This document shows positions 1 to 45,365 of a DNA stretch of 45,365 nucleotides, one piece after another; within the stretch, counting starts at the first letter, position 1; each line of letters starts with the position of its first letter. The DNA is from an uncultured Elusimicrobia bacterium (GTDB lineage: Bacteria > Elusimicrobiota > Elusimicrobia > Elusimicrobiales > UBA9959): positions 1-45,365 of the forward strand of contig CAIRNJ010000087.1 of the NCBI GenBank assembly GCA_903879915.1, written 5' to 3'. A program made the translations under genes and the position numbers. The notes below the pieces were generated by a model that was not told the origin of the DNA, made no database searches, and saw only the letters and a program-made list of their open reading frames with translations.

Positions 1-151
1 CGCCGGCAAGTATTTTCACCAGCTTCGCCTCGGCGCGTACCTCCGCCGGTATGTGAAGGTTCTTGTAACAGGCCCCGCAGAATTCGCTGTCGGGAGCGTT
101 GCCGGCCCCGCAGTAAGGGCACTTTACGTTTTCCGGGAGTTCCGCTTCCAT
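1..151 (-). CDS. N-terminus of a zinc-ribbon protein (cut by window edge)
   Basis: Read on the minus strand from ATG at 149-151, the frame stays open to the window edge, giving about 50 residues. It begins MEAELPENVKCPYCGAG and continues with a second cysteine pair (FCGAC). Two CxxC pairs 12 residues apart are typical of a small zinc ribbon (double-zinc-ribbon or zinc_ribbon_2 type), often found at the start of otherwise diverse bacterial proteins, so no function can be assigned. No Shine-Dalgarno sequence is seen before the ATG. The gene is divergent from the methyltransferase at 230, with 78 bp between the two starts. Confidence 0.7.
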   Translation of the reverse strand, partial: MEAELPENVKCPYCGAGNAPDSEFCGACYKNLHIPAEVRAEAKLVKILAG

Positions 152-229
152 AGATAAAGGATTATATTATTTTCGCCGCGGCGCAGAACGCGGGAGCCGG
201 CGCGGCTCCCAAAAAAGGTAAAATAGGTC

Positions 230-1018
230 ATGGCGGATAAGAACAACAAAGTTCCCCGGAAAACTGCCCGGGACGGCGTTTATTGGGACGGCCGGAATTA
301 CGACGCTTTCAACACGCCGTACCAGGACGATCAGCCCTTCTACCTGGCCGAAGCCCGCAAGGCGCGGGGGCCGGTGCTGGAACTGGCCTGCGGCACCGGG
401 CGTTTGACCATACCGCTGAAAAAAGCCGGCATAGACATAGCCGGCCTTGACCTGTCCGCCCCCATGCTCAGGCAGGCCCGGGCCAAAGCCGCCGCGGCCG
501 GCCTCCGCCTGGAGTTCATACAGGCCGACGCCCGCCGGTTCAGGCTGGGGCGGCTGTTCAACCTTATATTTATACCCTTTAACTCGCTGCAGCATATGGC
601 CACGCGCGTGGATATAGAGGCCCTGTTCTCCTCGGTTAAGGCGCACCTGGCCCCCGGGGGGCGTTTTATACTCGATGTTTTCAACCCCGACCCGTATTGC
701 CTTGTGAGGGATACGGAGGAACTGCTGCCGGTGGCCTATTACCCCGATCCCGCCGGGGGCGGGCAGATGCTGGTGAACGAACAGTATTCCTATGACCGCG
801 CGGCCCAGGTTTCGCGCCTGGTCTGGCATTACAGGCGGGAAAAAGACGGCAAAACCGTTAAAAAAAGCCTTGATCTCCGGTGCTTTTTCCCTGCCGAGCT
901 CGAGGCTTTGACCCATTATAACGGCTTTAAGACCATAGCGCGCTGGGGGGGCTTCGACAGGAGCCGGTTCTCGGGAAATTCCGCCAAACAGGTGCTGATA
1001 TTGAAAAAACGCTCCTGA
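230..1018 (+). CDS. Class I SAM-dependent methyltransferase
   Basis: 262 residues with a Rossmann-type methyltransferase fold. Motif I is VLELACGTGRL (residues 49-59), which binds S-adenosylmethionine. The acidic residue after strand 2 lies in GLDLS (72-76), and the adenine-contacting Asp is in QADARRF around residue 100. This matches the methyltransferase-25/11 families. The substrate cannot be read from the sequence, because these families cover small molecules, lipids and proteins. The first 30 residues are basic and then aromatic, and may form a substrate lid. It stands just upstream of the rpsF operon but is separated from it by a promoter-like sequence that begins inside its last codons, so it is probably its own unit. 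The ATG has no clear ribosome binding site. Confidence 0.8.
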   Translation: MADKNNKVPRKTARDGVYWDGRNYDAFNTPYQDDQPFYLAEARKARGPVLELACGTGRLTIPLKKAGIDIAGLDLSAPMLRQARAKAAAAGLRLEFIQADARRFRLGRLFNLIFIPFNSLQHMATRVDIEALFSSVKAHLAPGGRFILDVFNPDPYCLVRDTEELLPVAYYPDPAGGGQMLVNEQYSYDRAAQVSRLVWHYRREKDGKTVKKSLDLRCFFPAELEALTHYNGFKTIARWGGFDRSRFSGNSAKQVLILKKRS

Positions 1019-1029
1019 TTTGCTATTCT
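1001..1029 (+). promoter_or_regulatory. Sigma70-type promoter for the rpsF operon
   Basis: TTGAAA (1001-1006), a 17-bp spacer and TATTCT (1024-1029). The -35 box lies within the last codons of the methyltransferase gene. The predicted start of transcription is near 1036, only about 3 nt before the rpsF ATG at 1039, so the mRNA would be almost leaderless. This agrees with the absence of a Shine-Dalgarno sequence there. Confidence 0.55.
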
Positions 1030-1038
1030 TATCCTACT

Positions 1039-1344
1039 ATGAACACATATGAGTTAATGTTGCTGATAAATCCTCAGATTTCCGATGCCGAGATCCTGGA
1101 AGTTATTGAGAAATCCAAGAAGATCCTGACGGATGCGAAGGCCGAGGTGCTGGCCGAGGACAAACTGGGCCGCAAGAAATTCGCCCACGCCGTTAAAAAG
1201 AACCGCGACGGTTTTTACATCTATATGAAAGTAAAAGCCACCCCCGAAAGCCTGAAGGACATAAAGCGCAATTTCGGGCTGCAGGAGCACGTGCTGCGCT
1301 CCATGCTGATAAAAGCCGGCGCCGAGCCGGTGAAAAAAGCTTAA
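1039..1344 (+). CDS. rpsF: 30S ribosomal protein S6
   Basis: 101 residues, normal for bacterial S6. It opens MNTYELMLLINPQ, the usual first strand, and has the expected beta-alpha-beta-beta-alpha-beta pattern. S6 binds S18 and 16S rRNA in the platform of the small subunit. It heads the classic cluster rpsF-ssb-rpsR-rplI, followed by dnaB. It lacks the glutamate-rich tail seen in enterobacteria and ends in a short Lys/Ala tail. The start is the only sensible ATG, and a promoter-like sequence places transcription initiation just upstream of it. Confidence 0.95.
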   Translation: MNTYELMLLINPQISDAEILEVIEKSKKILTDAKAEVLAEDKLGRKKFAHAVKKNRDGFYIYMKVKATPESLKDIKRNFGLQEHVLRSMLIKAGAEPVKKA

Positions 1345-1366
1345 GCCATCTCCCTACGGCGGGAAA

Positions 1367-1822
1367 ATGGATATAAAGATCCCGGAGCAGAATTTGGTCC
1401 TTATCGCCGGACGGCTCACACGCGATCCGGAACTGCGCTTCACGCAGAAGGGCCAGGGAGTCAGTACTTTTGACGTGGCCGTGAACCGCCGCGTGAAAGA
1501 CCCGGTCACGGGGGAGTGGAAGGACGACACGGTTTTTGTTCCCGTTACCGTCTGGGGCCCTGTTGCGGAGCGCTGCAAGGAAAAGCTTAAGAAAGGCAGC
1601 CCCGTCCATATCGAAGGCCGCCTGACAAGTTCGGAGTATACCGACAAAACGGGACAGAAGCGCAGGATGATGAAAGTGACGGCGCGCCGCGTGCAGATAC
1701 TGGCATACGGCAACGCGGCGGCGGAAGGCGGCGGCGCCCCGTCGGAAGCCCATGAAGCCTCCGAGCCGGCCGAGAGCGAAGTGAAGCACGACATTTCCGG
1801 AATGGATGAAGTGCCGTTTTAA
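1367..1822 (+). CDS. ssb: Single-stranded DNA-binding protein
   Basis: 151 residues. The OB fold spans about residues 8-115 (LVLIAGRLTRDPELRF ... STFDVAVNRR ... VPVTVWG ... VHIEGRL). A low-complexity Ala/Gly/Glu linker follows. The end, SGMDEVPF, is the acidic tip that recruits replication and repair proteins (DDDIPF in E. coli). It coats single-stranded DNA at forks. It is the second gene of the rpsF operon, 22 bp after rpsF, and uses an ATG after GGCGGGAAA. It keeps the usual link between ribosomal S6/S18/L9 genes and replication genes (ssb, dnaB). Confidence 0.95.
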   Translation: MDIKIPEQNLVLIAGRLTRDPELRFTQKGQGVSTFDVAVNRRVKDPVTGEWKDDTVFVPVTVWGPVAERCKEKLKKGSPVHIEGRLTSSEYTDKTGQKRRMMKVTARRVQILAYGNAAAEGGGAPSEAHEASEPAESEVKHDISGMDEVPF

Positions 1823-1846
1823 CGTTTAATTCAGGAGCATAAAACT

Positions 1847-2176
1847 ATGGAGAACAACGAACAGATCCCCCCGAAGCCGCAAGAGGCTCCCAGGCCCGCC
1901 CCCGCGGCCGGCGCCCCTTCTTACAGCTCCGGTCCCCGGCGCCCCTCCGGCCCCGGCGGCCGCGGCCGCTTCGCCCCGCGCCGCAAAGTGTGCCGGCTCT
2001 GCGCCGAGCATATCGACCTGGTGGACTATAAGCAGTCCCAGATCCTCAAAACTTTTTGCACCGATACGGGCAAAATGCTTTCCAGGCGCATCACCGGCGC
2101 CTGCGCCAAGCACCAGCGCCAGATCATGAGAGCCGTAAAGATCAACCGCAATCTTTCCCTCATGCCTTACAATTGA
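1847..2176 (+). CDS. rpsR: 30S ribosomal protein S18, with long proline-rich N-terminus
   Basis: 109 residues, against the usual 75-80. The core begins near residue 47 (KVCRLCAEHIDLVDYK) and runs to residue 103. It includes a CxxC at 49-52 and CAKH at 86-89, the zinc-binding ('C+') form of S18. The first 45 residues are Pro/Gly/Arg/Ala-rich and probably disordered. The start is supported by AGGAG 10 nt upstream of the ATG, so the extension appears to be translated. S18 partners S6, encoded two genes upstream. The extension may contact rRNA or mRNA near the platform, which is inference only. Confidence 0.93.
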   Translation: MENNEQIPPKPQEAPRPAPAAGAPSYSSGPRRPSGPGGRGRFAPRRKVCRLCAEHIDLVDYKQSQILKTFCTDTGKMLSRRITGACAKHQRQIMRAVKINRNLSLMPYN

Positions 2177-2193
2177 GCCAGGGGAGAACCATA

Positions 2194-2643
2194 ATGAAAG
2201 TCATACTTAAAAAAGACGTTTTGAATCTGGGCCGCTCCGGCGAGATAAAAGTAGTGCGCGACGGCTTCGCCCGCAATTTCCTGATGCCCCGCGGGCTCGT
2301 GGAAGTAGCCACCGAAGGCGCCATGCGCGCCTGGAAGAACAGCGAGAGCAAGCGCACCAAGCGCGTGACCGCCGAGACCGGCGCCCTGACGGGGCTGGCC
2401 AAGCGGCTGGACGCCATAACGCTTTCCTTCTCCCGCCCCGTCTCCGAGGAAGGCGTACTGTTCGGTTCCGTCGCGAAGAGCGACATCATAAAGAACCTGG
2501 CCGCCGCCGATATCAAGGTGGCGAAAGAAATGATACGCCTGCCCGCTTCCATCAAGGCCGTCGGCACCTTCGAGGTGGAGATAGCGCTGAAGCACGATAT
2601 CGTGGCCAAGATAAAAGTGGCGGTCTCCGCCCAGAGCAAGTAA
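2194..2643 (+). CDS. rplI: 50S ribosomal protein L9
   Basis: 149 residues, the normal L9 length. It starts MKVILKKDVLNLGRSGEIKVV, the conserved N-terminal rRNA-binding domain, followed by the long connecting helix and the C-terminal domain (GVLFGSVAKSDI). The frame is open much further upstream, but the ATG at 2194 follows AGGGGAG at a suitable distance and begins exactly where the family begins. L9 protrudes from the L1 stalk side of the large subunit and helps maintain reading frame. It is the last ribosomal gene of the cluster. Confidence 0.95.
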   Translation: MKVILKKDVLNLGRSGEIKVVRDGFARNFLMPRGLVEVATEGAMRAWKNSESKRTKRVTAETGALTGLAKRLDAITLSFSRPVSEEGVLFGSVAKSDIIKNLAAADIKVAKEMIRLPASIKAVGTFEVEIALKHDIVAKIKVAVSAQSK

Positions 2644-2660
2644 GTCCTTTCCTCATAGAT

Positions 2661-2681
2661 CCGGGCCGGTTTCCGGCCCGG
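2661..2681 (+). other. Strong GC hairpin between rplI and dnaB
   Basis: A perfect 9-bp stem, CCGGGCCGG (2661-2669) and CCGGCCCGG (2673-2681), around a TTT loop. No T-run follows, so it is not a standard intrinsic terminator. It may be an mRNA-stabilising or processing hairpin separating the ribosomal part of the operon from dnaB. TAAAAT at 2694-2699 could be a -10 box for dnaB, but I see no good -35 box. Confidence 0.6.
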
Positions 2682-2722
2682 TCCAACAGACTGTAAAATA
2701 TCCGCGGCAGGGGGCGTAAGCT

Positions 2723-4102
2723 ATGGCCTATAACAAGGTTCCTCCTAATTCGCTCGAGGCGGAAATGGCCGTCCTCGGCGCCATGCTCATCGAGAAGGAA
2801 GCGGCCGAGAACGTGGCCGAGATCCTCGAGCCCAAACATTTTTACAGCGACATCCACCGCACTATTTACGAAGCCATCCTGGGCCTGCGCCTGCGCAACC
2901 AGCCCGTGGACGTGGTCACCCTTTCCGAAGAGCTCAAGAAGATCGGCCGCCTGGAGGACATAGGCGGCCAGAAATACCTGGCGGAGCTGATGGAGAAGGT
3001 CTCCACCGCCGCCCATACGCAGGCCTACGCGCATATCGTCAAGGAAAAGTGCCAGCTGCGCGACCTTATCCGCGTTTCCACCCAGGTGGTGGAGAAATCC
3101 TTCGAGGGCTCGGAGGACGTGAAGAAGATAATGGATTTCGCCGAGGAGCAGGTGCTGCGCGTGGCGCAGACCAGCACGGACCACGGCTTTTCCAGCGCCT
3201 CCGACCTGGCGCACGAGGTGCTGGGCCGCATGGAGAAGCAGTTCTCGCAGCATTCGGCCATCACCGGCGTGCCCACCGGCTTCAGCCGCCTGGACGACAT
3301 GACCGGCGGGCTGCAGAAGTCCGACCTTATCATCCTGGCCGCCCGGCCCAGCCAGGGCAAGACCGCCATGGCCCTGAACATGGCCTACCACGCCTGCGTG
3401 GAGAAAAAATTCCCCACGGCCTTCTTCTCGCTGGAAATGAACAAGCATTCCATCATGCAGCGCCTGATCTGCTCGGCCGCGCGCGCGAACCTCAGCGGCG
3501 TGCGCAACGGCAAGCTCGCGCACGATATCTGGCCCAGCCTTACCCGCTACACGGGGCAGGTGGCGGAAGCGCCGCTTTACATAGACGATTCGCCCGGCCT
3601 CAACATCCTCGAGATCCGCAACCGCACCCGCAAGCTGATGAGCCAGCTCAAGAGCGAGAACAAGAAGCTCGGCCTGGTCATCATAGACTATCTGCAGCTG
3701 ATACGCGGCGCCGGCCGCACCGAGAACCGCCAGCAGGAAGTTTCGGAAATTTCCCGCCTGCTCAAGGACCTGGCGCGCAGCCTGGAAGTGCCGGTGATGG
3801 CGCTGTCCCAGCTGAACCGCCGCAGCGAGGACAAGGCGCGCGAGGGCAACCGCCCGCAGCTCTCCGACCTGCGCGATTCCGGCTCCATCGAGCAGGACGC
3901 CGACGTGGTGGGGCTCATCCACCGCGAAGAATATTACAAGCGCGAGGACCCCACCCTCAAGAACAAGGCCATCCTGATCATCGCCAAGCAGCGCAACGGG
4001 CCGGTGGGCGACGTGGAGCTGGCCTTCTTCCACGAGTACACCAAGTTCGAGAACCCGGCCATCGGCATCGCCGAGCCGGTGCAGGACGAGGCCGTTTTTT
4101 AA
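2723..4102 (+). CDS. dnaB: Replicative DNA helicase DnaB
   Basis: 459 residues, full length and without an intein. The N-terminal hexamer/primase-interaction domain (NSLEAEMAVLGAML) covers about residues 8-110, followed by a linker and the RecA-like ATPase. Walker A is ARPSQGKT (207-214; most DnaB proteins have Met where Gln is here), Walker B is LVIIDYLQL, and the DNA-binding/sensor region includes SQLNRRSEDK and QLSDLRDSGSIEQDAD. It unwinds DNA ahead of the fork and recruits DnaG. The start follows AGGGGG 10 nt upstream. It lies directly downstream of rplI and 7 bp upstream of alr, probably in the same transcript. Confidence 0.96.
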   Translation: MAYNKVPPNSLEAEMAVLGAMLIEKEAAENVAEILEPKHFYSDIHRTIYEAILGLRLRNQPVDVVTLSEELKKIGRLEDIGGQKYLAELMEKVSTAAHTQAYAHIVKEKCQLRDLIRVSTQVVEKSFEGSEDVKKIMDFAEEQVLRVAQTSTDHGFSSASDLAHEVLGRMEKQFSQHSAITGVPTGFSRLDDMTGGLQKSDLIILAARPSQGKTAMALNMAYHACVEKKFPTAFFSLEMNKHSIMQRLICSAARANLSGVRNGKLAHDIWPSLTRYTGQVAEAPLYIDDSPGLNILEIRNRTRKLMSQLKSENKKLGLVIIDYLQLIRGAGRTENRQQEVSEISRLLKDLARSLEVPVMALSQLNRRSEDKAREGNRPQLSDLRDSGSIEQDADVVGLIHREEYYKREDPTLKNKAILIIAKQRNGPVGDVELAFFHEYTKFENPAIGIAEPVQDEAVF

Positions 4103-4109
4103 CGCAGGC

Positions 4110-5210
4110 ATGGACCCTATCTTCAGGCCCACCCGCGCCGAAGTGCGGCTGGGCGCCGTCAGGAAAAATCTTCAGAAAATTCAGGCCGCGGCCGGGGCCG
4201 CGCGGGTGCTGTTCGTCGTCAAGGCGAACGCCTACGGCCACGGCGCCGCGGCGCTCTCCGGCCTGGCCGAGCGCGAGGACCTGGCCTGGGGCTTCGGCGT
4301 TTCCTCGGTGGAGGAAGGGCTGGCGCTGCGCGCCGCCGGCATAAAAAAGCCGGTGCTGGTGCTGGGCAGCCTTTATCCTTTCGAAAGTTTCGTGGAGGCC
4401 ATCAACGCCGGCCTGACGGTGACCATAGCCAGCCTCGACGCGGCCCGCCAGGTGAAAGAGGCGGCCGCGCGGCTGGGCAAAAAAGCCGTCTGCCACATAA
4501 AGCTCGAGACCGGCATGGGGCGCATAGGCGCGCGCAAGCCGTCCGTGCTGAAGATCTACGACGAGCTCTCGGGCTCCGGCGACGTTTCCGTGGAAGGCCT
4601 GTACACGCATCTTTCCAGCGCGGACACCGACCCCGACTATACGGGCCAGCAGCTCTGCATCTTCAACGAGACGGCCGCCGAACTGGAGGCCCGCGGGGCC
4701 AGGGGCCTGGCGCTGCACGCGGCCAATTCCAGCGCCGCGCTGAATTTCCCGGTGAGCCGCCTGGACATGGTGCGCTGCGGCATAGCCGCCTACGGGTTGG
4801 CCGAAGGCTTCGCGCCGGCCCTGTCGCTCAGGACGCGGATAGTTTTCATCAAGAACGTGCGCGAAGGCGCGTACGTCAGCTACGACAGGTCTTTCCGGGC
4901 CGGCCGCCCCATGCGCATCGCCACCATCCCGGCGGGTTACGGCGACGGTTACCTGCGGCGCTTTTCCAACCGGGCGGATATCCTGGTGGGCGGGCTGCGC
5001 TGCCGGGTGCTCGGAAATGTTACCATGGACATGGTGATGGCCGACGTGACCGCGGTAGGTGACGCGGCGGTGGGCTCCGAGGCGGTGCTGCTGGGCCGCC
5101 AGGGCGGAGAGGAGATCACGGCGCGGGAGCTGGCGGGGCTGGCCGATACTATCACCTACGAGATAGTAACGCTGATCACGGCCAGGGTGCCGAGGGTTTA
5201 CGTGGAATGA
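4110..5210 (+). CDS. alr: Alanine racemase
   Basis: 366 residues. This PLP enzyme interconverts L- and D-alanine for peptidoglycan synthesis. The PLP-binding lysine is Lys38 in VVKANAYGHG. The second catalytic base is Tyr258 in VSYDRS, contributed to the partner active site of the dimer. The C-terminal beta domain includes GNVTMDMVMADVT. All expected motifs are present, so it should be active. It starts 7 bp after dnaB and its stop overlaps the mlaE start by 4 nt (ATGA), so racemase and lipid-transport genes are translationally coupled. Confidence 0.94.
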   Translation: MDPIFRPTRAEVRLGAVRKNLQKIQAAAGAARVLFVVKANAYGHGAAALSGLAEREDLAWGFGVSSVEEGLALRAAGIKKPVLVLGSLYPFESFVEAINAGLTVTIASLDAARQVKEAAARLGKKAVCHIKLETGMGRIGARKPSVLKIYDELSGSGDVSVEGLYTHLSSADTDPDYTGQQLCIFNETAAELEARGARGLALHAANSSAALNFPVSRLDMVRCGIAAYGLAEGFAPALSLRTRIVFIKNVREGAYVSYDRSFRAGRPMRIATIPAGYGDGYLRRFSNRADILVGGLRCRVLGNVTMDMVMADVTAVGDAAVGSEAVLLGRQGGEEITARELAGLADTITYEIVTLITARVPRVYVE

Positions 5211-5995
5211 AACATCCGATACTTGAAGAGATAGGCCGCGAGTTCCTGGGCCTGGCCGAGGCCCTGGGCTCGGCCGCGCTCACGCTCCGGTCCGTGGTCT
5301 TCTGGTTCTTCACTTCCAAGTTCGAGTTCAGGGAGACCGCCAAGCAGGCGGTCAAGATAGGCGTGGACTCGATGACCGTGACCGTGCTGACCAGCTTTTT
5401 TACCGGCATGGTGCTGGCCCTGCAGATGGGCCGGTCCATGAAGAACCTGTTCAACGAGCCGATGTACGTGGGCACCATGGTGGCCTTCTCGATATTGAAG
5501 GAGCTGGGGCCGGTGCTGACCTCGGTGGTGGTGGCGGGCCGCGCGGGCGCGGTGGTGACCGCCGAGATAGGCACCATGAAAGTGACGGAGCAGATAGACG
5601 CGCTCTACACGCTGGGCACCAACCCCACGCGCTACCTGCTGGTGCCCCGCTATATCGCTTTCATGGTAACGCTGCCGCTGCTCACGGTCTTCGCCGATTT
5701 CCTGGGGATCCTGGGCGGCTGCCTGGTGGCGGTGACGAAGCTGGGGGTCTCGCCCACGGTGTACATGGACGATATCTTCACCTATCTCGACGTGAGCGAC
5801 TTCATGCACGGCTTCATCAAGACCTTTTTCTTCGCCTTCATGATAGCCACGGTCTCCTGCTATAAGGGGCTCAATACCAAGGGCGGCGCCGAGGGCGTGG
5901 GCAAGGCCACCACCGAGGCCGTGGTGGCCAGCATGGTGCTGGTGATGGTGATGGATTATTTCATCAGCGCGCTGCTGGTGGCGGTGGGCGTATGA
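5207..5995 (+). CDS. mlaE: MlaE-family lipid ABC transporter permease
   Basis: 262 residues with five to six hydrophobic segments. It has the MlaE signature region: a Phe/Tyr-rich amphipathic N-terminus, FFTGMVLALQ, and the conserved ELGPVLTSVVVAGRAGA loop followed by EIGTMKVTEQIDAL. In the inner membrane it forms the permease dimer that moves phospholipid between the inner membrane and periplasmic MCE proteins. It overlaps alr by 4 nt upstream and mlaF by 4 nt downstream, so the three are one translation unit. The MCE subunit that should follow directly is displaced to 8444. Confidence 0.93.
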   Translation: MKHPILEEIGREFLGLAEALGSAALTLRSVVFWFFTSKFEFRETAKQAVKIGVDSMTVTVLTSFFTGMVLALQMGRSMKNLFNEPMYVGTMVAFSILKELGPVLTSVVVAGRAGAVVTAEIGTMKVTEQIDALYTLGTNPTRYLLVPRYIAFMVTLPLLTVFADFLGILGGCLVAVTKLGVSPTVYMDDIFTYLDVSDFMHGFIKTFFFAFMIATVSCYKGLNTKGGAEGVGKATTEAVVASMVLVMVMDYFISALLVAVGV

Positions 5996-6786
5996 TAGAA
6001 ATTAAAAAACTCAGCAAAGCTTTCGGCGAGAAGCGCATCCTCGCGGATATCTCCGTCGACATCAGGGACGGGGAGCTGTTCAGCGTCATCGGCCCGTCGG
6101 GCATGGGCAAGAGCACTTTCATCAAATGCCTGATGCGGCTGCTCAGGCCGGAGAGCGGGCAGATCATCGTGGACGGGGTGGATATCGGCTCTACCATGAG
6201 CGAGGTTACGCTGGCGAAGGTGCGGCGCAGCTTCGGCTATCTTTTTCAGGAGGGGGCGCTGTTCGATTCCCTGACCGTGATGGAGAACGTGAGCTTCGGG
6301 CTGAAGTATCTTACGGATATCCCGAAAAGCGAGTATCCGCGCATCGTGAAGGAAAAACTGGCGCTGGTGGGGCTTGAAAAGGTGGAGAACCTGAAGCCTT
6401 CGGAGCTGTCGGTGGGCATGAAGAAGCGGGTGTCGCTGGCGCGTTCGATAGCGTTCGAGCCGAAGTACATGCTTTACGACGAGCCCACCACCGGGCTGGA
6501 CCCGGTGACTACCGGGATGGTGAAGGACCTTATCACGGACATGCGCGCCAAGCTTAACATCACTTCCATTGTGGTTACGCACGACCTGAACCTGGCGCTG
6601 GAGATCTCGAGCCGGGTGGCCATGCTTTTTAACGGCGCTTTCGTGGAGGTGGCGGAGCCGGACGCGTTCCGCTGCTCTACCAACGCCACCGTGCGCCAGT
6701 TCATGGAGATCTCCCATCTCCCCAACCCCTGCGACCCCGAAGACGTTCAAAAAATGAACGGCTACAACGGCAAGAACGGGAAGTAA
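5992..6786 (+). CDS. mlaF: MlaF-family lipid ABC transporter ATPase
   Basis: 264 residues. Walker A is GPSGMGKS (34-41), the Q-loop Gln86 is in LFQEGALFDS, Walker B is YMLYDEP (159-165) with catalytic Glu164, and the switch His is His197 in VVTHD. The ABC signature reads LSVGMKKR (139-146), with Val in place of the first Gly of LSGG. The remaining motifs are intact, so I expect an active ATPase. It powers MlaE. The C-terminal 25 residues (after FRCSTN) form the extended tail typical of this subfamily. It overlaps mlaE by 4 nt and is the last gene before the accessory insert. Confidence 0.93.
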   Translation: MIEIKKLSKAFGEKRILADISVDIRDGELFSVIGPSGMGKSTFIKCLMRLLRPESGQIIVDGVDIGSTMSEVTLAKVRRSFGYLFQEGALFDSLTVMENVSFGLKYLTDIPKSEYPRIVKEKLALVGLEKVENLKPSELSVGMKKRVSLARSIAFEPKYMLYDEPTTGLDPVTTGMVKDLITDMRAKLNITSIVVTHDLNLALEISSRVAMLFNGAFVEVAEPDAFRCSTNATVRQFMEISHLPNPCDPEDVQKMNGYNGKNGK

Positions 6787-6818
6787 TCCACAACACAGAA
6801 CTGCGGTGCCCAGGCGGA

Positions 6819-6977
6819 GCCCGGCAAGGGTATGGGCCCGGCGGGCGCGGGGTCGGCCACACCGTGGCCGCCCCTCATCACGAGTTGTGTCGTTCGCTCC
6901 GCGAACTCCACCCGGGCCCGGCGCTACGCAAGCCGAGCCCTCCGTGAAGGCCCGCCGAACCCATACCCTTGCCGGGC
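6819..6977. repeat. MITE- or REP-like element with 28-bp inverted ends
   Basis: The ends are 28-bp inverted repeats, 6819-6846 and 6950-6977, matching at 26 of 28 positions and beginning GCCCGGCAAGGGTATGGG. The interior holds a strong hairpin: GGCCAC and GTGGCC around ACC at about 6853-6867, extended by GGGG/CCCC with one bulge. It also holds the palindrome CCGGGCCCGG and a smaller TTCG/CGAA dyad. I see no transposase and no convincing protein; open frames across it in several phases are a by-product of its GC content. It lies between mlaF and a toxin-antitoxin pair. No clear target-site duplication flanks it. Confidence 0.7.
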
Positions 6978-7016
6978 CCTCTAAGCACAAAATATATTTA
7001 ATTTTTCCGGTTTGAA

Positions 7017-7036
7017 CCCGACAGACGTTTGTCGGG
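7017..7036. other. Hairpin in the mlaF-higB gap
   Basis: CCCGACA (7017-7023) pairs with TGTCGGG (7030-7036) around a 6-nt loop. It is followed by G-rich rather than T-rich DNA, so it is not an obvious terminator. Base composition falls sharply from here to about 8440, marking the AT-richer accessory segment. Apart from this hairpin and the element at 6819-6977, the 334-bp stretch between mlaF and higB shows only the promoter described at 7083-7120. Confidence 0.45.
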
Positions 7037-7082
7037 GTGGTCTGCTAGGCTATTCGTAAGATTAAGTGCTGGTTTTAGGGGG

Positions 7083-7120
7083 ATATGTGCTATTGACAAA
7101 TATAGCATATGTGCTATACT
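7083..7120 (+). promoter_or_regulatory. higBA promoter with operator repeats
   Basis: TTGACA (7093-7098), a 16-bp spacer and TATACT (7115-7120), with an extended -10 (TGC before TATACT). Overlying it are an inverted repeat, TATAGCA (7101-7107) and TGCTATA (7112-7118), and an 11-bp direct repeat, ATATGTGCTAT, at 7083-7093 and 7107-7117, spaced 24 bp. Such dyads over the core promoter are the usual binding sites for an autoregulating antitoxin (inference). The -10 box abuts the toxin ATG. Confidence 0.65.
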
Positions 7121-7486
7121 ATGAATAAGCCAAGGTATAAAGTAAATTTTTACCGCACGGCAAAAGGGAAGTGCCAGGCCTGTGATTATGCCCGGGCTAT
7201 GGACATCAACCACCAGGCCAAGGCAAAAAGGTGGTTCAAGGCGCTGGCGGAACTGGGGCCGGAGTTGCCTGAAGAATATGGAAAGCATCTGCGTGACGGA
7301 GTGTGGGAACTGCGGGTGATAATTCTGCACCATCAGCACCGTTTCCTGTATTTGTTTTATGGTGATATCGTGCTTGTAGCTAACGCGTTCCTGAAGAAAT
7401 CCTGGGAAGTGCCTGAGAGCGAGATAGAAAAAGCCATTGCGGCAATGGCGGATTGGAAAGCGCGGCGGGGATGGGAAGATCTATGA
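7121..7486 (+). CDS. higB: HigB/RelE-superfamily toxin (Gp49-like)
   Basis: 121 residues from the ATG at 7121. An in-frame ATG 12 nt earlier would lie inside the promoter. The sequence fits the phage-derived Gp49-like/HigB family: a first strand YKVNFYRT, a helical hairpin, then KHLRDGVWELRV, the FLYLFYGDIVLVANAFLKKS strand pair and a C-terminal helix. These proteins are ribosome-dependent mRNA interferases in the RelE superfamily. It overlaps the antitoxin start by 4 nt (ATGA), with the toxin first as in higBA loci. It is AT-richer than its neighbours, which points to horizontal acquisition. Family membership is likely; activity is not shown. Confidence 0.8.
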   Translation: MNKPRYKVNFYRTAKGKCQACDYARAMDINHQAKAKRWFKALAELGPELPEEYGKHLRDGVWELRVIILHHQHRFLYLFYGDIVLVANAFLKKSWEVPESEIEKAIAAMADWKARRGWEDL

Positions 7487-7794
7487 AGAAGAGTAAAGCG
7501 TCTGTTTCCCTTGATGAGGTTTTTGCCGGGTCCGAAAAGGACCCGCGGTGGAAGGCCGCTTACGAGAAGGCCGATATTGAGGTCCGTCTGGCTATCCAGA
7601 TAGCTAAGGCCAGGGCAAAAGCCCACATGACCCAGGGCCAATTAGCCAAAGCCATAGGCACAACTCAGTCCGTTATCTGCCGCATAGAGCGCGCCAACCA
7701 GAACCTGACCCTGAAAACCCTGGGCAAAATAGCCTCCGTCCTGCACGCCGACCTGATAGTCCAGCTCCGCCACCATCCCGGACTGTCACGGTAG
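7483..7794 (+). CDS. higA: HigA-like antitoxin, XRE-family HTH
   Basis: 103 residues from the ATG at 7483, which overlaps the toxin stop. Residues about 48-95 form a Cro/CI-type helix-turn-helix: MTQGQLAKAIGTTQSVICRIE, then NLTLKTLGKIASVL. The N-terminal half (SLDEVFAGSEKDPRWKAAYEKADIEVRLA) resembles the toxin-binding arm of HigA-type antitoxins that pair with Gp49-like toxins. It should neutralise HigB and repress the promoter at 7083-7120 through the dyad there (inference from the family). The ribosome binding site is weak (GGGAAG). Confidence 0.82.
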   Translation: MKKSKASVSLDEVFAGSEKDPRWKAAYEKADIEVRLAIQIAKARAKAHMTQGQLAKAIGTTQSVICRIERANQNLTLKTLGKIASVLHADLIVQLRHHPGLSR

Positions 7795-7921
7795 CTGTGA
7801 TAGAGAAACGGAATAATACGGTGACTAGTCAGTCTTTTCATGGGAACCACGAAGGATACGTCCTTTGGATTGACATTCTCTTCGTTGTCTGCGAAAATAT
7901 GTCCGGGAGTTGGATAAAACT
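7795..7921. other. Gap between antitoxin and membrane-protein gene
   Basis: AT-rich DNA without a gene. It contains a perfect 10-bp palindrome TGACTAGTCA (7822-7831), a hairpin of CCA+AAGGA pairing with TCCTT+TGG around TACG (7847-7868), and TTGACA at 7870-7875. The last could be the -35 box of a promoter for the next gene, though the -10 region (AAAATA near 7894) is poor. A related core, AACTAGTT, lies on the other side of the next gene (8267-8274). Confidence 0.4.
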
Positions 7922-8257
7922 ATGATTGCAAAAGAAGAGGTTAAAACCTGGCTAAAGTTATTTGGGTCGCTGGTCTGTATATTGGTCGGGTTTCCTCTTT
8001 GGTCGACATTCATCCTCATGCTACTCGGGCTAGTAACAGGGACTTTTATAGAGGCTTATGGTGTAGGTCTTTGGCTTGATAAACTTTATTATGCATTGCC
8101 AGCCTCTATGGTGGGGAATGAATGGTATCCGATACATGAATTCGGGCTTGCTCCTACACCAAACGGAATAATAGCTGGAGCAATAACTTATACCGTTATT
8201 GCTGCTATCATTTCGTCTCTAATTTCATTTGAGATCAGAGCGTTTAAACGGAACTAA
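7922..8257 (+). CDS. Unknown small membrane protein
   Basis: About 111 residues from the ATG at 7922. A TTG at 7910 would add four residues; GGGAG at 7905-7909 is 12 nt before the ATG. I do not recognise the family. There are two or three hydrophobic segments: LFGSLVCILVGFPLW, the adjacent TFILMLLGLVTGTFI, and GIIAGAITYTVIAAIISSLI near the C-terminus. A polar central loop contains GNEWYPIHEFG. The end is basic (RAFKRN). It is AT-rich like the adjacent toxin-antitoxin pair and unlike the chromosome around it, so it was probably acquired with it. No function is proposed. Confidence 0.6.
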   Translation: MIAKEEVKTWLKLFGSLVCILVGFPLWSTFILMLLGLVTGTFIEAYGVGLWLDKLYYALPASMVGNEWYPIHEFGLAPTPNGIIAGAITYTVIAAIISSLISFEIRAFKRN

Positions 8258-8315
8258 AGATAGTGTAACTAGTTCCTACGCTCTATCTTCGGCTAATCCC
8301 CTGTAATCTATGTTT

Positions 8316-8336
8316 CGGCCGTTCGCGCCGCTTTTT
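8316..8336 (+). terminator. Possible weak terminator after the membrane-protein gene
   Basis: CGGC (8316-8319) and GCCG (8327-8330) could pair and are followed by CTTTTT. The stem is only 4 bp, so this is a weak candidate. Upstream, AAGATAG (8257-8263) and CTATCTT (8283-8289) form a longer-looped dyad of unknown meaning. Confidence 0.3.
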
Positions 8337-8357
8337 GCTGGGAAAAGAGCGCCAAAA

Positions 8358-8386
8358 TTGCTATTTTATAGGCTTGCGGATAATAT
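8358..8386 (+). promoter_or_regulatory. Promoter for mlaD and downstream genes
   Basis: TTGCTA (8358-8363), a 17-bp spacer and TAATAT (8381-8386), giving a start near 8393 and a leader of about 50 nt before mlaD. An imperfect dyad (CTTGCGGATAAT at 8373-8384 and ATTATTCGCCAAG at 8394-8406) covers the -10 box and start site and could be an operator. It explains how mlaD can be expressed although cut off from mlaEF. Confidence 0.5.
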
Positions 8387-8443
8387 AGATATCATTATTC
8401 GCCAAGATTATCTATTTGTACGTTTTTTAGCGCCCGGGAAAAT

Positions 8444-9751
8444 ATGAACGGCGAGACAAAAGTTGGGTTGTTCGTTCTTGTGGGCTCCGTGCTTTTCGGC
8501 ACCGCCATCTTCCTGCTGGGCGATTATTCCTTCCAGAAGTTCTATCCCGTCTATGCCGAATTCACCGACGTGGCCGGCCTGCCGGACAAGGCCATCGTCA
8601 AACTGTCCGGCGTGGAAGTGGGCAAGATAAAGACCATCTCCCTTAAAGACGATAAAGTGATTGTAGAGCTGGCCGTCCGCGTGGGAGTGAAGATCTATAA
8701 GAACGCCAAGTTCCAGGTAGGCTCCACCAGCATGATAGGCTCCAAGTTCCTGCAGGTGGACCAGGGTTCGCCCGCCGCCGGGGTTTTAGAGGCCGGCGCT
8801 ACCGTGCACGGCGAGGAAGCCCTGGCGCTCGACCGCGCTATGGCCCGGGCCGTCAACAGCCTGGAAGCCCTGGTGGGCGATATCCGCGGCAACGGCGGCC
8901 TGGCCCGCGACCTCAACGCCATCCTCAAGAACCTGCGCGAGGTCACCGCCAACGTCAACGAGCTGGTGTCCGCCACGCAGCCCCACGCCGAAAAGATCAT
9001 GGAGCGCGCCGATTCCATCACCGCCAAACTCGACGCCATACTTACCAAGACCGACGCCATCGTCAGCAAAATAAACAACGGCGAAGGCGTGGCCGGGGCG
9101 TTGGTCTCAGATACCAAGATGAAGGACAATGTCTCAGCCGCCGTCACCAACCTGCGCGACGCCAGCGCCTCCGCTAAGGACGCCCTCGGGCGCATCAGCG
9201 GGTTCCGCACCTACCTGGTATGGGATTATAATTACGAGCCGCTGGCCCGCTCCTCCAAGAATAATTTCGGCGTGAAAATTTCCCCGCGGCCCGGCCGCTA
9301 CTATTACCTGGGCGGCGCCAACATGGTGAATACCAAGGACAAGGCCCGCGGCACCGACTACGAGGTGCGCAATACCGTGGACGCGCAGCTCGGTTGGGAG
9401 TTCGGCGCCTTCGACCTTTACGCCGGCGTGGTGCGCGGCTCCGGCGGCTCCGGCGTGCGCTGGAAGCCTTTCTACAATAATTCCAAGTGGGACCGCATAA
9501 GCGTGCTGGCGGAGGCCTCCGAGTTCACGCGCAACCGCGTTATAAAGCGCGGCGCGAGCAGCCGGCATTTCAACGACCCGCGCTACGACGTGGGCGTGGA
9601 CGTGACGGTGAACAAATATATCTCCGCTGGCGTGCGCCTGAACGACATGGCCGAGACCCGGCGCGTGAACTACACCACGCGGCTGATCTTCGAGGATAAG
9701 GACATAGCTTATCTTTTCGGTTTCGCCACCCTCGGCTCGATGAAGAAGTAG
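8444..9751 (+). CDS. mlaD: MlaD-type MCE protein with C-terminal beta-rich domain
   Basis: 435 residues, far longer than E. coli MlaD (about 180). A transmembrane anchor (LFVLVGSVLFGTAIFLLG) is followed by one MCE domain at about residues 36-115 (YAEFTDVAGLPDKAIVKLSGVEVGKI ... GSTSMIGSKFLQVDQG). A helical, heptad-like region (about 130-255, many Ala/Asn/Asp) comes next. The last 175 residues are rich in alternating aromatic/polar strands (PGRYYYLGGANMV, VDAQLGWEFGAFDLYAGVV, YISAGVRLND). MCE rings carry phospholipid across the periplasm. The C-terminal part looks like outer-membrane beta strands, though it lacks a terminal Phe. It probably works with MlaE and MlaF despite the 1.66-kb gap. Confidence 0.85.
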   Translation: MNGETKVGLFVLVGSVLFGTAIFLLGDYSFQKFYPVYAEFTDVAGLPDKAIVKLSGVEVGKIKTISLKDDKVIVELAVRVGVKIYKNAKFQVGSTSMIGSKFLQVDQGSPAAGVLEAGATVHGEEALALDRAMARAVNSLEALVGDIRGNGGLARDLNAILKNLREVTANVNELVSATQPHAEKIMERADSITAKLDAILTKTDAIVSKINNGEGVAGALVSDTKMKDNVSAAVTNLRDASASAKDALGRISGFRTYLVWDYNYEPLARSSKNNFGVKISPRPGRYYYLGGANMVNTKDKARGTDYEVRNTVDAQLGWEFGAFDLYAGVVRGSGGSGVRWKPFYNNSKWDRISVLAEASEFTRNRVIKRGASSRHFNDPRYDVGVDVTVNKYISAGVRLNDMAETRRVNYTTRLIFEDKDIAYLFGFATLGSMKK

Positions 9752-9770
9752 CGGACGGCAGATCTACGGC

Positions 9771-11198
9771 ATGAAATTAAGAACGATATATCGCTGCCAG
9801 CAATGCGGTCTGGCTTCCCCGAAGTGGTCCGGCCAATGCGGCGGCTGCGGCGGCTGGAACACCCTCGTGGAAGAGGCCGAGGAAGTGCTTACCAAAGCTG
9901 CCGCCAAAGCCCGCGGTCTTACCGAATTTTCCGAGCCCGCGGTGAAGCTGTCCGAGGCCGCCGCGCTCAAGGCCGAGCACGCGCCCACCGGCCTGGCGGA
10001 GCTCGACCGCGCGCTGGGCGGCGGCCTGGTGAGCGGGCAGGTGGTGCTGCTGGCGGGCCCGCCCGGCATAGGCAAATCCACGCTGACGCTGGAGACCTGC
10101 GCCGCGCTGTCGGCCGGGGCTTACGCCGGAAAAAAAGTCCTTTACGTTTCCGGCGAGGAATCCCTGTCGCAGGTGGGCTCGCGCGCCGAGCGCCTCGGGG
10201 CCAGGTCCGAGACCGTGTACCTGATGTCCGAGACGAATCTTGCGCGCATCATCGACGAATTCAGGCGTCTGAAGCCCGCTTTCCTGGTCATTGATTCGAT
10301 ACAGACCATGTACCATCCCGATTTCGTGGGCAGCCCCGGTTCCGTCGGGCAGATACGGGAATGCGCCTCCGAGCTTTTAAAGACCGTCAAGGCGGCCGGC
10401 ACGCCGCTGTTCCTGCTGGGCCACGTCACCAAGGAGGGCTCGCTGGCCGGGCCCAAGGTGCTGGAGCACATAGTGGACACGGTGCTGTACTTCGACGCCG
10501 AGAAGAACAACGTCTACCGCGTGCTGCGGCCGCACAAGAACCGCTTCGGCCCCGTGGACGAGACCGGCATTTTCGAGATGACCCCGCGCGGCCTGCGCTC
10601 CGTGGCGGACGCCGGGATAATGATGGGCGAGTGCGACCGGGACCGCGCGCTGATAGGCCGCGCTTTCACCGTGGCCTTCGAAGGCGCTCGGCCGATGCTG
10701 GCCGAGATACAGGCGCTGGCGGCGAAGTCCTACCTGCCTTACCCGCGCCGCACCGTGACCGGGCTGGACCTCAACCGCGCGCAGCTGCTGATAGCCGCGC
10801 TGGAGAAGAACCTCGGCCTGCGCTTCGACGAGATGGACGTCTTCGCGTCGCTGCAGGGCGGCATAAAATTCAAGGACCCCGCGCTGGACCTGGCGTTCTG
10901 CGCGGCCCTTATCAGTTCGGCGAAGGACATCGCTCTGCCGCCGGACTGCGTTTTCATCGGTGAAGTGGGCATACTGGCCCAGGTGTCGAGCCCGGGTTTC
11001 CTGGACCGGCGCCTTGCGGAAGCTGAACGCCTGGGTTTTAAAACGGCGTTCGTGCCGCGCCTGCCTAAGAAGGACGAGGGCCGTCTCAAGACCCTGCGCC
11101 TCGAGGCGGTGCGCGATATGGGCGGGCTTTACGCCGCCCTGGTGAAATTGAAGCCCGCCGGCGTGCCGGCGGGTAAAAATAAGACAGCGGCCGCGTAG
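9771..11198 (+). CDS. radA: DNA repair protein RadA/Sms
   Basis: 475 residues with the full RadA layout. An N-terminal C4 zinc finger (Cys9, 12, 23, 26) is followed by a RecA-like ATPase with Walker A GPPGIGKS (96-103) and Walker B FLVIDSIQT (171-179). The RadA-specific KNRFG motif is at 256-260. A C-terminal Lon-protease-like domain has no protease role. RadA is a DnaB-like helicase that drives branch migration during recombination. It lies 19 bp after mlaD and 21 bp before the PIN-TRAM gene, where radA is often found in other bacteria. Confidence 0.95.
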   Translation: MKLRTIYRCQQCGLASPKWSGQCGGCGGWNTLVEEAEEVLTKAAAKARGLTEFSEPAVKLSEAAALKAEHAPTGLAELDRALGGGLVSGQVVLLAGPPGIGKSTLTLETCAALSAGAYAGKKVLYVSGEESLSQVGSRAERLGARSETVYLMSETNLARIIDEFRRLKPAFLVIDSIQTMYHPDFVGSPGSVGQIRECASELLKTVKAAGTPLFLLGHVTKEGSLAGPKVLEHIVDTVLYFDAEKNNVYRVLRPHKNRFGPVDETGIFEMTPRGLRSVADAGIMMGECDRDRALIGRAFTVAFEGARPMLAEIQALAAKSYLPYPRRTVTGLDLNRAQLLIAALEKNLGLRFDEMDVFASLQGGIKFKDPALDLAFCAALISSAKDIALPPDCVFIGEVGILAQVSSPGFLDRRLAEAERLGFKTAFVPRLPKKDEGRLKTLRLEAVRDMGGLYAALVKLKPAGVPAGKNKTAAA

Positions 11199-11219
11199 CG
11201 GCGCACACAAGGAGCTATT

Positions 11220-12227
11220 ATGATAGTTTGGATCTTCAGGGCCGTGGCCATAGCCGGCACGCCTATCCTTACCTGGCTGACAGTTTCCAAGGACCTCAAA
11301 GGCGTGGCCCTCGGCGTGCTGATAGGCCTGGTGATAATCGGCATAGAATACGTCTTCGAGAACGTCAGCCTGTTCTCGCTGATCATAGGCATCATAGGCG
11401 GCGTAGCGGGCATCATCGTTTCAAAGCTGCTCGACTATACCGTCTTCCAGATAGGCAACCCGGGCTTCAACGAGGTCTGGAACACCTATAACCCCATAAT
11501 CCGCTACGCGCTGGCGCTGCTGGGTATGATAGTGAGCATCCGCAAGATCCCCGAGATGGACGACCTCGACAAGAACATCCTGTCGCTGGGGCGCCGCGGC
11601 AGCCGGAACATGAAGGTGCTGGACATTTCCGCCATCCTCGACGGCCGCGTGCTGGATATCTGCGACACGCACTTCATCACCGGCGGCATCATAACGCCGC
11701 GCTTCGTGGTGCAGGAGCTGCACTCGCTGGCCGAATCCGGCGAGCCCATCAAGCGCGCCAAGGGCCGCCGAGGGCTGGACATCCTGGCCCGGCTGCAGGA
11801 ATCGCGCGATATCCCGTTCCGCGTGATAGACCGCGACATCAAAGGCAACCAGGACAACCAGATGAAGCTGGTGACCATCGCCAAGGAACTGGGCGCGGCC
11901 ATCATCACCACCGACTTCACCATCAACAAGCTGGGCGCCCTTGAGAACCTCACCGTGCTCAACATCAACGACCTCACCATCGCCCTTAAGCCCGTGGTGC
12001 TGCCCGGAGAAGAGACGCAGGTGTTCGTGATGAAAGAGGGCAAGGAGAAAGAGCAGGGCGTGGGCTACCTCGACGACGGCACGATGATAGTGATAGAGGA
12101 CGGCCACAGCTTTATAGGCAAGAAGGTGGACGCGGTGGTGCAGTCCATCCTCCAGACCTCGCAGGGCCGGATAATTTTCACGCGCGTCAGGGGCAAGTCC
12201 GAACAGCAGGGCCCCAAACAGGAATAG
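11220..12227 (+). CDS. Membrane-anchored PIN-TRAM domain protein (YacL-like)
   Basis: 335 residues. About four membrane segments occupy residues 1-110. A PIN nuclease-like domain follows at about 132-255, with conserved acidic residues at Asp135 and Asp141 (VLDISAILDGR) and in AAIITTDFTINK. A TRAM domain, a predicted RNA-binding beta barrel, occupies about 270-327 (GVGYLDDGTMIVIEDG). The arrangement matches the YacL family, often located between radA and ispD as here. The acidic residues suggest a Mg-dependent RNase, but the cellular target is not known to me. AAGGAG lies 6 nt before the ATG, one of the best ribosome binding sites in the window. Confidence 0.9.
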   Translation: MIVWIFRAVAIAGTPILTWLTVSKDLKGVALGVLIGLVIIGIEYVFENVSLFSLIIGIIGGVAGIIVSKLLDYTVFQIGNPGFNEVWNTYNPIIRYALALLGMIVSIRKIPEMDDLDKNILSLGRRGSRNMKVLDISAILDGRVLDICDTHFITGGIITPRFVVQELHSLAESGEPIKRAKGRRGLDILARLQESRDIPFRVIDRDIKGNQDNQMKLVTIAKELGAAIITTDFTINKLGALENLTVLNINDLTIALKPVVLPGEETQVFVMKEGKEKEQGVGYLDDGTMIVIEDGHSFIGKKVDAVVQSILQTSQGRIIFTRVRGKSEQQGPKQE

Positions 12228-12259
12228 CCGCAAGGCGTGCGGAGCGCTACGGTGATCGC

Positions 12260-13462
12260 GTGACCAGAAAAGAAACTACACACGGCGGAGCCGAGGCCAT
12301 CATCCTGGCCGGCGGCTCCGGCACGCGCATGGGCGGCGACAAACAGTATCTGCCGCTGGCGGGCCGGCCCATGCTGGAATGGACCGTGGAAGCGTTCACC
12401 GGCAGCGGGCTTTTTTCGTCGGTGATACTCGCGCTGGGCCCCGAAAATCTTAAAAAGCACGGCGCGGCCTGGGCGCGCGCCGGCGTAAAGACGGTCCCGG
12501 CGGGCGCTACCCGCATGGCTTCGCTGAAGAACGCTTTCCGCCTGGTGAGCCCCGGCGCGGCGCTGGTGGCCGTGCACGACGGGGCCAGGCCTTTCGCGGA
12601 CAAGCAGCTGATAAAGGCGTGCCTGGACCGCGCGGGTGCCGCGGGCGCGGCCGTGCCGGCCGTGCCGCTGAAAGACACCGTAAAAAAAATAGCGGCCGGC
12701 GGCGGGGCTTTCGAAGGCACCCTCGACCGGGCGGCCCTGGTGGCGGTGCAGACGCCGCAGTGCTACCGCAGGGGAGTGCTGGAGGCTTTGCTGGCCGCCG
12801 CGCGGCCGGGCGTGGATTATACCGACGAATCCCAGCTGCTCGAGAGCCTGGGCGTGAAAGTGGCCGCGGTGCCTTCGAGTTACCGCAATATCAAGGTGAC
12901 CACTCCCGAAGATCTGCTGATAGCGGAGGCTTTTATGAAGAACGAAAAGAACGTCAGGACCGAGCCGGCCAAAGCCGCTCCGGCCAGGCTGTGCCGGGCG
13001 GGGTTCGGCTACGACATCCACCGCCTGGTGGAAGGCCGCCCGCTGATACTCGGCGGGGTGAAGATAGACTACCTCAAGGGGCTGCTGGGCCATTCCGACG
13101 GAGACGTGGTGCTGCATTCGGTCTGCGACGCGCTGCTGGGCTCCATCTCCGCCGGCGAGATAGGCGTGTATTTCCCGCCCACCGACCTGACGCTGATGGG
13201 GATCTCCAGCGTGGAGATAGCCAAAAAAACGCTGGAGGTGCTGGCCGCCAGGAAAGCCGGCATCGTCAACGTGGACATCACCATCCTGGCGGAGGAACCC
13301 AAGCTCAAGCCCTACTACGACGCTATCCGCGATTCGGTGGCCGGGATCCTGAAAATGGACCGCGCCGACGTCAGCATCAAGGCGAAAAGCCGCGAGGGGC
13401 TGGGCGACATCGGCCACGGCGAAGCCATAGTCTGCTACGCCGTAGCCAGCGTGGTGAAATGA
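12260..13462 (+). CDS. ispDF: Bifunctional IspD/IspF isoprenoid enzyme
   Basis: 400 residues from a GTG start. Residues about 12-226 are IspD (2-C-methyl-D-erythritol 4-phosphate cytidylyltransferase): GGSGTRMGGDKQ binds CTP. A linker of about 20 residues (227-245) follows. Residues 246-400 are IspF (MECDP synthase), with metal ligands Asp252 and His254 (YDIH) and His287 (GDVVLH). The two enzymes flank the IspE step of the non-mevalonate pathway. Such fusions are known in alpha- and epsilonproteobacteria and elsewhere. No ispE is in the window. The stop overlaps the lipoprotein start by 4 nt. No strong ribosome binding site is seen. Confidence 0.94.
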   Translation: MTRKETTHGGAEAIILAGGSGTRMGGDKQYLPLAGRPMLEWTVEAFTGSGLFSSVILALGPENLKKHGAAWARAGVKTVPAGATRMASLKNAFRLVSPGAALVAVHDGARPFADKQLIKACLDRAGAAGAAVPAVPLKDTVKKIAAGGGAFEGTLDRAALVAVQTPQCYRRGVLEALLAAARPGVDYTDESQLLESLGVKVAAVPSSYRNIKVTTPEDLLIAEAFMKNEKNVRTEPAKAAPARLCRAGFGYDIHRLVEGRPLILGGVKIDYLKGLLGHSDGDVVLHSVCDALLGSISAGEIGVYFPPTDLTLMGISSVEIAKKTLEVLAARKAGIVNVDITILAEEPKLKPYYDAIRDSVAGILKMDRADVSIKAKSREGLGDIGHGEAIVCYAVASVVK

Positions 13463-13878
13463 ACACGATGAAGCTGCTCCCGCCGGCCTGCCTCGCCGCC
13501 GCGCTGCTCTGCGCCTGCGCGGCGCCGGGCCCGGGCCCGGCAACGCCGGCGCGGCCCGCAGGCGCGGCCGTGGTCTTCGAAAGGCGCACCTTCAAGCTTT
13601 CCAAGACCCCCGACTCCGACCTGGAAGCGGCGCTGGGGGACGTCCTGTCCGCCGGCTACAACGCCGCTGTGAAGCGCCGCTCCGGCGACAAGCCGCTGGA
13701 AACGGGCTTTACCTATTCCATGGCGCCCAAAGGGGCCACCTATCCTTTTTCGGAGATAGAGATCTCCTGCATCATGCAGGAAAAATACGCGCGCGCCAAA
13801 GGCCCCGGGCTGTGCGGGGACCTTTTTCTGGAGCTGGACCAGCGGCTGAAGCGCGCCGTGGCAAGGTCCGGCAGGTAA
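13459..13878 (+). CDS. Small lipoprotein of unknown function
   Basis: 139 residues. It overlaps ispDF by 4 nt (ATGA). It opens with a type II signal peptide: MNTMKLLPPACLAAALL followed by CAC, with Cys20 the likely lipidated residue. An Ala/Pro/Gly-rich tether follows. The mature part (FERRTFKLSKTPDSDLEAALGDVL ... GFTYSMAPKGATYPFSEIEISCIM ... GPGLCGDLFLELDQRL) contains two cysteines that could form a disulfide. I do not recognise the family. It is probably anchored to a membrane facing the periplasm. Its place between ispDF and cysS does not suggest a role. Confidence 0.75.
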   Translation: MNTMKLLPPACLAAALLCACAAPGPGPATPARPAGAAVVFERRTFKLSKTPDSDLEAALGDVLSAGYNAAVKRRSGDKPLETGFTYSMAPKGATYPFSEIEISCIMQEKYARAKGPGLCGDLFLELDQRLKRAVARSGR

Positions 13879-13917
13879 ACACGGGGTGGCAGCAACAGGC
13901 CGCGCCCGGAGCTATTT

Positions 13918-15333
13918 ATGGAACTTAAACTCTACAACACGCTGACCCGGAGCAAAGAGCTCTTTAAACCCCTCAAGCCCATGACCGCCGGCATCTACAC
14001 CTGCGGCCCTACGGTCTACAATTACGCGCATATAGGCAACATGCGCACCTATATTTTCGAGGACGGCCTGGTGCGCGCGCTGAAGTTCCTGGGCTACGGG
14101 GTAAAGCGCGTGATGAACATCACCGACGTGGGCCACCTGGTCTCCGACGCCGACGACGGCGAGGATAAAATGGAAGTAGGGGCCAAGCGCGAGGGGAAGT
14201 CGGCCTGGGATATAGCCAAATTCTACACCGAGGCTTTCTTCCGGGATTACAAGGCGCTCAACTGCCTGCTGCCGGACATCACCTGCCCCGCCACGGAATA
14301 CATCAAAGAGATGCTCGACCTGCTGCTGGCGCTGGAGAAAAAAGGCTTTACCTACCGCATCAACGACGGCATTTATTTCGACACCGCGAAGCTGCCGGAT
14401 TACGGCAAGCTGGCCGGCAAAAGCCACATAGAGGGCATCCGGGAAGGGGCGCGGGTGGAGGCCAACGCCGAGAAGCGCGGCGCCGCGGATTTCGCGCTCT
14501 GGAAGTTCTCCTTGCCCGAAGAGCAGCGCCAGATGGAATGGGACTCTCCGTGGGGCAAAGGTTTCCCCGGCTGGCACATGGAGTGCTCGGCCATGGCCAT
14601 GAAACACCTGGGCGAGACCATCGACATCCATTGCGGCGGCGAGGACCACGTGGCCATCCACCACACCAACGAGATAGCCCAGTCGGAGGCCGCCACCGGC
14701 AAGCCTTTCGCCAATTACTGGCTGCACGCCCGGTTCCTGATAATGGGCGACACCGGCAAGATGTCAAAGTCGGCCGGCGGTTTCCTGACCACCGCCACGC
14801 TCATGGAAAAGGGCTGCGACCCGCTGGCCTACCGCTATTTCTGCTTCTCCGCCCATTACCGCAAACAGCTGGAGTTCAGCTGGGAATCCATAGACACCGC
14901 GGCGAAAAATCTGGAGGCCCTGCGCGCCACTATCGCCAGGCTGAAGGAGGAGGCGCAGGCCCCTGCGGTGAACAAGGGCAAGGATGAGAGGTTTCACGAA
15001 TTTTACGATCATTTTGCCGAAGCGCTGGCCGACGATCTCAACATGCCGCAGGCCCTGGCGGTCCTTTGGGGCGCCCTGCGCAGCCCGTACGGGGCGACCG
15101 AACGGCGGGAGTTCGCGCTGAAAGCCGACGAGGTGCTGGGGCTGGACCTGGACCGGGCCCCGGCGCAGGAGCCGCTGCCGGCCGAACTGGCCGCGCTGGT
15201 AACGGAGCGGGAAGCCGCCCGCAAGGCCAGGGATTTTAAGCGTTCCGACGAACTGCGCAAGGCGCTGGCCGACAAGGGCGTGCTGATAGAGGACACGTCC
15301 TCCGGCACCAAGTGGAAGTTCTCGCGCGGATGA
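13918..15333 (+). CDS. cysS: Cysteinyl-tRNA synthetase
   Basis: 471 residues, typical of class Ia CysRS. The zinc ligand Cys29 and the HIGN version of the HIGH motif (38-41) are in YTCGPTVYNYAHIGNMRTY. KMSKS is at 281-285. WHMECSAMAMKHLG and GGEDHVAIHHTNEIAQSE carry the other zinc/cysteine-site residues. The enzyme charges tRNA-Cys. It starts 39 bp after the lipoprotein gene and overlaps the PAP2 gene by 4 nt. Confidence 0.95.
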   Translation: MELKLYNTLTRSKELFKPLKPMTAGIYTCGPTVYNYAHIGNMRTYIFEDGLVRALKFLGYGVKRVMNITDVGHLVSDADDGEDKMEVGAKREGKSAWDIAKFYTEAFFRDYKALNCLLPDITCPATEYIKEMLDLLLALEKKGFTYRINDGIYFDTAKLPDYGKLAGKSHIEGIREGARVEANAEKRGAADFALWKFSLPEEQRQMEWDSPWGKGFPGWHMECSAMAMKHLGETIDIHCGGEDHVAIHHTNEIAQSEAATGKPFANYWLHARFLIMGDTGKMSKSAGGFLTTATLMEKGCDPLAYRYFCFSAHYRKQLEFSWESIDTAAKNLEALRATIARLKEEAQAPAVNKGKDERFHEFYDHFAEALADDLNMPQALAVLWGALRSPYGATERREFALKADEVLGLDLDRAPAQEPLPAELAALVTEREAARKARDFKRSDELRKALADKGVLIEDTSSGTKWKFSRG

Positions 15334-16292
15334 GGAACTTCTTCGCCGCTCTGCTGCTGCTGTCAGGCCTCTGCGCCCGGCCGCTGCCGGCACAGGAGGT
15401 CTCGTCGAAAACGTACGTTCTGAAGGATGGCTCGTCGCTGGCCTACGCGAAGCCCGCTTTCTGGCGCACCCTGGGCTCGGGCCCCGCCGACATCGGCCTT
15501 TTCCTGAAAGACAGTTTTAAAAAAAAGAACCTGTCCTGGCTGGCCGCGGTGGGCGCCTCCACGCTGGTGCTGATAGAGTACGATCAGAAGCTGTACAACA
15601 ACGCGCGCCGCGCCGGAAAGAAGCTTCATATCTCGAGCGTAGACAAAACCCGCGCCTACCTGAAGCTCGGCGGAGTTCCGGTTTTCCGCGGCCCGTCCGA
15701 CCTGGGCTCGGCGCTGTATTTCCTCGGCGACGGCTGGATCAGTATCGGGCTGTTCGGCTACTTCAAGGCCGCGGGCTGGCTGAAAGACGACTGGCGCGCC
15801 TCGCAGACCGGCAACCAGCTGGCCGAGGGGCTTATCATGACCGGGCTCGTGACCGAGGTTATGAAAAATATCACCGGGCGCGAAACCCCTTCGGCCTCTT
15901 CGGCCCCGCGCGGGGTATGGCGCATGTTCCCGGGACTGAAGCAGTACATGGCTCACAGGACCCGCTACGACGCGTTCCCTTCGGGTCATCTGGCCACAGG
16001 CGTAATGACCGTCACCGTGATAGCCGGGAATTATCCGGACAATAAATACGTGAAGCCGATAGGCTATACGCTGCTGGGCGGCCTGTGCTTCCAGATGATG
16101 AACAACGGCGTGCACTGGGCCAGCGACTACCCGCTGGGCATAGCGGTGGGCTACGGCCTGGGAAAAGCCATAACCTCCGGCGGCCGCACGGCGGCTAAGC
16201 GTTCCGGCCCGGCCGCGCCAACGGCTTTGAAGCTGGCCCCTTACCTGGGCCCCGAAGGCGAGCCCGGCGCGATGCTGGCTTATAGGTTTTAA
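15330..16292 (+). CDS. Secreted/membrane PAP2-family phosphatase
   Basis: 320 residues from the ATG at 15330, which overlaps the cysS stop (ATGA). An N-terminal signal sequence (MRNFFAALLLLSGLCARPLPA) is followed by hydrophobic helices. The acid-phosphatase signature is present in three parts: KNITGRETP, FPSGHLATG and GVHWASDYPLGIAVG, giving the catalytic His pair and Arg. Such enzymes dephosphorylate undecaprenyl-diphosphate, phosphatidate or lipid A in the periplasm. The substrate here is unknown, though undecaprenyl-PP recycling would fit the isoprenoid gene nearby (inference). The C-terminus (LGPEGEPGAMLAYRF) ends in an aromatic residue. Confidence 0.87.
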   Translation: MRNFFAALLLLSGLCARPLPAQEVSSKTYVLKDGSSLAYAKPAFWRTLGSGPADIGLFLKDSFKKKNLSWLAAVGASTLVLIEYDQKLYNNARRAGKKLHISSVDKTRAYLKLGGVPVFRGPSDLGSALYFLGDGWISIGLFGYFKAAGWLKDDWRASQTGNQLAEGLIMTGLVTEVMKNITGRETPSASSAPRGVWRMFPGLKQYMAHRTRYDAFPSGHLATGVMTVTVIAGNYPDNKYVKPIGYTLLGGLCFQMMNNGVHWASDYPLGIAVGYGLGKAITSGGRTAAKRSGPAAPTALKLAPYLGPEGEPGAMLAYRF

Positions 16293-16302
16293 TTCCGGCC
16301 GC

Positions 16303-17541
16303 TTACTTCTGTTTGCAGAGCAGCAGCGTGGTGACGGCGAACACCTTCGCGTCGTCCATCATGTAGTCTATCAGCGTGCTCTCGTTGGGCATATGGGCGG
16401 AATCGTTGAGGCGCGAGTACACCACGGCCGGCAGGTTGAGCCGGCGGAAGAAGGCCGCCACGGTGCCGCCGCCGATGCCGTAGGCGCGGGGCTTCACGCC
16501 GAGCACTTCCTTTATCGCTTTCTTGAGCGCCAGCACCAGGGCGCATTTCGGGTCGGTGGGGGGCGCTGCCTGCGCTTCCTGCTGCGGCTCGAAGGCGATC
16601 TTTACGCCGTATTTTGCCTCCACTTCGTCCGCCACGCGGCGCATCTCCGCCTTCACTTCGCCGAGCTGGTACACCGGCATCACGCGGCAGTCCATGTAGA
16701 ACACATCCTCGCCGGGCAGCGTGTTGACGTTGGGCACGTTGTTCTCTTTCTTGGTCGGTTCGAACGTGCTGATCGGCGGCTCGTAGAGGCGGTCTTTCTT
16801 GGGGAACTTCCTGTAAAGCTTCTGGAAGCGGGTGATGAGATCGCTGGAGGCCTTGAAGGCGTTGATGCCCAGCTCCGGGCGGCTGGCGTGGCACTGCTTG
16901 CCCTTCGTTATGACCTTCATCCACATGATGGACTTCTCGGCCACCTCGATCAGCGAGCCGTCCTCGCAGCCGGAGTCCGGCACGAAGAACACGTCTTCCT
17001 TGCCGAAGAGCTGCGGGTGCTTCTCGGAGATGTAGTCGGCGCCGTAGCCGGAGCCGGTCTCCTCGTCGGCGCAGAACAGCAGCGCTATGTCGTACTCGGG
17101 GCGGTAGTCGAGCTCCATCATCGCCTTCACGAGGAGGATGCTGGAGACGGTGGCCTGCTGGTTGTCCTCCACGCCGCGGCCGGTGAGCTTTCGGCCGTCC
17201 ACGACCAGCTTATAGGGGTCGCTGTTCCACATCTTCAGGTCGCCGGGGGGGACGATGTCTAGATGGCTCATGAACCAGATGGTCCTGGCCGGACTTTTGC
17301 CCTTGTAGCGGGCTATCACGTTCGGGCGGATGCCGTTCTTAGCCTCGGCCTGCGGGGCGTTTATCCACTCGATGGAATCGAACTTGAGCTTCTTCAGCTC
17401 GCCCTCGAGCCATTTGGCCTTGTCGTATTCGCCTTCCCCGCCGCTGGAGGGGGCCAGCGCCGGTATGGCCGTGAGCCCGCGCTGCAGCTCGATGGCGTAA
17501 GCTTCGTAGGATCCGATTTTTCTCAAGATCTGTTCTTTCAT
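16303..17541 (-). CDS. M20-family metallopeptidase (ArgE/DapE type)
   Basis: 412 residues from the ATG at 17539-17541, supported by AAGGAG 6-7 nt upstream. The frame is open much further upstream, but that part is non-coding. Metal-site residues are His93 in MSHLDIVPPGD, Asp126 in GRGVEDNQQ and Glu160/161 in ADEETGSG. The C-terminal metal His is in NDSAHMPNE. A dimerisation domain (about 205-320) interrupts the catalytic domain. The family removes N-acyl groups or cleaves dipeptides with two zinc ions. The exact substrate is uncertain. It is transcribed divergently from the histidine kinase and converges on the PAP2 gene with 10 bp between stops. Confidence 0.88.
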   Translation of the reverse strand: MKEQILRKIGSYEAYAIELQRGLTAIPALAPSSGGEGEYDKAKWLEGELKKLKFDSIEWINAPQAEAKNGIRPNVIARYKGKSPARTIWFMSHLDIVPPGDLKMWNSDPYKLVVDGRKLTGRGVEDNQQATVSSILLVKAMMELDYRPEYDIALLFCADEETGSGYGADYISEKHPQLFGKEDVFFVPDSGCEDGSLIEVAEKSIMWMKVITKGKQCHASRPELGINAFKASSDLITRFQKLYRKFPKKDRLYEPPISTFEPTKKENNVPNVNTLPGEDVFYMDCRVMPVYQLGEVKAEMRRVADEVEAKYGVKIAFEPQQEAQAAPPTDPKCALVLALKKAIKEVLGVKPRAYGIGGGTVAAFFRRLNLPAVVYSRLNDSAHMPNESTLIDYMMDDAKVFAVTTLLLCKQK

Positions 17542-17574
17542 GGGGTTCTCCTTGGGCCGCCCGCGGCTGATTAG

Positions 17575-17603
17575 AGTATAACTAATTCGTAAATTGCCGG
17601 CAA
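17575..17603 (-). promoter_or_regulatory. Promoter of the M20 peptidase gene
   Basis: On the minus strand: TTGCCG (17603-17598), a 17-bp spacer and TATACT (17580-17575). The expected start near 17568 leaves a leader of about 27 nt containing AAGGAG. The dyad GCCGGC-AAA-GCCGGC overlaps the -35 box and could be an operator. Confidence 0.6.
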
Positions 17604-17629
17604 AGCCGGCCGGAAGACGCCGCCGGTTT

Positions 17630-17638
17630 TGGTATAAT
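17630..17638 (+). promoter_or_regulatory. Extended -10 promoter of the histidine kinase gene
   Basis: TGGTATAAT, a perfect extended -10 element (TGn before TATAAT). No -35 box is recognisable at the right distance, as allowed for extended -10 promoters. It is back to back with the M20 promoter, about 50 bp away. Confidence 0.6.
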
Positions 17639-17685
17639 TCCTGTCGGGAACCAGGTTGCGGCGCGCGGAGAGGCGCGGAACGGCT

Positions 17686-18753
17686 ATGTTCGAAATAATA
17701 AGACGGCTGACCGATACCACGGCAAAAACCATGACCGCGGCCGTTCTGCTGGTTTTCGTCGTCGGCTGCGCCGACTACTTTACCGGTTATGAAATAGCCG
17801 TTTCCTTCTTTTACCTGATACCTGTATTGCTGGTTACCTGGCGCGCCGGCCTGCTCTACGGCCTGTCGGTCTCCTTCCTGAGCGCCCTGGCGTGGTTCGC
17901 CAGCGACTACGGGTTTACCGGGCGCGTCTACGCGCACCCCCTCATCCCTTATTGGAACGCCCTGGTGGGGCTGGCTTTCTTTATAGTCTCCGTTCTCCTG
18001 CTCAGCCGCGTAAGAACGCTGCTTCAGAAAGAACAGGCCCAGTCGCAGCTGAAATCCTCCCTGCTGCACACCGTAAGCCACGAGTTCAATAACGCCCTTA
18101 CCGTAATGTCCACCGGTCTTTACCTGCTGAAGGATTCGGAGCCGAAGCCCGTCGACGCTACGCGCGACAGGCTTTTGCTGATGCTCGGCAACGCCCAGAC
18201 GCAGATGGCCCTTTACGTGAAGAACATCCTTAACGAGGCCAGGATGGAGCAGGGCAAGTTCAAGCTGGATAAAAAACCGCTGGCCCTGCGCGAGCTGGCG
18301 GGAGAATGCGCGGCCTCCGTGCAGGAGCTTTTAAAGCAGAAGGACATAACCCTCGGGCTGAAAATGCCGGAGCTCCCTGTTTTCGTCAGCGCCGACAAAG
18401 AGGCCATGGCGCTGGTGCTGAGCAACCTGCTGGGCAACGCCATAAAATACACCCCCCAGAGCGGCAGGATAGACGTGGAGATCTGTCCCACTGGCGAGCC
18501 GCCTAAAAAAGTGATATTTTCCGTGGAGGATTCCGGCATAGGCATTTCGCTGGCCGACCTTAAAAAGATAACCGCCGGCTTCTACCGCACCGAGGAAGGG
18601 AAAGAGGCCGCGGCCGGGTTCGGCCTGGGCCTCAGGATAGTCAACGAGCTGCTGAACCTGCATGAAAGCCGCCTCGAGATCTCCAGCGAAAAAGGAAAAG
18701 GCTCCAATTTCTTCTTCGAACTGCCGGCCCTGCCGCCAGAGAAACCGCGGTAG
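17686..18753 (+). CDS. Membrane sensor histidine kinase, orphan
   Basis: 355 residues from the ATG at 17686 (GGAGAGG 11 nt upstream; a TTG at 17656 is less likely). Three to four membrane helices fill residues 15-108 with almost no periplasmic domain. The DHp helix has the phospho-accepting His132 in HTVSHEFNNALTV. The ATPase domain has the N-box NLLGNAIKY (247-255), G1 DSGIG (282-286) and G2 GFGLGL (311-316), so it should be a working kinase. No response regulator is adjacent. A short membrane-embedded sensor like this usually senses membrane state or another membrane protein (inference). Confidence 0.88.
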   Translation: MFEIIRRLTDTTAKTMTAAVLLVFVVGCADYFTGYEIAVSFFYLIPVLLVTWRAGLLYGLSVSFLSALAWFASDYGFTGRVYAHPLIPYWNALVGLAFFIVSVLLLSRVRTLLQKEQAQSQLKSSLLHTVSHEFNNALTVMSTGLYLLKDSEPKPVDATRDRLLLMLGNAQTQMALYVKNILNEARMEQGKFKLDKKPLALRELAGECAASVQELLKQKDITLGLKMPELPVFVSADKEAMALVLSNLLGNAIKYTPQSGRIDVEICPTGEPPKKVIFSVEDSGIGISLADLKKITAGFYRTEEGKEAAAGFGLGLRIVNELLNLHESRLEISSEKGKGSNFFFELPALPPEKPR

Positions 18754-18770
18754 CCGTGGCGCCGCCAGGG

Positions 18771-18789
18771 GGCCCGCGGGCCGGGTTTT
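18771..18789 (+). terminator. Possible terminator after the histidine kinase
   Basis: A 12-bp perfect palindrome, GGCCCGCGGGCC (18771-18782), followed by GGG and TTTT (18786-18789). The hairpin has almost no loop and the T-run is short, so this is tentative. Confidence 0.3.
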
Positions 18790-18792
18790 CAT

Positions 18793-18827
18793 TGAAACTT
18801 GGCTCTAAATTTAATAAATTATAAATA
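18793..18827 (+). promoter_or_regulatory. AT-rich promoter region before hpf
   Basis: TTGAAA (18793-18798) lies in a 40-bp AT-rich island with several -10-like hexamers (TATAAA at 18820-18825, TAAATA at 18822-18827). TTGGCT (18799-18804) gives a 15- to 17-bp spacing to these. The exact pair is uncertain. It is the only promoter-like sequence before the long hpf-to-metF gene run. Confidence 0.4.
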
Positions 18828-18882
18828 ATGGGTCCCCGCCTGCCGGGAGGACCGTCTTTTAGCTTTAGCTATGGAGAACACA

Positions 18883-19404
18883 ATGAGAATACATATCGTC
18901 GCCAGAAAAATGAAAATGACCAAGCCCGTGAAGGAATTCATAGAGGCTAAGCTCGAGAAACTTCACGAATTCCTGGAAAATATCGTCTGGGCCCAGGTTA
19001 TCGTCTCGGTGGAGAAGAAGATCCACACCGCCGAAGTGGTGGTTCACGCCGGGCATCAGACCATGAAGGCGGCCGCCAGCACCGATGAAATGTATTCCGC
19101 CATCGACAAAGCGATGGATAAAATAGAGATACAGGTGAAGAAATACAAAGAGCGCTTCACCGACCATCACGCCACCGAGGGCCTGGATATGGGAGAGCTG
19201 ACCACCCTCGTCGGCCCGGAGATAAAGTTCTCCGTGGTCAAGGACGTCCCGCTCAAGCCCATGAACAAGGAAGAGGCCGTCATCGAGATGGAAAAGCTCG
19301 GCTTCAACTTCTGGCTTTACCAGGAGAAAGCCACCAGGCAGATGCAGGTGGTGTTCAAGCGGCTGGACAGCACCTACGGCCTGCTGCAGCCCGTAAAAAA
19401 ATAA
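18883..19404 (+). CDS. hpf: Long-form ribosome hibernation promoting factor
   Basis: 173 residues. An upstream in-frame ATG (18871) exists, but ATG at 18883 begins where the family begins (MRIHIVARKMKMTKPVKEF) and has GGAG 6 nt before it, so I use it. Residues about 1-100 are the S30AE domain that occupies the A and P sites of idle ribosomes. Residues about 115-173 (VVKDVPLKPMNKEEAVIEMEKLGFNFWLY) are the C-terminal dimerisation domain that makes 100S ribosomes. It heads the hprK-rapZ-PTS cluster, as hpf-type genes often do near PTS-Ntr genes in proteobacteria. Confidence 0.93.
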   Translation: MRIHIVARKMKMTKPVKEFIEAKLEKLHEFLENIVWAQVIVSVEKKIHTAEVVVHAGHQTMKAAASTDEMYSAIDKAMDKIEIQVKKYKERFTDHHATEGLDMGELTTLVGPEIKFSVVKDVPLKPMNKEEAVIEMEKLGFNFWLYQEKATRQMQVVFKRLDSTYGLLQPVKK

Positions 19405-19418
19405 GCGGACCCCGGTCC

Positions 19419-20384
19419 ATGCCAGAATCGCAAAAGAAAGCGGCGAAGTTCATTACCGTAAAGGAACTGCTTAAGTCCCGGGGAAAGATCCTGGGGCTTA
19501 AGACAGTGGCCGGCGCTCGCGATTTCGGGCGCAAGGTGACCGTCAGCGAAATAAACCGGCCGGGCCTGGCCATAGCGGGCCACATGGAGCAGTTCCGCGC
19601 CGAGCGCATACAGATAATAGGCCAGGGCGAGTACGCCTACTGCCTTAAGGAGGACCCGCGCACGGTGCTGGCGAACCTCCACAAGATGTTCTCCGCCCCG
19701 GAAATACCCTGCGTCATAGTTACCGGCGGGGTGAAGCCGCTGCCGGTGATCAAGCAGGCCTGCGCCAGGTCGGGCATCCCGCTGCTGGTGACCTCTTTCG
19801 ACACCTCCACGTTCATCCGCGAGCTCACCATTTACCTGGACGACCAGCTGGCCGCCATTGCCTACGTGCACGGCGTGCTGGTGAACGTCTACGGGCTGGG
19901 CGTGCTGATACAGGGCGACTCCGGCGTGGGGAAATCGGAATGCGCGCTGGAGCTCCTGAAGCGCGGCCACATCCTGATAGCCGACGACGTGGTGGAGGTC
20001 AAGCGCCGCATCGGCTACATGCTGGTGGGCAATTCCCCCAAGAACATAAAGCATTACATGGAAGTGCGGGGCCTCGGGATAATAGACGTGGAGCTGCTGT
20101 TCGGCGTGGGCTCCATCATGGACCAGTCGCTGATCGAGATGCACGTGAAGCTCGAGAGCGTGACCTCCGGCTCGCTGGGCAATTACGACCGCACCGGGCT
20201 GTCCTCGGCCGAGGAGCTGATACTTGAAGTGCCCGTGCCTTCCCTGCGCCTGCCGGTAACGCCGGGGCGCAACCTCGCCGTGCTGATAGAAGTGGCGGCC
20301 CTCAACCAGCGCCTGAAGAATCAGGGGTATTTCGTGGCCAAGAAGCTCAATGAAAGCCTTATACGCGAAATGGGAAAGAAGTAG
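19419..20384 (+). CDS. hprK: HPr kinase/phosphorylase
   Basis: 321 residues. The C-terminal kinase domain has Walker A GDSGVGKS (166-173), acidic residues in LIADDVVEVKRR (Asp189/190) and the HprK signature EVRGLGIIDVELLFG. His151 matches the conserved active-site His before the P-loop. The N-terminal domain (about 10-140) is complete. The enzyme phosphorylates Ser46 of HPr with ATP and reverses this with phosphate, linking energy state to carbon control. Its substrate HPr, with Ser46 intact, is encoded six genes downstream. The gene lies 14 bp after hpf. Confidence 0.95.
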   Translation: MPESQKKAAKFITVKELLKSRGKILGLKTVAGARDFGRKVTVSEINRPGLAIAGHMEQFRAERIQIIGQGEYAYCLKEDPRTVLANLHKMFSAPEIPCVIVTGGVKPLPVIKQACARSGIPLLVTSFDTSTFIRELTIYLDDQLAAIAYVHGVLVNVYGLGVLIQGDSGVGKSECALELLKRGHILIADDVVEVKRRIGYMLVGNSPKNIKHYMEVRGLGIIDVELLFGVGSIMDQSLIEMHVKLESVTSGSLGNYDRTGLSSAEELILEVPVPSLRLPVTPGRNLAVLIEVAALNQRLKNQGYFVAKKLNESLIREMGKK

Positions 20385-20400
20385 GCCGCAGCCGTCGACT

Positions 20401-21258
20401 ATGGCAGCCAATAAAAGAAAAATTTTCATCATCACCGGCATGTCCGGCGCCGGCAAAAGCCAGGCCCTTAAGTCGTTCGAGGACCTGGGCTTCTACTGCG
20501 TGGACAACCTGCCCATAGCGCTGATCCCCGCGTTCGCGGCCCTGATCAACGCGCGGCATTACCTGAAGCACGTCGCGCTGGGCATAGACATCCGCGAGGG
20601 GCGTTTTTTTAAGGATTTCATCCGTTCGCTGGACAACCTGAGCAAGCTGGGGCTGGATTACAAGCTGGTCTTCCTGGACGCTTCCGACGAGGCGCTGACG
20701 CAGCGGTTCTCCGAGACGCGCCACCGCCACCCGCTGGGCAAGAATATCGCCGCGGCCGTCACGGCCGAGCGCCGCATCCTCACCGAGCTCAAGTCCCGGG
20801 CCAACAAGGTGATAGACACCTCGAAGCTCGCGCTGGGCGAGCTCAAGGAAATAATTTCCGGCCTGCTGGAGCTGCGCCGGGCCGCAGAAATGAAGATCTC
20901 GGTCATCTCTTTCGGCTATAAATACGGCATCCCGCTGGACGCCGACCTGGTGATGGACGTGCGCTTTCTGCCCAATCCCTATTATGTGCCCGCGCTGCGG
21001 GGGAAAACCGGGCTGGACGCCGCCGTGGGCCGCTATCTGCGCGGCAAGCCGGGGTTCGGCAATTTCCTTAAAGGCTACGCGGAACAGATAAAAACGCTGC
21101 TGCCGCTTTACGTCAAGGAAGGGAAATCCTATCTCACTGTCGCCATCGGCTGCACCGGGGGCCGCCACCGGAGCGTTTATATCGCCTGCGAACTGGCGAA
21201 AAAGCTCGCTGCGGGCGGGGTTTCGGTTTCGGAATATCACCGGGATATCAGGAAGTAA
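20401..21258 (+). CDS. rapZ: RapZ/YvcJ nucleotide-binding protein
   Basis: 285 residues from the ATG at 20401. Walker A is GMSGAGKS (13-20), next to the family motif SFEDLGFYCVDNLP. The C-terminal domain has VISFGYKYGIPLDADLVMDVRFLPNPYYV and IGCTGGRHRSVYIA, the RNA/ligand-binding part in E. coli RapZ. In E. coli it binds GlcZ/GlmZ and targets them to RNase E; in Gram-positives YvcJ has an unclear signalling role. The hprK-rapZ pairing is widespread. It follows hprK by 16 bp and has no visible Shine-Dalgarno sequence. Confidence 0.94.
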   Translation: MAANKRKIFIITGMSGAGKSQALKSFEDLGFYCVDNLPIALIPAFAALINARHYLKHVALGIDIREGRFFKDFIRSLDNLSKLGLDYKLVFLDASDEALTQRFSETRHRHPLGKNIAAAVTAERRILTELKSRANKVIDTSKLALGELKEIISGLLELRRAAEMKISVISFGYKYGIPLDADLVMDVRFLPNPYYVPALRGKTGLDAAVGRYLRGKPGFGNFLKGYAEQIKTLLPLYVKEGKSYLTVAIGCTGGRHRSVYIACELAKKLAAGGVSVSEYHRDIRK

Positions 21259-21266
21259 AAGAGACA

Positions 21267-21298
21267 GGCAGGCGCCAGAGGGCCCGGGAAGGCCTGCC
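21267..21298 (+). other. Hairpin between rapZ and the PTS permease genes
   Basis: GGCAGGC (21267-21273) pairs with GCCTGCC (21292-21298) around an 18-nt loop that contains the palindrome GGGCCC. No T-run follows. In the 73-bp gap this may mark an mRNA processing or stability site between the regulatory genes and the EII genes. Confidence 0.45.
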
Positions 21299-21331
21299 CG
21301 TCCCCGGCCCGCCGGCCTACACGCAGGGTCT

Positions 21332-21739
21332 ATGATAAATATCGTCGTGATAACGCACGGGGAATTCGGGGCTTACCTCATCGAGGCCGCGGAAGGCATC
21401 GTGGGCGTCCAGCGCGACGGCCTGAAGAACGTCTCCATTTCCTCGCGCATGACGCTGGAGCGGGTCAAGGAAGCGGTGTCGGCCGCCGTAGCGGAGCTGC
21501 GCTCCGAAGACGGCCTGGTGCTCTTTATAGACATGCCGGGCGGCACCCCGATGAACGTGGCGCTGCCGCTGGCGCGCCACATAGACAAGTGCGCCGTGAT
21601 CTGCGGCGTGAACATCAATATGATGACCTCGGCGTTCTCCTACCGGACCACGCTGGATTTCGACCGGCTCGTGGTCAAGATAATGGAGGACGGCCGCAAA
21701 GCCATCTGCGAGGTGAAGAGCCTCCTGATGAAGAAGTGA
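21332..21739 (+). CDS. PTS mannose-family EIIA component
   Basis: 135 residues, one EIIA-Man domain. The phosphorylated residue is His9 in VVITHGEFG, accepting phosphate from HPr-His15. FIDMPGGTPMNVAL is the conserved second strand-loop. It passes phosphate to EIIB, encoded 4 bp downstream. The protein is soluble and lacks a fused EIIB domain. Substrate specificity of this family (mannose, fructose, sorbose, amino sugars) cannot be read from EIIA. AGGG lies only 4 nt before the ATG. Confidence 0.92.
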   Translation: MINIVVITHGEFGAYLIEAAEGIVGVQRDGLKNVSISSRMTLERVKEAVSAAVAELRSEDGLVLFIDMPGGTPMNVALPLARHIDKCAVICGVNINMMTSAFSYRTTLDFDRLVVKIMEDGRKAICEVKSLLMKK

Positions 21740-21743
21740 ACCT

Positions 21744-22220
21744 ATGATAATACTTTACCGGGTGGACGACAGGCTGGTGCACGGGCAGGTGGCGGAGGGG
21801 TGGGTGCCCCATCTGAAGGCGGAGGAGCTGGCCGTGGTCTCCGACGAGATAGCCGCCGACGAACTGCGCAGGGACATAATGCGGTTCGCCACGCCGGAGG
21901 GCGTGGACCTGAAGATCATGACCGTGGACGAGGCGGCCGCTTACCTGCCGGAGGCGCAGAAGACGGCGCGCAAAGTGCTGCTGCTGCTGCCCGGCCTGGA
22001 AGAGGCGCTGGCCCTGCTGGGCAAGGGGGTCAGGATCCCGGCGCTCAATATCGGCGGCATGCATTATTCCGCCGGCAAGAACGTGTCCATCGGCAAGGCT
22101 ATTTTTCTCAACGACCAGGACTGCGAGTCGCTTAAAAAGCTGGCCGCGGCGGGAGTGGCCATAGAAGGGCGCGGGGTGCCTTCCGACAGCCCGGTGGACC
22201 TGATGGCCGCTATTTCGTGA
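21744..22220 (+). CDS. PTS mannose/fructose/sorbose-family EIIB component
   Basis: 158 residues. The phosphorylation site is His13 in RVDDRLVHGQV, the family hallmark. NIGGMHYSAGKNVSIGKAIFLNDQD is the conserved later region. It accepts phosphate from EIIA-His9 and gives it to the sugar bound by the EIIC/EIID membrane pair. It is complete and has no visible Shine-Dalgarno sequence, suggesting coupling to EIIA translation. Confidence 0.92.
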   Translation: MIILYRVDDRLVHGQVAEGWVPHLKAEELAVVSDEIAADELRRDIMRFATPEGVDLKIMTVDEAAAYLPEAQKTARKVLLLLPGLEEALALLGKGVRIPALNIGGMHYSAGKNVSIGKAIFLNDQDCESLKKLAAAGVAIEGRGVPSDSPVDLMAAIS

Positions 22221-22242
22221 CGCGGCGCCGGCTCAGTGAACT

Positions 22243-22854
22243 ATGACTACCGCTATTAAAATCTTATTCTCGAGCGCGCTGACCGGCCTGCTGGGGCTGG
22301 ACTCCGTCCAGGCGGGGCAATTCCTTTTTTCGCGGCCCGCTTTCGTGGGGCCGCTGCTGGGCTGGCTCAACGGCTGCCCGCTGGAGGGCGCGCGCATAGG
22401 GATACTGCTGGAGCTGCTCTATATCGACGTGATCCCGGTGGGCGGCGTGGTGCCGCCCAACGGCGCGGCGGGCGCGGCGGCCGGCGTTCTGGCCCATGCA
22501 GCGGGCGGCCTCGCCCCTTCCCTGGCTTTCTTCATCGGCGCGGCGGCGGGCGCGGCCTATTCCCCCGTGGAGTCGCGCGTCCGCGCGGCGCGCTCGCCCT
22601 GGAACACTCTGGTGCAGGCGCAGGTCAAAGCCGGCGACCTCAACCTCAGCCGCTGGCTGGCCCGGGCCATGCTCATCGAGAACGCGGTCATGGCCGGCTA
22701 CGTGGTCTGCTGGGCGGGGCTGGCGGCCGCGCTGGCGGCGGTGCCGGGCGTCAGGGCGCTGTACCCCGGAACGGATTTCGCTTATTCCCTTATGCCCTGG
22801 CTGGGGCTCAGCGGGCTGTATTTCAGGTTCCGCACGCAGGCGTATAAAAAGTGA
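22243..22854 (+). CDS. PTS mannose-family EIIC membrane component (short)
   Basis: 203 residues, short for EIIC-Man (about 230-270). It is strongly hydrophobic, with roughly five to six helices. The family-like stretches SALTGLLGLDSVQAGQFLFSR, GLLGWLNG-type turns (GPLLGWLNGCPLEGARIG) and LELLYIDVIPVGGVVPPNGA are present at the N-terminus. The final helices are compact. EIIC forms the sugar pathway with EIID. It overlaps or abuts the EIID start. It could be a reduced form retained for regulation rather than bulk transport (inference). Confidence 0.85.
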   Translation: MTTAIKILFSSALTGLLGLDSVQAGQFLFSRPAFVGPLLGWLNGCPLEGARIGILLELLYIDVIPVGGVVPPNGAAGAAAGVLAHAAGGLAPSLAFFIGAAAGAAYSPVESRVRAARSPWNTLVQAQVKAGDLNLSRWLARAMLIENAVMAGYVVCWAGLAAALAAVPGVRALYPGTDFAYSLMPWLGLSGLYFRFRTQAYKK

Positions 22855-22856
22855 CT

Positions 22857-23768
22857 ATGATGACGGCAGAATTACCTATCAACGCAGCCGCCGGTAAAGC
22901 GCAGGCCCCCCGGCCGGCCCCCGTACGCCCGCCGCTGGCGGCCATGTTCTTCAGGTCGTTCTTCATCCAGGCCGCCTGGAACTATGAAAGGTTCCAGAAC
23001 CTGGGGTTCGCTTTCTCCCTGCTGCCGGCGCTGCGCAGGATCTACCCGGACCGGGAAAAACTCAACGCGGCGGTACTGCGGCACACGGAAATTTTCAACA
23101 CGCAGCCCTATATGGCGAACTTCGTGCTGGGCAACATCGCGCGCATGGAGGAGGCGGCGGCCGCCGCCCCCGAGCCGGGCGCCTGGCTTAAGAGCATGCC
23201 CGGGGTGAAGCAGGCGCTGGCCTCCAGCTTCGCCTCCATCGGCGACAGGATCTTCTGGGGCCGGCTTAAGCCCATGACCACGCAGGTCTGCCTGCTGGTC
23301 TGGACGCTGTGCGGTTTCACTGGCTGGCTTTTTACCGGCCTGGACACCCGGCCGTCAACGGGCCTGCTGCTGGCCGGACCGCTGCTGGGCATAGCGGGCT
23401 ATTCGGCCGTCGCGGTTTTCCTGCGCTGGCAGGGCCTGGCCAAAGGCTACGCCTGCGGAGGTACGGCCAGCTGCGGGCTGGATACCGTGAACTGGCCGCG
23501 CATCATCAGGCTTTTAAGCGCCGTCGGTTACGCGCTGTCCATCATGCTGGCGCTGCTGGCGTTCGGCCTGCTGGCCGGCGTGAATTACGCCTCCTGTTCC
23601 GCGGCGGCCCTGCTGCTTAAGCTGGGGCTGGGCGCGGCGGTCCTCGTGCTGCACCGCTTAACGCGCGCTTTCGGCCGCTCGGTGCTTTTCGCGGCGGGCT
23701 TTATCCTGGCGGTTTCCGTGCTGCTTTTTAGTGTTCTAAGACTAGCTCCGTTCAACCTCTACATATGA
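22857..23768 (+). CDS. PTS mannose-family EIID membrane component
   Basis: 303 residues from the ATG at 22857. A GTG at 22851 overlapping the EIIC stop, or the ATG at 22860, are alternatives. The N-terminal half is clearly EIID: MFFRSFFIQAAWNYERFQNLGF, then PALRRIYPD, HTEIFNTQPYMANFVLG and IFWGRLKPM. The second half has four hydrophobic segments and is less conserved, with a Cys-containing loop (GYACGGTASCGLD). It overlaps the HPr start by 4 nt, so permease and HPr are translationally coupled. Confidence 0.9.
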   Translation: MMTAELPINAAAGKAQAPRPAPVRPPLAAMFFRSFFIQAAWNYERFQNLGFAFSLLPALRRIYPDREKLNAAVLRHTEIFNTQPYMANFVLGNIARMEEAAAAAPEPGAWLKSMPGVKQALASSFASIGDRIFWGRLKPMTTQVCLLVWTLCGFTGWLFTGLDTRPSTGLLLAGPLLGIAGYSAVAVFLRWQGLAKGYACGGTASCGLDTVNWPRIIRLLSAVGYALSIMLALLAFGLLAGVNYASCSAAALLLKLGLGAAVLVLHRLTRAFGRSVLFAAGFILAVSVLLFSVLRLAPFNLYI

Positions 23769-24031
23769 TCAAGAAGGAACTGAAGATAATCAACGAACTC
23801 GGCATTCACGCCAGGCCCGCCGGCATGCTCGCCAATACCGCCGCCCGGTTCGCCTGCGATATAAAACTGCTGAAGGACGGCATGGAAGTCAACGCCAAAA
23901 GCATCATGGGCATCATGACCCTGGCCGCGGGCTGCGGCACCCTGATAGAAGTGATAGCCAAAGGCAGGGACGAGGCCGAGGCCGTGAAGGCCCTGGGCGA
24001 CCTGTTCGCCAGCAAGTTCGACGAGGATTAA
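23765..24031 (+). CDS. ptsH: HPr phosphocarrier protein
   Basis: 88 residues, a normal HPr. His15 in GIHARPA takes phosphate from EI. Ser46 in NAKSIMGIMTL, with the surrounding residues that HPr kinase recognises, is present. Both phosphorylation inputs therefore exist on one protein. The product hands phosphate to EIIA, and Ser46-phosphorylated HPr is the regulatory form. It overlaps EIID by 4 nt and is followed after 53 bp by EI. Confidence 0.95.
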   Translation: MIKKELKIINELGIHARPAGMLANTAARFACDIKLLKDGMEVNAKSIMGIMTLAAGCGTLIEVIAKGRDEAEAVKALGDLFASKFDED

Positions 24032-24084
24032 ATGACCAACCTTAAACGCGAGATGCCGAACGCAGAACGCTCCGAGAGGAAGCT

Positions 24085-25812
24085 ATGCTTATAAAAAAAG
24101 GCGTGGCGGCCAGCCTCGGCATCGCCATAGGCAAGGCGTACATACTCAAGGAAGAGAACATCCTGATAGAGCAGAAGACCATCGCGCCCGAGAAGATAAA
24201 GGCCGAGGTGAAGCGCTTCAAAGAGGCGCTGGAGAAGACCCGGCTGGACCTGGACGCGCTGCACAACAAGATCCTGAGCGTGCTGGGCAAGCAGCACGCC
24301 AAGCTCATTGACACGCACCACCTGATACTGCAGGACCCGCTGATCACCAAGGAAGTCCCGAAGCTGATAGTTTCCAGGGGCATGAACGCGGAATTCGCGC
24401 TGTCGGAGATCCTGGACCAGGCCGAGGAGCAGTTCGAGAAGATAGACGACGAGTTCTTCCACGAGCGCAAGCACGACATCTTCGACGTGGGCAAGAAGAT
24501 CATCTCCAATCTGGTGGACACCGAGAAAGTTTCGCTGAAGGACCTGAAAGAGCCGGTGATCCTGGTGGCCCACAACCTTTACCCGTCGGACACGCTGCAC
24601 ATCAGGGAGTCGAACAAGGTGCTGGGCTTCTGCATGGACCTCGGGTCGAAGTCCAGCCATACCGCCATTTTCGCCCAGAGCATGGGCATCCCGGCGGTGG
24701 TGGGGCTTTCCGACATCAGCCGCCAGGTGGTTAGCGGCGACACCGTGGTGGTGGACGGCGAACAGGGAATGGTGATAATTTCCCCGACCGCGGAGATAAT
24801 CGAAAAATATAAGGCCCGGCGCGAAGAGCTGCAGAAGCAGGAACACTTTTTCCACCGCCTCAAGGGCCTGCCCGCCATAACCCGCGACGGCCACAAGATA
24901 AACCTGATGGCCAACCTGGATTCCTCGGCGGACGCTCCTTCGCTGGCCGCCGTAAAGGCCGAAGGGGTGGGGCTTTACCGCACGGAATCGCTGTACATGA
25001 ACCGCAACTCCGTGCCTACGGAGGCGGAGCAGGTGAAAGCCTACTCGGCCGTGGTAAAAGCGGCGCCCACCATGCCGCTGATCATCCGCACCGCCGATAT
25101 CGGCGGCGACCGCGCCACGCAGCTCGGGATAAAAGGGCTTAAGGACGAACAGAACCCGTTCATGGGGTTCCGGGGCATCCGCCTGTTCATAAAATACCCC
25201 GAGCTGCTCAAGACGCAGCTGCGCGCCATCTACAGGGCCAACACAGAGGGGAACATCAAGATCATGATCCCGATGCTGTCGTCGGTGGACGAGCTGATGG
25301 CCGTGAAAAAAATAGCGCAGGACGTTAAGGCCGAGCTGGCGGAAGAGGGCATGCCCGTAAAGCACGACCCCGCTTTCGGCGTGATGGTGGAGATCCCGGC
25401 CGCGGCCATAATCCTGGATTCGCTGCTGGGCGAGATCGATTTCGTCTCCATCGGCACCAACGACCTGGTGCAGTATATCCTGGCCGTGGACCGCATCAAC
25501 CAGTACGTGTCGGAGCTTTACGAGCCGTTCCACCCCGCCGTGTTGCGCATCATCAACCTGGTGGTGCAGACGGCGCACAAGAAAGGCAAGCCCGTGAGCG
25601 TCTGTGGCGAAATGGCTTCCGACCCCTTCGCCATCCCGCTGCTGGTGGGGATGGGCGTGGACGTGCTTTCGGTGCCGCCCAAGATCTACCTGCGGGCCAA
25701 GTCGGCGGTGCGCGCCATGAACTTCGAGAAGTTCTCCGGCATCGCGCAGCGGGTGCTGGGCATGCCCACCGCGCAGGAAATAAGAAAGCTGGTGGAGGAA
25801 GAAGTGAAGTAG
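24085..25812 (+). CDS. ptsI: PTS enzyme I (PEP-protein phosphotransferase)
   Basis: 575 residues, full length. The phosphorylated His192 is in GSKSSHTAIFAQ. The PEP-binding domain has GVGLYRTESLYM, DIGGDRATQ (an Asp-Arg pair; in many EIs this reads D-K), GTNDLVQY and the catalytic Cys507 in VCGEMASDP. It takes phosphate from PEP and passes it to HPr His15. GAGAGGAAG precedes the ATG. Being adjacent to HPr and all four EII components, it completes the chain PEP-EI-HPr-EIIA-EIIB-sugar. Confidence 0.95.
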   Translation: MLIKKGVAASLGIAIGKAYILKEENILIEQKTIAPEKIKAEVKRFKEALEKTRLDLDALHNKILSVLGKQHAKLIDTHHLILQDPLITKEVPKLIVSRGMNAEFALSEILDQAEEQFEKIDDEFFHERKHDIFDVGKKIISNLVDTEKVSLKDLKEPVILVAHNLYPSDTLHIRESNKVLGFCMDLGSKSSHTAIFAQSMGIPAVVGLSDISRQVVSGDTVVVDGEQGMVIISPTAEIIEKYKARREELQKQEHFFHRLKGLPAITRDGHKINLMANLDSSADAPSLAAVKAEGVGLYRTESLYMNRNSVPTEAEQVKAYSAVVKAAPTMPLIIRTADIGGDRATQLGIKGLKDEQNPFMGFRGIRLFIKYPELLKTQLRAIYRANTEGNIKIMIPMLSSVDELMAVKKIAQDVKAELAEEGMPVKHDPAFGVMVEIPAAAIILDSLLGEIDFVSIGTNDLVQYILAVDRINQYVSELYEPFHPAVLRIINLVVQTAHKKGKPVSVCGEMASDPFAIPLLVGMGVDVLSVPPKIYLRAKSAVRAMNFEKFSGIAQRVLGMPTAQEIRKLVEEEVK

Positions 25813-25833
25813 TCCCCCGGCGGCATTAACTTT

Positions 25834-27651
25834 ATGAACATCAGGAATTTCAGCATCATCGCGCACATCGACCACGGCAAGTCCACGCTGGCTGACCGTT
25901 TCATCAACATCACCAACACGGTGCCCGACCGCCAGATGAAGGAGCAGTTCCTCGACGGCATGGAGCTGGAGCGCGAGCGCGGCATCACCATCAAGGCCAA
26001 GGCCGTAAGGATGCTCTATAAGTCCGAGGCTGACGGCCAGGATTATATCCTGAACCTGATCGACACCCCGGGCCACGTGGACTTTTCCTACGAGGTCTCC
26101 CGCGCCATGGCCGCCTGCGAGGGCGCCATCCTGCTGGTGGACGCTTCTCAGGGCGTGGAGGCGCAGACGCTGGCGCACGCGCACCTGGCGCAGAGCCTGG
26201 GCCTGACCATCATCCCCGTGATAAACAAGATAGACCTGGAGCACGCCAACCCCGACGCCACCGAGGAGCAGATCTGGGAAGTGCTGAAGGACCCCAAGGA
26301 CTCCTCGCGCATCAGCGCCAAGGACGGCCGCGGCGCCCGCGAAGTGCTGGAGCGCGTGATCGCGGAGATTCCGCCCCCGGCCGGCTCACCCGACCGTCCG
26401 CTGAAGGCCCTGGTCTTCGACTCCTTCTACGACGTCTACAAAGGCGTAGTTATCTACACCCGCGTGGTGGACGGAGATGTCTCGGTCGGCCAGTACATTA
26501 CTTTCCATTCCAAGGGCACCAGCTACAAGGTGGAAGAGGTCGGCTACCTCACGCCCAAGCTGATAAAATCCGATTCCATAAAGACCGGAGAGGTCGGCTA
26601 CATCGTCGCCGGCATCCGCGACATCCACGAGATCAAGATGGGCGACACCATTTTCGAGAAGGGCGTGGCTATCGACGAGCCGCTGCCCGGCTACAAGGAA
26701 GTGAACCCGGTGGTGTTCGCCGGCTTCTACCCGGTCAACACCACGGATTACACGGCCCTCAAGAGCGCCATCGAAAAGCTCAACCTCACGGACTCCTCGT
26801 TCAACTTCCAGGGCGAGACCTCCAAGGCGCTGGGCTTCGGCTTCCGGCTGGGCTTCATGGGCCTGTTGCATATGGACATCATCCGCGAGCGCATCGAACG
26901 CGAATTCAATATCCCCATCATCGCCACGAACCCCAACGTTATCTATAAAGTGCTGGCCCGGGACAGCCACGGCACCAAGCAGAGCAAGTACATTGAGGTC
27001 ACCAACCCGGCGGACTTCCCGCATTACGGCGACGTGATGGATATCATGGAGCCCTACGTTAAGGCCAACATCATCACGCCGCTGCCTTACATGGAGGGCA
27101 TCATGAACCTCCTTAAGGAAAAGCGCGGCGAGCATATCAAGATAGAGTACATCTCCACCACCAGGGTGATAGTGGAGTATTACCTGCCGCTGTCCGAGAT
27201 CATCCTGGACTTCTACGACCGGCTGAAGAGCGTCTCCCGCGGCTACGCTTCGTTCGACTACGAGCCGCACGAGTACCGGTCCTCGGACATGGTGAAGATA
27301 GAGATCCTGTTGCACGCGGAATCCGTGGACGCGCTCTCGTTCATCACGCACAAGACCAAGGCGCTGGCCAACTCCAGGATCCTCTGTGAGAAGCTCAAGG
27401 AGCTGATCCCCAGGCACATGTTCGAGATAGCCGTGCAGGCGCAGGTGAACGGCAAGATCATCGCGCGCGAGACGATAGGCGCGCAGCGTAAGGACGTGCT
27501 GGCGAAGTGCTACGGCGGCGACATCACCCGCAAGCGCAAACTCCTGGAAGCGCAGAAGGAAGGCAAGCGCAAGATGAAGCTGATGGGGTCGGTGGAGATC
27601 CCGCAGGAAGCGTTCATGTCGCTTTTGAAGATCAGCCAGGACAAGAAGTGA
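25834..27651 (+). CDS. lepA: Elongation factor 4 (LepA)
   Basis: 605 residues, complete. The G-domain motifs are AHIDHGKSTLAD, DTPGHVDF and NKIDL. Domains II, III and V follow, and the LepA-specific C-terminal domain includes GGDITRKRKLLEAQKEGKRKMK. It is a ribosomal GTPase linked to initiation and back-translocation under stress. It follows ptsI by 21 bp and precedes lepB, the same order as the classic lepA-lepB operon. Confidence 0.96.
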   Translation: MNIRNFSIIAHIDHGKSTLADRFINITNTVPDRQMKEQFLDGMELERERGITIKAKAVRMLYKSEADGQDYILNLIDTPGHVDFSYEVSRAMAACEGAILLVDASQGVEAQTLAHAHLAQSLGLTIIPVINKIDLEHANPDATEEQIWEVLKDPKDSSRISAKDGRGAREVLERVIAEIPPPAGSPDRPLKALVFDSFYDVYKGVVIYTRVVDGDVSVGQYITFHSKGTSYKVEEVGYLTPKLIKSDSIKTGEVGYIVAGIRDIHEIKMGDTIFEKGVAIDEPLPGYKEVNPVVFAGFYPVNTTDYTALKSAIEKLNLTDSSFNFQGETSKALGFGFRLGFMGLLHMDIIRERIEREFNIPIIATNPNVIYKVLARDSHGTKQSKYIEVTNPADFPHYGDVMDIMEPYVKANIITPLPYMEGIMNLLKEKRGEHIKIEYISTTRVIVEYYLPLSEIILDFYDRLKSVSRGYASFDYEPHEYRSSDMVKIEILLHAESVDALSFITHKTKALANSRILCEKLKELIPRHMFEIAVQAQVNGKIIARETIGAQRKDVLAKCYGGDITRKRKLLEAQKEGKRKMKLMGSVEIPQEAFMSLLKISQDKK

Positions 27652-27725
27652 GAGCACGACCGTTTTGCCGCGCGGCCTGTTCCGTACGGGCAGATCTATT
27701 TTGACTTAGACCGGAGATCAACAAC

Positions 27726-28724
27726 ATGGAAGAAAAACTTTTTTGGATAGGCATCCTGATGGGCGTCCATCTTTTCCTCACCACGCATTTCCGCGACAAG
27801 GGGAAATTCAAGACGGATTCCCCTTTCGTGCGCGCCTGGCACGCGCTGTTCTATGGCCTGGTGGGTTTCGTGGCCATGGTGCTGCTCACCGTAAGCCTGG
27901 ATAACCGCCGGGGCGACGTGGTGACCAACGTGCTGTTCACCTCCAGGCAGCTGGTTTACGGGGTGATCGCCGGGTTGGCCGCCGCGTCCTACGCCTGGTG
28001 GAAAGGCGCCGCCGGGAAAAAAAGCGAGCTAAAGAACGGGGCGCCCCTGGCCATACGCGAGGACATGGAGTGGTCCGAGACCGTCTTCTCCGCTGTGCTG
28101 CTGGCCTCCGTGGTGATGTACCTGTTCGTGCAGGCTTTCAAGATCCCGTCCGGCTCCATGGAAAGAACGTTCCTGGTGGGCGACCACCTGTTCGTCAATA
28201 AAATAATCTACGGCGTGCGCATCCCGTACACCGGCAAGAAAGTGCTGAAGCTCTTCAGGATAAAGCGCGGGGACATCGTGGTGTTCCAGTTCCCGTCCTC
28301 CGACCCCCGCGAGTTCCAGTGCGGCGGCAGCCAGTACGGCAAGGATTTCATCAAGCGCGTGGTGGGCATGCCCGGCGACAGCGTCGAGCTGAAGAACGGC
28401 GAGCTTTTCATCAACGGCGTGAAGCCGGACGAGCCTTTCACGCAGCACACCGACCAGTTCCGCTATCCGAAAGGTTCGGCCATGACCCAGCCGGCCGAGT
28501 ACCAGAATTACTGGGAGACCCGCATGCTGGGCCGGATGTTCTCGGATTATATCCGCGATAATTTCGGGCCGGTGAAAGTGCCCCCCGGTTCCTACATGGT
28601 GATGGGCGACAACCGCGACCGCTCCTGCGACTCCCGCTACTGGGGGCCGGTGCCGGAGAACCTGATAAAAGGGCGGGCCTGGTTCACCTACTGGCCGCCC
28701 GGGCGCATAGGCTTTCCCGAATAA
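27726..28724 (+). CDS. lepB: Signal peptidase I
   Basis: 332 residues. Three hydrophobic segments lie in residues 5-95, a longer N-terminus than the two helices of E. coli LepB, and another anchor (ETVFSAVLLASVVMYLFVQAF) just before the catalytic part. The catalytic Ser144 is in IPSGSMERT and the general base Lys210 is in DFIKRVVGMPGD. The final box is GDNRDRSCDSRYWGPV. It cleaves signal peptides of exported proteins on the periplasmic side, and several predicted substrates (PAP2, NamZ and FGE-like genes) lie in this window. It sits 74 bp after lepA. Confidence 0.94.
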   Translation: MEEKLFWIGILMGVHLFLTTHFRDKGKFKTDSPFVRAWHALFYGLVGFVAMVLLTVSLDNRRGDVVTNVLFTSRQLVYGVIAGLAAASYAWWKGAAGKKSELKNGAPLAIREDMEWSETVFSAVLLASVVMYLFVQAFKIPSGSMERTFLVGDHLFVNKIIYGVRIPYTGKKVLKLFRIKRGDIVVFQFPSSDPREFQCGGSQYGKDFIKRVVGMPGDSVELKNGELFINGVKPDEPFTQHTDQFRYPKGSAMTQPAEYQNYWETRMLGRMFSDYIRDNFGPVKVPPGSYMVMGDNRDRSCDSRYWGPVPENLIKGRAWFTYWPPGRIGFPE

Positions 28725-28728
28725 GCGT

Positions 28729-29601
28729 ATGAAACTAACCGAAGTCCTGCAGGCGGGAAGAAAAATATTCTCTTTCGAATTCTATCCTCCCAAGACCGAA
28801 GAGGACGCGCGGCGGCTGTTCGATACCGCGCGCGAGCTCAAGGCGCTTGACCCGGATTTCGTTTCCATCACGAATTCCTCTTCCGGTTCCATCCCTTACC
28901 GCACGGTGGCGCTGTCCGGCGTGCTGAAGGCGGAGCTGGGGCTGGAGACCGTGGCGCACCTGACCTGCGTGGCGCATAGCCGGGCGGAGATAAAAGAGAT
29001 CTGCCTGCGCCTGAAAGCCATGGGGGTAACGAATATCCTGGCGCTGCGCGGGGATATCCAGAACGTGCAAGGCATCCCGGTCAGGCGCGACTACCATTAT
29101 GCCGCCCAGCTGGTGGCCGACCTGAAAAAAGCCGGGGATTTTTCCATAGGCGGGGCCTGCTACCCCGAAAAGCACCCGGAGGCCGCAACCCTTGAGGAGG
29201 ACATAGCCCGCCTCAGGGAAAAAGTGGACGCGGGCGCGGAGTATCTCATAACGCAGCTTTTTTTCGACAACGATTTCTACTTCCGCTTCCTGGAGAGGAC
29301 GGCCGCGGCCGGGATAAACGTCCCCATACTGCCCGGCCTGATGCCGCTGACCGGCTATAAACAGATGCAGAACCTGACCCAGCTGATGAAAGTTTCAGTG
29401 CCCGCCGCCGTGCGCGCCGGGCTGGAGCGCTGGGCCGGCGACAAGGAAAGCCTGTTCAGGTTCAGCGTGGATTACGCCTCGGCCCAGGCGCGGGACCTGC
29501 TGGCGCGGGGCGCGCCGGGGCTGCATCTTTACACGCTCAACCGCAGCCGCGCCGCCATAGCCATACTGAAGAACGTGAAAGGCGGCCCGGCGGCGGCCTA
29601 G
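28729..29601 (+). CDS. metF: Methylenetetrahydrofolate reductase
   Basis: 290 residues, the bacterial FAD-dependent TIM-barrel form. Motifs are FSFEFYPPKTEED, HLTCVAHSR, NILALRGD, GGACYPEKHPEA and GAEYLITQLFFDN, followed by ILPGLMPLT. It reduces 5,10-methylene-THF to 5-methyl-THF for methionine synthesis. The substrate loop normally seen as VTYGAGGST reads ITNSSSGSIP here, a mild deviation. It follows lepB by 4 bp and ends the long run of plus-strand genes that starts at hpf. Confidence 0.9.
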   Translation: MKLTEVLQAGRKIFSFEFYPPKTEEDARRLFDTARELKALDPDFVSITNSSSGSIPYRTVALSGVLKAELGLETVAHLTCVAHSRAEIKEICLRLKAMGVTNILALRGDIQNVQGIPVRRDYHYAAQLVADLKKAGDFSIGGACYPEKHPEAATLEEDIARLREKVDAGAEYLITQLFFDNDFYFRFLERTAAAGINVPILPGLMPLTGYKQMQNLTQLMKVSVPAAVRAGLERWAGDKESLFRFSVDYASAQARDLLARGAPGLHLYTLNRSRAAIAILKNVKGGPAAA

Positions 29602-29631
29602 CGGACCGCGGTTTTTCGGCGGGGGGTTTTG

Positions 29632-29637
29632 TATAAT
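29632..29637 (+). promoter_or_regulatory. -10 element before the zinc-ribbon gene
   Basis: A perfect TATAAT preceded by TTTTG, 22 bp upstream of the ATG at 29660, with AGGGAG between. No convincing -35 box in the GC-rich DNA upstream. It would separate this gene from metF. Confidence 0.45.
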
Positions 29638-29659
29638 TTGCCTGGACAGGGAGAAGCAA

Positions 29660-30406
29660 ATGGACCTACTGCACACGATAGAAACAAAAGCGCTGGTGGA
29701 ACTGCAGCGCATGGATATCGCGCTGGACGCCCTGAAGGCGCGGGCCGCGGCCGTGCCGGTGAAGATAGCGGCCCTGGCCGACGCTTTCGAGGCCAAGAAG
29801 AATTCCATGAGCGCCGCCCGGGAGGCCCTGCTGGCGCTGCAGGGGAAGAAAAAGAACATCGAGCTGGAAATAGCCGAGGCCGAAGAGGACATACGCAAGC
29901 ACCAGCGCGACCTCAACGCGGTGAAGGAAAATAACGCTTTTAAAGCCCTGCTCAGCGAGATCGAGACCTGCAAGAATAAAAAGGACGAGCTCGAGACCCA
30001 GGTGCTGACCGTGCTCGAGGAGATAGACCGGGCCGCCGCGGAGGACGCGAAACTGAAAGCCGAAGTGAAGCAGATAGAGTCGGTCAAAGATTCCGAAGTG
30101 GCCGCGCTCGAGGCCGAAAAGAAGGAAGTGGAGGCCGCCAGCGCCGCCGCCGCCGCGCAGCGCGCCGCCGCCGCCGCCGCGATAACCCCGGAGCTGGTGG
30201 AGAAATACGAAGGTCTCCGCTCCAAGCGCGCGGGGCTCGCGGTGGTACTGGCGCACGAGGACGCGCATAACGGCAAGTTCTCCTGCGGCGGCTGCCACAT
30301 GGGGCTTACGCCGCAGAAGATGCTGGACCTCAAGAAGCACGACACTTTCGCCGTGTGCCCGGACTGCCGGCGCTGGCTTTACCTTGAGCGTACGGTGTTC
30401 GGCTGA
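29660..30406 (+). CDS. Coiled-coil C4 zinc-ribbon protein (CT398/CdsZ-like)
   Basis: 248 residues. Residues about 10-190 are charged and heptad-rich, forming a long antiparallel coiled coil (KKKNIELEIAEAEEDIRKHQRDL). The C-terminus is a zinc ribbon with Cys209, 212, 233 and 236 (CGGC ... CPDC). This matches the C4-type zinc-ribbon family that includes chlamydial CT398/CdsZ. That family often lies next to rnpB, as here; members elsewhere have been tied to sigma54 and secretion ATPases, but the role in free-living bacteria is not established. The ribosome binding site is AGGGAG. Confidence 0.85.
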   Translation: MDLLHTIETKALVELQRMDIALDALKARAAAVPVKIAALADAFEAKKNSMSAAREALLALQGKKKNIELEIAEAEEDIRKHQRDLNAVKENNAFKALLSEIETCKNKKDELETQVLTVLEEIDRAAAEDAKLKAEVKQIESVKDSEVAALEAEKKEVEAASAAAAAQRAAAAAAITPELVEKYEGLRSKRAGLAVVLAHEDAHNGKFSCGGCHMGLTPQKMLDLKKHDTFAVCPDCRRWLYLERTVFG

Positions 30407-30416
30407 TACAGATTTT

Positions 30417-30789
30417 AGACCGCGGACGGAGGGCCGCTCTTTCGCGCAAGCGGGGGGGAGGAACTTCCGAACTTCACAGGGCAGGGTGCCGGTTCAAAGC
30501 CGTTAAGCGGCCATAGGCCGGGAGGCGGGGGCTACATCCCCCGTCGACGGACAGCGCCACAGAGAACATACCGCCCGTAAGGGTAAGGGTGAAAAGGTGC
30601 GGTAAGAGCGCACCGCGTCCGCAGAAATGCGGACGGCAGGGCAAGCCCCTCCTGAAGCAAGGCCAAAATTGCGCCTGGATAGCCCGTCCGTCCCCCTCCG
30701 GGGGGAGGCGCAGAGTGGGCCGCAACAGATAAATGGTCCTCCAGGCCCCGCAAGGGGCCGGACAGAATTCGGGGTACAGTCCGCGGTCT
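30417..30789 (+). ncRNA. rnpB: RNase P RNA, bacterial type A
   Basis: About 373 nt. The ends pair perfectly over 11 bp: AGACCGCGGAC (30417-30427) with GTCCGCGGTCT (30779-30789), then an A-run. Conserved blocks are in order: GGAGGAACTTCCGAAC (P4 5' strand), CAGGGCAGGGTGCC, ACAGAGAACATACCGCC, GGTAAGGGTGAAAAGGTGCG then GTAAGAGCGCACCG, GAAGCAAGGCCAAAA and GGACAGAATTCGG (P4 3' strand). It is the catalytic RNA that trims tRNA 5' leaders. Two P4 positions depart from the consensus on both strands (see findings). The flanking genes are the zinc-ribbon protein and a 90-aa orphan. Confidence 0.96.
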
Positions 30790-30813
30790 AAAAAAATCTG
30801 GCGCCGGAGGCTT

Positions 30814-31086
30814 ATGGATTCGCTCGCGAAAAAAATACCCGAAATAAAATACTCGTCCGACGCTGAGGCTATCCCGTGGGACAACGCGGTAGTCTGGACC
30901 ATCATGCCGCGCGTGGGCCCCAGGGTCTACGAATGGCTGGAGGCGGAGCATATCCGCTACGTGTCCTGGACCAACGGCATAGTGAACATCATCCCGGAGC
31001 ATAATTCCATCCTCAGCGACAAATGCCAGTGCATAGTGCTCCCGGCCGGTTTCGTCTGGGTAGGCAAAGGCGTCAAGGTGGGATAA
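30814..31086 (+). CDS. Unknown 90-residue protein downstream of rnpB
   Basis: The ATG at 30814 follows GGAGG (30806-30810) only 3 nt upstream. The frame is open back into rnpB, but that part overlaps the RNA gene. The 90 residues (MDSLAKKIPEIKYSSDAEAIPWDNAVVWTI is the N-terminal portion in two stretches: MDSLAKKIPEIKYSS, then DAEAIPWDNAVVWTI) are mixed alpha/beta, with no signal peptide, membrane helix or motif I recognise. Two close cysteines (DKCQCIV) lie near the C-terminus. It is bounded by a clear terminator at 31141. Codon pattern and GC resemble the neighbours, so it looks like a resident gene. Confidence 0.6.
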   Translation: MDSLAKKIPEIKYSSDAEAIPWDNAVVWTIMPRVGPRVYEWLEAEHIRYVSWTNGIVNIIPEHNSILSDKCQCIVLPAGFVWVGKGVKVG

Positions 31087-31140
31087 GGGGACGCTGCGCG
31101 ATAACCCGATAACCGGCGCACCGCGCTGCCGGAAAGAAGA

Positions 31141-31168
31141 ATACCCGCCTTAGCCGGCGGGTATTTTT
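31141..31168. terminator. Intrinsic terminator between the 90-aa gene and namZ
   Basis: ATACCCGCC (31141-31149) pairs with GGCGGGTAT (31156-31164) around a 6-nt loop, followed by TTTTT on the plus strand. It lies between convergent genes. On the minus strand the stem is followed by TTCTTC, so it may also stop namZ transcription. Confidence 0.85.
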
Positions 31169-31169
31169 G

Positions 31170-32378
31170 TCAGTACAGAAGATAGGGAAGGCGGGTTCTG
31201 TCGAAATTACTGCACTGGGCCCGGAAATCCGCGATGATGGTTTCCGGGGCGTCTTTGGATTCGAAGATAGCTTTGTATACGTTGTTGCCGGGCGTGAGTT
31301 TAAGCGCTTCCTCGTCGAACCTGAACTCCCGGTAATATTGTTTCTCGCGCAGCGCGCAGACGGCCCGCACGAAGATGTCCATCGGGCGCACCGCGGCCCT
31401 GTCCGTTATCTCCATCCTGATGCCGCGGCACAGCTTCCCGGAGTAAATATCCTTCCCGGGTATTTTGTTCTCCGCGCGGAAGCGCACGCCGGCCAGGCCG
31501 GCCGCGTTCAGGGTCGCCAGCAGTTTGTCGGCGTCCAGCCAGGGCGCGCCGAACCACATGAACGGCGCGTCGGTGCCGCGGCCCACGGCCATGTTGGTGG
31601 ATTCGAAGCCGCCTATGCCCGGGTACATTATGGCGGCGTCCACGTCCCGGATATTGGGCGACGGGTTCACCCAGGCCAGGCCCGTGTCATTGTAGAAAGC
31701 GGCCCTGTCCCAGCCCTGCGCTTTCACCACGCTCAGGTCCACGTTTATCCCGCGCATATCTTTATGCAGCAGCGCCATTTCACCGGCCGTCATGCCGTGG
31801 CGCACCGGCACGGGGAAATAGCCGGTGAAATCCTGTATGTTCTTCGGCAGCACCGGGCCTTCCAGCACGGTGCCGCTGATAGGGTTGGGGCGGTCCAGCA
31901 CTACAAAAGGTATTTTAAGCTTCGCCGCTTCCTCCATGCAAAGGGCCATGGTGGTAAGGTAAGTGTAGAACCGGGCGCCTATGTCCTGAATATCGAAAAC
32001 CAGCACGTCCAGGCCGGCCAGCATGGCGGGAGTGGGCCGGTGAACGCTGCCGTAAAGGCTGTAGATAGGCAGACCGGTAACCGGGTCGGTAGAATTGGAG
32101 ATGATCTCGCCGTCGGCGGCGTTGCCCCTGAAGCCGTGCTCAGGGCTGAAGATGGCCACGAGTTTGGCCTTGCGCGAAGCGAACATGGCGTCCACGGCGC
32201 TTTTGCCCCTGCCGTCCACGCCGGTCTGGTTGGTGATTATCCCTACGCGCCGGCCGGCGAACTGCGCAAAATCGTTCTGCTCCGCAACGTCCAGCCCGGT
32301 CATCACCGCCGCGCGCGCCGGCCCCGCGCAAAGCAGCGCGGCCGCGGCCAGCGATAAAATTCCAGAGCAGTTCCTCAT
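31170..32378 (-). CDS. namZ: Secreted NamZ-type exo-muramidase (DUF1343)
   Basis: 402 residues from the ATG at 32376-32378. A TTG nine nt earlier is less likely. A signal peptide (MRNCSGILSLAAAALLCAGPARA) is followed by the full DUF1343 pattern: VGIITNQTGVD, FSPEHGFRG, VFDIQDIGARFYTY, VVLDRPNPISG, VPVRHGMTAGE and VNPSPNI, then GRGTDAPF and GAPWLD. Members characterised in Bacillus and Bacteroidetes relatives are exo-beta-N-acetylmuramidases (NamZ, GH171) that release MurNAc from peptidoglycan fragments. It should act in the periplasm on turnover products. It is a single-gene unit; no MurNAc uptake partner is adjacent. Confidence 0.88.
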   Translation of the reverse strand: MRNCSGILSLAAAALLCAGPARAAVMTGLDVAEQNDFAQFAGRRVGIITNQTGVDGRGKSAVDAMFASRKAKLVAIFSPEHGFRGNAADGEIISNSTDPVTGLPIYSLYGSVHRPTPAMLAGLDVLVFDIQDIGARFYTYLTTMALCMEEAAKLKIPFVVLDRPNPISGTVLEGPVLPKNIQDFTGYFPVPVRHGMTAGEMALLHKDMRGINVDLSVVKAQGWDRAAFYNDTGLAWVNPSPNIRDVDAAIMYPGIGGFESTNMAVGRGTDAPFMWFGAPWLDADKLLATLNAAGLAGVRFRAENKIPGKDIYSGKLCRGIRMEITDRAAVRPMDIFVRAVCALREKQYYREFRFDEEALKLTPGNNVYKAIFESKDAPETIIADFRAQCSNFDRTRLPYLLY

Positions 32379-32477
32379 GTTACCCAAAAACTATACCAAA
32401 CCCGCGGCCTGAGTTAAAAAGACTTAAGACCTATATACAGGATGTTTTTAGCCCTAGAGGGCAGCGTCCCCAATTTG

Positions 32478-32494
32478 TATAATTAAAATATAAT
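32478..32494 (+). promoter_or_regulatory. Tandem -10 elements before the PLP enzyme gene
   Basis: Two perfect TATAAT hexamers 11 bp apart (32478-32483 and 32489-32494) in an AT-rich island 30-46 bp before the ATG at 32524. A strong ribosome binding site, GGAGG, lies between them and the start. No clear -35 box belongs to either. Confidence 0.55.
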
Positions 32495-32523
32495 TTCGCG
32501 AAGATTTTACGGAGGAACTTCAA

Positions 32524-33972
32524 ATGGCCAAACTTAAGGTTAATTCGGCGATCGTCAGGAAGAACGCGGCGCTGTGCCGCAAGCGCAGGATCGTCATGCC
32601 CACTTTCGCCCAGATGAAGGACCACACCCTCATCCCCGCCAAAATAAAGTCCGCCCTCAAACCCGTCGGCCTCTGGGACGTCAACCCCGTGAACCTTTTC
32701 CGCATCAACTGGCACAACGACCATAACACCGGCCTGTTCGGGGAGGTCAACTACCTCGAGATCCCCAAAGAAATAACCGGCATCGACACCCGCATAGTGG
32801 CCATAGTGGGCAAATACTTCCCCACCGGCGCGCATAAAGTAGGCGCCGCGTTCGGCTGCCTGGCCCCGCGCATGGTAACCGGCGAATTCGATGCCGAAGC
32901 CCAGAAAGCCGTCTGGCCCTCCACCGGCAACTACTGCCGCGGCGGCGCCTTCGACTCCAAACTGCTGGGCACCACCCCCATCGCCATCCTGCCCGAAGGC
33001 ATGAGCAAAGAGCGCTTCGACTGGCTCAAAGAAATAGGCTCCGAGGTTATCGCCACCCCCGGCACCGAATCCAACGTAAAAGAAATATACGACAAATGCT
33101 GGGAGATCAAGAAGACCCGCAAAGACTGCGTCATCTTCAACCAGTTCGAGGAGATGGGCAACCCCACCTGGCATTACCACGTGACCGGCGCCGCCCTGGA
33201 AGAAGCTTTCAACGCCATAAAGGGCCCCAAGAGCCGCCTGGCCGCCTTCACCTCCGCCACCGGTTCCGCAGGCACCATAGCCGCGGGCGATTATCTGAAG
33301 AAAAAATTCCCCGGCATGAAGATAGTAGCCTCCGAAGCCCTGCAGTGCCCCACCATCCTTAATAACGGCTTCGGCGAGCACCGCATAGAAGGCATAGGCG
33401 ACAAGCATATCCCCTGGGTGCACAACGTGCGCAACACCGACGTGGTGACCGCCATCGACGACGAGGCCTGCGTGCGCATAGCCCGCCTGTTCAACGAGCC
33501 CGAGGGCAAAAAAGTGCTGGCCCAGTACGGCGTGAAAAAAGAGGTCGTCGAGCAGCTCGGCCTGCTCGGTTTCTCCGGCATCTCGAACCTCCTCAGCGCC
33601 ATCAAGACCGCCAGGCATTTCGAAATGGGCAAGGACGACATCATCGTGACCGTGTTCACCGACAGCATGGAACTGTACGGTTCCCGCCTGAAAGAGATGG
33701 AAAAAGAAATGGGCAAGTACACCCGCGAGAACGCGCTGGTGGACTTCGAGCGCCGCCTGCTGGGCTGCACCACCGATTACATGAAGGAGCTCACCTACAC
33801 CGACCGCAAGGCCGTGCATAACCTGAAATACTTCACCTGGATAGAGCAGCAGGGCCGCACCTCCGACGAACTGCGCCGGCTGTGGGACCCCGCCTACTGG
33901 GACGAGATGTTCGCGCAGGTGGAAGAGTACGACAGGCTGATAGAAGCGTTCAATAAAGAAGTGGGGCTGTAA
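32524..33972 (+). CDS. Fold-type II PLP-dependent enzyme (cysteine synthase-like)
   Basis: 482 residues. The Schiff-base lysine is probably Lys105 in PTGAHKVGAAFG. The phosphate/substrate loop is WPSTGNYCRGGAFDSKLLG, and TSATGSAGTIAAGDYL is the Gly-rich PLP phosphate cradle. This places it in the tryptophan synthase beta/cysteine synthase superfamily, in a long (about 480 aa) branch usually annotated only as a pyridoxal-phosphate dependent enzyme. The C-terminal 90 residues are an added helical region. Beta-replacement or beta-elimination chemistry on a Ser or Cys derivative is plausible, but the substrate is unknown. GGAGG before the ATG predicts strong translation. Confidence 0.82.
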   Translation: MAKLKVNSAIVRKNAALCRKRRIVMPTFAQMKDHTLIPAKIKSALKPVGLWDVNPVNLFRINWHNDHNTGLFGEVNYLEIPKEITGIDTRIVAIVGKYFPTGAHKVGAAFGCLAPRMVTGEFDAEAQKAVWPSTGNYCRGGAFDSKLLGTTPIAILPEGMSKERFDWLKEIGSEVIATPGTESNVKEIYDKCWEIKKTRKDCVIFNQFEEMGNPTWHYHVTGAALEEAFNAIKGPKSRLAAFTSATGSAGTIAAGDYLKKKFPGMKIVASEALQCPTILNNGFGEHRIEGIGDKHIPWVHNVRNTDVVTAIDDEACVRIARLFNEPEGKKVLAQYGVKKEVVEQLGLLGFSGISNLLSAIKTARHFEMGKDDIIVTVFTDSMELYGSRLKEMEKEMGKYTRENALVDFERRLLGCTTDYMKELTYTDRKAVHNLKYFTWIEQQGRTSDELRRLWDPAYWDEMFAQVEEYDRLIEAFNKEVGL

Positions 33973-33991
33973 GCGGCCGCCGGCATATTAT

Positions 33992-34651
33992 ATGGCCACA
34001 AAAGGCGTTTTTAGGGTGGAATGCCCGCACTGCGGCGAAGCTTTCGACGCGGATTTCTGGACCGTGGTGCGCGGCGACCGCGACCACGACGTGAAGGAGC
34101 TGATACTCAGCGGGGAGTTCGACCTGCTGATGTGCCCCAAGTGCGAAGGCATGTTCCCGCACGAGGAGCCGTTCCTTTACCTGGATCCGGCCAGGGACAT
34201 TCTTGCCTTCGTGATGCCTGAATCCTACGCGGCGGAAAAAGAAAAGTGGATAGCGCGCATGCAGGCCGATTACGAGCCTGTGCGCGCCTCCCTGGCCGCG
34301 AACCACGCCCTGTCCGGCACGCCCGTATATTTCTTCGGCCTGGGCCCGCTCACCGAGCTGCTGGAGTCCGACCGCGACCGCGAGGAAGAGACCGAGGTGA
34401 TGGAATTCATGGCCCGGGAAGCGGGCCTGTGCCTGCTGGCGGTGAAGCCGGCCTCGGCACGCCAGCTCGACCTCCCTTTTACGCTGCCCATAGCCAAAGG
34501 GCTTACCGGCCGCGCCGCCGCCCTTAAGGCCGCGCGGGAGCTGCTGGCGAAGAACGACGCGCTGCTGCGCCTCAAGAATCTGGCGGCCGCCCTGGCCGAC
34601 GGCGGTGACGACACCGTCCTGTTCTTAAAAGATGAAGCTTCAGCCTCTTAA
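33992..34651 (+). CDS. CpXC-domain protein
   Basis: 219 residues. The N-terminus is a CpXC domain: CPHCGEAFDADFW (Cys11, 14), ELILSGEFDLLMCPKCEGMF (Cys48, 51), a predicted zinc-binding module of unknown role. It continues into a helix-rich region without motifs I know. It is 19 bp after the PLP enzyme gene and overlaps the next gene by 20 nt, so the set from 32524 to 36396 looks like one operon. No signal peptide. Confidence 0.8.
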   Translation: MATKGVFRVECPHCGEAFDADFWTVVRGDRDHDVKELILSGEFDLLMCPKCEGMFPHEEPFLYLDPARDILAFVMPESYAAEKEKWIARMQADYEPVRASLAANHALSGTPVYFFGLGPLTELLESDRDREEETEVMEFMAREAGLCLLAVKPASARQLDLPFTLPIAKGLTGRAAALKAARELLAKNDALLRLKNLAAALADGGDDTVLFLKDEASAS

Positions 34652-35510
34652 CGGCCTGCCCCTGCTCGAGAAGACCGCCGCGCTCTCCGCTGCCGCCGGG
34701 TTCGAGCTTTATGCCGTGGGCGGCTGCGCGCGCGACTGGGCCATGGGCCGGGAAAGCGCGGATATAGATTTCCTCGTGAGCGGCGACGCCGCGGCCGTGG
34801 TGGAGGCGCTGGAGCGCGACTACGGCGGCAGGCACCAGAAATTCGGGCCCTTCCAGACGGTGCGCTTTTTCCCCGCGGCCGGCGGGCGCCTGGATTTCGC
34901 CCGGTTCAGGAAAGAGACCTATGCGCGCCCCGCCGCGCTGCCGCGGACCGAGCCGGCGGCCACCGTGCTGGAAGACCTGGGCCGGCGGGATTTCGCCTGC
35001 AACGCCATGGCCGTGCGCCTCGGCGGGCCGGCCGCTTTCGATCTTATAGACCCTTACGGCGGCCTGGCGGATACGCGGGCCGGAACGCTGCGCGTGCTGC
35101 ATCCCGGGAGTTTCGAGGACGATCCCACCCGCCTTTACCGCCTGGCCCGCTTCGCGGGGCGCTTCGGCTGGCGGCCCGAGCCCGGCACCGCGGCGCTCGC
35201 CGCCGCGGCCGTGGCCGGCGGGCTGCCCGCCCTGCTTTCGCGCGAACGCCTGCGCAACGAACTTGTGAAGATACTGGCCGAAAAAGACCCGCTGCCCGCG
35301 CTGGCGCTGCTGCGGGAGCTGGACGCGCTGCGCTTCTTCCACCCCGCCTTCGCTTTCAGCGCGGAGGCCCTGGCCGGAGAAACTTCCCGGGCCCGGCTGG
35401 CCGGCATAGCCCGGCTTATGGGCGCGGCGGGAAAAGAATTCCTGGCCGGCCTTAACCTGTCGCGCCGCGAAACCGCCGAGCTGCTGGCGCTGGCGGGGCT
35501 TAGAAACTGA
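34632..35510 (+). CDS. CCA-adding-enzyme/poly(A) polymerase family nucleotidyltransferase
   Basis: 292 residues. The head domain has GGCARDW (30-36; usual form GGxVRD), the metal-binding DID (Asp44, Asp46), RRDFACNAMAV and DPYGGLAD. The neck has VLHPGSFEDDPTRLYRLARFAGRFGW. It is short compared with full CCA enzymes (usually about 400 or more), lacking most of the body/tail, so it may be a compact CCA-adding or only A- or CC-adding enzyme. The family acts on tRNA 3' ends. It overlaps the CpXC gene by 20 nt and is separated from the next gene by 1 nt. Confidence 0.85.
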   Translation: MKLQPLNGLPLLEKTAALSAAAGFELYAVGGCARDWAMGRESADIDFLVSGDAAAVVEALERDYGGRHQKFGPFQTVRFFPAAGGRLDFARFRKETYARPAALPRTEPAATVLEDLGRRDFACNAMAVRLGGPAAFDLIDPYGGLADTRAGTLRVLHPGSFEDDPTRLYRLARFAGRFGWRPEPGTAALAAAAVAGGLPALLSRERLRNELVKILAEKDPLPALALLRELDALRFFHPAFAFSAEALAGETSRARLAGIARLMGAAGKEFLAGLNLSRRETAELLALAGLRN

Positions 35511-35511
35511 T

Positions 35512-36396
35512 ATGCGCGCCATAGCCGCCTGCCTTATATTCTTTTTCTTTCTCCCGGGCCTGCCGGGGGCTTTCGAAGACAGGCCCGAGCTTGAGCCTTA
35601 CGCGCGGCTGGACAGCAAGCTGGTAAAAGAAGGCTCGGCCTTCCTGAAAAGCCCCTCGCACAAGAACGTTTACTGGACCCTCAACGATTCCCGCAACTCT
35701 CCCGCCATCTTCGCCTTCACGCGCGACGGGCACCTGATAAAGCCGGAGGCCGCGTCCGAGTCCGCTTACAAAGGCATACTGGTAAGCAGCGCGGCGAACG
35801 CGGACTGGGAGGCCCTGGCGGCCGACGACAAGGGGAATCTGCTGATCGGCGATATCGGCAATAACCGCAACCGCCGCAAGAACCTGGCCGTCTATATTTT
35901 CCCGGAGCCCGACCCCGTCCGGGATCTGGTTTCCACGGCGGCTTTAAAAGTGCAGTTCCGCTACCCTGACCAGGAGGCTTTTCCGCCCAAGCTGATGAAT
36001 TTCGACGCGGAGTCGCTGTTCTGGGCGGGCGGCAGGCTTTACCTTGTGACCAAGCACCGTTCCGATACCATGGCGAAACTTTACCGGTTCGATTCACTGG
36101 AGCCGAATGTTGTAAATACGCTTAAGCTGGTCGCTTCTTTCGACGTGAAAGCTATGGCCACCGACGCGGCCGTGAGCCCGGACGGCAAAAGGCTGGCGCT
36201 GCTCACCTACGACGGGGCCTGGCTGTTCGAAAAGCCCGCGCGCTCCGATAATTATTTCGCCGGGGCGAAAAAACGGTTCTTCTTCGGCGCGGGGCAATGC
36301 GAGGGGATAACTTTCGACGGGCCGGACACGCTGGTCGTCTCCAACGAGGAGGGCGGGCTGTTCGAGCTGAAGGTCTCCAGCTTCACGCGCCGCTAG
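35512..36396 (+). CDS. Secreted beta-propeller-like protein
   Basis: 294 residues. A signal peptide (MRAIAACLIFFFFLPGLPGAF) is followed by repeated strand-turn units: NVYWTLNDSRNSPAIFAF, DWEALAADDKGNLLIGDIGNN, AESLFWAGGRLYLVTK, DAAVSPDGKRLALLTYDGAWLF and CEGITFDGPDTLVVSNEEGG. These resemble blades of SdiA-regulated or esterase-like propellers. No catalytic residues can be named. It should be periplasmic or surface-exposed. Its stop TAG is formed by the CTAG that also gives the stop of the convergent sensor gene. Confidence 0.7.
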   Translation: MRAIAACLIFFFFLPGLPGAFEDRPELEPYARLDSKLVKEGSAFLKSPSHKNVYWTLNDSRNSPAIFAFTRDGHLIKPEAASESAYKGILVSSAANADWEALAADDKGNLLIGDIGNNRNRRKNLAVYIFPEPDPVRDLVSTAALKVQFRYPDQEAFPPKLMNFDAESLFWAGGRLYLVTKHRSDTMAKLYRFDSLEPNVVNTLKLVASFDVKAMATDAAVSPDGKRLALLTYDGAWLFEKPARSDNYFAGAKKRFFFGAGQCEGITFDGPDTLVVSNEEGGLFELKVSSFTRR

Positions 36397-39300
36397 CGCT
36401 CTTCTTTTCCGGTTCCCTGTTCTCCGAGCTTGGGGTTCCTGGCGAAATCCTGCAATTTAGAGGTAAGTTCGGCCGCCCGCGTGACGGCCTTGATTATCTG
36501 CGAGATCTCCCGTTTGAGGGGGTTCGCCGCGGTAAGTTCGTCGTCTATCATGGTGGCGTAGCCGTTGATGGCGGCCAGCGCGTTGTTGAAATCGTGCGCC
36601 ATGGGCCGGGCTACATTGCTCAGGGCTTCGGACGCCCTGGCCGCCGCCAGCTCCGATTCCATTTTTTTAATGCCCGTGATGTCGTGCGTCACGCCCAGCA
36701 CGCCCACTGTTTTACCGGCGGCGTCGCGCAGCGGCGTTTTTACGGTATTGAGATAATATCTGCCCGAGGGCCGCACGCTATCGTGCACCAGCGTTACGGT
36801 CTTCCCGGTGCGGATCACTTCGCGGTCGTTCTTCACCGCCTCGCGGGCCGCCTCGGCCGGAAAAATTTCCATGTCGGTCCTGCCCACCGCGGCCTCCGGC
36901 TTCAGGAGGGACATGTCGGCGAAGGCCTTGTTGAACTTCAGATACCTGCCCGTCAGGTCCTTGATGAAGATAGCGTCTTTCGCGGTCTCAAAGATGGTCC
37001 GCAGCGTTTCCTCGCTGTCCCGCAGCGCGGCTTCCACCTGCTTCTGCCCGGTGATATCGCGGCAGGTGGTGAGCGTGGCCGGCCTGCCTTCCCAGTCCAG
37101 GGCCTGGGAAGCGGCGGAAACCGTGATGATGGAGCCGTCCTTGAGCCTGTGCCGGGTTTCGAACCGGAGATGGCTGGTGCGCAGCAGCTGCGCCACGCTG
37201 CGGGCGATGTTGGTGGCTTCCTCGGGGAGCTCTATGTCCGCGGCGGTCATCTCCGAGAACTCGCTCTTGGTATAGCCGTATACCTTGCAGGCCGCTTTGT
37301 TGACGGCCAGTATTTTCCCGTCCATGCCGTATATGAAGGAGGGGTTTATCATGTTGTCGAACAGCAGGCGGTATCTTTCCTCGCTTTTGAGCAGCCAGGT
37401 CTCGATCTGCTTGCGTTCGGTTATGTTCTCGTGCATCAGCACGAAGCGTTCCGGCTGCCCGGCGTTGTCGGTCAGGGGGAAGATTATCGTCCGCACCCAG
37501 ACCGGGACGTCCGGGAAGTCGGGGGAGACGTCATGGGCGTTGTAACAGGCGTCCGGGAAGTGCGCGACCTCGCCTTTTTTAACGCGTCCGAACAGGTCTT
37601 CGAAACCCTGCTGCTTTAGCTGCGGATCGTTGAAAATAGAAAAGCCGGGAGGCGGCACGGCGCCGAACAGGCGGGTGTGCGCGGCGTTCACTTTAAGCGT
37701 GAAACCGTCCTTGTCCACTATCTGTATCGACATCGGATTCTTGTCCACTATGTCCTGCAGCAGCTTTTCCGCCTGCCGCCGCGCGGAGATGTCGTGGAAG
37801 ATCCCCTGTATGACCTCCCTGCCGTCCAGGGTCAGCCTGGAGGCGCTTATCTGCACCTGCGCCAGCGCCCCGTCCTTGCGCAGGATCTCCGCCTCTTCGA
37901 GGCTCACCGCGTTCTTGAGGGTGTGCTCGCGGAACTGTTTTTTGTAATGCGCCGCCTCCGCCGGCGGATGCAGTTTCAGCCGGTCCAGGCCTATCAGTTC
38001 TTCGCGCGTCCGCCCGGTAAGTTTCTCCGCGTCCTTGTTGGCGTCCAGTATGGTGCCTGTGACGGCGTCGGCGATGAATATGGCCGCGTTGGCCTTCTCG
38101 AAAATAGTCCGGTACTTCGCCTCGCTTTCGGCCAGCTGCTGTTCGGCGTTGCGGTAGGCGGTGATATCGCGCACCACGCCGGTTATTACCGGGGCCGCGC
38201 CCGGGCGGGGGACGAAGGAGTTCTTCTGCTCTACCCAGGAGTACGTGCCGTCCTTGTTCAGCAGCCTGTAGGCCAGCACGGGCAGCAGGTTTCGCCCGGC
38301 TTTTACCGCGGCGAGGAAGGCTTTTTTTACGCGTTCGCGGTCGGTCGGGTGTATGAATTCCGCGAAGTGGCGCCCGACGATCTCTCCCGGCGCGTAGCCG
38401 TAAATTTCGGCCGCGCGGCTTACGTAGACCAGCTCGCCTTTCACGCTCATGTTGTAGATCACGTCGCTGGAAGTGTCCAGTATGGCCTTGTATTTCGCGT
38501 CGTCGGTCTGCTGCCGCCGCTCCGCCAGTTTGTGGCGCAGCATCAGGGCGTAGACCCGCGCCAGTTTTTTTACCGCGTCCAGGGCGGCCGGCTGGTAATC
38601 TTCCGGCGGATTGGCCAGGGCGAGTATGCCTATCAGTTCTTTGCCTGAAATGGCGGGGGCCGCGGCGAACCTGTCCACCCTGATATGGCCGCCGGGCAGG
38701 CTGCCCGCGCGGGGGTCGGCCGCCGCAGAGTTGCTGATCAGGGGCTTGCGCTTTTTCAGCACCCAGCCCCAGAGCCCTTTGAATTCCCTGAAGATCGTGT
38801 CCCCGGCCTTCAGCCGGCGGTTCTTCCACACTTTATCGGTAAGAGTGGGCACGTGCAGCCAGCCCGTTGCGGGGTCTATGTAGCCGGCGAACCCGAACCC
38901 GCTGCCGGTAAGGCGCCGCGCCTCGTCAAGGACGGCCCTCGAGATCTCCTCCATGGAGATGGCGGGGAAGGCCAGAAAAAGCTCTTCAAGGTGGGTTACC
39001 GCGTCCGCGATATCGCGCTCGCGGGTAAGCTGTTTTTCCCTGCTTTCCTGGGCCAGGCGCCCGCTTATGGTCTTTGCCGCTATCTCCAGCAGCTGCGCGG
39101 AGCAGGCGGCCGGCTTCGCGGCGCGCGCCAGCAGGCGGCCTTTGGCCGCGCCGTCCTGGATGGGCGCGCTTAAAAGGTCCTTGGGTAATTTTTTGCCGGC
39201 CCGGACGAGGGCCGAAAAACGGCGCTGCTCGGCCTGCGTGAAATTCACGGCCGTGGTGAAAAGAGGCCGGTCGTTCCCGGGGCGCAGCACCGCCGCCAGC

Positions 39301-39458
39301 CCGGTGCCGGGGCCGAGGGCGTCCGGCCTGCAAAGTATGGCCATGGTCCTGCGCAGGAAAGCGTCGAGATTATCCGGCGAGGCCGCTATCAGCAGCAGGT
39401 CCCGCAGGGCTTCCCCGCAGGCGTCCGTGGCGTTTTTTTCTGCTGCAGGTTTTCGCAT
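36393..39458 (-). CDS. Multi-PAS sensor with DHp but no ATPase domain
   Basis: 1021 residues, soluble. An N-terminal region of about 150 residues is not recognised. A GAF-like domain (about 165-320) and five PAS/PAC modules follow (roughly 330-450, 455-575, 580-695, 700-820, 825-945; see VVRDITAYR, IFHDISARR, MHENITERK, TCRDITGQK and VTHDITGIK at their ends). The DHp helices have a possible phospho-His in MAHDFNNALAAINGYA. The protein ends about 50 residues later (LTSKLQDFARN), so the HATPase domain (N, G1 and G2 boxes) is missing. Downstream DNA is the antisense of the convergent gene and cannot supply it. It lies 24 bp after its response regulator. Confidence 0.85.
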   Translation of the reverse strand: MRKPAAEKNATDACGEALRDLLLIAASPDNLDAFLRRTMAILCRPDALGPGTGLAAVLRPGNDRPLFTTAVNFTQAEQRRFSALVRAGKKLPKDLLSAPIQDGAAKGRLLARAAKPAACSAQLLEIAAKTISGRLAQESREKQLTRERDIADAVTHLEELFLAFPAISMEEISRAVLDEARRLTGSGFGFAGYIDPATGWLHVPTLTDKVWKNRRLKAGDTIFREFKGLWGWVLKKRKPLISNSAAADPRAGSLPGGHIRVDRFAAAPAISGKELIGILALANPPEDYQPAALDAVKKLARVYALMLRHKLAERRQQTDDAKYKAILDTSSDVIYNMSVKGELVYVSRAAEIYGYAPGEIVGRHFAEFIHPTDRERVKKAFLAAVKAGRNLLPVLAYRLLNKDGTYSWVEQKNSFVPRPGAAPVITGVVRDITAYRNAEQQLAESEAKYRTIFEKANAAIFIADAVTGTILDANKDAEKLTGRTREELIGLDRLKLHPPAEAAHYKKQFREHTLKNAVSLEEAEILRKDGALAQVQISASRLTLDGREVIQGIFHDISARRQAEKLLQDIVDKNPMSIQIVDKDGFTLKVNAAHTRLFGAVPPPGFSIFNDPQLKQQGFEDLFGRVKKGEVAHFPDACYNAHDVSPDFPDVPVWVRTIIFPLTDNAGQPERFVLMHENITERKQIETWLLKSEERYRLLFDNMINPSFIYGMDGKILAVNKAACKVYGYTKSEFSEMTAADIELPEEATNIARSVAQLLRTSHLRFETRHRLKDGSIITVSAASQALDWEGRPATLTTCRDITGQKQVEAALRDSEETLRTIFETAKDAIFIKDLTGRYLKFNKAFADMSLLKPEAAVGRTDMEIFPAEAAREAVKNDREVIRTGKTVTLVHDSVRPSGRYYLNTVKTPLRDAAGKTVGVLGVTHDITGIKKMESELAAARASEALSNVARPMAHDFNNALAAINGYATMIDDELTAANPLKREISQIIKAVTRAAELTSKLQDFARNPKLGEQGTGKEER

Positions 39459-39482
39459 TGAATGATCAGGCCGGCGCCCGCG

Positions 39483-40169
39483 CTACTCGAACTTGTAGCC
39501 GTGGCCGGGCACGGCGGTGATGCGCTTGGCGAAAGTTCCGGTCTTTTTACGCAGGTTGGAGATATGCACTTCTACGGTGTGCGGGTTGTTGTAGTCCGCG
39601 GTGTTGTAGCCCCAGACAGCCTCGAGCAGGCCGGTCAGGCTGAGCACGCGCCCGGGATTGGAGACCAGGGCGGTGAGCAGGTCGAATTCCTTGGAGGTAA
39701 GCTTCAGGAGTTTCCCGTTGATCTTGGCCGTGCGCCCTTCCAGGTTCAGTTCCAGGGCGCCTTTTCTTATGACGGGGGCCTTTTTTACGCGCGCCGCCGC
39801 CCGGCGGACCACGGCTTTGATCTTCGCCAGCAGCAGGGGATAGGAAAAAGGCTTCGTTACGTAATCGTCCGCGCCGAAGGAATAGCCGGAAACCATGTCG
39901 CCGTCGGAGATCTTCTTGCCCGACATTATTATCAGCGGCGTTTCGCCCAGGGTCCTGGATTCCTTTATCCTGCGGCACAGGGTGAACCCGTCCATGTTGG
40001 GCATGTCCACGTCGGTAATGATGATGTCGGGTTTTGAGGCGGCGGCGGCGGCCAGCGCTTTTTCGCCGTCCGCGGCCAGTACGGCCTCGAAGCCGCGGTT
40101 CTCGAGGTACCGCTTAAGAATGAGCAGGAGTTCGGGGTCGTCGTCCACTATCAGGGCGCGCTCTTTCAT
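39483..40169 (-). CDS. OmpR/PhoB-family response regulator
   Basis: 228 residues. The receiver domain has an acidic pocket (Asp9-11), phospho-acceptor Asp53 in IITDVDMPNMDGF and Lys106 in YVTKPF. The C-terminal winged helix (about 133-228) has LKLTSKEFDLLTALVSNPGRVLS, TVEVHISNLRKK and the final GHGYKF. It should bind DNA when phosphorylated. It is the first gene of the pair with the PAS sensor. The -10 box TATAAT is 8 nt upstream of the ATG, so the mRNA is nearly leaderless. Confidence 0.92.
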   Translation of the reverse strand: MKERALIVDDDPELLLILKRYLENRGFEAVLAADGEKALAAAAASKPDIIITDVDMPNMDGFTLCRRIKESRTLGETPLIIMSGKKISDGDMVSGYSFGADDYVTKPFSYPLLLAKIKAVVRRAAARVKKAPVIRKGALELNLEGRTAKINGKLLKLTSKEFDLLTALVSNPGRVLSLTGLLEAVWGYNTADYNNPHTVEVHISNLRKKTGTFAKRITAVPGHGYKFE

Positions 40170-40177
40170 ATCGGATA

Positions 40178-40183
40178 ATTATA
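40178..40183 (-). promoter_or_regulatory. -10 element of the response regulator gene
   Basis: On the minus strand TATAAT (40183-40178) lies 8 nt before the ATG, predicting a start near 40171 and a 2-nt leader. No good -35 box. It is immediately downstream of the terminator of the ncRNA on the same strand. Confidence 0.5.
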
Positions 40184-40209
40184 ATACTTTTAACGGGCGG
40201 GAAAGAGGC

Positions 40210-40288
40210 AAAAAAGCGCCCCGCCGGAATTTCTGGGAGAGTTACAAATGCCTTACGAGGAGTCTTATTTGCTGTTGCCCGGCGGGGC
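40210..40288 (-). terminator. Terminator of the 216-nt RNA
   Basis: On the minus strand, GCCCCGCCGG (40288-40279) pairs perfectly with CCGGCGGGGC (40227-40218), followed by GC and TTTTTT (40215-40210). The 51-nt loop is unusually long but contains a smaller hairpin: CAAAT pairing with ATTTG, with CCT/AGG inside it. Confidence 0.6.
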
Positions 40289-40425
40289 TTTAAAGTAAGC
40301 CAGCGCTGCAGGTGCTAGAGCACAGTGCCCGAAGGCCCTGTGTCTTGGGGGTTTGGGTTAGGGGGGCGCACCGCGCAGCGCTGGGGATCAGTTGAATCTT
40401 TAAAAGAGCAGTACTTCTTTCCTAC
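40210..40425 (-). ncRNA. Unassigned structured RNA, about 216 nt
   Basis: Minus-strand transcript predicted from its own promoter (40432-40440) and terminator (40210-40288). In transcript order: closing pair CUUUUAAAG (40406-40398) with CUUUAAAG (40295-40288); a perfect 10-bp stem CCAGCGCUGC (40384-40375) with GCAGCGCUGG (40309-40300); GGUGC (40372-40368) with GCACC (40315-40311); a C-rich strand CCCCCCUAACCCAAACCCCC; and a hairpin with stem CACAG...CUGUG and GCC/GGC closed by a UUCG tetraloop. The cUUCGg loop exists only on this strand. It shows no resemblance to tmRNA, SRP RNA or tRNA that I can see. It could be a free sRNA or a leader/attenuator of the response regulator gene 40 nt downstream. 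Confidence 0.65.
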
Positions 40426-40431
40426 ACTTAA

Positions 40432-40440
40432 AGTATAACA
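40432..40440 (-). promoter_or_regulatory. Extended -10 promoter of the 216-nt RNA
   Basis: On the minus strand, TGTTATACT (40440-40432), an extended -10 element. The predicted start is a G at 40425. TTGAAC occurs upstream (40463-40458) but at a 20-bp spacing. The surrounding DNA is AT-rich. Confidence 0.55.
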
Positions 40441-40582
40441 AAGCGGGTTCAAGAATCGTTCAATTAAGCTTCAAATGATGTTCAAGAGGTCTATCGTCGG
40501 GAATAGCAGAATATGCCCGCCGCGGCGGCGTATTTTTCCGGGGCCCGCGGCCGGGGAGAACATAAAGGCGGCCGCTATTGGG

Positions 40583-40588
40583 TATAAT
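40583..40588 (+). promoter_or_regulatory. -10 element of recG
   Basis: A perfect TATAAT (40583-40588) 14 nt before the recG ATG, predicting a start near 40595 and a leader of about 8 nt without a Shine-Dalgarno sequence. The remaining 433-bp gap between the response regulator and recG is accounted for by the ncRNA, its promoter and about 100 bp of AT-rich DNA in which I see nothing else. Confidence 0.5.
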
Positions 40589-40602
40589 ATTAATCCCTTA
40601 AC

Positions 40603-42678
40603 ATGACGGCTATCCAGCATTTGAAAGGCGTCGGCCCCAAGCGGGCCGAGTTGTTCGGGCGGCTCGGCATAGAGACGCTCGAGGAACTGCTGTTCTATTT
40701 CCCGCGCAAGTGGGAGGACCGCCGCCTGGGCGCGAAAAAAGAACATTTCCCTTACGTCGAGGACGCGCCGGTGATCAGGGGCCGGATAACGAAAGTGCGC
40801 GACCTGTACACCGCCAGCGGCCTGCGCATCTTCAAGGTGTTCCTGGAGACGGCGCAGGGGGAGGCCGAGGCCAGTTTTTTCAAGCGGCACAACCCCCGCT
40901 TCGACGTGTTCGCCCTGCTGCGCAAGGACCTGGCGCCGGAGCGCACCGTCTGGATAACCGGCACGCCGGAGGACCCGCTGTTCCTCAGCCGCATGCGCGC
41001 CGAGGAATATTACGCCGACGACGACGCCCGGGCGCTGCAGCTGCACGTGGGCAGGCTGGTGCCGGTGTATCCGCTGACGGAAGGGCTGACGCCCAGGTTC
41101 ATGCGCGAAGCGGTGTTCGCGGCGGTGACCGCCGGCGCGGCGGAGGTGACCGACCCGCTGCCCCCGGCCCTGGCCGCCCGCAGGGGGCTGCTGGCCCGCG
41201 ACCTGGCCGTGCGCGCCATACATTTCCCGGAGAACGCGTTCGAACTTACCGCGGCCCGGCGCCGGTTCATCTACGAGGAGCTGCTGCTGCTGGCGCTGGC
41301 CTGGGCCATTAAGCGCCGGCAGACCCGCAGCGCGCGCAAGGAGTTCTCCTACGAGATAAAAAAAAGCCTGCTCACCCCTTTCCGCGAGAAGCTGGGGTTC
41401 GCCCTGACGGCGGCGCAGGCGCACGCCATCAACGAGATCTTCGCCGACATGCGGGCCCCCGCGCCGATGGCCCGCCTGCTGGAGGGGGACGTGGGCTCGG
41501 GCAAGACCGTGGTGGCGCTTTCCGCCATGCTGCTGGCGGCCGAGAACGGCGGCCAGAGCGTGTTCGCCGCGCCCACCGAGATCCTGGCGGAGCAGCATTT
41601 CCTTACGTTCGAGAGATTCCTCAAGGGCCTGGACGTGCGCTTCGCCCTGTTAACGGGGCGCGTTACGGCCGCGCGCAGAAAGGAAATACTGAAAAAGCTC
41701 GAGGCGGGGGAACTGGACATCCTGATAGGCACGCATTCGGTGCTGGGGCCGGAGGTCAGGTTCAAAAGCCTGCGGCTGGCGGTCATCGACGAGCAGCACC
41801 GCTTCGGCGTGCGCCAGCGCGCCGCGCTCAGGGCCAAGGGCGACCGGGCCGACATGCTCATCATGACGGCCACGCCCATCCCGCGCACGCTGTTCCTGGC
41901 CCTGTACGGCGACCTTGACCTGTCGGCCATCAGGGAGCTGCCGCCGGGCAGGCTGCCGGTCAGGACCACGGAAGCCACCGAAGAAGTGGCCTTCAACGCC
42001 GCGGCCGACGAGGCCGCCAAAGGCAGGCAGGTCTACATAGTTTACCCGGTGATAGAAGAGACCCTGGCCGCGGACATGAAGTCGGTCAAGGCCGAGTTCG
42101 AGCGGCTGAAAGTTATTTTCAAGGGCCTCAGGCTGGACATGCTGCACGGGCGCATGCCGGGCGCGCTGAAAAAAAGCGCGATGGAGAATTTCGCCGCCGG
42201 CCGCACCGACATCCTGGTGGCCACGCAGGTGATAGAGGTGGGCATAGACGTGCCCAACGCCGCGCTGATGGTGATCAATAACGCCGAGCGCTTCGGCCTG
42301 GCCAGCCTCCACCAGCTCAGGGGGCGGGTGGGGCGCGGGCGCTGGGAATCGCGCTGCCTGCTGGTGGCCCACGCGCGCACCGGGGATTCCGCCGAGCGGC
42401 TGCGGGCCATGGTGCAGTGCTCCAACGGTTTCGAGCTGAGCGAAAAGGACGCGTATATCCGGGGCGCGGGGGAAATACTGGGCGTTAAGCAGCACGGGGA
42501 CATGGACCTGAAAATAGCGGACATGTCCCGCGACGGGGAGCTCCTGGCGCAGGCCATGGAGGACCGGGAGGCGCTGCTGGCCGCCGATCCCGGCCTGACC
42601 AGGCCGGAGAACGCCGGGCTGCGCCGCAGGCTGCGCGCCCTGTACGCCAGCCGCTGGGACCTGATCGACCTTTCCTGA
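40603..42678 (+). CDS. recG: ATP-dependent DNA helicase RecG
   Basis: 691 residues. The N-terminal wedge/OB domain has ALIQ-type opening IQHLKGVGPKRAELF and FPRKWEDRR. The helicase core has Walker A in LLEGDVGSGKTVVA, the DEQH box in VIDEQHRFGVRQR, MTATPIPRTL, then motifs V/VI in ATQVIEVGIDVPNA and HQLRGRVGRG. The C-terminal wedge-contact region (GAGEILGVKQHGDMDLKIAD) is complete. RecG remodels stalled forks and branched DNA. It is a single-gene unit with its own -10 box and a strong terminator after it. Confidence 0.95.
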   Translation: MTAIQHLKGVGPKRAELFGRLGIETLEELLFYFPRKWEDRRLGAKKEHFPYVEDAPVIRGRITKVRDLYTASGLRIFKVFLETAQGEAEASFFKRHNPRFDVFALLRKDLAPERTVWITGTPEDPLFLSRMRAEEYYADDDARALQLHVGRLVPVYPLTEGLTPRFMREAVFAAVTAGAAEVTDPLPPALAARRGLLARDLAVRAIHFPENAFELTAARRRFIYEELLLLALAWAIKRRQTRSARKEFSYEIKKSLLTPFREKLGFALTAAQAHAINEIFADMRAPAPMARLLEGDVGSGKTVVALSAMLLAAENGGQSVFAAPTEILAEQHFLTFERFLKGLDVRFALLTGRVTAARRKEILKKLEAGELDILIGTHSVLGPEVRFKSLRLAVIDEQHRFGVRQRAALRAKGDRADMLIMTATPIPRTLFLALYGDLDLSAIRELPPGRLPVRTTEATEEVAFNAAADEAAKGRQVYIVYPVIEETLAADMKSVKAEFERLKVIFKGLRLDMLHGRMPGALKKSAMENFAAGRTDILVATQVIEVGIDVPNAALMVINNAERFGLASLHQLRGRVGRGRWESRCLLVAHARTGDSAERLRAMVQCSNGFELSEKDAYIRGAGEILGVKQHGDMDLKIADMSRDGELLAQAMEDREALLAADPGLTRPENAGLRRRLRALYASRWDLIDLS

Positions 42679-42700
42679 GAACAGGCGCCGGAACAAAATA

Positions 42701-42728
42701 AAAACCCCGCGGCCGCCCGCGGGGTTTT
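42701..42728. terminator. Bidirectional terminator between recG and the POT transporter
   Basis: AAAACCCCGCG (42701-42711) and CGCGGGGTTTT (42718-42728) form an 11-bp stem around GCCGCC. The A-run on the left and T-run on the right make it a terminator in both directions, as suits the convergent recG and transporter genes. Confidence 0.9.
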
Positions 42729-42746
42729 CTCCGGCCGCCCGGGGTT

Positions 42747-44195
42747 TTAATGCACGCCGTGCATCCACTTGCGCAGCTGCGGGGTTATCAGCAGCAGCAG
42801 CAGCGCCGCGCCCGCGCCGGTGGCCGTCGGGATCATGTAGAAGTTCACGTGGTTGATGGCGTCGTAGTTGCCGGCGAAGTAGCCGCCTACGAAGTTGGCG
42901 GCGAACGAGGACAGCAGCCACACGCCCATCAGCAGCGACCCGAACACCGCCGGCGCGAGCTTTGTGACCAGCGACAGGCCCACGGGGGACAGGCACAGCT
43001 CGCCCAGCGTGTGGAAGAAGTAGGCGCCGAACAGCCACAGCATGCTTACCGGCCCGTGCTGCTGGAAGGCGGCGGCCGCGGCTATCATCACCACGAAGCC
43101 CACGGCCAGCAGGCCCAGGCCCATCACGAACTTCATCGGGCTGGAGGGCTCGCGGCCGGTCTCGCCCAGGTTCACCCACATCTTGGAGAAGAAAGGCGCG
43201 AGCAGGATGATGAACAGCGGGTTCACGGCCTGGAAGAAGCTGGCCGGCATTTCCCAGTGGAAGCCGAAGAGATTTACCCAGCGGTTGGTCTCGTTCTTGG
43301 CGAACAGCGTCAGCGAACTGCCGGCCTGCTCGAAGGCGGACCAGAAGAAGATGGCGAAGAACACCATGATGAAGATCACGGCCACGCGCTGCTTCTCCGC
43401 CTGGGTCAGCGTGGACTTGGGCGAGGAGGCCCAGGCGTAGAACAGGCCGATGGCGGCCAGCGTGGCCGCGGTGCCGTAGACCCACCGGGGGACCATCCCC
43501 ATCACGTCATAGCCGCTGAACTGGAAAGAGCTCGAGATAAGGAATATAAGGAGCACGGCTATCATTCCGGCCGGCACCCAGTAATTCGTGCTGGGATCGG
43601 TCGGCTTCAGCCCCTTATCCCCCAGCATGGCCTTGTTGCCCCACAGGTACATGGCCAGGCCCAGCACCATGCCTACGCCCGCGGCGCCGAAGCCGTAATG
43701 CCAGCCTATTTTCTCGCCCAGCGTGCCGCAGACGAGGGGGGAGAACAGCGCCCCGAGGTTGATGCCCATGTAGAAGATAGTGAAGCCGCCGTCGCGGCGC
43801 GGGTCGTTCTCCTCGTAAAGCTTGCCCACCACCGTGGAGATGTTCGGCTTGAAGAAGCCGTTGCCTAAGATAAGGAGTATCATGGCCCCGAAGAAGAAAG
43901 GCAGGGCCGGGAAGGCCATGGCGAAATGGCCCAGCGCCATGAGTATGGCGCCTATCACTATGCATTTGCGCTGGCCCAGGTAGCGGTCGGCTATGTAGCC
44001 GCCTATCAGCGGCGTCATGTACACCATGCCGGTGTACCAGCCGTAGATCTGTCCCGATTTTTCGGTGGTGAACATGAGGTAGTCCACCATGTAAAGCACC
44101 AGCAGCGCCCGCATGCCGTAATAAGAGAAGCGCTCCCACATCTCTACGAAGAATAAAAGGAACAGACCTTTGGGCTGGTTATGGTGTAAGCTCAT
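42747..44195 (-). CDS. POT/PTR2-family proton-dependent oligopeptide transporter
   Basis: 482 residues, 12-14 membrane helices. The family hallmark ExxERFxYYG is present as EMWERFSYYG (Glu18, Glu21, Arg22) in helix 1, needed for proton coupling. GGYIADRYLGQRK is the loop 2-3 signature and FTIFYMGINLGALFSPLVCG is the PTR2 signature. It imports di- and tripeptides with protons. AGGAGAGG lies just before the ATG and TATAAT (44232-44227, minus strand) is about 32 nt upstream. It is convergent with recG. Confidence 0.93.
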   Translation of the reverse strand: MSLHHNQPKGLFLLFFVEMWERFSYYGMRALLVLYMVDYLMFTTEKSGQIYGWYTGMVYMTPLIGGYIADRYLGQRKCIVIGAILMALGHFAMAFPALPFFFGAMILLILGNGFFKPNISTVVGKLYEENDPRRDGGFTIFYMGINLGALFSPLVCGTLGEKIGWHYGFGAAGVGMVLGLAMYLWGNKAMLGDKGLKPTDPSTNYWVPAGMIAVLLIFLISSSFQFSGYDVMGMVPRWVYGTAATLAAIGLFYAWASSPKSTLTQAEKQRVAVIFIMVFFAIFFWSAFEQAGSSLTLFAKNETNRWVNLFGFHWEMPASFFQAVNPLFIILLAPFFSKMWVNLGETGREPSSPMKFVMGLGLLAVGFVVMIAAAAAFQQHGPVSMLWLFGAYFFHTLGELCLSPVGLSLVTKLAPAVFGSLLMGVWLLSSFAANFVGGYFAGNYDAINHVNFYMIPTATGAGAALLLLLITPQLRKWMHGVH

Positions 44196-44226
44196 TTCCT
44201 CTCCTGTGGCTGCTGAAGTATGTCAG

Positions 44227-44232
44227 ATTATA
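44227..44232 (-). promoter_or_regulatory. -10 element of the POT transporter gene
   Basis: TATAAT on the minus strand (44232-44227), predicting a start near 44220 and a leader of about 25 nt that includes AGGAGAGG. I see no clear -35 box. It lies in the 68-bp gap after the FGE-like gene, so the transporter gene is probably transcribed separately. Confidence 0.5.
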
Positions 44233-44263
44233 TCTTAAAGAAAGGGCGTTCCGGCCCGGCGCG

Positions 44264-45229
44264 TCAAAGCCCGCCGTCGTGCTGCTGCGACAGGTCGCTT
44301 TCCGAAACGGCGCAGCGGAACCCGATATCGTCGTTGGGGTCGATGGAGGAGGCCCGGTTGCCCGACCGGGAGGAGTTCGTGTCCGTGGACCAGGAGCCGC
44401 CGCGGATCACGCGTTCCTTGGCCATGCGGGGGCCCTGGGGGTTCCTGGCGGGCCGCTCGGCGTAATAGGTCTTTTCGTAATAGTCGTACATCCATTCCCA
44501 GACGTTGCCGTGCATGTCGAACAGCCCGTTCTTGTTGGGCTTCTTCTGCCCCACCGGGTGCGGCTTCTCCTGGGAATTGGTCTCGTTCCAGGCGTAGGCG
44601 CCCGCGACGGCCGGCTGGTCGCCGAAGGAATACGCTTCTTTGGAGCCCGCGCGCGCCGCCGTTTCCCATTCCGCCTCCGTGGGGAGCCGGCGCTTTTTCC
44701 ACGCGCAGTAAGCCCTGGCGTTGCTCCAGGAGACGCCGAACACCGGGCAGGTGCGGCAGGTCTTTATCAGCGGGCCCATCCGCCGGTAGTAATCGTCGCT
44801 GCCGGTGGTAAGGTTGAACTTCCCGTTGGGCGCTTCCCACTCCGGGTAGTTGGAGCCCGTCAGCTTCACGAACTGCTCGTAATCTTTCAGCGTAACTTCG
44901 GTCTTTTCGATATAGAAAGCGTCCAGCGAAACTTCCGCGGCCGGGCGTTCGTCGGAATCGCCGACGCCTTCGGGCGAGCCCACGCGGTACGCGCCGGCCG
45001 GGATAAAGGCCAGCCCTTCGGTCTTCTTGGCCAGGTCGCTGTTGGTCTTATCCGCCAGGTATTTATGGGCGGCCTTAAGGCAGACGCCGCAGGCGGGGTC
45101 GGAGTCCTGGTCCTGGATATAGCTCATCAGCTCGGATTTGGTCACCTCGCGCCCGGCGGATTCGGCGCTGAGCGGCGCCGGGGGGGGCAGGAGCAGCGCG
45201 GCCAGCGCGAGTAAGGGGGCGGGGTTCAT
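44264..45229 (-). CDS. Secreted FGE/sulfatase-modifying-factor-like protein
   Basis: 321 residues from the ATG at 45227-45229. A TTG at 45260-45262 is less likely. A signal peptide (MNPAPLLALAALLLPPPAPLSA) is followed by a short region with CGVC and then the FGE-sulfatase domain: GLAFIPAGAYRVGSPEG, DAFYIEKTEVTLKDYEQFV, PVFGVSWSNARAYCAW, RLPTEAEWETAARAG, GLFDMHGNVWEWMYD, VIRGGSW and IGFRCAV. Many secreted members lack the Cys pair needed to oxidise sulfatases and act in other roles, such as ligand binding. Cysteines here (CRTCPV, YCAW) do not clearly match that pair. No sulfatase gene is nearby. Confidence 0.83.
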   Translation of the reverse strand: MNPAPLLALAALLLPPPAPLSAESAGREVTKSELMSYIQDQDSDPACGVCLKAAHKYLADKTNSDLAKKTEGLAFIPAGAYRVGSPEGVGDSDERPAAEVSLDAFYIEKTEVTLKDYEQFVKLTGSNYPEWEAPNGKFNLTTGSDDYYRRMGPLIKTCRTCPVFGVSWSNARAYCAWKKRRLPTEAEWETAARAGSKEAYSFGDQPAVAGAYAWNETNSQEKPHPVGQKKPNKNGLFDMHGNVWEWMYDYYEKTYYAERPARNPQGPRMAKERVIRGGSWSTDTNSSRSGNRASSIDPNDDIGFRCAVSESDLSQQHDGGL

Positions 45230-45262
45230 AGCGCGGTATCCTTGTGGTCGTGTCCGCAACAA

Positions 45263-45279
45263 AAAGTTAACGTAACTTT
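45263..45279. promoter_or_regulatory. Inverted repeat between divergent genes, possible operator
   Basis: AAAGTTA (45263-45269) and TAACTTT (45273-45279), a perfect 7-3-7 dyad centred on ACG, in the 87-bp AT-rich gap between the divergent FGE-like gene and the gene at 45317. Its position could let one regulator control both genes (inference). Confidence 0.45.
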
Positions 45280-45303
45280 CCGTATTCCGTAACGTTCACT
45301 TAT

Positions 45304-45309
45304 TATAAT
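45304..45309 (+). promoter_or_regulatory. -10 element of the last gene in the window
   Basis: TATAAT (45304-45309) 7 nt before the ATG at 45317. The predicted start is at about 45316, so the message would be leaderless. No -35 box is evident. Confidence 0.5.
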
Positions 45310-45316
45310 ATTTTTT

Positions 45317-45365
45317 ATGGAAGGCGCATCAGATAAAGACTTTACGCCGCCGGGCGCCAGGCCCG
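45317..45365 (+). CDS. Start of an unknown gene (cut by window edge)
   Basis: ATG at 45317 opens a frame that runs to the edge: MEGASDKDFTPPGARP, 16 residues. The N-terminus is acidic and proline-containing with no recognisable motif. The call rests on the -10 box just upstream and the divergent arrangement with the FGE-like gene. Confidence 0.4.
   Translation, partial: MEGASDKDFTPPGARP

Follow-up and report, generated by a model that had tools for sequence, protein, structure and literature searches.

A structured small RNA of Elusimicrobiota with a C-rich bulge, a predicted boxA and a probable two-component regulator box

Introduction

Sponge RNAs of the CsrB/RsmY type carry a repeated loop motif, GGA, occur in several copies per genome and are subject to two-component control. 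Direct repeats are the layout of those OmpR-family activator boxes that replace the -35 element. The CiaR box of streptococci, TTTAAG-N5-TTTAAG, was searched for at ten from the -10 (PMC3091779). LhrC of Listeria is a multicopy sRNA under the two-component system LisRK (PMC4132741). sX13 of Xanthomonas works independently of Hfq, its C-rich loops acting on G-rich motifs upstream of about 5% of genes (PMC3771888). The published boxA consensus, GYTCTTTAANA, comes from rRNA and suhB leaders, in a survey that left out non-coding RNAs (PMC5725501).

Here we describe a small RNA gene on the minus strand of the window (the whole stretch of DNA that was analysed, 45,365 nt). It extends from about 40425, a start placed by promoter geometry, to about 40210; the predicted transcript of about 216 nt has the length given by an earlier sequence-only reading of this DNA. 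The features of the gene and its neighbours are:

36393-39458, minus strand: histidine kinase, probable partner of the regulator (Pfam GAF, PAS, HisKA)
39483-40169, minus strand: OmpR/PhoB-type response regulator, probable activator (Pfam Response_reg, Trans_reg_C; synteny)
40178-40183, minus strand: TATAAT, -10 of the response-regulator gene, with a predicted leaderless mRNA
40210-40288, minus strand: SL2/terminator, a 10-bp stem with a loop of about 51 nt, then six Ts
40300-40384, minus strand: SL1, with P1 of 11 bp, P2 of 5 bp, a 5' bulge on one side only and an apical hairpin capped by UUCG
40347-40366, minus strand: C-rich bulge CCCCCCUAACCCAAACCCCC, unpaired and near-invariant, the proposed effector
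40399-40409, minus strand: boxA GCTCTTTTAAA, predicted NusB/NusE antitermination site, with one mismatch in the window copy
40432-40440, minus strand: extended -10 TGTTATACT, with 9 bp between the final repeat and TATACT
40447-40485, minus strand: four direct repeats of exact 11-bp period, probable response-regulator box in place of a -35

With the csRNAs of CiaRH this locus shares several related sRNAs, hexamer-N5-hexamer repeats some 10 bp upstream of the -10 that are bound by the regulator (binding being predicted here), a conserved unpaired region between stem-loops and an intrinsic terminator (PMC3091779). The repeat here is TTGARC, usually fourfold, and not TTTAAG or the NTTAAG-N5-TTTAAG sequence; a boxA is present, and the effector strand is C-rich and lies in a hairpin bulge. 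Unlike the csRNAs, which expose anti-Shine-Dalgarno and anti-AUG sequences, the bulge holds neither CCUCC nor CAU. The likeness is one of layout and not of any demonstrated relation in sequence. With sX13 the RNA shares unpaired C-rich sites (at least 4 C) in stable stems, and a similar frequency of G-rich motifs (upstream of about 5% of genes in Xanthomonas, and GGGGG at 4% of the starts in this genome); sX13 is independent of Hfq, and no Hfq was found here (PMC3771888). In place of the three short 4C/5C apical loops of sX13 there is one 20-nt bulge with fixed UAA and AAA spacers, together with predicted two-component control and a boxA. A repeated short loop motif, several genomic copies and (here predicted) two-component control recall CsrB/RsmY, but the motif is UMAGNC plus a C-rich bulge and not GGA. 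We know of no comparable C-rich bulge and no boxA in LhrC. LhrC is similar as a multicopy sRNA under a two-component system and different in phylum and sequence (PMC4132741). By the tests made and by analogy, the family would be csRNA/LhrC-like in control and sX13-like in its C-rich site, and a member of neither group.

Results

The sequence-only reading had described an unassigned structured RNA, and all the elements that it listed are present on the minus strand of 40210-40440. These are the extended -10 (40440-40432), a perfect stem (CCAGCGCTGC/GCAGCGCTGG, within 40384-40300), a cUUCGg-capped hairpin and a 20-nt C-rich strand (CCCCCCTAACCCAAACCCCC, 40366-40347). The boundary at 40463 had to be moved, since the promoter region extends upstream to 40485. 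The terminator has the expected 10-bp stem (GCCCCGCCGG/CCGGCGGGGC, 40288-40279 with 40227-40218) and six Ts (40215-40210), but it is not compact, its loop being about 51 nt; this long-loop stem was absent from the list of the consensus scan. In the window the SL2 loop carries the motifs TAAGAC, TAAGGC and TAACTC, spaced 11-12 nt. The whole 221-nt unit folded weakly better than its shuffles (z -1.79; 10 of 200 shuffles did as well), and for the 85-nt core the z value was -4.37, with none of 200 shuffles as good. As folding alone was not decisive, relatives were examined.

By DNA similarity, 31 of 61 relatives were found to have the unit, namely 30 of the 32 genomes of the genus (its own included) and one genome from another genus. 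More than 50 copies were extracted. Most genomes have a tandem pair, each member having a promoter and a terminator of its own, and the window genome has a single copy. In four loci (L006, L023, L024, L025) about 140 nt is inserted between SL1 and SL2 in one of the two tandem copies; the insert has a conserved CGAGAGGGTGTAT...CGCGC segment, with GGGGAAAAAGTTTC in three of the four. The core was made into a covariance model, R1, to which SL1 of the window scores 102.7 bits. This model matched 45 of 341 Elusimicrobiota genomes, all from one family and spread over 8 genera; there was no match elsewhere in Elusimicrobiota among the 341 genomes searched. When the pattern of the C-rich strand was searched in 84,980 species genomes, 35 stretches matched, and all were titled Elusimicrobia, Elusimicrobiales or Elusimicrobiota, or were 'bacterium' MAGs with contigs matching genomes of the genus.

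Neither the RNA in the window nor its homologues matched any family of Rfam 15 at gathering or relaxed thresholds. The top weak match, sX11, reached 15.5 bits where the cut-off is 70, and is noise. The sole gathering match in the window is a class A RNase P RNA at 30418-30792 (plus strand, 202.6 bits). A limited literature search found no small regulatory RNA family for Elusimicrobiota. A 45-aa TTG ORF across the region is not credible as a coding sequence, because the length of the C-run changes by 1 nt between copies and would shift the frame.

Covariation was evaluated on 41 aligned cores. For P1 and P2, 99.8% of cells are paired. When the whole structure is counted, both sides have changed in 14 pairs, giving 57 such cells versus 15.4 in shuffles, with the apical P3 helix off by one column in the outgroups of this alignment (A1), so that P3 counts there understate pairing. 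Slid partners pair in 29-46% of cells versus 94% for the actual structure. Thus, compensatory changes are found in relatives and the structure is kept. P1 and P2 contain 80 G.U cells and no A.C cell; therefore the minus strand is the selected RNA, and an RNA from the opposite strand is ruled out. The C-rich strand varies mainly in C-run length and in AA or AAA. In outgroup genera the sequence of the apical hairpin is wholly different (AAGCA/TGCTT with GGTC/GACC) while the hairpin is retained. With no Rfam match at gathering score and clear covariation, the claim of an unassigned structured RNA is strongly supported: this is a real structured small RNA family absent from Rfam, known here from sequence alone.

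The motif TMAGNC (UMAGNC in the RNA) was observed 70 times in 36 SL2 loops versus 3.7 in shuffled ones, at a spacing of 11-13 nt. The SL2 hairpin lies upstream of SL1 in G032, and in genus g14 the UMAGNC motifs do so; the modules are therefore movable.

Three features that had been missed earlier, the repeats, the boxA and the two-component linkage, suggest how the RNA is made. The repeats in the window are TTGAAC (40485-40480), TTGAAG (40474-40469), TTGAAC (40463-40458) and TTGAAC (40452-40447). Of 58 copies, 41 have all four TTGARC-N5 repeats in phase, and in four far genera nearly every copy examined is preceded by three TTGAR in 11-bp steps. The triple repeat (at most one mismatch) occurs in its own genome only at the RNA promoter. 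Nearly all matches in relatives are at the RNA, and a reversed control pattern had none. From this arrangement we infer that the OmpR/PhoB-type regulator of the adjoining gene binds the repeats. Rare TTGARC triple boxes were found away from the RNA (L071:1501-1528, L146, L158, L174:4610, L183). One such box is flanked by the genes of an OmpR-type paralogue of the regulator (48% identical) and of a secreted protein of 260 aa, and another lies upstream of a conserved gene beginning MGI(D/H)IYA or similar. Paralogous regulators may use similar boxes.

The gene order in the genus is recG (divergent), the RNA or RNAs, the regulator and the kinase. The RNA precedes the regulator in g1, g3, g15 and g16, follows the kinase in g12, g14, g2 and g11 (regulator, kinase, RNA), and lies 1-3 kb from the regulator in several genomes. 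A -10-like sequence stands just before the regulator ATG at 25 of 27 loci, in the window as TATAAT about 8 bp upstream (40169-40186, minus strand). The linkage is kept and the position changes, which argues for a trans-acting RNA tied to the two-component system and against a leader or riboswitch.

The boxA consensus is exact in 27 of 58 copies, and a relaxed form is present in 56 of 58. The rRNA leaders of the same genus carry GCTCTCTAAAAAATTATG and the 16S-23S spacers GGYTCTTTGACAATTC, so that the boxA of the RNA resembles the genus's own rRNA boxA. RNAs that are C-rich and untranslated are natural substrates of Rho, so that the predicted protection by NusB/NusE would be sensible. As in rRNA and suhB leaders, a GYTCTTTAANA-type element stands near the 5' end of the transcript; unlike them, the RNA here is short, independent and structured (PMC5725501).

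The C-rich strand had been proposed to pair with G-rich Shine-Dalgarno sequences, and three tests gave this no support as a general mechanism within their scope of about 440 kb of stretches and 283 crudely called genes of one genome. The duplex energy with the C-rich strand was -10.58 in translation initiation regions versus -10.95 inside genes, with no enrichment at starts. Canonical Shine-Dalgarno sequences are of the GGAGG/AGGAG type (GGAGG at 44 of 283 starts, GGGGG at 12 of 283). Complements of 9-nt seeds before ATG numbered 81 versus 76 with a reversed-pattern control (sums over the table). Beyond the RNA gene itself, its own genome has no complement of the C-rich strand at 15 of 17 or better, and a long antisense target was rejected on this ground. 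Hfq, whose presence in the genome would mark an Hfq-dependent sRNA, was found in 0 of 41 genomes, with controls detected. By analogy, a small sX13-like set of G-run targets is possible.

The C-rich motif is also found in other RNAs. Class B consists of single-hairpin RNAs with this motif, and a CCTNCCCTAACCCAAACC-type core is invariant in seven sequences. A second model (R2) has matches in 23 of 59 family genomes, partly the class A RNA itself. Class B RNAs (at L174, L175, L178, L179, L180, L141, L142, L256, L260, L261, L275 and L276) are hairpins of about 65-70 nt with a CCCTAACCCAAACC strand in the loop. Most follow a promoter-like TCTTATAAGATATT or a variant of it, and some are then followed by a U run. 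They occur as well in G035 of genus g5, where class A gave no match. In two further settings (L172, L173, L176, L177 and L181, L182) the motif stands next to hairpins located 3' of what appear to be genes of CheY-like response regulators, or within GGGCCGGG...CCCGGCCC hairpins of G019. About eleven matches in viral contigs look like chance, possibly bar one hairpin. This hairpin (L310:8994-9033, minus strand; 11 bp with a 22-nt loop, AACCCCCUAACCCAAACCCCCA) lies in a temperate-phage contig with an integrase, a CI-like repressor and a RecE-like exonuclease, and is a possible decoy of the C-rich handle; an equally long stem occurs at about 1% of control positions.

Discussion

We favour, with moderate confidence, the view that the RNA is a two-component-activated, boxA-bearing, trans-acting sRNA with its C-rich bulge as effector. 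By sequence and synteny, the adjoining OmpR/PhoB-type regulator, phosphorylated by the PAS/GAF kinase, would probably bind the TTGARC-N5 repeats and activate the promoter, which lacks a -35. The nascent transcript carries the boxA motif, through which NusB/NusE could, with good likelihood, shield the untranslated C-rich RNA from Rho. The RNA would then fold into SL1, in the form borne out by covariation, where a 5' bulge keeps the C-rich strand unpaired, and would end after SL2. Its changing position relative to the regulator genes and the failure to detect Hfq indicate that it very probably acts in trans without Hfq. The most likely role of the bulge, to which we give somewhat less than an even chance, is short pairing with a limited number of mRNAs having G runs near their starts, as for sX13; the less likely alternative is that an RNA-binding protein binds it.

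The last possibility leads to the main rival, since the A spacers are kept though pairing gives no reason for it. Under this rival an RNA-binding protein would dock at the C-rich bulge and at the UMAGNC repeats and be sequestered there, in the manner of CsrB/RsmY, tandem copies raising the dose. The UAA and AAA spacers are indeed kept in RNAs of differing structure, UMAGNC, in large excess over shuffled loops, has a variable position and differs in copy number, and the target tests gave no complementarity signal. A single C-rich site per RNA is little for a sponge, however, and the proposal names no candidate protein; we consider it rather doubtful.

The other rivals fare worse. In the first, the RNA would act in cis on the operon of the response regulator, as a leader or attenuator whose long-loop terminator sets read-through. 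This would suit g1, where the regulator follows directly on the strand of the RNA and where the RNA has a terminator-like stem at its end. A leader or riboswitch would occupy the 5' UTR of its target gene. This RNA follows the kinase in four genera, lies 1-3 kb off in several genomes, exists as a tandem pair of complete units, and is followed, after its terminator, by the regulator's own TATAAT at the 25 loci noted above. Synteny and the separate promoter thus lead us to reject this improbable reading, which is already largely refuted. 6S RNA, which the sequence-only reading had left possible, would agree with a structured, predicted single transcript of about 200 nt and with the lack of any other 6S in the 61 relatives searched. 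But the 6S model (RF00013) matched none of these 61 relatives, while controls were detected, and in place of the large symmetric central bubble of a 6S rod the RNA has an asymmetric hairpin with continuous P1/P2 and a one-sided 5' C-rich bulge. It is also absent from most of the phylum and is linked to one two-component system, with a regulator box, so that a divergent 6S RNA is most improbable. No more credible is a function of the DNA only, in which the G-rich opposite strand (GGGGGTTTGGGTTAGGGGGG) would form a quadruplex and the transcript would be incidental. The pilE element of Neisseria, a quadruplex DNA with an incidental transcript, is the model for this, and the plus strand does have tracts of G separated by T-rich spacers. 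These do not amount to four clear G3 tracts joined by loops, and covariation with G.U pairs indicates selection on the structure of the minus-strand RNA.

Returning to the two-component-activated sRNA, its C-rich strand may belong to a wider scheme. We put forward as speculative the proposal that these bacteria, in which no Hfq was detected, share a C-rich handle, CCCUAACCC(A)AACCCC, displayed by hairpins on several independent sRNAs (classes A and B, possibly C and D, and perhaps the phage hairpin). All of these would use the handle to contact a single partner, probably a dedicated RNA-binding protein, and chief among them would be the boxA-bearing sRNA, under the control of a two-component system of its own.

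The predicted activator next door, together with the support from covariation, makes the regulation of this RNA directly testable. If true, the boxA of this RNA would take the use of Nus factors beyond rRNA and a few leaders, to a short and independent sRNA. The recurrence of one C-rich strand in RNAs that differ in structure points to a single shared partner, which could be fished out.
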